Made by a program: the position numbers and the translations under genes. A stretch of DNA of 33,438 nt, taken from assembly GCA_025927955.1 (NCBI GenBank), contig JAICKK010000018.1:1-33438 (forward strand), read 5' to 3'. This document shows, piece after piece, positions 1-33,438 of the stretch. Every line of letters starts with the position of its first letter. Positions within the stretch are counted from its first letter, which is position 1. This stretch comes from Nocardioidaceae bacterium. GTDB lineage: Bacteria; Actinomycetota; Actinomycetes; Propionibacteriales; Nocardioidaceae. The notes below the pieces were generated by a model. That model saw nothing but the letters and a program-made list of their open reading frames with translations. It searched no databases and had not been told where the DNA came from.

Positions 1-1140
1 CAGGAGCCGGCCGTCGCGGTCAACCGGGTGCTGCTGCGCCTGGAGTGGGCGAGCGCACTCCTCGAGCTCGGCGAGGAGCGGGCAGCGGTCGACCAGCTGC
101 ACCGAGCCGCGGCCGCCGTCCGGCTGGCGCGGGCGGCCGACCTGCCGCCGGCGTTGTGGCGCCTCGACGTCGAGGCCTGTGGCGACCTGGTGGCATTCGT
201 GCTCGCCGCCTTCGGCGAGCCGGAGGCGGGGGGCCACGCCTCGCCCAGCGTCCGGCTGGCCCGGCTCGACCGGCACCGCGAGGCGCTGGTGGCCGCGAAC
301 GACGTGGAGGTGGTGCCGCTGCTCGACGCCTTCGTGGCCCTGGGGCTGCTGAGGCTGGGTCGACCCGCACAGGCGCGCTCCCGGGTCGGCGGACCGGTTC
401 GCCACTCCTCGTCGTCGGGTGCCCGCCCGTTCCCGGCCTGGGTGCGTGCGCAGGTCCTGTCCGGGACCGTGGGCGGCGACCGGGCCGACGAGGCGGACGA
501 GGCGGTGCTCGCCCATCGCGAGTACGGCGTCGTGGTGGCCCGCTCGCGGTGGAGCGGCCGCCTGGGCACGCTCGCGGCTGCCCGCTCGCGCATCGACGGC
601 GAGCGGCTGAGCCTCGAGCACCAGGTGCTGGCCCGCGACGTGCTGCTCGACCCGCTGACCGGCCTGGCGAACCGCCGCTGCTTCGACCGCTGGCTGGCGA
701 CGGAGCCGGAGCGGGAGAGCGCCACCGCCCTGCTGCTCGTCGACCTGGACGACTTCAAGCTGGTCAACGACCTTCACGGGCACGCCGTCGGGGACGAGAC
801 GCTGCGCCAGGTCGGCCGGCTGGTCGCCGGGCTGGTCCGCTCCGGCGACCTGGCGCTGCGGCTGGGCGGGGACGAGTTCGCGGTCGTGCTGGTCGCCGAC
901 GCGGGCGCAGAGGCCGGGCCCGACCTGCGCGCGACGGCAGCCGCCCGGGCCGTCGCGCTCCACGAGGCGGTGGCCCGCACCGACTGGGCCGCCCTCACCC
1001 CGGGTCTGACGGTCGGGCTCAGCGTCGGCGTGGCCGTCGACGTCCTCGGACCGCAGTCGCCTGGGGCGGCCGACCGGCTCTACCGCGCCGCCGATGCCGA
1101 GCTCTACCGCGCCAAGAGCTGGTCGCTCGCGGCGACGTAG
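1..1140 (+). CDS. GGDEF-domain diguanylate cyclase, 5' end outside the window
   Basis: Frame open to base 1; DPLTGLANRRCF, DLDDFKLVND, LRLGGDEFAVVL motifs; RSGD placed 5 residues before GGDEF fits an inhibitory I-site (RxxD). N-terminal part is helical/TPR-like. Confidence 0.9.
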   Translation, partial: QEPAVAVNRVLLRLEWASALLELGEERAAVDQLHRAAAAVRLARAADLPPALWRLDVEACGDLVAFVLAAFGEPEAGGHASPSVRLARLDRHREALVAANDVEVVPLLDAFVALGLLRLGRPAQARSRVGGPVRHSSSSGARPFPAWVRAQVLSGTVGGDRADEADEAVLAHREYGVVVARSRWSGRLGTLAAARSRIDGERLSLEHQVLARDVLLDPLTGLANRRCFDRWLATEPERESATALLLVDLDDFKLVNDLHGHAVGDETLRQVGRLVAGLVRSGDLALRLGGDEFAVVLVADAGAEAGPDLRATAAARAVALHEAVARTDWAALTPGLTVGLSVGVAVDVLGPQSPGAADRLYRAADAELYRAKSWSLAAT

Positions 1141-2414
1141 GGGATGGTCTGCGGGCCCTCGGGAAGCACGCAGACCCGCGCGTCCGGGCCGGCGGCGTGC
1201 AGGGCCGCCAGGACCGTGTGCTCGACGTCGTCGGTGTGCCCCAGGTGGGCCGCGGCGAGGGCGGCCTCGGACAGGTACGAGGTCCGCATCACCACCCGCG
1301 CCTGGGTCTGCACCTTCGCCTGGATCTGGACCTGCCACTGGTCCGGGACGGTCTGCTCCCGGGCGGAGATCGCGGCCAGCAGGGCCTCGGGCGACGGCTC
1401 GGAGGCGAGCACCTCCCGGTAGGAGCCGTGGTCGGGGAACCCGTCACGGCACTCGGCCGCGCACACGATGGTGCCACCGGGCTTCGCCACCGTCGCACCG
1501 GCCGACATGCCCTTGACGGCCTGGTAGAGGTTCTGGTCCAGCGGGAAGCCCGCGTTGGTCGTGACGACCACGTCGAACCGGCATGGCACGGGCCTCATCG
1601 CCAGTCGCCGCGCCGCCTCCCGGGCCGCGGCGTGCATCTCGAACAGCGAGCCGCCGAACGCCTCCACCACCCGCTGCTCCCGGTTGAGCACCACGTCGAG
1701 GGCGAAGTCCACCCGGCCCACGGCGGCCACCACCGCACGGATGTCGTCGTGCACGGGGTTCCCCTCGCACACCGCCCACGTCGCCCCCGGATGACCGATC
1801 CGCCTGGCGTCGTGCAGGGTCAGCACCGTCTCGAGCCCCGCGAGCCCGGGGACCGCGAGCTTCGGGCCGCCGCTGAAGCCGGCGAAGAAGTGCGGCTCGA
1901 CGAAGCCGGTCGTGACCCTCACGTCGGCCTCGACCCACAGGCGGTTGAGCAGCACCGGGACGCCGTCGCCGTGCCGGCCCAGGGACACCAGCGACGAGCC
2001 GTCGCGCGCGTCATGGTTGACCACGCGTACGGCGTCCGCCACGTCGTCGCCCAGCATCGCCCGCAGCTCGGCGTCGGTGTTGCCGCGATGGGTGCCGGTG
2101 GCGACCAGGATGACGACGTCGTCGAGGTCCACCACGCCGTCGAGCTCCTCGAGCACGGCGGGGACCATCAGGTGCCGCGGCTGCGGGCGCGTCCCGTCGC
2201 AGATCGCGATGGCGACGCTCTGGCCGGGGCTGACGAGCTCCCGCAGCGGTGGACCGGCCACCGGCTCGCGCAGCGCCCGTCGCAGCATCGCGCGCTCGTC
2301 CTCGGCGGCGCGGGCGAAGGTCGGCTCGACCACCGTCGTACGGTCACGGGGCAGGTCCACCTCCATGCCGTCCTCGCCGTAGGCGAGCCGCACCCGCACG
2401 GAGCTCGAGCTCAT
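1104..2414 (-). CDS. LarA-like (lactate racemase / DUF2088 family) protein
   Basis: 436-aa frame starting MSSSSVRVRLAYGEDGMEVDLP; ICDGTRPQP, ATGTHRGNT, FVEPHFFAGFSGGPKLAVPGLAG are LarA-type signatures. Start overlaps the stop of the upstream gene. Confidence 0.82.
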   Translation of the reverse strand: MSSSSVRVRLAYGEDGMEVDLPRDRTTVVEPTFARAAEDERAMLRRALREPVAGPPLRELVSPGQSVAIAICDGTRPQPRHLMVPAVLEELDGVVDLDDVVILVATGTHRGNTDAELRAMLGDDVADAVRVVNHDARDGSSLVSLGRHGDGVPVLLNRLWVEADVRVTTGFVEPHFFAGFSGGPKLAVPGLAGLETVLTLHDARRIGHPGATWAVCEGNPVHDDIRAVVAAVGRVDFALDVVLNREQRVVEAFGGSLFEMHAAAREAARRLAMRPVPCRFDVVVTTNAGFPLDQNLYQAVKGMSAGATVAKPGGTIVCAAECRDGFPDHGSYREVLASEPSPEALLAAISAREQTVPDQWQVQIQAKVQTQARVVMRTSYLSEAALAAAHLGHTDDVEHTVLAALHAAGPDARVCVLPEGPQTIPYVAASDQLLAR

Positions 2415-3598
2415 GGCCCTACCTCCCGTCCCCAGACGTCCTGGGCGACCTCGACGACCAGGCGGAGCTTGGCGAGCTCCTCCTCGAGGGTCAAGACGTT
2501 GCCCTCGACGGTGGAGGAGAAGCCGCACTGCGGGGACAGGCAGAGCTGGTCGAGGGGCACGAACCTCGAGGCCTCGTCGATGCGGCGCTTGAGGGTGTCC
2601 TTGTCCTCGAGCTCGCCGCGCTTGGTCGTCACCAGGCCGAGCACCACCTGCTTGCCCTGCGGGACGAACCGGAGCGGCTCGAAGCCACCGGACCGCGCGT
2701 CGTCGTACTCCAGGAAGAACCCGTCGACCGCGAGCTCGGAGAACAGCGCCTCCGCGACGAAGTCGTAGCCGCCCTCGGCCGCCCACGACGACCGGTAGTT
2801 CCCACGGCACATGTGCGTGGTGACCCGCAGCGAGTCCGGCCGGTCCGCGATGGCGGCGTTGATGGTGCGGATGTACTGCTCGTGCTGGTGCTCCGCGTCC
2901 GCTCCCTGCGAGGCGACCAGCTCGCGCTGCTTGGGGTCGTTGAGGTAGGCCAGGCTGGTGTCGTCGAGCTGGAGGTAGGTGCAGCCCAGCTCGGCCACCC
3001 GGCGCAGCTGCTCGGCGTAGGCCACCGACAGGTCGGTCCAGAACTCGTCGAGCTCGGGGTAGACGCCCTTGTCGATGGCGGCCCGCCCGCCGCGGTAGTG
3101 CACCATGCTCGGCGACGGGATCGTCAGCTTCGGGGTCAGGTCGGGCGCCGTCTGGCGCACCGTCTCCGCGAGGAAGCTGAACGCGTCGCCGAAGATGGTC
3201 TCCCCGAGCCGCACGCGGTCGTGCACCTTGAGCGCCGCGGACTCGAAGTCCAGGTCGCCGTCGGCGTTGTGGAAGTGCACCTGCAGCCTCTCCTCCGCCC
3301 GGTCCACCCCCTCCAGCTGGTAGATGAAGTCCATGTGCCACGACGTACGGCGCAGCTCGCCGTCCGTCGCGGTCTGCAGGCCCGCGTCGCGCTGGAGGGC
3401 GACGACCTCGGCGACCGAGCGGTCCTCGACCTCGCGCAGGGCGTCGGTGTCGATCTCCCCGGCCGCATGCCGGGCGCGGGCCTCGAGCAGGTCGCGGGGG
3501 CGCAGCAGGCTCCCGACGTGGTCGGCGCGGAAGGGCGGCTCGGTGCGCCGCCCGGCGGTGCCCGTTGGGGTCCCGGTCGGCTCGGTCTGCTCGGTCAT
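2411..3598 (-). CDS. MetE C-terminal-like (cobalamin-independent methionine synthase II family) methyltransferase
   Basis: FRADHVGSLLRP N-terminus, YLQLDDTSLAYL, Zn-ligand-like THMCRGN and LSPQCGFSS; AGGAGG RBS just upstream of ATG. Confidence 0.85.
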   Translation of the reverse strand: MTEQTEPTGTPTGTAGRRTEPPFRADHVGSLLRPRDLLEARARHAAGEIDTDALREVEDRSVAEVVALQRDAGLQTATDGELRRTSWHMDFIYQLEGVDRAEERLQVHFHNADGDLDFESAALKVHDRVRLGETIFGDAFSFLAETVRQTAPDLTPKLTIPSPSMVHYRGGRAAIDKGVYPELDEFWTDLSVAYAEQLRRVAELGCTYLQLDDTSLAYLNDPKQRELVASQGADAEHQHEQYIRTINAAIADRPDSLRVTTHMCRGNYRSSWAAEGGYDFVAEALFSELAVDGFFLEYDDARSGGFEPLRFVPQGKQVVLGLVTTKRGELEDKDTLKRRIDEASRFVPLDQLCLSPQCGFSSTVEGNVLTLEEELAKLRLVVEVAQDVWGREVGP

Positions 3599-3670
3599 CG
3601 GTCAACCTCCTGGGTCCGGCCGGCGGGCGTGGACGCGGTCGCGCGCCGTCTGCGAGGGTCTGGTGTGATC

Positions 3671-5203
3671 ATGCCCCGCCCCGGGAGGTCCCGGGCCAGC
3701 GCCCTGCTCGTGGCCGGCACCACCTCCGACGCCGGCAAGAGCGTGCTCACGACCGGGCTGTGCCGCGCCCTGGCGCGACGGGGTCTGCGGGTGGCGCCGT
3801 TCAAGGCGCAGAACATGTCGAACAACTCCATGGTCACCGCCGACGGCCTCGAGATGGGTCGGGCCCAGTGGGTGCAGGCGGTCGCCGCGAACGTGGAGCC
3901 GGAGACGGCGATGAACCCCGTGCTGCTCAAGCCCGGCAGCGACCGGCGCAGCCACGTGGTGCTGCGGGGACGCCCGGCGGGGCACCTGGACGCCATGGAG
4001 TTCGCGGGACGCCGCGCCGCCCTCGTCGACGCCGCGTTCGAGGCGTACGACGAGCTGGTGGCGCGCTTCGACGTGGTGGTGTGCGAGGGCGCCGGCAGCC
4101 CGGCGGAGGTGAACCTGCGCGCCTGGGACTACGTCAACATGGGCCTGGCCCGGCACGGTCGCATCCCGACGGTCGTGGTCGGCGACATCGACCGTGGCGG
4201 CGTCCTGGCCGCCATGCACGGCACCCTGGCCCTGCTCGACCCCGACGACCAGGCGCTGGTCGCGGGGTTCGTGGTCAACAAGTTCCGCGGCGACGTGGAC
4301 CTGCTGCGGCCCGGGCTGGAGACGCTGGAGCGGCTCACCGGCCGGCCGGTGCTCGGCGTGCTGCCGTGGCTGCCGGAGGTGTGGCTGGACTCCGAGGACT
4401 CCCCGGCGCTGCGCGAGCGCGCAGGGCACCCGGGGCACCAGGGGCGCCCCGGCCCGCTGCCGGTGGACCGGCTCCGGGTCGCCGTCGTCGTGCTCCCGCG
4501 GGTCTCCAACCTCACCGACGTGGACGCGCTGTGCCTCGAGCCCGGGCTCGAGGTGGTGCTCACCGACAGCCCCCGCCAGCTCGACGGGGCCGAGGTGGTG
4601 GTCCTCCCGGGCACCCGCGCGACGCTGGCCGACCTCGACTGGCTGCGCGAGCGGGGCCTGGCGGACGCGGTCGTCGCGCACGCCTCCCGGGGAGGCGCGG
4701 TGCTGGGCATCTGCGGCGGCTTCCAGATGCTCGGGAGGACGATCGGCGACCCCGACGGCGTGGAGGGGTCCCGAGGCGCGCGTGCCGAGGGGCTCGGCCT
4801 GCTCGACGTCCGCACCGAGTTCGGCAGCGACAAGGTGCTCCGGCTCCCGCGAGGGGAGGCGCTGGGCGTGCCGGCGTCCGGCTACGAGATCCACCACGGA
4901 CGGGTGCAGGTGGGCTCGGGGGAGCCGTTCCTCGGCGGCGTCCGGTCCGGCGCGGTCTTCGGCACCATGTGGCACGGCAGCCTGGAGGGCGACGAGCTCC
5001 GGCACGCCTGGCTGCGCGAGGTGGCGCGGCTGCTGGGCCGGCCCGAGGTCTCCCCGGCGGCGCCCGGCTTCGCGCAGGCCCGGGAGCGGCGCATCGACAC
5101 CCTCGCAGACGCGGTGGAGGAGCACCTGGACGTCGACCGCCTGCTCCAGACCGCGGTCTCGGGCGTGCCCGAGCTCCCGGTGCTCGCCTCGACGCTCACC
5201 TGA
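3671..5203 (+). CDS. cobQ: Cobyric acid synthase
   Basis: LLVAGTTSDAGKSVLTTGLCRALARRGLRVAPFKAQNMSNNSMVT, VVGDIDRGGVLAAMHGT, GICGGFQMLG (class I amidotransferase), YEIHHGR. Confidence 0.95.
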   Translation: MPRPGRSRASALLVAGTTSDAGKSVLTTGLCRALARRGLRVAPFKAQNMSNNSMVTADGLEMGRAQWVQAVAANVEPETAMNPVLLKPGSDRRSHVVLRGRPAGHLDAMEFAGRRAALVDAAFEAYDELVARFDVVVCEGAGSPAEVNLRAWDYVNMGLARHGRIPTVVVGDIDRGGVLAAMHGTLALLDPDDQALVAGFVVNKFRGDVDLLRPGLETLERLTGRPVLGVLPWLPEVWLDSEDSPALRERAGHPGHQGRPGPLPVDRLRVAVVVLPRVSNLTDVDALCLEPGLEVVLTDSPRQLDGAEVVVLPGTRATLADLDWLRERGLADAVVAHASRGGAVLGICGGFQMLGRTIGDPDGVEGSRGARAEGLGLLDVRTEFGSDKVLRLPRGEALGVPASGYEIHHGRVQVGSGEPFLGGVRSGAVFGTMWHGSLEGDELRHAWLREVARLLGRPEVSPAAPGFAQARERRIDTLADAVEEHLDVDRLLQTAVSGVPELPVLASTLT

Positions 5204-5236
5204 CCGGCGGGGCCGGGACGGGGTTAGGGTTCCGGC

Positions 5237-6052
5237 ATGGACGTCCTCACCCGCCACCACGTCCGGGTCACGGGCCGTCCGGACGGCCGCACGATGATGT
5301 TCGCCCACGGCTTCGGGTGCGACCAGCACATGTGGCGCTTCGTCGCCCCCGCCTTCGAGGACGACTTCCGCGTGGTCCTCTTCGACCACGCCGGCGCCGG
5401 CGGCAGCGACCCGAAGGCGTACGACGAGCGACGGCACTCCTCGCTGGAGGGATACGCGCGCGACGTGCTGGACATCTGCGCCGCTCTCGACGTCGCCGAC
5501 GGCGTCTTCGTCGGCCACTCGGTGTCGTCGATGATCGGGGCCCTGGCGGCGCTGGCCGAGCCGGAGCGCTTCGGGCGGCTGGTGATGGTCAGCCCGTCGC
5601 CGCGCTACATCGACGACACCGGCTACGTCGGCGGCTTCAGCGAGTCCGACATCCGCGAGCTGCTGGACTCCCTCGACAGCAACTACCTCGGCTGGTCGAG
5701 CGCGATGGCCCCCGTCATCATGGCCAACGACGACCGGCCCGAGCTGCAGGAGGAGCTCACCGACAGCTTCTGCCGCGCGGACCCGGCGATCGCCCGCCGG
5801 TTCGCCGAGGTCACCTTCACCTCCGACAACCGCGCCGACCTGCCCCGGGTGGGGACCCCGACGCTCGTCCTCCAGTGCACCCAGGACGCCATCGCACCGG
5901 TCACCGTGGGGCAGTACGTCGCGGCCACGATGCCGAACGCCTCCCTCGTGATGCTGGAGGCCACCGGCCACTGCCCGAACCTCAGCGCCCCGGAGGAGAC
6001 GGTGGCCGCGATCGCACCGTTCGTCCGCGGATGCGACCCCGTCGCCCGATGA
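5237..6052 (+). CDS. rsbQ: Alpha/beta hydrolase, RsbQ-like
   Basis: HGFGCDQHMWRFVAPAFEDDFRVVLFDHAGAGGSD, VFVGHSVSSMIG, LVMVSPSPRYIDD, GHCPNLSAPEET; resembles Bacillus RsbQ from recalled sequence. Confidence 0.88.
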   Translation: MDVLTRHHVRVTGRPDGRTMMFAHGFGCDQHMWRFVAPAFEDDFRVVLFDHAGAGGSDPKAYDERRHSSLEGYARDVLDICAALDVADGVFVGHSVSSMIGALAALAEPERFGRLVMVSPSPRYIDDTGYVGGFSESDIRELLDSLDSNYLGWSSAMAPVIMANDDRPELQEELTDSFCRADPAIARRFAEVTFTSDNRADLPRVGTPTLVLQCTQDAIAPVTVGQYVAATMPNASLVMLEATGHCPNLSAPEETVAAIAPFVRGCDPVAR

Positions 6053-7271
6053 CCTTCCAGGCCGCGAGCGAGGCCTTCTACGCCGCTCTGCTCGACGACG
6101 ACCCGGAGCAGCTCTACGACCGCGCACCCTGCGGCTACCTCACCACGACGCCGGACGGCCTGCTCGTCAAGGCGAACGCCACCTTCCTCGAGCTCACCGG
6201 CTACCAGCGCGAGGAGCTCGTCGGACGTCGTACCTTCGCGGAGCTGCTGACCGCCGGCGGGCGGATCTACCACGAGACGCACTACGCCCCGATGCTGCGG
6301 ATGCACGGCCGGGTGCGCGAGGTCGCCCTCGACCTGGTCCGCGGCGACGGTGGGCGGGTGCCGGTGCTGGTCAACGCGGTCCTCGACCAGGACACCGACG
6401 GCGTCCCCCGGGCGGTGCGGATCGCCGTGTTCGACGCCACCCACCGGCGCGAGTACGAGCGCGAGCTGCTGCGGGCCAAGCAGCAGGCCGAGCAGTCCGA
6501 GCGCCGGGCGCAGGCGCTCGCCCGGACGCTGCAGTCCACGCTCATCCCGCCGTCGCCGCCGTCGCTGCCGGGCCTGGACGTGACCGCCGCCTACCGCCCC
6601 GCGGGCAACGGCGAGGAGGTCGGCGGCGACTTCTACGACGTCTTCGAGATCGCGCAGGGTGACTGGGTGGTCGCGCTCGGCGACGTGTGCGGCAAGGGGG
6701 TGGACGCCGCCGTCGTGACCGCCCTGGTCCGCTACACGATCCGGGCGCTCACCGTGCAGCGGAGCCGGCCCAGCGACGTCCTCACCTCCCTCAACGAGGT
6801 GCTGCTGGCGCAGGGCTCGGAGCGGTTCTGCACCGTCGTCGTGGTGCGGCTGCGCCTCGATGCGGGCGCCTGGCGGGCGACGGTGGGATCCGGCGGCCAC
6901 CCGCTGCCCCTGCACGTGTCGTCGCGGGACGGGATGAGGACGGTGGGCGAGCCGGGGACGCTCATCGGGGTCCTGCCCGACGTCCAGGTCTCGGACCGCT
7001 CGGTGCGCCTCGACCCGGGCGACCTGCTCGTGCTGTTCACCGACGGGGTCACCGAGGGGCGACGCGGGTCGGAGTTCTTCGGCGAGCAGCGGCTGCGCCG
7101 CTCCGTGCTCGCCCACCGCGACGCGGCCGTGCCCGCGGAGGGCATCCTCGGCGACGTGCTCGACTTCCAGGAGGGCAGGGCGCGCGACGACATCGCGGTG
7201 GTGGCCGTCCGCGTGCCAGTCTTGTCGAGCGCCGGCGAGGAGACCGCGCCCGCCCGAGAGGAGCCACGACC

Positions 7272-7275
<4 letters not shown>
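6049..7275 (+). CDS. rsbP: PAS - coiled coil - PP2C (SpoIIE-type) phosphatase, RsbP-like
   Basis: PAS region (APCGYLTTTPDGLLVKANATFLELTGYQREELVG), coiled coil, then EEVGGDFYDVF, LGDVCGKGVDAA, LLVLFTDGVTE, DDIAVVAVRV. ATGA overlap with the RsbQ-like gene. Confidence 0.88.
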
Positions 7276-8918
<1,643 letters not shown>

Positions 8919-8922
8919 CCGG

Positions 8923-9396
<474 letters not shown>

Positions 9397-9454
9397 CCTC
9401 GTCCCTCCAGGTGGGTGTGGCCGCTCACGGGTGGACCGGCCGGAGCCTTCGGAC

Positions 9455-10324
9455 TCATCGGTTCGCGAGCACCTTCGCCAGCGCCGCGATGTCGGCGGGT
9501 CCCACGCGGCAGCAGCCGCCCACGTACTCGGCTCCCGCCTCCACCCAGCGGGGTGCCAGCGTCACGTCGAAGGCGGCGGTCCCGCTCCAGGTGTGCGTGC
9601 CGCTGTCCCAGCCCTCGCCGGTGTTCGGGTAGGCGACCCCGGGCTTGCCGGTGACCCGGCGCGCGGTCTCGAGGGCGGGCAGCACGTCGCCGGGGCGGCA
9701 GCAGTTCACCCCGGCGGCGACGACCGCGGTGCTCCCGGCGACCACCGCGAACGCGTCGTCGAGCGGCTGGCCGGCGCGGGTGCGCGCATCCGCGACCGAG
9801 TACGACAGCCACGCCGGCACCCCCAGGTCGTCGAGCAGGGCGACGAGGACCGCGGCCTCGTCGAGGTCCGGGACGGTCTCGACCGCGAGCAGGTCCGGGC
9901 CGGCCGAGGCGAGCAGGTCGAGGCGGGGGCCGTGGAAGTCGCGCAGCGCCCCCGCGGACAGCCCGTAGCGGCCGCGGTACTCCGACCCGTCCGCCAGCAC
10001 CGCGCCGTACGGGCCGACGGAGGCCGCGACCAGCCGCCGGCGGCCGTCGGCCGCCAGCTCGTCGCGCACCTCCCTGGCCAGGGTCACGCTGCGCCGCAGG
10101 AGGGCCGCGGCCCCGTCGCGGTCGAGCCCGGCTCGCACGTAGCCCTCCACGCTGGCCTGGTAGCTGGCGGTGGTGACCACCTCCGCGCCCGCGAGGTAGT
10201 AGGCCCGGTGCACCGCCGCGACCTCGCCCGGGGAGTCCCGGAGCAGCCGGGCGGTCCACAGGTCGTCGTCGAGGCGGTGGCCGCGCGACTCCAGCGCGTT
10301 GGACAGGCCGCCGTCGAGGATCAT
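9455..10324 (-). CDS. mmuM: Homocysteine S-methyltransferase
   Basis: ILDGGLSNALESRGH, TTASYQASVEGY, GVNCCRPGDV and GGCCRVGP cysteine motifs. Confidence 0.88.
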   Translation of the reverse strand: MILDGGLSNALESRGHRLDDDLWTARLLRDSPGEVAAVHRAYYLAGAEVVTTASYQASVEGYVRAGLDRDGAAALLRRSVTLAREVRDELAADGRRRLVAASVGPYGAVLADGSEYRGRYGLSAGALRDFHGPRLDLLASAGPDLLAVETVPDLDEAAVLVALLDDLGVPAWLSYSVADARTRAGQPLDDAFAVVAGSTAVVAAGVNCCRPGDVLPALETARRVTGKPGVAYPNTGEGWDSGTHTWSGTAAFDVTLAPRWVEAGAEYVGGCCRVGPADIAALAKVLANR

Positions 10325-10330
10325 CCCGGC

Positions 10331-11149
10331 TCAGGAGACGTCGCGCCGGGAGAGCAGCCAGGAGCCGACCACCGAGAGCGCGACCGCGTAGCCGAGGAAG
10401 ACCAGCGCGTTCACCCACCACTCGAAGTACGGCGAGGCGCCACCGCCGGCGCCCCCCGTGGGGTCGGAGGTGACCAGCATCCCCACGGAGAGGTTGTCGG
10501 GGAGGAACTTGGGCGGGGTGTGCCAGCCGAGCGCCCCGAAGAGGATGGACAGCGCGATGTGCGCGATGAACGCGATGCCCAGGGCGATGAACACGGCCGC
10601 CAGCTGGTTGCGCACCAGCATCCCGAAGCCGAACCCGAGCAGCGCCCAGAGCACGAAGCACAGCTCGGAGATCGCGAACGTCCGCCAGATGTCGGGGTTC
10701 GCGAGATAGGTCGCCTCGCCCTTGATCCCGAGCACCAGGGAGCCGGCGGCCGCCGAGGCGATGTTGTGCACGAGGCCGTACACCACGCCGATCACCACGA
10801 TCGCCACCGACTTGGAGGCCAGCACCCGCCAGCGCAGGGGAGTGGCCAGGAAGGTCGCGCTGATGGTCTGGTGCCGGAACTCCTGGGTGATCAGGATGAC
10901 GCCGAGCGCCAAGGGCAGCAGCGGCGTGAGGTTGTAGACGAAGCCGGCCGAGTAGATCAGCTGGGCGGTCCCCTTGGTCATGTGCAGGAAGGGGTTGTCC
11001 GCGGGGTCCGAGCCCGCGGTCGTGGTGCCCACGAGCGCCGCGAACAGGGCCGACAGCCCGCCGGAGACGAGGACGAGCCCGATCAGCAGCCCCCACCAGA
11101 GCCTGGTGGTGAAGATCTTGCGGATCTCTGCCCGGATGGCGCCGCCCAT
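10331..11149 (-). CDS. ABC-2 type transporter permease
   Basis: Several hydrophobic segments; starts MGGAIRAEIRKIFTTRLWWGLLIGLVL; ATGA overlap with the ATPase gene. Confidence 0.85.
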   Translation of the reverse strand: MGGAIRAEIRKIFTTRLWWGLLIGLVLVSGGLSALFAALVGTTTAGSDPADNPFLHMTKGTAQLIYSAGFVYNLTPLLPLALGVILITQEFRHQTISATFLATPLRWRVLASKSVAIVVIGVVYGLVHNIASAAAGSLVLGIKGEATYLANPDIWRTFAISELCFVLWALLGFGFGMLVRNQLAAVFIALGIAFIAHIALSILFGALGWHTPPKFLPDNLSVGMLVTSDPTGGAGGGASPYFEWWVNALVFLGYAVALSVVGSWLLSRRDVS

Positions 11150-12150
11150 CAGGCGATCCCCCCTTCCCTCTCGGTGCCGGGGTGGTCGGGGCTCGGGTCG
11201 CCCAGGTTCCGGTTGGTGTTGCCCGGCGCCTCGGTGAGCTCGAAGAAGAGGGCCTCCAGGTCCGCGCCCACGCTGCGCAGCTCGTGCACCGCGATCCGGG
11301 CGTCGAGGGCCACTGCCCCGATCCGGGGGAGGTCGCCGGTGACGACGTGCAGGGCACCGCCGTCGGCAGGCGTCGCGGCCAGCCCGGCTCGCGCCAGCGC
11401 GCCCGCGAGCGCCGCCTGGTCCGAGGAGCGGACCAGTGCGGTCTGCTCGCCGTGCAGGTCGGCCGTCGAGCCCTGCTTGACCAGCCGGCCGTTGGCGATG
11501 ATCACCACGTCGTCGACGGTCTGCTCGACCTCCTGCAGCATGTGGCTGGAGACCAGGATCGTCTTCCCCTCCGACGACAGGTGCCGCAGGAAGCCGCGCA
11601 GCCAGCGGATGCCCTCCGGGTCCAGCCCGTTGGCGGGCTCGTCGAGCAGCAGCACCTGCGGGTCACCGAGCATGGCCGCGGCCAGCCCGAGTCGCTGGCG
11701 CATGCCCATCGAGTAGCCGCCGGCCCGGCGGTTCGCGGCGGCCGGGATGCCGACCAGCTCGAGCATCTCGTCGACCCTGCGGCCGTCGACGCCCGCGGTG
11801 TCGGCGAGGACCATGAGGTGGTTGCGACCGCTGCGTCCGGGGTGGAACCCGGTCGCCTCCAGCGCGGAGCCGACGACACGCTGCGGCCGGTGGATGTCCG
11901 CGTAGCGCCGGCCGCCGATGGTGGCGGTGCCGCTGGTCGGGCGCACCAGCCCGAGCAGCATCCGCAGCGTCGTGGTCTTGCCGGCACCGTTGGGGCCCAG
12001 GAACCCGGTGATCCGTCCGGGGTCCACCGTGAAGCTGAGGTCGTCCACGGCCGTCAGGCTCCCGAAGCTCTTGGTGAGCCGGTCGACGACGATCCGGCCG
12101 TCGCCGATCACCTGCTCCCGTGGGCCCGTGCCGCTCACCGTGGCGCTCAT
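11149..12150 (-). CDS. ABC transporter ATP-binding protein
   Basis: Walker A GPNGAGKTTT, signature YSMGMRQRLGLA, Walker B LLLDEPANGLDPEG. Start chosen at MSATVSG with GGAGA upstream; an upstream start at 12183 is possible. Confidence 0.93.
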   Translation of the reverse strand: MSATVSGTGPREQVIGDGRIVVDRLTKSFGSLTAVDDLSFTVDPGRITGFLGPNGAGKTTTLRMLLGLVRPTSGTATIGGRRYADIHRPQRVVGSALEATGFHPGRSGRNHLMVLADTAGVDGRRVDEMLELVGIPAAANRRAGGYSMGMRQRLGLAAAMLGDPQVLLLDEPANGLDPEGIRWLRGFLRHLSSEGKTILVSSHMLQEVEQTVDDVVIIANGRLVKQGSTADLHGEQTALVRSSDQAALAGALARAGLAATPADGGALHVVTGDLPRIGAVALDARIAVHELRSVGADLEALFFELTEAPGNTNRNLGDPSPDHPGTEREGGIA

Positions 12151-12271
12151 GGTCTCCTCTCCCCGCCCGAAGGGACCACTCAACCGTCAGTGGGCGGGTC
12201 GCGCAATGCGATTTGTCACGGGTCCGGCATGTCGCTGCCAGCCTGCCTGTCTGGACCGGGTCCCCTTCCGA

Positions 12272-12300
12272 TTGCACAGACAGACAGGTCTGTCTAGGTT
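12272..12300 (+). promoter_or_regulatory. Candidate promoter of the MFS gene with an internal TetR-type operator
   Basis: TTGCAC (12272-12277), 17-nt spacer, TAGGTT (12295-12300); AGACAGAC-AG-GTCTGTCT (12278-12295) is an 8-bp-arm perfect dyad filling the spacer. Confidence 0.75.
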
Positions 12301-12343
12301 GAACCGACCAGTCTGTACAAGACCACCCTGTCGGAGGCCCCGG

Positions 12344-13567
12344 ATGTCGACCACGCGCCCGCTGCTGCTGCTCGCCTCGCTGGTGGTGTCCTTCCTCGCC
12401 GCCGCCAGCGTCCCCACCCCGCTCTACGCGGTGTACCAGCGCGAGTGGGGCTTCTCGCCGATCACCACCACCGTGGTGTTCGGCGTGTACGCCGTCGCGG
12501 TCCTCTCCTCCCTGCTGGTCCTCGGCCGGGTCTCCGACCACGTCGGCCGGCGGCCCGTGCTGGTGGCGGCCCTGGTCGGCGAGGCTGCCTCGATGGTGGT
12601 CTTCGCGACGGCCGAGGGCGTCGCGGAGCTGCTCGTCGCCAGGGTGGTGCAGGGTGTGGCGACCGGGGTCGCCCTGGCCACGGTCGGTGCGGGGCTGCTG
12701 GACCTCGACCGGAAGCGGGGGACGGTGGCCAACGCCGTGGCGCCGGGTGTCGGCACCGGGTCGGGCGCCCTGGCCTCGGGACTGGTGGTGCAGCTGCTGC
12801 CCGCCCCGACGCACCTGGTCTACCTCGCGGCGATCGGGGTGTTCGCGCTGCAGGCCGCCGGTGTGCTGGCGATGCGCGAGACGGCGCCCCGGCGCGCCGG
12901 TGCGCTCGCGTCCCTGGTGCCCGACGTACGGCTGCCCCGGTCGGTGCGGGCCGCCGCGGTCACCGTGGCTCCGGTCCTGCTCGCCGTCTGGGCGCTCGCC
13001 GGGTTCTACGGGTCGCTCGGCCCCGCGCTCGTGCGGGAGCTGACGGGGTCGACGTCGTCCGTGCTGGCCGGGCTGGGCCTGTTCGTGCTGGCCGGTGTCG
13101 CGGCGCTGTCGGTGTTCGTGCTCCGCAACGCCGCTCCCACCGTCCTCATGTCCGGCGGCGTCGCCGCGCTCGTCGTCGGGGTCGCGCTGACCCTGCTCGC
13201 CGTCGACGCCCGGTCCGCCGTGGGCTTCTTCCTGGCGACCGCGGTCGCCGGGGTCGGGTTCGGCAGCGGCTTCCAGGGCGGCATCCGGACGGTGCTCCCT
13301 CTTCCCCGGCCGCACGAGCGGGCGGGCGTGCTGTCGGTGCTCTACATGGTCTCCTACCTCGGGCTCGGCGGGCCGGCCGTCGTGGCGGGCGTGCTGGTGG
13401 TGCACGGGGGCGGGCTGCTGGCCACGACCCGGGAGTACGCCGCGGCGGTCATCCTCGCCGCGCTGCTGGCCGCGGTCGGCCTGGCGCGCCGACCACGACC
13501 GCTGGTGCCGGTGCTCCCACCGGCCGTCGCCGGCAGTAGGATCAGACAGTCCTGTCCAGGAGGTTGA
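12344..13567 (+). CDS. MFS transporter
   Basis: About 12 hydrophobic segments, MFS loop motif GRVSDHVGRRPV; ATG after GGAGG. Confidence 0.88.
   Translation: MSTTRPLLLLASLVVSFLAAASVPTPLYAVYQREWGFSPITTTVVFGVYAVAVLSSLLVLGRVSDHVGRRPVLVAALVGEAASMVVFATAEGVAELLVARVVQGVATGVALATVGAGLLDLDRKRGTVANAVAPGVGTGSGALASGLVVQLLPAPTHLVYLAAIGVFALQAAGVLAMRETAPRRAGALASLVPDVRLPRSVRAAAVTVAPVLLAVWALAGFYGSLGPALVRELTGSTSSVLAGLGLFVLAGVAALSVFVLRNAAPTVLMSGGVAALVVGVALTLLAVDARSAVGFFLATAVAGVGFGSGFQGGIRTVLPLPRPHERAGVLSVLYMVSYLGLGGPAVVAGVLVVHGGGLLATTREYAAAVILAALLAAVGLARRPRPLVPVLPPAVAGSRIRQSCPGG
13544..13557. promoter_or_regulatory. Second operator-like dyad at the MFS 3' end / tetR RBS
   Basis: GACAG-TC-CTGTC matches the inner part of the 12278-12295 dyad and ends at the AGGAGG of the tetR gene. 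Confidence 0.45.
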
Positions 13568-13572
13568 CGACG

Positions 13573-14166
13573 ATGCCCGCCAGGACCGTGAGCCATCGGC
13601 AGCCCCGCCGGCCCTCGGCACGCGCGCGCCTGCTCGAGGCCGCCGACGAGCTCTTCTACCGCGAGGGCGTGCAGAGCGTCGGCATCGACCGGGTGATCGA
13701 GCACGCCGGTGTCGCGAAGGCCTCCTTGTACAACGTCTTCGGCAGCAAGGAGGAGCTGGTGCACGCCTACCTCCTCGAGCGGCGTGCCGCGACCACCGCC
13801 CGGGTCACCGCCGCGGTGGAGCAGCACGACGACCCCCGCGAGAGGATCCTGGCCGTCTTCGACTCCCAGGTCGCCTACGTCCGCAAGCGCGGGTTCCGGG
13901 GCTGCGCGTTCGCGGGCGCCAGCGCCGAGGCGAGGCCGGGCGGGCTCGTCGAGGAGGCCACCCGCGACTACCGCGGCTGGTTCCGCGCCCTGTTCACGGG
14001 GCTGGCGAGGCAGGCAGGCGTGCCGGACCCCGAGCTGCTCGGCCGGCAGCTGCAGCTGCTCTACGACGGCGCGCTGTCCTCGGCGAACCTCGACCACGAC
14101 CTCGACGCTCCGCAGGCCGCCCGTGCGGCCGCCGCAGCACTGCTCTGCGCGGCCGCCGCCTCCTGA
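13573..14166 (+). CDS. TetR/AcrR family transcriptional regulator
   Basis: RARLLEAADELFYREGVQSVGIDRVIEHAGVAKASLYNVFGSKEELVHAYL HTH; CAGGAGG upstream. Confidence 0.92.
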   Translation: MPARTVSHRQPRRPSARARLLEAADELFYREGVQSVGIDRVIEHAGVAKASLYNVFGSKEELVHAYLLERRAATTARVTAAVEQHDDPRERILAVFDSQVAYVRKRGFRGCAFAGASAEARPGGLVEEATRDYRGWFRALFTGLARQAGVPDPELLGRQLQLLYDGALSSANLDHDLDAPQAARAAAAALLCAAAAS

Positions 14167-14220
14167 GGGGCGATCGGCACCTACAGGTGTCTCCCGCCGA
14201 GCAGCGGGGTATAGGCCGCC

Positions 14221-15303
14221 ATGCGAACCCGCCTGCTCCCGACACTGCTCGTGCTGGCGCTTGCCGCGATGGCTCTCGCCGGATGCAGCGGGTCGAGCCA
14301 CGACTCGGCCGGCGCGTCCTCACCCTCCCCGTCCGCCTCCACGGGCACGGTGGCCAACGCCGTCCAGCCGCCCGGCCGGGAGGTCTGCCACGGCCGGACG
14401 GTCCCGCAGATGGTGCGCGAGGTCGAGCCCAGCGTGGTGACCGTCCGCACCCAGAAGGGGCTGGGGAGCGGCATCGTCTACCGCAAGGACACCGTGCTCA
14501 CCGACCAGCACGTCGTCGCGGTCCAGGAGGGCCAGCCGGACGTGGTCCCGACCGTCGAGCTCGCCCTCGCCGACGGGTCCACGATCAAGGGGACGGTGAC
14601 CGGCAGCGACCTGCTGACCGACCTCGCCGTCATCCACGTGTCGGGCAGGCAGCTGCCACCGCTGACCTTCCGGACGTCGCTGCCGCAGCCCGGCGAGACG
14701 GTCCTCGCGATCGGCAGCCCGCTGGGGTTCAACAGCAGCGTGACCGAGGGCATCGTGTCCGCGCTCGGCCGGAACCTGCCGGCGTCACAGTCGTCGCTGC
14801 CGCTGGTCGACCTGATCCAGACGGATGCGGCCATCTCCCCCGGCAACTCCGGTGGCGCCCTGGTCGACGTCTGCGGGCAGGTCGTCGGCATCAACGAGGC
14901 CTACATCCCACCCCAGTCGGGCGCGGTCTCGTTGGGCTTCGCCACCCCGGCCGTGGTGGCCACCAACATCGCCGACCAGCTGGTCAAGAACGGCACCGCG
15001 CAGCACCCCTACCTCGGGATCCGGCTGACCAACCTGACACCCGCGATCGCCTCGGCGCTCGGGACCGGCGTCCGGTCGGGGGTCGTCGTCGTGGACGTGC
15101 TGGCCGGTGGGCCGGCGGCGAAGGCCGGCGTGCAGCGCGGTGACGTGATCACCCGGCTCGGCGGCCACCCGGTCTCCAGCTACGCCGACCTGCTGGGGAC
15201 GCTACGGACGACCACGCCCGGGAGCACGCTGAAGATGACCGTCGACCGGGACGGCACGAAGAAGCAGCTCACCGTCACCGTGGGCTCCCGGAAGGCCGGC
15301 TGA
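14221..15303 (+). CDS. HtrA/DegP-like trypsin-family serine protease with PDZ domain, putative lipoprotein
   Basis: Signal with lipobox LAGC; catalytic TDQHVV, LTDLAV, GNSGGALVD; C-terminal PDZ-like GVVVVDVLAGGPAAKAGVQRGDVITRLGG. Confidence 0.9.
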   Translation: MRTRLLPTLLVLALAAMALAGCSGSSHDSAGASSPSPSASTGTVANAVQPPGREVCHGRTVPQMVREVEPSVVTVRTQKGLGSGIVYRKDTVLTDQHVVAVQEGQPDVVPTVELALADGSTIKGTVTGSDLLTDLAVIHVSGRQLPPLTFRTSLPQPGETVLAIGSPLGFNSSVTEGIVSALGRNLPASQSSLPLVDLIQTDAAISPGNSGGALVDVCGQVVGINEAYIPPQSGAVSLGFATPAVVATNIADQLVKNGTAQHPYLGIRLTNLTPAIASALGTGVRSGVVVVDVLAGGPAAKAGVQRGDVITRLGGHPVSSYADLLGTLRTTTPGSTLKMTVDRDGTKKQLTVTVGSRKAG

Positions 15304-15377
15304 TCGCCGGGACCGCGCGAGACGACGTGACCCCGCAGCCGCCGCATACCTTGGGTGCAGTCGGGGCACACGCGGAG

Positions 15378-15791
15378 ATGCCGACCCCCTCCCGTCTCCT
15401 GGTGACCGTCGCGACGGTCGCGCTGCTCGTCCCGACCGCGGCGTGCGATCCGTCCACCGGAGGGAACACGCGTCCCGGGACGGCCGACGTCACCGGCGCG
15501 CAGGAGACCCTCTCCTTCACCGTCGGTCCCTCGGGCAAGGTCGCCGCGCCGGTGTCGATGGACGTGCACGAGGGCACCGACGTGAAGTTCATGCTCGACA
15601 ACCGCAGCGGGCAGAGCTTCCGCCTTCGCGTGGTGGGCCCCGACGGCAACGACGAGGCCGTGGTGGTGGCGCCACCGAAGCATCCCGGGCAGATCAACGT
15701 GGTGCTCGCGCGGCCCGGCCGGCACACGGTCGTCGTCTCCAGCGGCGCTGCGACCCCGGCCGGGAGGTACCTCGTCCAGGTCAGCAGGTAG
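15378..15791 (+). CDS. Putative small lipoprotein of unknown function
   Basis: MPTPSRLLVTVATVALLVPTAACDPS lipobox-like leader, beta-rich remainder. Start uncertain (ORF extends to 15327). Confidence 0.6.
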   Translation: MPTPSRLLVTVATVALLVPTAACDPSTGGNTRPGTADVTGAQETLSFTVGPSGKVAAPVSMDVHEGTDVKFMLDNRSGQSFRLRVVGPDGNDEAVVVAPPKHPGQINVVLARPGRHTVVVSSGAATPAGRYLVQVSR

Positions 15792-15797
15792 CCGGGG

Positions 15798-16217
15798 TCA
15801 GCCGGCCAGGTTCTGCAGCCGGACCTGGCCCCTGGCGGCGACCCTGCCGTCCTCGTCGGTCGTCTCCACCAGCCACACCTGCTGGGAGCGGCCCCGGTGC
15901 AGCGGGGTGGCGGTGGAGGTCAGCGTGCCCTCGCGGACCGCCCGGTAGAAGTCGGTGTTGTTGTTGACCCCGACCACCTTCCGCCCAGGGTCGTCCCGGG
16001 CCGCCCACAGGGCGGCCCCGACGCTGGCCAGCGTCTCGATCACGCTGCAGTGCACGCCGCCGTGCACGATGCCGTAGGGCTGGTGCAGCTCCGGGCGGGC
16101 GGTCCAGGTGGCCACCACCCGGTCCGGGGTCAGCTCCGTGAACTCGACGCCGAGGTGCCGGACGAAGGCCCCGGTGATGTCGGTCTCGGGCGGGAAGGCG
16201 TCGGGCGAGACGGTCAT
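15798..16217 (-). CDS. PaaI-like hotdog-fold thioesterase
   Basis: GIVHGGVHCSVIETLASVGAALWA is typical of the hotdog/PaaI family; divergent to boxB. Confidence 0.85.
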   Translation of the reverse strand: MTVSPDAFPPETDITGAFVRHLGVEFTELTPDRVVATWTARPELHQPYGIVHGGVHCSVIETLASVGAALWAARDDPGRKVVGVNNNTDFYRAVREGTLTSTATPLHRGRSQQVWLVETTDEDGRVAARGQVRLQNLAG

Positions 16218-16278
16218 CGCAGGAGTATCGCCTGCTCGGTCCGGAGGACGGACGGCCCCCCGGACAGTCGACAAAGTC

Positions 16279-16307
16279 TTGGCACATCCGCAACAAGAGT
16301 GTAGAAC
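16279..16307 (+). promoter_or_regulatory. Candidate boxB promoter
   Basis: TTGGCA (16279-16284), 17-nt spacer, TAGAAC (16302-16307). Confidence 0.5.
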
Positions 16308-16357
16308 TTGACAGGTAGTCAGCCCGAGCGAGCGCGAGACCGAGCGGCAGGAGCGAC

Positions 16358-17848
16358 ATGACGACCGACCCCGAGGCTGCCGACCGGACAGGAACGGCGC
16401 CGGCCCCCACCGGGCCCCTGAGCCGCATCGACTACTCCGAACGCATCCCGAACAACGTCGGCCTCAACGACGACCGCCGCCTCCAGCGGGCCCTCGAGGG
16501 CTGGCAGCCGAAGTTCCTCGACTGGTGGCGCACCCTTGGCCCCGCGCTGCCCACCAAGGACGTCTACCTCCGCACCGCGATCGCCGTCGGCCGCGACGGC
16601 TGGGCGCACTTCGACCACGTCCCCATGGAGGACTACCGCTGGGGCATCTTCCTGGCCGAGCGGGACCCCGACCGGGTCGTGCACTTCGGCAAGCACAAGG
16701 GCGAGCCCGCCTGGCAGGAGGTCCCGGGTGAGCACCGTGCCGACCTCATGCGGCTGATCGTCATACAGGGGGACACGGAGCCGGCCTCGGTGGAGCAGCA
16801 GCGCGTGCTCGGCGACACCGCCCCCAGCATCTACGACCTGCGCAACCTCTTCCAGGTCAACGTCGAGGAGGGGCGCCACCTGTGGGCGATGGTCTACCTG
16901 CTGCACGCCTACTTCGGTCGCGAGGGCCGCGAGGAGGCCGAGCAGCTGCTCAAGCGCAACAGCGGCGACCTCGACGCGCCCCGCATCCTCGGCGCCTTCA
17001 ACGAGGCGACCACCGACTGGCTGCAGTTCTTCATGTTCACCTACTTCACCGACCGGGACGGGAAGTACCAGCTCGGCACCCTCAAGGAGTCGGCCTTCGA
17101 CCCGCTGGCGCGCACCTGCGAGTTCATGCTCAAGGAGGAGGCGCACCACATGTTCGTCGGCACCACCGGTGTGCAGCGCACCGTCGAGCGCACCGCCGAG
17201 CTGATGGCCGAGCACGGGACCGCCGACATCCTCCCGTACGGCGGCATCCCGCTGTCGACGATCCAGAAGTACCTCAACTTCCAGTTCTCGGTGTCCATGG
17301 ACCTGTTCGGCTCCGAGCAGTCCACCAACGCCGGCAACTACTACTCCTCCGGACTCAAGGGACGCTGGCAGGAGACCCGCCGCAAGGACGACCACGTGCT
17401 TGTCGACGACACGCGCACGATGCGCTACGTCGAGGACGGTGAGATCCGCGATCGCGTCGTGCCCACCCTGTCCGCGCTGAACCTCGACCTTCGCGACGAG
17501 TACGTCGCCGACTGCGCGAACGGCGTGCGCCGCTGGAACCAGGCGCTCGAGGACGCGGGGCTGGAGGAGCGGCTCCTGCTGCCGCACGAGGGCTTCAACC
17601 GGCGGGTCGGGGTGTATGCCGCCCACCACGTCTCGCCCGAGGGGCGGGTGCTCTCCGACGAGGAGTGGGACGCCGCCAAGGACGCGTGGTTGCCGTCCGC
17701 CGAGGACCGGGCGGCCGTCGCGGCGCTGATGGTGCCGGAGTACGAGTACGGCAGGTTCGCCGGCTGGATCGCCCCTCCGCAGACCGGCATCAACGACCAG
17801 CCGGTGGAGTTCGACTACGTGCACCTGGCGGAGGAGGGCCTGGCCTGA
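16358..17848 (+). CDS. boxB: Benzoyl-CoA 2,3-epoxidase oxygenase component BoxB
   Basis: 496 aa; IDYSERIPNNVGLNDDRRLQRALEGWQPKFLDWW, diiron-type EEGRHLWAM and EEAHHMFVG motifs, NYYSSGLKGRWQE. Confidence 0.94.
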   Translation: MTTDPEAADRTGTAPAPTGPLSRIDYSERIPNNVGLNDDRRLQRALEGWQPKFLDWWRTLGPALPTKDVYLRTAIAVGRDGWAHFDHVPMEDYRWGIFLAERDPDRVVHFGKHKGEPAWQEVPGEHRADLMRLIVIQGDTEPASVEQQRVLGDTAPSIYDLRNLFQVNVEEGRHLWAMVYLLHAYFGREGREEAEQLLKRNSGDLDAPRILGAFNEATTDWLQFFMFTYFTDRDGKYQLGTLKESAFDPLARTCEFMLKEEAHHMFVGTTGVQRTVERTAELMAEHGTADILPYGGIPLSTIQKYLNFQFSVSMDLFGSEQSTNAGNYYSSGLKGRWQETRRKDDHVLVDDTRTMRYVEDGEIRDRVVPTLSALNLDLRDEYVADCANGVRRWNQALEDAGLEERLLLPHEGFNRRVGVYAAHHVSPEGRVLSDEEWDAAKDAWLPSAEDRAAVAALMVPEYEYGRFAGWIAPPQTGINDQPVEFDYVHLAEEGLA

Positions 17849-17945
17849 TCGACGGCCCCGACGCTGGTTTGGCCCGGCGCCGGCGGGGATACGGTCAAGG
17901 GTGCGGGGGTCGTCCGTCATGACCGCATGAAGAGGAGCACCGTCG

Positions 17946-18578
17946 TTGACCGAGTCGCAGGACGCCCGTGTCCGGCTGAGCCTCTCCTGGCTCCACGAGG
18001 TGGACCCGACGTGGGACGCCGACAAGCGGCATGTGATCGGGTCCGTGCCTCCGGGCGCCCTGGAGGTGTCGTACGCCCCCGGTGCCCGACTGCCGGGTGA
18101 CTGGTGGATGGCCAGCACTCCGTCCGGGTCGGTCGTCGGGTACGGGTCGCTGGACGCCACCTGGGGCGGCGACGCCGAGATCCTGCTCGCTGTCCGCTCC
18201 TCCGCCTGGGGGCAGGGCGTCGGCTCGTTCATCCTCGCGCACCTCGAGGCGGAGGCTGCCCTGCGCGGGCTCAACTACGTCTACAACCGCATCCCGGACT
18301 CGCATCCGCGGCGCGAGAGGCTGCGGTCCTGGCTCGAGGCCCGCGGCTACTCCGGCTCGGGGGCGGACCCGACGCTGCGCAAGCTGGTCGGTGCCGACCG
18401 GGCGCGGCGTCCCGCCCCGGCCGGCCCGACGACCGCGCACGCCGCACCCTCCCGCTCCGCCACCGGCGGTGGGAGCGGCGGGGACGGCAGGGACGGCGCC
18501 GGGGGTGAGCCCGGCGAGCGCGGCCCGGGTCACGAGGAGTCCGGCGGGTACGTCGACGTGGAGCACCACCAGTACTGA
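17946..18578 (+). CDS. GNAT-family N-acetyltransferase with Gly/Asp-rich tail
   Basis: TTG start after GAGGAG; acetyl-CoA-binding-like SSAWGQGVGSFILAHLEAEAALRGLNYVYNRI; tail ends GHEESGGYVDVEHHQY. Confidence 0.72.
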   Translation: MTESQDARVRLSLSWLHEVDPTWDADKRHVIGSVPPGALEVSYAPGARLPGDWWMASTPSGSVVGYGSLDATWGGDAEILLAVRSSAWGQGVGSFILAHLEAEAALRGLNYVYNRIPDSHPRRERLRSWLEARGYSGSGADPTLRKLVGADRARRPAPAGPTTAHAAPSRSATGGGSGGDGRDGAGGEPGERGPGHEESGGYVDVEHHQY

Positions 18579-18639
18579 GCAGGGTGCCGATGCGCCGGTC
18601 CGCCGGGCGACCGTCAACGACCATGAGGAGTACGCCTGG

Positions 18640-19563
18640 TCAGGGGTGCGGGCCGGCGGCCGCGTCCATCCGGTCCCACTCGGCCTGGGCCCGCCGGTGC
18701 CAGCGGTCGTGCCGGTCGTGGAAGGCGGCCGCCGCGCGCGGGCCGGGCCAGTCGTGGTCGAGCAGCTCGCGGGGAAGCCCCGGGTCGAGGAAGGGGAACC
18801 GGCGCCACTCCTGCACCATCTCGACCTGCGACACGAAGGCCTCCTCCGGGGAGTCCGGCGCCCGGGTCGCGAAGTCGTCGAGGAAGGAGAGGTACCGCCT
18901 CTCGACGTCGGCGAGGTCCCACGCCTCGACCAGCAGCCGCTCCTCGCTGCCGATGCCGCCCGCGGGCCCGACCCAGGCGAAGGCCTGCTCCTCCAGCCCG
19001 AGGTCGCGGACCACCGCGCGTACCTCGTCGGCCAGGCCGTCGTCGGGCGTCACCCACAGCCCCGACGTCGGGGAGCCGAGGCCGAGCCAGGTCAGCCTGG
19101 TGCGGAGCCGGTGTCTCAGCCGCCGCTGGGTCTCGGGGATGGGGACGCTGAGCACCAGCCACCGTCCGTCCCACGGCCGCCGCTCGCGCATGAACCCGTA
19201 GATCCTCCGGGTGCCCTCGGCGAGAAGTGCGCCGCCGGAGGGCGTGAGGCTCCACGACACCCGGCGGCCGTGCCGGCTCGAGACCAGCAGGTCCTCGCCG
19301 GCGAGGCGCGTCAGCGCCTGGCGGGCCGACTTCTCCTCCACGCCGAGGACGCGGAGCGCCTCGAGGAGGGTGGCGGTCCAGACCCGCTGGGAGCGCGGGT
19401 GCACGAACTCGCCGAGCACCGTGAGCAGCAACGACCGGGCGCTCGCGGAGCCGGTCTCGCGGCGGCGCGGCGGCGGTAGGCGCAGCGGATCGCTCAGGGC
19501 TCCCCCTTCCACGGCGCCGGCCGTCGAGGACGACGTGCCGGTCTCGCCGAGAATATGCGACAC
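18640..19563 (-). CDS. PaaX family transcriptional regulator
   Basis: SARSLLLTVLGEFVHPRSQRVWTATLLEALRVLGVEEKSARQALTRLAGEDLLVSSRHGRRVSWSLT winged helix; RRPWDGRWLVLSVPIPETQRRLRHRLRTRLTWLGLGSPTSGLWVTP. GTG start at 19563, alternatives possible. Confidence 0.88.
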   Translation of the reverse strand: MSHILGETGTSSSTAGAVEGGALSDPLRLPPPRRRETGSASARSLLLTVLGEFVHPRSQRVWTATLLEALRVLGVEEKSARQALTRLAGEDLLVSSRHGRRVSWSLTPSGGALLAEGTRRIYGFMRERRPWDGRWLVLSVPIPETQRRLRHRLRTRLTWLGLGSPTSGLWVTPDDGLADEVRAVVRDLGLEEQAFAWVGPAGGIGSEERLLVEAWDLADVERRYLSFLDDFATRAPDSPEEAFVSQVEMVQEWRRFPFLDPGLPRELLDHDWPGPRAAAAFHDRHDRWHRRAQAEWDRMDAAAGPHP

Positions 19564-19600
19564 AGCCTTGACGGTCTACCAGGCGAGCGTAGAGTGTCGC
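19557..19600 (+). promoter_or_regulatory. Candidate boxC operon promoter with flanking inverted repeat
   Basis: TTGACG (19568-19573), 16-nt spacer, TAGAGT (19590-19595), bracketed by GCGACAC (19557-19563) and GTGTCGC (19594-19600). Confidence 0.6.
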
Positions 19601-19645
19601 GCAGCCGACGAGCCTTCGGTGGACCTTCGGATCAGAGGTGCTGCA

Positions 19646-21373
19646 GTGACCGTCCTCGAGACCAGCCAGGACGCCGACGGGCACAGCGGCGGCAGCACCG
19701 GGCCCACGCCGCCCGAGGTCGACTTCGACACCGAGCCGGGCCGCTACCGGCACTGGCGCCTCGACGTCGAAGGCGAGGTGGCGACCCTGACGCTTGCCGT
19801 CGACGAGTCGGCCGGCCTGGTCGGTGGCTACGACCTGAAGGCGAACTCCTACGACCTCGGCGTCGACATCGAGCTGTACGACGCCGTGCAGCGGCTGAGG
19901 TTCGAGCATCCCGGCGTCAAGGCCGTCGTGATGACCGGCGGGCTGGAGCGGATGTTCTGCGCAGGCGCCAACATCCGGATGCTCGCGCAGTCCAGCCACG
20001 CCTGGAAGGTGAACTTCTGCAAGTTCACCAACGAGACCCGCAACGCCATCGAGGACGCCAGCGCGAGCAGCGGGCAGACCTGGCTCGCGGCGCTCAACGG
20101 CACCGCGGCCGGCGGCGGCTACGAGCTGGCGCTGGCCTGCGACGAGATCGTCCTCATGGACGACGGGTCCTCGACGGTGAGCCTGCCCGAGGTCCCGCTG
20201 CTCGGCGTGCTGCCCGGCACCGGCGGGCTGACCCGCGTGGTCGACAAGCGGCACGTGCGCAAGGACCGCGCGGACGTGTTCGCCACGAGGTCCGAGGGCT
20301 ACCGCGGCGCGACGGCGGTCGAGTGGGGGCTGGTCGACGCCACCGTGCCGCGCAACCGGTGGCAGGAGGAGATCGCGGCGCGCGCCCGGGCCGCCGCGGA
20401 CGCCTCCACCCGGCCCGGTGGGCGGGGGGTGGCGCTGGCGCCGCTCGAGCGCGAGCAGACCGACGACTCCCTGCGCTACCCCTACCTCAGCGCCGCTCTG
20501 GACCGCACCGCACGCCGCGTCGAGATCACCATCGAGGGCCCCGACGGCGACCCGCCGCCCGACGCCGCCGGCGCCCTCGACCAGGGCGCGGGCTACTGGC
20601 CGTTCGCGGTGGCCCGGGCGCTCGACGACCTCGTGCTGCGGCTGCGCACCAACGAGCCGGATCTCGGCACCTGGGTGTTCCGCACCTCCGGCGACGTCGA
20701 CCGCGTCCTGGCGTACGACGGGCAGCTGCGCGACCTCGACGAGTCCGGCGACTGGTTCGCGCACGAGACCGTGCAGTACCTCAAGCGCACGCTCAAGCGG
20801 CTCGACGTCACCAGCCGCAGCATGGTGGCGGTCATCGAGCCGGGGAGCTGCTTCGGCGGCTTCCTGCTGGACGTGGCGCTGGCCTGCGACCGGCAGTACA
20901 TGCTCGAGGGCGTCTACGAGGACGTCGACCCCGACGCGGACCCGGCGGTGGTCGTGCTCACCGCCAGCAACGACGGGCGGCTGCCGATGGGCAACGGCCT
21001 GTCCCGGCTCGCGTCGCGGTTCTGGGGCCACGACGACGGGCTGGAGGCGGCCCGCGGCCGGATCGGCGAGCGGCTCGACGCCCGGGCGGCGGAGGAGGCC
21101 GGCCTGGTGACCATGGCGCTGGACGACCTCGACCTGCCCGACGAGCTCCGCATCGTGCTGGAGGAGCGGGCGTCGCTGTCCCCCGACGCGCTGACCGGCA
21201 TGGAGGCCAACCACCGCTTCGTCGGTCCGGAGAGCATGGAGACCAAGATCTTCGGCCGGCTCACGGCCTGGCAGAACTGGGTCTTCGTGCGGCCCAACGC
21301 GTCGGGGCCCGACGGGGCGCTGCGGCGCTACGGCACCGGGCGGCGCGGCGACTACGACCACCGGCGGGTCTGA
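19646..21373 (+). CDS. boxC: 2,3-epoxybenzoyl-CoA dihydrolase BoxC
   Basis: 575 aa, crotonase-like; GLERMFCAGANIRML, LNGTAAGGGYELALACDEIVLMDDGSSTVSLPEVPLLGVLPGTGGLTR; position next to boxB. GTG start inferred. Confidence 0.92.
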   Translation: MTVLETSQDADGHSGGSTGPTPPEVDFDTEPGRYRHWRLDVEGEVATLTLAVDESAGLVGGYDLKANSYDLGVDIELYDAVQRLRFEHPGVKAVVMTGGLERMFCAGANIRMLAQSSHAWKVNFCKFTNETRNAIEDASASSGQTWLAALNGTAAGGGYELALACDEIVLMDDGSSTVSLPEVPLLGVLPGTGGLTRVVDKRHVRKDRADVFATRSEGYRGATAVEWGLVDATVPRNRWQEEIAARARAAADASTRPGGRGVALAPLEREQTDDSLRYPYLSAALDRTARRVEITIEGPDGDPPPDAAGALDQGAGYWPFAVARALDDLVLRLRTNEPDLGTWVFRTSGDVDRVLAYDGQLRDLDESGDWFAHETVQYLKRTLKRLDVTSRSMVAVIEPGSCFGGFLLDVALACDRQYMLEGVYEDVDPDADPAVVVLTASNDGRLPMGNGLSRLASRFWGHDDGLEAARGRIGERLDARAAEEAGLVTMALDDLDLPDELRIVLEERASLSPDALTGMEANHRFVGPESMETKIFGRLTAWQNWVFVRPNASGPDGALRRYGTGRRGDYDHRRV

Positions 21374-21375
21374 GG

Positions 21376-22986
21376 ATGCCCCCGGACGCCGACATGTTCA
21401 ACGCGGCCTCCTACCTGGTGTCCCGGCACGTCGCCGAGGGCCGGGGCGACCGCACCGCGGTCGTGGGCTCGCCGAGCCTGACCTACGCCGACCTCGACCG
21501 GCAGACGGCGACCGTCGCCGGCGGGCTGCGCAGCCTGGGTCTGCGCCGCGACGACCGGGTCGTGCTGGTGATGTCGGACGGAGTCCCGATGCTGACCGGC
21601 ATCCTGGGCGCCTTCCGGGCGGGCCTGGTGGCCGTGCCGGTCTCGACGATGTTCAACGGTGCCGAGCTCGCCAAGATCGTCGCGGACTCCGGGGCGCGCG
21701 CGGTGCTGGTCACCGGCGAGTTCGTGGACGCGGTCACGCAGGCGACGGCGGCCAGCCCGGAGGTCGAGCACGTGGTGCTCGCCGGGGACGGCGGCCTCGA
21801 CCTCCCCGAGCACGTGCTGCTGCACACCTGGGAGGAGCTGCTCTCCACCGGTGAGCGGTCCGGGCTGGGCGACGTGGCGCGGACGACGGACGACTCCTGG
21901 GCGCTGTGGCTCTACACCTCGGGCACGACCGGCCTGCCGAAGGCCGCGATGCACCGCCACGCCAACATCCGGCACGTCTGCGAGACGTACGGCGCGCAGG
22001 TGCTGGGCATCCGTCCCGACGACGTGACGTTCTCGGTGGCGAAGCTGTTCTTCGCCTACGGCATCGGCAACAGTGTCTTCTTCCCGTTCTCCGTCGGGGC
22101 CGCCACCGTGCTCGAGCCGCGCCGGCCGACCCCCGACGTCGTACGCGAGAGGCTGGAGGAGGCCCGCCCGACGCTGTTCTTCGGGGTGCCGACGTTCTAC
22201 GCGGCGATGGCCGCCAGCGACGTGCCCGCGGAGGCGTTCACGAGCGTCCGGCTGTGCGCGTCGGCCGGTGAGCCCCTGCCGGCACCGCTGCAGCGCCGGT
22301 TCACCGGGCGCTACAGCGTGGACATCCTCGACGGGATCGGGTCGACGGAGGCGCTGCACATCTTCTTGTCCAACCGCCCCGACGACATCCGTCCGGGCAC
22401 CACCGGTGTGGCGGTCCCCGGCTACGACGTCGAGGTCCGCGACGGTAGTGGCCGGCCGGTGCCCGACGGCGAGCCCGGTGGGCTGTTCGTTCGCGGTGAG
22501 TCGATCGCGCTGGGCTACTGGCACCGCACCGACGCGACCCGGCAGGTCTTCCAGGGCGAGTGGCTCAGCACGGGCGACACCTACGTCCGCGACCGCGACG
22601 GCTACTACGCGTGCCTGGGACGCAACAGCGACATGCTCAAGGCCGGCGGCATCTGGGTCTCTCCCGCCGAGGTGGAGAGCCGGCTGCTCGAGCACCCGTC
22701 CGTGCTCGAGGCGGCGGTGGTGGGCGTCCCGGACGAGGACGGTCTGGACAAGCCGGTGGCTGTCGTGGTCGTCTCGGAGGAGCCCGGCGACCCCGCCGGC
22801 GCCGAGGCCGACCTCGTCGAGTGGTGCCGCGAGGGCCTCGCGCACTTCAAGGCACCCCGCAAGGTGGTGTTCGTGACCGACCTGCCCAAGACCGCCACGG
22901 GGAAGCTGCAGCGGTTCAAGGTCCGCGACCTCGTCGGCAGCCGCCCGGACCCCGACCCGCAGGCCGAGCTGGAGGTCGCCCCATGA
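21376..22986 (+). CDS. Benzoate-CoA ligase family protein
   Basis: LYTSGTTGLPKAAMHRHANI, FFAYGIGNSVFFPFSVGA, GIGSTEALHIFLSN, FKAPRKVVFVTDLPKTATGKLQRFKVR; 2-nt gap from boxC. Confidence 0.92.
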   Translation: MPPDADMFNAASYLVSRHVAEGRGDRTAVVGSPSLTYADLDRQTATVAGGLRSLGLRRDDRVVLVMSDGVPMLTGILGAFRAGLVAVPVSTMFNGAELAKIVADSGARAVLVTGEFVDAVTQATAASPEVEHVVLAGDGGLDLPEHVLLHTWEELLSTGERSGLGDVARTTDDSWALWLYTSGTTGLPKAAMHRHANIRHVCETYGAQVLGIRPDDVTFSVAKLFFAYGIGNSVFFPFSVGAATVLEPRRPTPDVVRERLEEARPTLFFGVPTFYAAMAASDVPAEAFTSVRLCASAGEPLPAPLQRRFTGRYSVDILDGIGSTEALHIFLSNRPDDIRPGTTGVAVPGYDVEVRDGSGRPVPDGEPGGLFVRGESIALGYWHRTDATRQVFQGEWLSTGDTYVRDRDGYYACLGRNSDMLKAGGIWVSPAEVESRLLEHPSVLEAAVVGVPDEDGLDKPVAVVVVSEEPGDPAGAEADLVEWCREGLAHFKAPRKVVFVTDLPKTATGKLQRFKVRDLVGSRPDPDPQAELEVAP

Positions 22987-23984
22987 CGCAGGTGGAGGTC
23001 GACGTGTGCATCGTCGGCGCCGGACCGGTCGGGCTCTACGGCGCCTACTACACCGGTCAGCGGGGCCTGTCCGTGGCGGTGGTCGACTCGCTGTCCGAGG
23101 TCGGCGGCCAGGTCACCGCGATGTACCCCGAGAAGCAGATCTACGACGTCGCCGGCTTCCCCGCCATCACCGGCCGCGACCTGGTGCGCGGGCTGGTCGC
23201 GCAGGCGTCCCAGATGGAGCCGACCTACCTGCTCGGCCAGGAGGCGCAGCAGCTCGAGCGCCTCGACGACGGCCGGATGCTGGTCCGCACCACGCGCACC
23301 GAGCTCACCTGCCGGGCGCTCGTCGTGACCGGAGGCATCGGCACCTTCACGCCCCGCCCGCTGCCGGCAGGCGAGGAGTTCCTGGGCCGCGGCCTGGAGT
23401 ACTTCGTGCCCAGCAGCCAGGAGTACGTCGGGCGCGACGTCGTCATCGTCGGCGGCGGCGACAGCGCCCTGGACTGGGCGCTGATGCTCGAGCCGCTGGC
23501 GGCCAGCGTGACCCTGGTGCACCGGCGCGACCAGTTCCGCGGGCACGAGGGCAGCGTCGCCAAGGTCCGTGACTCCTCGGTCCGCCTGCTCCTCACCGCC
23601 CAGGTCACCGCGCTGGAGGGCGGCTCGGTGCTGGAGAGGGCCCACGTGAGCGTGCGGGGCGAGGAGCAGCCTCGGGTGCTGCCGTGCGACAAGGTGGTCG
23701 CGGCCCTGGGCTTCACCGCGAACCTCGGCCCGATGCGGGAGTGGGGCCTCGAGCTGCGCGACAACCGGCACCTGGTCGTCGACACCGCGATGCGCACCAA
23801 CCTGCCCGGTGTGTTCGCGGCCGGCGACATCACCGACTACGACGGCAAGGTACGGCTGATCTCCGTCGGCTTCGGGGAGGTGGCCACCGCGGTGAACAAC
23901 GCGGCGGTGCACATCGACCCGACCGCGCACGTGTTCCCCGGTCACACCAGCAACGAGCCCCACGAGGTCCCCGTCCCCGCCTGA
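22983..23984 (+). CDS. Thioredoxin-reductase-like ferredoxin-NADP+ reductase (YumC-type)
   Basis: CIVGAGPVGLYGAYYTGQRGLSVAVVDSLSEVGGQVTAMYPEKQIYDVAGFP, VIVGGGDSALDWAL, VFAAGDITDYDGKVRLISVGFGEVATAVNNA. ATGA overlap with the ligase gene. Confidence 0.9.
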   Translation: MTQVEVDVCIVGAGPVGLYGAYYTGQRGLSVAVVDSLSEVGGQVTAMYPEKQIYDVAGFPAITGRDLVRGLVAQASQMEPTYLLGQEAQQLERLDDGRMLVRTTRTELTCRALVVTGGIGTFTPRPLPAGEEFLGRGLEYFVPSSQEYVGRDVVIVGGGDSALDWALMLEPLAASVTLVHRRDQFRGHEGSVAKVRDSSVRLLLTAQVTALEGGSVLERAHVSVRGEEQPRVLPCDKVVAALGFTANLGPMREWGLELRDNRHLVVDTAMRTNLPGVFAAGDITDYDGKVRLISVGFGEVATAVNNAAVHIDPTAHVFPGHTSNEPHEVPVPA

Positions 23985-24031
23985 CCGTCGTCCTTGACCC
24001 CCGCCTGAACTCCCTCGAAGCGGAGCGCCCC

Positions 24032-24364
24032 GTGCCCTACGTGATCGCCAGCCCGTGCATCGACGTGAACGACAAGTCCTGCGTCGACGAGTGCCCGGTC
24101 GACTGCATCTACGAGGGCGAGCGCAAGAGCTACATCAACCCCAAGGAGTGCATCGACTGCGGCGCCTGCGAGCCGGTGTGCCCCGTGGAGGCGATCACCC
24201 AGGACCGGCACGTGGCCGAGGGCGACGAGCAGTTCGTCGAGGACAACCGGGCGTTCTTCACCGAGGTGCTGCCGGGCCGCGACGCCCCGCTCGGCGCCCC
24301 CGGCGGCGCCCGCAAGGTCGGCGAGCTGGGCACCGACACCCCCCTCGTCGCGGGCTGGGAGTAG
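24032..24364 (+). CDS. Ferredoxin, FdxA-like (7Fe/8Fe)
   Basis: PCIDVNDKSCVDECPVDCIYEGERKSYINPKECIDCGACEPVCPVEAI; C-x7-C-x3-C-x3-C then CxxCxxCxxxCP. GTG start. Confidence 0.93.
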   Translation: MPYVIASPCIDVNDKSCVDECPVDCIYEGERKSYINPKECIDCGACEPVCPVEAITQDRHVAEGDEQFVEDNRAFFTEVLPGRDAPLGAPGGARKVGELGTDTPLVAGWE

Positions 24365-24367
24365 GCC

Positions 24368-25249
24368 GTGCTCGACGGCCACGTCCTCGTCGACGCACAC
24401 GTGCACGTCCCGGTGCTGGGCTCCCTGTCGCCGGCGTGGCTGGAGTGGGCGCGCAGCTTCGGACCCGACGGGATCCTGCGCGACGTCTGGGACGCCGACG
24501 GCCGGCCCCGCCCGGCGCGGCTCGACGAGCTGTTCGCCGAGCAGGGCGTCGACCACGCGCTGCTGTTCTGCGAGTACAGCCCCAAGGTCACCGGCTACCA
24601 GCTCTTCGAGGACCTGCTGCCGCTGGTGGAGCACAACCCGGAGCGGTTCCGCCCGGTCGCCAACGTGAACCCGCACCTGCACTTCCCGCTCGCCGCCGAG
24701 GTCCGCCGCCAGCTCGACCTCGGCGCGGCCGCGCTCAAGCTGCACCCCGTGCACGGCGGCTTCCGCTGCGACGACGCCATGCTGTACCCGGCCTACCAGG
24801 TGCTCGCCGAGAGAGGGGTGCCGCTGGTCGTGCACTGCGGCACGAGCACGTTCCCCGGCTCCATGAACGAGCTCGCGGACCCGTCGTACCTGCTGCCGGT
24901 CCTGCGGGACTTCCCGGGCCTGGACGTGGTGCTCGCGCACGGCGGCCGGGGCTGGTGGTACGACGCGGCGGCGTTCATGGCGCTGTCGAGCCCGCACGTG
25001 TGGGTCGAGCTGTCCGGGCTGCCCCCCAAGCGGCTGCCGGAGTACTACCACCGCTACGACCTCGGCCGGCTGGCTCGACGCTGGATCTTCGCCACGGACT
25101 GGCCCGGCGTCCCCGGCGCCGCGCAGAACGCCCGCGCGGTCGTCGGCCTGGGCCTGGCCGACGAGGTCGCCGCCCTCGTGCTCGGCGGCAACGCCACCCG
25201 GGTGTACGCCGGGCTGCCGCCGTCCGACCAGCCAGGAGGAGAACGATGA
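24368..25249 (+). CDS. Amidohydrolase-2 family metal-dependent hydrolase
   Basis: LVDAHVHVPVLGS, KLHPVHGGFRCDD, VVHCGTSTFPGS, DVVLAHGGRGWWYD, IFATDWPGVPG, GGNATRVYAG. GTG start. Confidence 0.88.
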   Translation: MLDGHVLVDAHVHVPVLGSLSPAWLEWARSFGPDGILRDVWDADGRPRPARLDELFAEQGVDHALLFCEYSPKVTGYQLFEDLLPLVEHNPERFRPVANVNPHLHFPLAAEVRRQLDLGAAALKLHPVHGGFRCDDAMLYPAYQVLAERGVPLVVHCGTSTFPGSMNELADPSYLLPVLRDFPGLDVVLAHGGRGWWYDAAAFMALSSPHVWVELSGLPPKRLPEYYHRYDLGRLARRWIFATDWPGVPGAAQNARAVVGLGLADEVAALVLGGNATRVYAGLPPSDQPGGER

Positions 25250-25689
25250 GCGACACCCCGCCCGACGTACCCGCGGGCCGGCCCGCCGCCGAGCTGTCCG
25301 ACGAGGAGCTCGAGGGCCAGGGCAAGCAGCTGCACGACAGCCGCAACTGGGTGTTCCTGCACGGCACCGCCGCGCAGTTCGAGACCCACACCCGGCGGAT
25401 GCTCGAGCTCGAGCAGGAGTACCTCCGCCGCTTCCCCAAGCGCACGTGGCAGGGCATCGGGGACGAGCCCGACGTGGAGCCGGTCGACGACCCGGTCCTC
25501 GCGCTGCTTCGGCGCATCGAGGACGCGGGTGGCCGCATGCACAGGCTCGAGGTGCACCAGCTCGCACGTCGGCTGGGCATCGAACGGGCCGAGCTCGCCC
25601 GGCTGTACACCACCGAGCCGAGGATGCTGGCGACCGACAAGCAGGACCGGGTGGTCACCGAGGCCGGACGCGCCCGGCTGACGACCTAG
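25246..25689 (+). CDS. DUF6158-like small protein
   Basis: AELSDEELEGQGKQLHDSRNWVFLHGTAAQFETHTRRMLELEQEYLRRFPKR; AGGAGGAGAACG RBS and ATGA overlap with the upstream gene. Family name from memory. Confidence 0.7.
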   Translation: MSDTPPDVPAGRPAAELSDEELEGQGKQLHDSRNWVFLHGTAAQFETHTRRMLELEQEYLRRFPKRTWQGIGDEPDVEPVDDPVLALLRRIEDAGGRMHRLEVHQLARRLGIERAELARLYTTEPRMLATDKQDRVVTEAGRARLTT

Positions 25690-25698
25690 TGCCGCGGC

Positions 25699-27123
25699 TC
25701 AGGCGGTGAGGACGAGGTTGCGGAAGGAGGCCTCGAGGCGGGATCCGCCGGTGAGGCGTGGCGCACGCGGGTGGCCGCCCGGTGCGGGCGGGGGGTGGCT
25801 GCGGTGGACGTGGCCCGTGGGGGTGGTGGTCTCCACGACGCCGTCGTCGAGGGCGCGGGCGTGCCAGCCGGGGGCTTGCTTGGCGTAGTTGCAGGCCTCG
25901 CACAGGCCCTGGCTGTTCGCCGAGCTGGTCGGGCCGCCGTCAGCGGCGGGCTCGGGGTGGTCGGCGTGTCGGATCGGGGCGTCGCACCACGGCGTTCGGC
26001 AGACCTGGTCGCGGATGATGGTGAAGGCGCGGAGCTGGCCCTTGAACTCGCGGTGCCGGGAGTCCATCGCGACCAGGGCGCCGGTGGCGGGGTCGGTGTA
26101 CAGGCGCCGGATCCAGGCCCGCGTGTGCGTGGGCAGGTCGCGCAGCCAGGACCGGACCAGAGGCGCGGGGACCGGGCCGTAGCCGAGCAGGTGTGCCGGC
26201 TCCTCGTGCGCCAACTCCGGGTCGGCCCCGTCCGGGACGGGGTTGCGCGCCGGCTCCGCGGCGGTCGGCCGCTCCTCGCCCGCGGCTTGGTCCGGGGTGG
26301 TGGAGTGGTGGCCGAACAGGGCGGTGTCGGTCATGACGAGGTGGACCTCGACGGGGACCGCGGTAGCGGTGGCCTCTCCGGTCACGCGTTCGACGAGGGT
26401 GTCGGCCATGATCTGGCCGCGGCTGCGGTCGTCGCCGCCGGCGCGAAGGGTGTCGGCGTGTCGGGTCAACGCGGTGTGCACCGCGACACCGGCGGTGACC
26501 GGGAGCAGCCCGGTCAGGTACGTCATGGTGTCCGGCGCCGGGCGCAGCGTGACGCACCGGTCCGCGGCGGCCCTGGCGGCTCGGCGGGTGAACGCGTACG
26601 GATCGAGCCGGTAGGCGATGCGGCGCGCCTGCGCAGCAGTGCCGCCGTCACCGAGCGCGGCCAGTCCGCCGGGAAGGGCGGCGAGCTCGGCGTCAACCTC
26701 GGCCCGGTCGACCCGCGACAGGCACGCGGTCTCCCGGGCCACGAGAGTGGCGCGCCACTCGGAGACCTCCCCGTGGGTCAGCGCGGCCAGGGTGTGCGGC
26801 ATCTCTGCGACCAGCGCCTTGCCCAGTGCGAGGTGACGCGCGCCCTGGATGGGGCTCTCCCGGCGGGCCAGCCCGATCTGGGCGGCGATGCCCTTCCCGA
26901 GCTGCCGGGCGGGCGTCCCGGCGTCGCGCTGGGCTTGACGCTGGGACGTGTCGAAGTCCACGGCCAGCCGGGCCTGAGACGCGGCGCTGGCACCCTTGAG
27001 CTGCTCGAGCAGCCGCAGCTGCTCGAGCCGGTCGGAGTCGTCGACCGCGCTGAGCCGCGGCAGCGCCTCCAGCCACGCGCGCAGCATGTCCGTCGAGACC
27101 ACCTGCCCGTCACCGTTGCCCAT
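25699..27123 (-). CDS. DUF222 / HNH endonuclease signature protein (13E12-type)
   Basis: N-terminal DUF222-like helical domain; C-terminal CRTPWCDAPIRHADHPEPAADGGPTSSANSQGLCEACNYAKQAPGW HNH motif. Confidence 0.9.
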   Translation of the reverse strand: MGNGDGQVVSTDMLRAWLEALPRLSAVDDSDRLEQLRLLEQLKGASAASQARLAVDFDTSQRQAQRDAGTPARQLGKGIAAQIGLARRESPIQGARHLALGKALVAEMPHTLAALTHGEVSEWRATLVARETACLSRVDRAEVDAELAALPGGLAALGDGGTAAQARRIAYRLDPYAFTRRAARAAADRCVTLRPAPDTMTYLTGLLPVTAGVAVHTALTRHADTLRAGGDDRSRGQIMADTLVERVTGEATATAVPVEVHLVMTDTALFGHHSTTPDQAAGEERPTAAEPARNPVPDGADPELAHEEPAHLLGYGPVPAPLVRSWLRDLPTHTRAWIRRLYTDPATGALVAMDSRHREFKGQLRAFTIIRDQVCRTPWCDAPIRHADHPEPAADGGPTSSANSQGLCEACNYAKQAPGWHARALDDGVVETTTPTGHVHRSHPPPAPGGHPRAPRLTGGSRLEASFRNLVLTA

Positions 27124-27129
27124 GGTGAC

Positions 27130-27158
27130 ATTGTATCCGAACATACGTTCGGGAACAA
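27130..27158 (-). promoter_or_regulatory. LexA/SOS box within a candidate leaderless promoter
   Basis: On minus strand: TTGTTC (27158-27153), 17-nt spacer containing CGAACGTATGTTCG (27151-27138), TACAAT (27135-27130); 6 nt then ATG at 27123. Confidence 0.8.
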
Positions 27159-27273
27159 GTCGAACGGCGCCTGGAGGCTCGGGTGGCCCGGCGACCGAGC
27201 GGCTGCGCGGTCGGTCGTCCCGCGATGAGTAGCCTGACAACCCGCAGGCACCATGTCGCGGAAGGGAGCCGGG

Positions 27274-28032
27274 ATGGCGCAGGAGCAGAGGGTGGCCGTC
27301 GTCACCGGGGCCGGTCGCGGCATCGGGGCGGCGGTCGCGGCACGGCTGGGTGCCGACGGGCGGGCGGTCGCCTGCCTCGACATCGACGAGACGGCTGCTG
27401 GCGAGAGCGCGCAGCGGCTGCGGGCCGACGGCGTGCGGGCCGACGGGTTCGTCGCCGACGTCGCCGACGAGGACGCCGTCGAGCGGGTTGTCGCCGAGGT
27501 CGCCGAGCGGCTGGGACCCCCGACCGTGCTGGTGAACAACGCCGGCGTGCTGCGCGACAACCTGCTGTTCAAGATGTCCGGCGACGACTGGGACACGGTC
27601 ATGTCGGTGCACCTGCGTGGCGCGTTCCTGATGACCCGCGCCACCCAGCGGCACATGACGGAGGCCGGCTGGGGGCGGGTGGTGAACCTGTCGTCCACGT
27701 CGGCGCTCGGCAACCGGGGACAGGCGAACTACGCCGCGGCCAAGGCCGGGCTGCAGGGGTTCACCCGGACCGTGGCCCTCGAGCTCGGCCGGTTCGGCGT
27801 CACCTGCAACGCGGTGGCACCGGGGTTCATCGTCACCGACATGACCCGAGCCACCGCCGAGCGGGTCGGTCAGTCCTTCGAGGAGTTCAGCGCGGCCCGC
27901 GTCGCCGCGATCCCGGTCAACCGTCCCGGGCAGCCAGAGGACGTCGCCGACGCGGTCTCGTTCTTCTGCTCCGAGCGTGCCGGGTTCGTCTCGGGGCAGG
28001 TGCTCTACGTCGCCGGGGGACCGCGAGGCTAG
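27274..28032 (+). CDS. SDR family oxidoreductase (FabG-like)
   Basis: VAVVTGAGRGIGAAVAARL, NNAGVLRDNLLFKMSGDDWDTVMSVHLRGAF, S..Y..AK (STSALGNRGQANYAAAK), NAVAPGFIVTDMT. Start 27274 preferred over 27253 (GGGAG upstream). Confidence 0.92.
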   Translation: MAQEQRVAVVTGAGRGIGAAVAARLGADGRAVACLDIDETAAGESAQRLRADGVRADGFVADVADEDAVERVVAEVAERLGPPTVLVNNAGVLRDNLLFKMSGDDWDTVMSVHLRGAFLMTRATQRHMTEAGWGRVVNLSSTSALGNRGQANYAAAKAGLQGFTRTVALELGRFGVTCNAVAPGFIVTDMTRATAERVGQSFEEFSAARVAAIPVNRPGQPEDVADAVSFFCSERAGFVSGQVLYVAGGPRG

Positions 28033-28627
28033 GTGACCACCCGCACCGGCGCGCGGAGGTGACCACCTGCACCGGCGCGCGGAGGTGGCCGCGTCGCCTT
28101 GGGCGCGGAAGGTGGCCGTGGTTTCGAGGCCTCGGCTAGCGCCTCGGCACCTCAACCAACGCGCGCGGCCTCGGAGCCCGTCGCTGGTTGAGGTGCCCGA
28201 GCCCCCAGGGGCGAGGGCCTCGAAACCACCTGCACCGGCGCGTGGAGGTGACCACCTGCACCGGCCCGCGGAGGTGACCGCGTCGCCTTGGGCGCGGAAG
28301 GTGAGCGTGGTTTCGAGGCCTCGGCTAGCGCCTCGGCACCTCAACCAACGCGACGCGGCCCCCGGGCCCGCCGCTGGTTGAGGTGCCCGAGCCCACGCTG
28401 GTTGAGGTGCCCGAGCCCCCAGGGGCGAGGGCCTCGAAACCACCCGCACCGGCGCGCGGAGGTGACCACCTGCATCGGCGCGCGGAGGTGGCCGCGTCGC
28501 CTTGAGCGCGGAAGGTGAGCGTGGTTTCGAGGCCTCGGCTAGCGCCTCGGCACCTCAACCAACGTAGACGCGCGGAGGTGGCCGTGGGTTCGAGGCCTCG
28601 GCTAGCGCCTCGGCACCTCGACCGACG
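28032..28627. repeat. Composite REP-like repeat array between convergent genes
   Basis: 26-nt modules GGTGACCACCTGCACCGGCGCGCGGA; forward elements TGGTTTCGAGGCCTCGGCTAGCGCCTCGGCACCTCAACCAACG at 28119, 28308, 28522 and a diverged copy at 28585; inverted elements CGCTGGTTGAGGTGCCCGAGCCCCCAGGGGCGAGGGCCTCGAAACCACC at 28182 and 28396. Confidence 0.92.
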
Positions 28628-29156
28628 TCGGCCGGTAGTACTTCTTGTACATCGTGTGCCGGAACACGAACCCACCGAGCGGCCCGAGCCAGCGCAGGAT
28701 CGGCCGCATGTGCTTGTTGTCGATGAGCTCTATCAGGTTGCCGTCGGGGTCCTTGACGAAGAAGAACGTGTGCCCCTTGGGCGACTGCTCGGGTGGGCTG
28801 ACGATCTCGACGCCCTTGCTGACCAGGTAGTCGTGCCAGCGGGCGGTGTCGCGGACGTTCATCGAGAAGTGCGTGACCCCGGGGCGGCTCCACTCCACCT
28901 CCGCCGGAGGCTGCAGGGTGGGTGTGAACTCGAAGACCTCGATGGTGGCGCCGCCGGGGATCCGGACCCAGCCGATCTTCAGCCGCGGGTCGTCCGGGCC
29001 GACCGGGTCCACCCCGAAGAAGGTGCGCAGCCGGTGCGGGTCGTGGTCGAGGTTGACCCCCACGACCGGGGCGCCGAACACCTCCCAGTAGAACCGCACC
29101 GTCCGGTTGAAGTCGGCCACGGTGATGGCGACGTGGCTGAACGAATGGACTCTCAT
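28602..29156 (-). CDS. VOC (glyoxalase/dioxygenase superfamily) protein
   Basis: SFSHVAITVADFNRTVRFYWEVFGAPVVGV, HFSMNVRDTARWHDYLVSKGVEI, HTFFFVKDPDGNLIELID. Confidence 0.9.
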   Translation of the reverse strand: MRVHSFSHVAITVADFNRTVRFYWEVFGAPVVGVNLDHDPHRLRTFFGVDPVGPDDPRLKIGWVRIPGGATIEVFEFTPTLQPPAEVEWSRPGVTHFSMNVRDTARWHDYLVSKGVEIVSPPEQSPKGHTFFFVKDPDGNLIELIDNKHMRPILRWLGPLGGFVFRHTMYKKYYRPTSVEVPRR

Positions 29157-30694
29157 CGGGCCCTCTCGGCTGAGCGCTGCAGGTCGTGGGTGGACAGGTG
29201 GTCGGCCACGCGGAGGGCCTGGGCGATGATCGTGAGCCCGGGGTTGACCGCGGCCGACGAGGGGAAGAACGACGCGTCGACGACGAACAGGTTCTCGACG
29301 TCGTGGCTGCGGCAGAACGGGTCGAGGACCGACGTACGCGGGTCGTGACCGAAGGCCATCGTGCCGCACTGGTGGGTGGTGTTCTGCACCTTGAACGAGT
29401 GGCGTACGACGGTCCAAAAGCCGGCCTTGCGCAGCATCCGCACGACCTCCTTGACGAGCATCGCGTGCGGCCGGAGGTTGTTGGGCGTGTAGTCGACCCG
29501 GATCCGGCCGTCGGGCTCGACCAGGACGCGGTTGCCGAGCCGGGGGAGGTCCTCGGAGAGCGCCAGCCAGTCCACGCCCCGGGCCACCCACGCCTTGCTC
29601 GCCCACATCGGCAGCGCGGGCATCACCGCCTGCACGATGTCGGCGTGCGCACGACCCTGGGACTGGATGTGGCCGAGCGGGTACGCCCGCCCGTCCCCGG
29701 CCCGGTAGAAGTCGTTGATCGCCACCGTCTTGGCGAACACGGTCGGGTTCACCTGGAAGGGGTGAAAGGCCTCCATCATGGTCGACAGGTGCGCCATGTA
29801 GTTGCGGCCGACGAGCCCCGAGCTGTTGGCGAGGCCGTCGGGGTGCCGGTCCGACGCCGAGCGGAGCAGCAGCGCCGCGGAGTTCACCGCGCCCGCCGCC
29901 AGCACGACCGTGGAGGCGTGGACGCGCACCCGCTCGCCGCCGCGGTCGATGTCGACCGCCTCGACGCGGCGCCCGTCGGCGCCGGTGACCAGCCGCTCCG
30001 CCCGGGCCCCGGTCCACATGGTCAGGTTGCTCGCGGCGAGCGCGGGCTCCACGCACATGGTGTCGGCGTCGCTCTTCGCGCGGATCCGGCACGGGAACGA
30101 GTTGCAGGTGCTGCACAGCACGCAGCCGCCCGGCAGGCCCGGGTCCCTCAGCCCGAGCGGCAGGTACGTCGGGTGCAGGCCCTGCTCGCGCAGCTGCTCG
30201 ACGAGGCGGGTCATCCGGCCCTCGTGCGGGACCGGTGGGTAGGGGAAGGGGCCGCGCTCCGGCTCGGTCGGGTCGTCCTGGGAGTCCCCGTGCACCTGGT
30301 AGAGCGCCTCGGCCCGGTCGTACCAGGGGGCGAGCGTCGCGTAGTCGATCGGCCACCCGGGGGAGACGCCGTCGGCGTGCTCGACCGCGTCGAAGTCGTC
30401 GGGCCGCAGCCGGTAGAGCACCGCGCCCCAGAACTTGGTGTTGCCGCCCACCATGTAGTGCACGAACGGCAGGAACTCGCGGCCGCGCCGGTCCAGCCAC
30501 AGCTCGTCGGGGCGGTAGCGCTTCTGCTTCCAGACCGCCCCGGGGTCCCAGTTCTCCGGCTCCTGCGGCAGCATCTCCCCGCGCTCGACCAGCAGCACCC
30601 GCGCCTGGGTGCCGGCCAGGGCGTGAGCCATGGTGCCGCCACCGGCACCGCTGCCGACGATGACGACGTCGAAGTGCTCCCCGCTACCGTTCAC
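29153..30694 (-). CDS. GMC family oxidoreductase
   Basis: DVVIVGSGAGGGTMAHALAG, VHYMVGGNTKFWGAVLYRL, GGCVLCSTCNSFPCR, C-terminal HQCGTMAFG...VVDASFFPSSAAVNPGLTIIAQALR. GTG start after GGAGGG. Confidence 0.9.
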   Translation of the reverse strand: MNGSGEHFDVVIVGSGAGGGTMAHALAGTQARVLLVERGEMLPQEPENWDPGAVWKQKRYRPDELWLDRRGREFLPFVHYMVGGNTKFWGAVLYRLRPDDFDAVEHADGVSPGWPIDYATLAPWYDRAEALYQVHGDSQDDPTEPERGPFPYPPVPHEGRMTRLVEQLREQGLHPTYLPLGLRDPGLPGGCVLCSTCNSFPCRIRAKSDADTMCVEPALAASNLTMWTGARAERLVTGADGRRVEAVDIDRGGERVRVHASTVVLAAGAVNSAALLLRSASDRHPDGLANSSGLVGRNYMAHLSTMMEAFHPFQVNPTVFAKTVAINDFYRAGDGRAYPLGHIQSQGRAHADIVQAVMPALPMWASKAWVARGVDWLALSEDLPRLGNRVLVEPDGRIRVDYTPNNLRPHAMLVKEVVRMLRKAGFWTVVRHSFKVQNTTHQCGTMAFGHDPRTSVLDPFCRSHDVENLFVVDASFFPSSAAVNPGLTIIAQALRVADHLSTHDLQRSAERAR

Positions 30695-31733
30695 GTCGCC
30701 CTCCTTCCGCCGGCTGGCACGCATAGACCTGCTCCATCAGCAGATGGTCCGCGAGCGCCCGCTCGAGGCTCATCTCGGGGGTCCCACGGTCGCGGATCGC
30801 GCGCACGAGGTCCCGGTACATCGCCTGGTAGCCGCGGATGTCCCGCCACCCCGGCAGCACCACCCGGGGACGGCCCCCGCCGTGGACGAGGATGCCCCCG
30901 CCGTTGGACTCGAAGGTGATCGCCCCGCGGCGACCGTACAGGGTCGAGGTGCGCACGCCGCGCAGCAGGGACGGCACCTCGCGGGAGTAGTAGAGCGCGC
31001 CCACGGCTCCGGTGTCGTACTCGAAGGCCACGAGCATGCTGCGGGCGCGCCGGTCCCCCCGGCCCCGACCCGGCCCGGCGGCGGGCTCTGCCGGTCGGGG
31101 CCGGTAGCCGTGGATCCGGGTGATCGTGGGGCCCAGGCTGCCCGCCAGGTGCAGCCAGTGGATGCCCTCCTCGAAGAACGCGTCCCCGCCGGCCAGCCCC
31201 TCGTCGTTGCGCCAGTCGTCCCCGCCCTTCGGGCGATCGGCGATCGTGGTGAAGTGGCCGAACACCAGGTCGCCGACGACGCCGGACGCCAGCAGCCGCC
31301 GCAGGCGGACCGCGAGCGGCTTGTAGTGGTCGTTCTCGCCGACGCAGACCACCCGGCCCGCCTCGTCGCGGGCGGCGCGCACCGTCTCGTAGTCCTCCCG
31401 GCGCAGGAACGCCGGCTTCTCGACCAGCACGTGCTTGCCGGCCCGCAGCGCCTCGAGGGTCAGGTCGAGGTGGAACCTCGGGGGTACGGCGACGACGACG
31501 GCGTCCACGCCGGGGTCGGCGAGCGCCTCGGCGTACCCGCCGTACGCCCGCTCGCCGCCGTAGCGCCGGCGGAACGCCTCGGCGCGGTCCCGGTCGCGGC
31601 TGGCGTAGCCGCGGACCACCTCGCCGCCGAGCGCCCGCAGGTGCCGGCTGTGCACGCCGGTGATGAACCCGCAGCCGAGGAAGGCGATGCCCAAGGGGCG
31701 GCTGGGGTGGGGCGACCGCCCGCCGGCTGACAC
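30684..31733 (-). CDS. Gfo/Idh/MocA family oxidoreductase
   Basis: IAFLGCGFITGVHSRHLRALGGEVVRGYASRD, VVVAVPPRFHLDLTLEALRAGKHVLVEKPAFL, FEEGIHWLHLAGSLG. Confidence 0.92.
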   Translation of the reverse strand: MSAGGRSPHPSRPLGIAFLGCGFITGVHSRHLRALGGEVVRGYASRDRDRAEAFRRRYGGERAYGGYAEALADPGVDAVVVAVPPRFHLDLTLEALRAGKHVLVEKPAFLRREDYETVRAARDEAGRVVCVGENDHYKPLAVRLRRLLASGVVGDLVFGHFTTIADRPKGGDDWRNDEGLAGGDAFFEEGIHWLHLAGSLGPTITRIHGYRPRPAEPAAGPGRGRGDRRARSMLVAFEYDTGAVGALYYSREVPSLLRGVRTSTLYGRRGAITFESNGGGILVHGGGRPRVVLPGWRDIRGYQAMYRDLVRAIRDRGTPEMSLERALADHLLMEQVYACQPAEGGRRER

Positions 31734-31853
31734 CGGGCGACCGTACCACCGCGCATCCCCGCGGCCCGACCTCGCCGACCTCGCCCACGTCGCGGCGCGG
31801 CACCCGCTCGCCGCCTAGAGTATGCGGGTGTCCAGATCACGGGCGGCGAGAAG

Positions 31854-32741
31854 TTGACCGCGCTCGCCACGGTGCTCGCGCTGCTCAGCGCGGCGACGTT
31901 CGCCATCTCCACGTCCGTCCAGCACCAGGTGGCCGGCACCGCCCCTGAGTCCGCCCGGGGCCCCGTCGGCCTCATCGTGCACCTGTTCAGCCGGCCGTGG
32001 TGGGTGATCGGGCAGGTGTTCGCGGTCGTCGGGTTCGGCCTGCACGCCATGGCGCTGCACTACGGGCAGATCGCCGTCGTGCAGCCCATCGTCATCAGCG
32101 GCATCGTCTTCGCGGTGCCGGCGCGCGCCGCGATCAGCCGCCGGCTCCCCTCGCGCTCGGAGGTCCAGGCCGTCTCGCTGACGGCGCTCGGTCTGGCCGT
32201 CTTCCTGGTGGCGTCGAACCCCACTCCGGGCCTCGACAGCGGGCTCGGCGCCCGGGCGTTCGTGCTCTCCGGCGCCGGTGTCGCAGCCGCCGTGCTCGCG
32301 GCCATGGTGGCCCGGGGCAGCGCCCGGGCCAGCCGGCGGGCGTTCCTGCTGGGGGTGACCTCGGGGGTCCTCTTCGGGCTGGTGGCCGGGCTGCTGAAGA
32401 TGTCCTTGCAGGAGCTCGCGGCCGGAGGCGTGGTCCGGATGCTGACGGTCTGGCCCACCTGGGCCATGGTGGTCGTGGGCGGTGCGGGCGTGGTCACCAA
32501 CCAGGTCGCCTACCGCATAGCCCGGCTCTCCACGTCCATGCCGGTGCTCAACATCGTCGACGGCCTGGTCGCCCTGACGTTCGGCTTCTTCGTCTTCCAG
32601 GAGGTCCCGCGGCACTCACCCCTGTTCATCCTCATCCAGGTCGCGGCCCTGGCCTGCGTGGCGATGGGGCTGTGGGTGGTCGCCAGGCTCGAGGACGAGC
32701 CGGTCGAGCACGAGATCGAGCGGGTCCGCTCCCACCGCTGA
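31854..32741 (+). CDS. DMT-superfamily (EamA/NIPA-like) membrane transporter
   Basis: About nine hydrophobic segments; LATVLALLSAATFAISTSVQHQ, HYGQIAVVQPIVISGIVFAVPARA. TTG start inferred. Confidence 0.75.
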   Translation: MTALATVLALLSAATFAISTSVQHQVAGTAPESARGPVGLIVHLFSRPWWVIGQVFAVVGFGLHAMALHYGQIAVVQPIVISGIVFAVPARAAISRRLPSRSEVQAVSLTALGLAVFLVASNPTPGLDSGLGARAFVLSGAGVAAAVLAAMVARGSARASRRAFLLGVTSGVLFGLVAGLLKMSLQELAAGGVVRMLTVWPTWAMVVVGGAGVVTNQVAYRIARLSTSMPVLNIVDGLVALTFGFFVFQEVPRHSPLFILIQVAALACVAMGLWVVARLEDEPVEHEIERVRSHR

Positions 32742-32783
32742 CCTCCTGGGGGGCGGGCGGCGGGTGCGGCTAGCGTGAGGCGT

Positions 32784-33293
32784 ATGACGACAGCGAACGA
32801 CCTGCTCATCGACGGCTTCGGCCGGGTCCGCGAGTCCGTCCGGGCGGTGCTCGAGGGCCTCGACGAGGACCGGCTCGCGGCCCGGCCGGACTCCCACGGC
32901 AACTCGGTCGCCTGGCTGGTCTGGCACCTCTCGCGGGTCCAGGACGACCACGTGGCCGACGCCGCGGGCGCCGAGCAGCTGTGGACCTCCGGCGGCTGGG
33001 TCGAGCGGTTCCGGCTGCCCTTCGACGTGGGCGCGACCGGCTACGGGCACGGCGCGGAGGAGGTCGCTCAGGTGCGCGCGCCGGCGGACCTGCTGGACGC
33101 CTACCACGAGGCGGTGCACCGAGCGAGCGTCGACTACGTCGCCACGCTCGCCGACGAGGACTACGCCCGCATCGTCGACGAGCGGTGGGACCCGCCGGTG
33201 ACGCTGGCGGTGCGGCTGGTGAGCGTGCTCAACGACACGACGCAGCACGTCGGCCAGGCGGCCTACGTGTGGGGCCTGCTCCAGCGGGACTGA
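32784..33293 (+). CDS. DinB / mycothiol-dependent (DUF664-like) family protein
   Basis: SVAWLVWHLSRVQDDHVADAAG and LNDTTQHVGQAAYVWGLL carry the DinB-type histidines. Confidence 0.85.
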   Translation: MTTANDLLIDGFGRVRESVRAVLEGLDEDRLAARPDSHGNSVAWLVWHLSRVQDDHVADAAGAEQLWTSGGWVERFRLPFDVGATGYGHGAEEVAQVRAPADLLDAYHEAVHRASVDYVATLADEDYARIVDERWDPPVTLAVRLVSVLNDTTQHVGQAAYVWGLLQRD

Positions 33294-33316
33294 GCGCGGC
33301 TGAGCCAGCAGCCGAC

Positions 33317-33438
33317 GCTGGTTGAGGTGCCCGAGCCGGCGCTGGTTGAGGTGCCCGAGCCGGCGCTGGTTGAGGTGCCCGAGCCGGCGCTGGTTGAGGT
33401 GCCCGAGCCGGCGTTGGTTGAGGTGCCCGAGCCCCCTG
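33317..33438 (+). repeat. 24-bp tandem repeat, at least 5 units, running off the window
   Basis: GCTGGTTGAGGTGCCCGAGCCGGC at 33317, 33341, 33365, 33389 (identical), and a variant GTTGGTTGAGGTGCCCGAGCCCCC at 33413. Confidence 0.97.

Follow-up and report, generated by a model that had tools for sequence, protein, structure and literature searches.

The spread of REP and REPIN repeats is generally attributed to RAYT transposases, and the insertion sequences IS1397 and IS621 target REPs. ISPpu9 is described as a further REP-targeting insertion sequence in PMC8450116. The survey in PMC6006769 describes "double foot" REPs, reports no TnpA other than subclass 1.1 (IS200) in Actinobacteridae and did not find RAYT in high-GC Gram-positives. 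DUF222-HNH proteins (REP13E12 or 13E12 family) are mentioned as a Mycobacterium repeat (PMC10589994). In the open-access papers that we searched, REP13E12 / 13E12 is nowhere linked to REP-like repeats, and neither the repeat family reported here nor a DUF222-REP link is described.

The family described here resembles the REP/BIME elements of E. coli and Pseudomonas with their RAYT (TnpA-REP) in its imperfect hairpins of 35-44 nt with conserved unpaired bases, its high copy number, mainly extragenic 3' location, alternating orientation and regular spacers, and in having a partner nuclease gene flanked by the repeat. It differs in that no carrier has a Y1/RAYT gene, the candidate partner here being DUF222-HNH, and in that the GTGG/CCAC tag is present in only part of the repeat family. 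As in a REPIN, the apparent unit is two inverted REP-like hairpins around a short spacer; unlike a REPIN, each composite in the window genome combines two distinct subtypes (I and F), the spacer itself can be tandemly expanded and RAYT is absent. The REP13E12 / 13E12 cassettes of Mycobacterium are likewise multi-copy with sharply diverging flanks, but no hairpin was found with DUF222-HNH genes at the non-Nocardioidaceae loci examined. REP-targeting insertion sequences share a coding element in fixed orientation beside a REP, but their enzymes are of another family, whereas here the repeated unit comprises the leader, the ORF and in many cases the element.

The window, a 33,438-nt stretch that constitutes contig C66, belongs to a MAG of 3.79 Mb in 284 contigs (86.9% complete). 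The array at 28036-28627 occupies the entire gap between convergent SDR and VOC genes and is internal to the contig, with intact flanks. Its features and neighbours are as follows.

25699..27144, minus strand: DUF222-HNH gene (13E12 family), about 1 kb from the array, in a subclade without elements (profile search and tree)
27253..28032, plus strand: SDR gene, left, convergent (gene call)
28036..28087, plus strand: two 26-nt modules, forming an expanded head-to-head spacer that has no I element on its left
28119..28158, plus strand: element F copy 1, 40 nt (repeat and pattern search)
28159..28184, no strand: tail-to-tail linker, 26 nt
28185..28228, minus strand: element I copy 1, 44 nt (pattern search)
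28229..28307, plus strand: head-to-head spacer, 79 nt, about three 26-27-nt spacer units (the usual spacer is 25-29 nt; 53-55 and 79 nt are expansions)
28308..28347, plus strand: element F copy 2 (pattern search)
28375..28398, plus strand: duplicated tip of element I, 24 nt (TGGTTGAGGTGCCCGAGCCCACGC; repeat search)
28399..28442, minus strand: element I copy 2, 44 nt (pattern search)
28443..28521, plus strand: head-to-head spacer, 79 nt, second copy
28522..28561, plus strand: element F copy 3 (pattern search)
28585..28624, plus strand: element F copy 4, degenerate, which runs into the 3' end of the VOC gene (repeat family, sequence and gene call)
28602..29156, minus strand: VOC/glyoxalase gene, right, convergent (gene call)

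The first-pass annotation had divided this gap into macro-units 189 and 214 bp apart, and a 169-nt repeat with just this spacing is present at 27993 (77%), 28182 (reference) and 28396 (96%). A 52-nt F block recurs at 28110, 28299, 28513 and 28576 (94-96%) and the 26-nt module is paired at 28036/28062, 28225/28251 and 28439/28465. That module had been taken for an independent third motif; it does recur, but it is the ordinary 26-27-nt head-to-head spacer, tripled to 79 nt. The element earlier called near-inverse is also present, and can now be placed more precisely: it belongs to the same family as the forward element, of which it is the second subtype (I), and faces the other way. The anatomy shows that the macro-units were built by tandem duplication of whole composites, spacer and I tip. 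The element pattern gives five matches in the window against none in 100 dinucleotide shuffles. The degenerate F copy 4 provides the last codons and the TAG stop of the VOC gene (sequence 28602-28630); an element tip also ends a gene at locus L190 (about 9660-9680), where the left gene finishes GCT GGT TGA. The 24-nt I tip, repeated once in the array at 28375, occurs at the contig end as five head-to-tail copies (33317..33438, plus strand), and the end at 33438 is probably a break inside a longer array.

The two main subtypes in the window genome, F (40 nt, with a 38-nt variant) and I (43-44 nt), stand head to head, and the basic unit is an rc(I)-26/27-nt spacer-F composite, comparable to a REPIN. 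Head-to-head spacers are mostly 25-29 nt; a small number measure 53-55 nt, and both of those in the window 79 nt. The shortest tail-to-tail gap is 4 nt (ACGC or GCGT) and the longest 63 nt. Neighbours in these two arrangements greatly exceed tandem ones. Both subtypes follow the formula TGGTT[TC]GAGG-X-(TC)-Y-loop-Y'-(TC)-X'-[CA]CCTCAACCA, in which compensatory changes in the core maintain the hairpin and the unpaired TC bulges are conserved. The fold energies of single elements are unexceptional (z -1.0 to -1.8 versus shuffles) and covariation was therefore used instead. Among 27 distinct 42-nt elements 88% of cells pair, and in this class 31 cells are altered on both sides compared with 13.7 after shuffling (0/500), every slid control being lower; the invariant outer pairs are uninformative here. 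The 35-nt class shows a G-C to A-T exchange. One composite of the array, at 28185-28347, folds well beyond its shuffles (z = -6.3). An Rfam search returned no curated-family match and sub-threshold miRNA matches only, and a search of the array for intrinsic terminators gave no match. Canonical REPs have GT[AG]G at the hairpin foot; here 81% of the copies from named species have a G before TGG, as do about half of the F and about 60% of the I copies in the window genome. Nocardioides copies mostly show GTGG at the 5' and CCAC at the 3' end.

The family was counted with the pattern TGGTTTCGAGG-N-CACCTCAACCA, which has constant ends and a variable core, alongside a reversed-pattern control. The window genome contains 209 exact copies (105 forward, 104 reverse; control 0), so the motif is not confined to this locus, a point on which the first-pass annotation had called for a genome-wide count. 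The element was found in 74 of 299 Nocardioidaceae genomes, at 0 to 163 copies each, with no control matches; named carriers of the family include many Nocardioides together with Aeromicrobium, Janibacter, Pimelobacter and one Glaciibacter record. About fifty clusters, the SDR-VOC array among them, represent this high-copy hairpin family of Nocardioides-type soil bacteria. The intergenic and convergent bias proposed earlier for checking is visible in the 47 clusters on sampled contigs of the window genome, none of which lies mostly within a gene; of the 23 with both neighbours, 11 sit between convergent, 11 between tandem and one between divergent genes. Among 100 clusters at the loci of named species, 13 were classed as genic, in some cases perhaps because of over-long gene calls. 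As 24 of the 47 sampled clusters sit at contig ends, the assembly evidently breaks at arrays, and exact array copy numbers are provisional pending long reads.

A comparison with relatives had also been proposed earlier: at two other clusters tested across the genus (L190 and L178) the flanking genes are adjacent in relatives and the array is absent, while target-site duplications and junctions are not definable there, the relatives being about 78% identical. Inverted pairs dominate and the relatives' gaps are empty, with no recent single insertion with defined junctions among those compared. At the SDR-VOC gap itself, relatives have a different gene downstream of SDR; two of these loci (L204 and L206) carry unrelated long inverted repeats (GGTAGTCCGTG... 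and CCCCCGATAGTCCGTGAC...) just 3' of the SDR orthologue. In Nocardioidaceae the family thus forms a dispersed repeat, mostly in 3' extragenic positions, and is absent from the orthologous sites checked in relatives. Its high copy number, alternating orientation and imperfect hairpin, together with its extragenic 3' location, its bias towards convergent gaps and the strong fold of one composite, uphold the REP/BIME-like organisation recognized at the outset.

ORFs around the elements from many genomes were clustered to find recurrent neighbours, and the protein family recurring nearest to the elements was DUF222-HNH. Other neighbours (ABC transporter, SDR and others) recur as well, but at inconsistent distances, and were rejected as partners. 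Twelve genomes supplied a sample of 87 DUF222 genes, and 26 of these are preceded by an element at no more than 300 nt. The expectation is 0.58, with element density set approximately at 1.5 times the number of exact copies; the gene counts, which include non-independent paralogs, are inflated. The nearest upstream element lies on the opposite strand from the DUF222 gene in 31 of 31 cases, the B variant (TGGTTTCGAGAC...CTCCTCAACCA) included. A set of 103 pattern-scan loci, gathered before DUF222 came into consideration, contains DUF222-HNH at 23 loci, 18 of them with an element within 600 nt upstream, and the nearest such element has the same opposite-strand orientation in 17 of these 18. On a tree of 95 proteins the element label needs 16 changes versus 31 in shuffles, and element-bearing genes are spread over several divergent clades. 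HNH domain matches are weak (E about 1e-3, below the cut-off); DUF222 was matched in three of five element-linked proteins scanned, and of the two without it one had no match at all. At the level of gene order, these data demonstrate an oriented linkage of the element to DUF222-HNH genes. At L260, L319-L330 (genome G251), L308 and L315 (G209), HNH genes are preceded by the main family in alternation with a sister family, TGGTTTCGAGAC...CTCCTCAACCA, and G209 also has GGTCTCGACGGGCGCTCGCTGGCGCTCGCTGCTCGACCACC repeats.

The boundaries of the HNH cassettes vary among genomes. Paralogous cassettes in G209 and G004 (83-94% identical) are homologous from about the outer edge of the element, and those in G209, G251, G231 and part of G087 and G159 diverge directly after the stop. 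In several G180 paralogs homology often begins only about 30 nt before the start, excluding the element, and continues beyond a terminator-like hairpin. In three G209 cassettes the stop is followed, 16-19 nt further on, by an inward-facing element, a feature of few cassettes only, and these right-hand elements give a head-to-head layout like that of the gene-less composites. Most DUF222 genes, in Nocardioidaceae and beyond, are without an element, which indicates that the enzyme family does not need it. In other families no element was found upstream of DUF222 genes at 30 class-wide loci or in three paralog sets, and the link is therefore limited to Nocardioidaceae and perhaps some neighbours. 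DUF222 cassettes outside Nocardioidaceae are sharply bounded and lack this element, which gives the association the look of a lineage-specific partnership. DUF222-HNH paralogs from outside the family also occur as multi-copy cassettes at L361-L380 (G350, G431 and G398), where they have no hairpin, and homology in the G350 and G431 cassettes begins about 90-110 nt before the start codon.

Within the window genome PF02720 finds two DUF222 genes (on C66 and C80), neither with an element directly upstream. The genus of the window also includes G004, whose element-linked HNH protein was used as a query. Relatives of this protein lie where C101 ends and where C172 and C210 begin; C101 carries 8 copies in its array, the largest sampled. 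HNH linkage in the window genome is predicted only, because in this fragmented genome the G004-type matches lie at contig ends or show no detected element, none being beside an intact one.

We give an even chance to the reading that a RAYT-independent REP/REPIN-like family was amplified locally into the BIME-like block seen here, and that the most likely partner of this family is the DUF222-HNH cassette. Somewhat short of that, it is possible that DUF222-HNH would recognize and nick the structured hairpin and so drive the copying of its own cassette and of gene-less inverted pairs in Actinobacteria. In this reading the cassette consists of an element on the opposite strand, a leader, the HNH ORF and its stop, and those with an inward-facing element just after the stop show the composite layout with a gene in the spacer. 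The enzyme may nick at or beside the hairpin, which could spread the cassette and, in trans, the gene-less composites, and these may then expand via recombination or slippage.

The hairpin may instead be a landing site, with homing-like DUF222-HNH cassettes inserting at a fixed side of a pre-existing element or in the head-to-head spacer and the element spreading by other means; such cassettes would be similar to REP-targeting insertion sequences such as IS1397 or IS621. We regard this as rather unlikely. It would account for the identical orientation of the element beside divergent HNH subfamilies, easier to explain by repeated targeting than by repeated recruitment, for the G180 cassettes that are homologous only downstream of the element, and for the sharply bounded cassettes outside the family. 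However, at three G209 cassette sites compared with Nocardioides relatives the element and the cassette are both absent and no element-only locus was seen, so target and passenger models are not separated by this comparison, and no alternative mobiliser of the element was found. An improbable reading is that the elements are kept by selection as regulatory hairpins, whether bidirectional transcription terminators, mRNA 3' stabilisers or gyrase sites, and that duplication and gene conversion multiplied them without a dedicated enzyme. The convergent and 3' bias with avoidance of divergent gaps, the different hairpins 3' of the SDR gene in relatives and the strong composite fold are in keeping with such a role; the patchy distribution (74/299) and copy numbers of 0 to 163 among genomes of one family, the empty orthologous gaps and the array's lack of an intrinsic-terminator match are not, and the HNH association would be left unexplained.

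A classical RAYT/REP system, with its transposase missing from the assemblies or lost after the spread, is very improbable. The GTGG/CCAC ends of Nocardioides copies resemble the "double foot" REPs of PMC6006769 and the window assembly is incomplete, but the profile PF01797 (Y1) has no match in the window genome or in any of the 74 element-bearing Nocardioidaceae genomes, nearly all of them more than 90% complete, while control genomes were detected as expected. Among all 299 Nocardioidaceae genomes it matches only in G016 and G009, both without the element. The GTGG tag is not conserved in the window genome (A or G equally for F), and the restriction of Actinobacteridae to IS200-type TnpA in the same survey also speaks against this reading, which is largely refuted; the RAYT-type (Y1) partner suggested by the first-pass annotation was rejected on its absence from the window genome and all 74 Nocardioidaceae carriers. 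Two genomes of another family in the same order (G065 and G070, L049-L058) have 7-9 Y1 transposase matches each. What we describe is thus a structured, dispersed REP/BIME-like family without RAYT. That it arose as an assembly artefact, as the many breaks at arrays in this 284-contig MAG might suggest, is hardly credible: the same family and pair architecture recur in isolate and single-contig genomes, which refutes an artefact as the source of the family and leaves the exact copy number here provisional.

The arrays explain the frequent breaks of this assembly at these sites. With up to about 200 copies, the family is RAYT-less and tightly linked to a nuclease family abundant in Actinobacteria, including Mycobacterium. 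This linkage supplies a candidate substrate for the uncharacterised DUF222-HNH nucleases and offers a second, candidate route to REP-like repeats.
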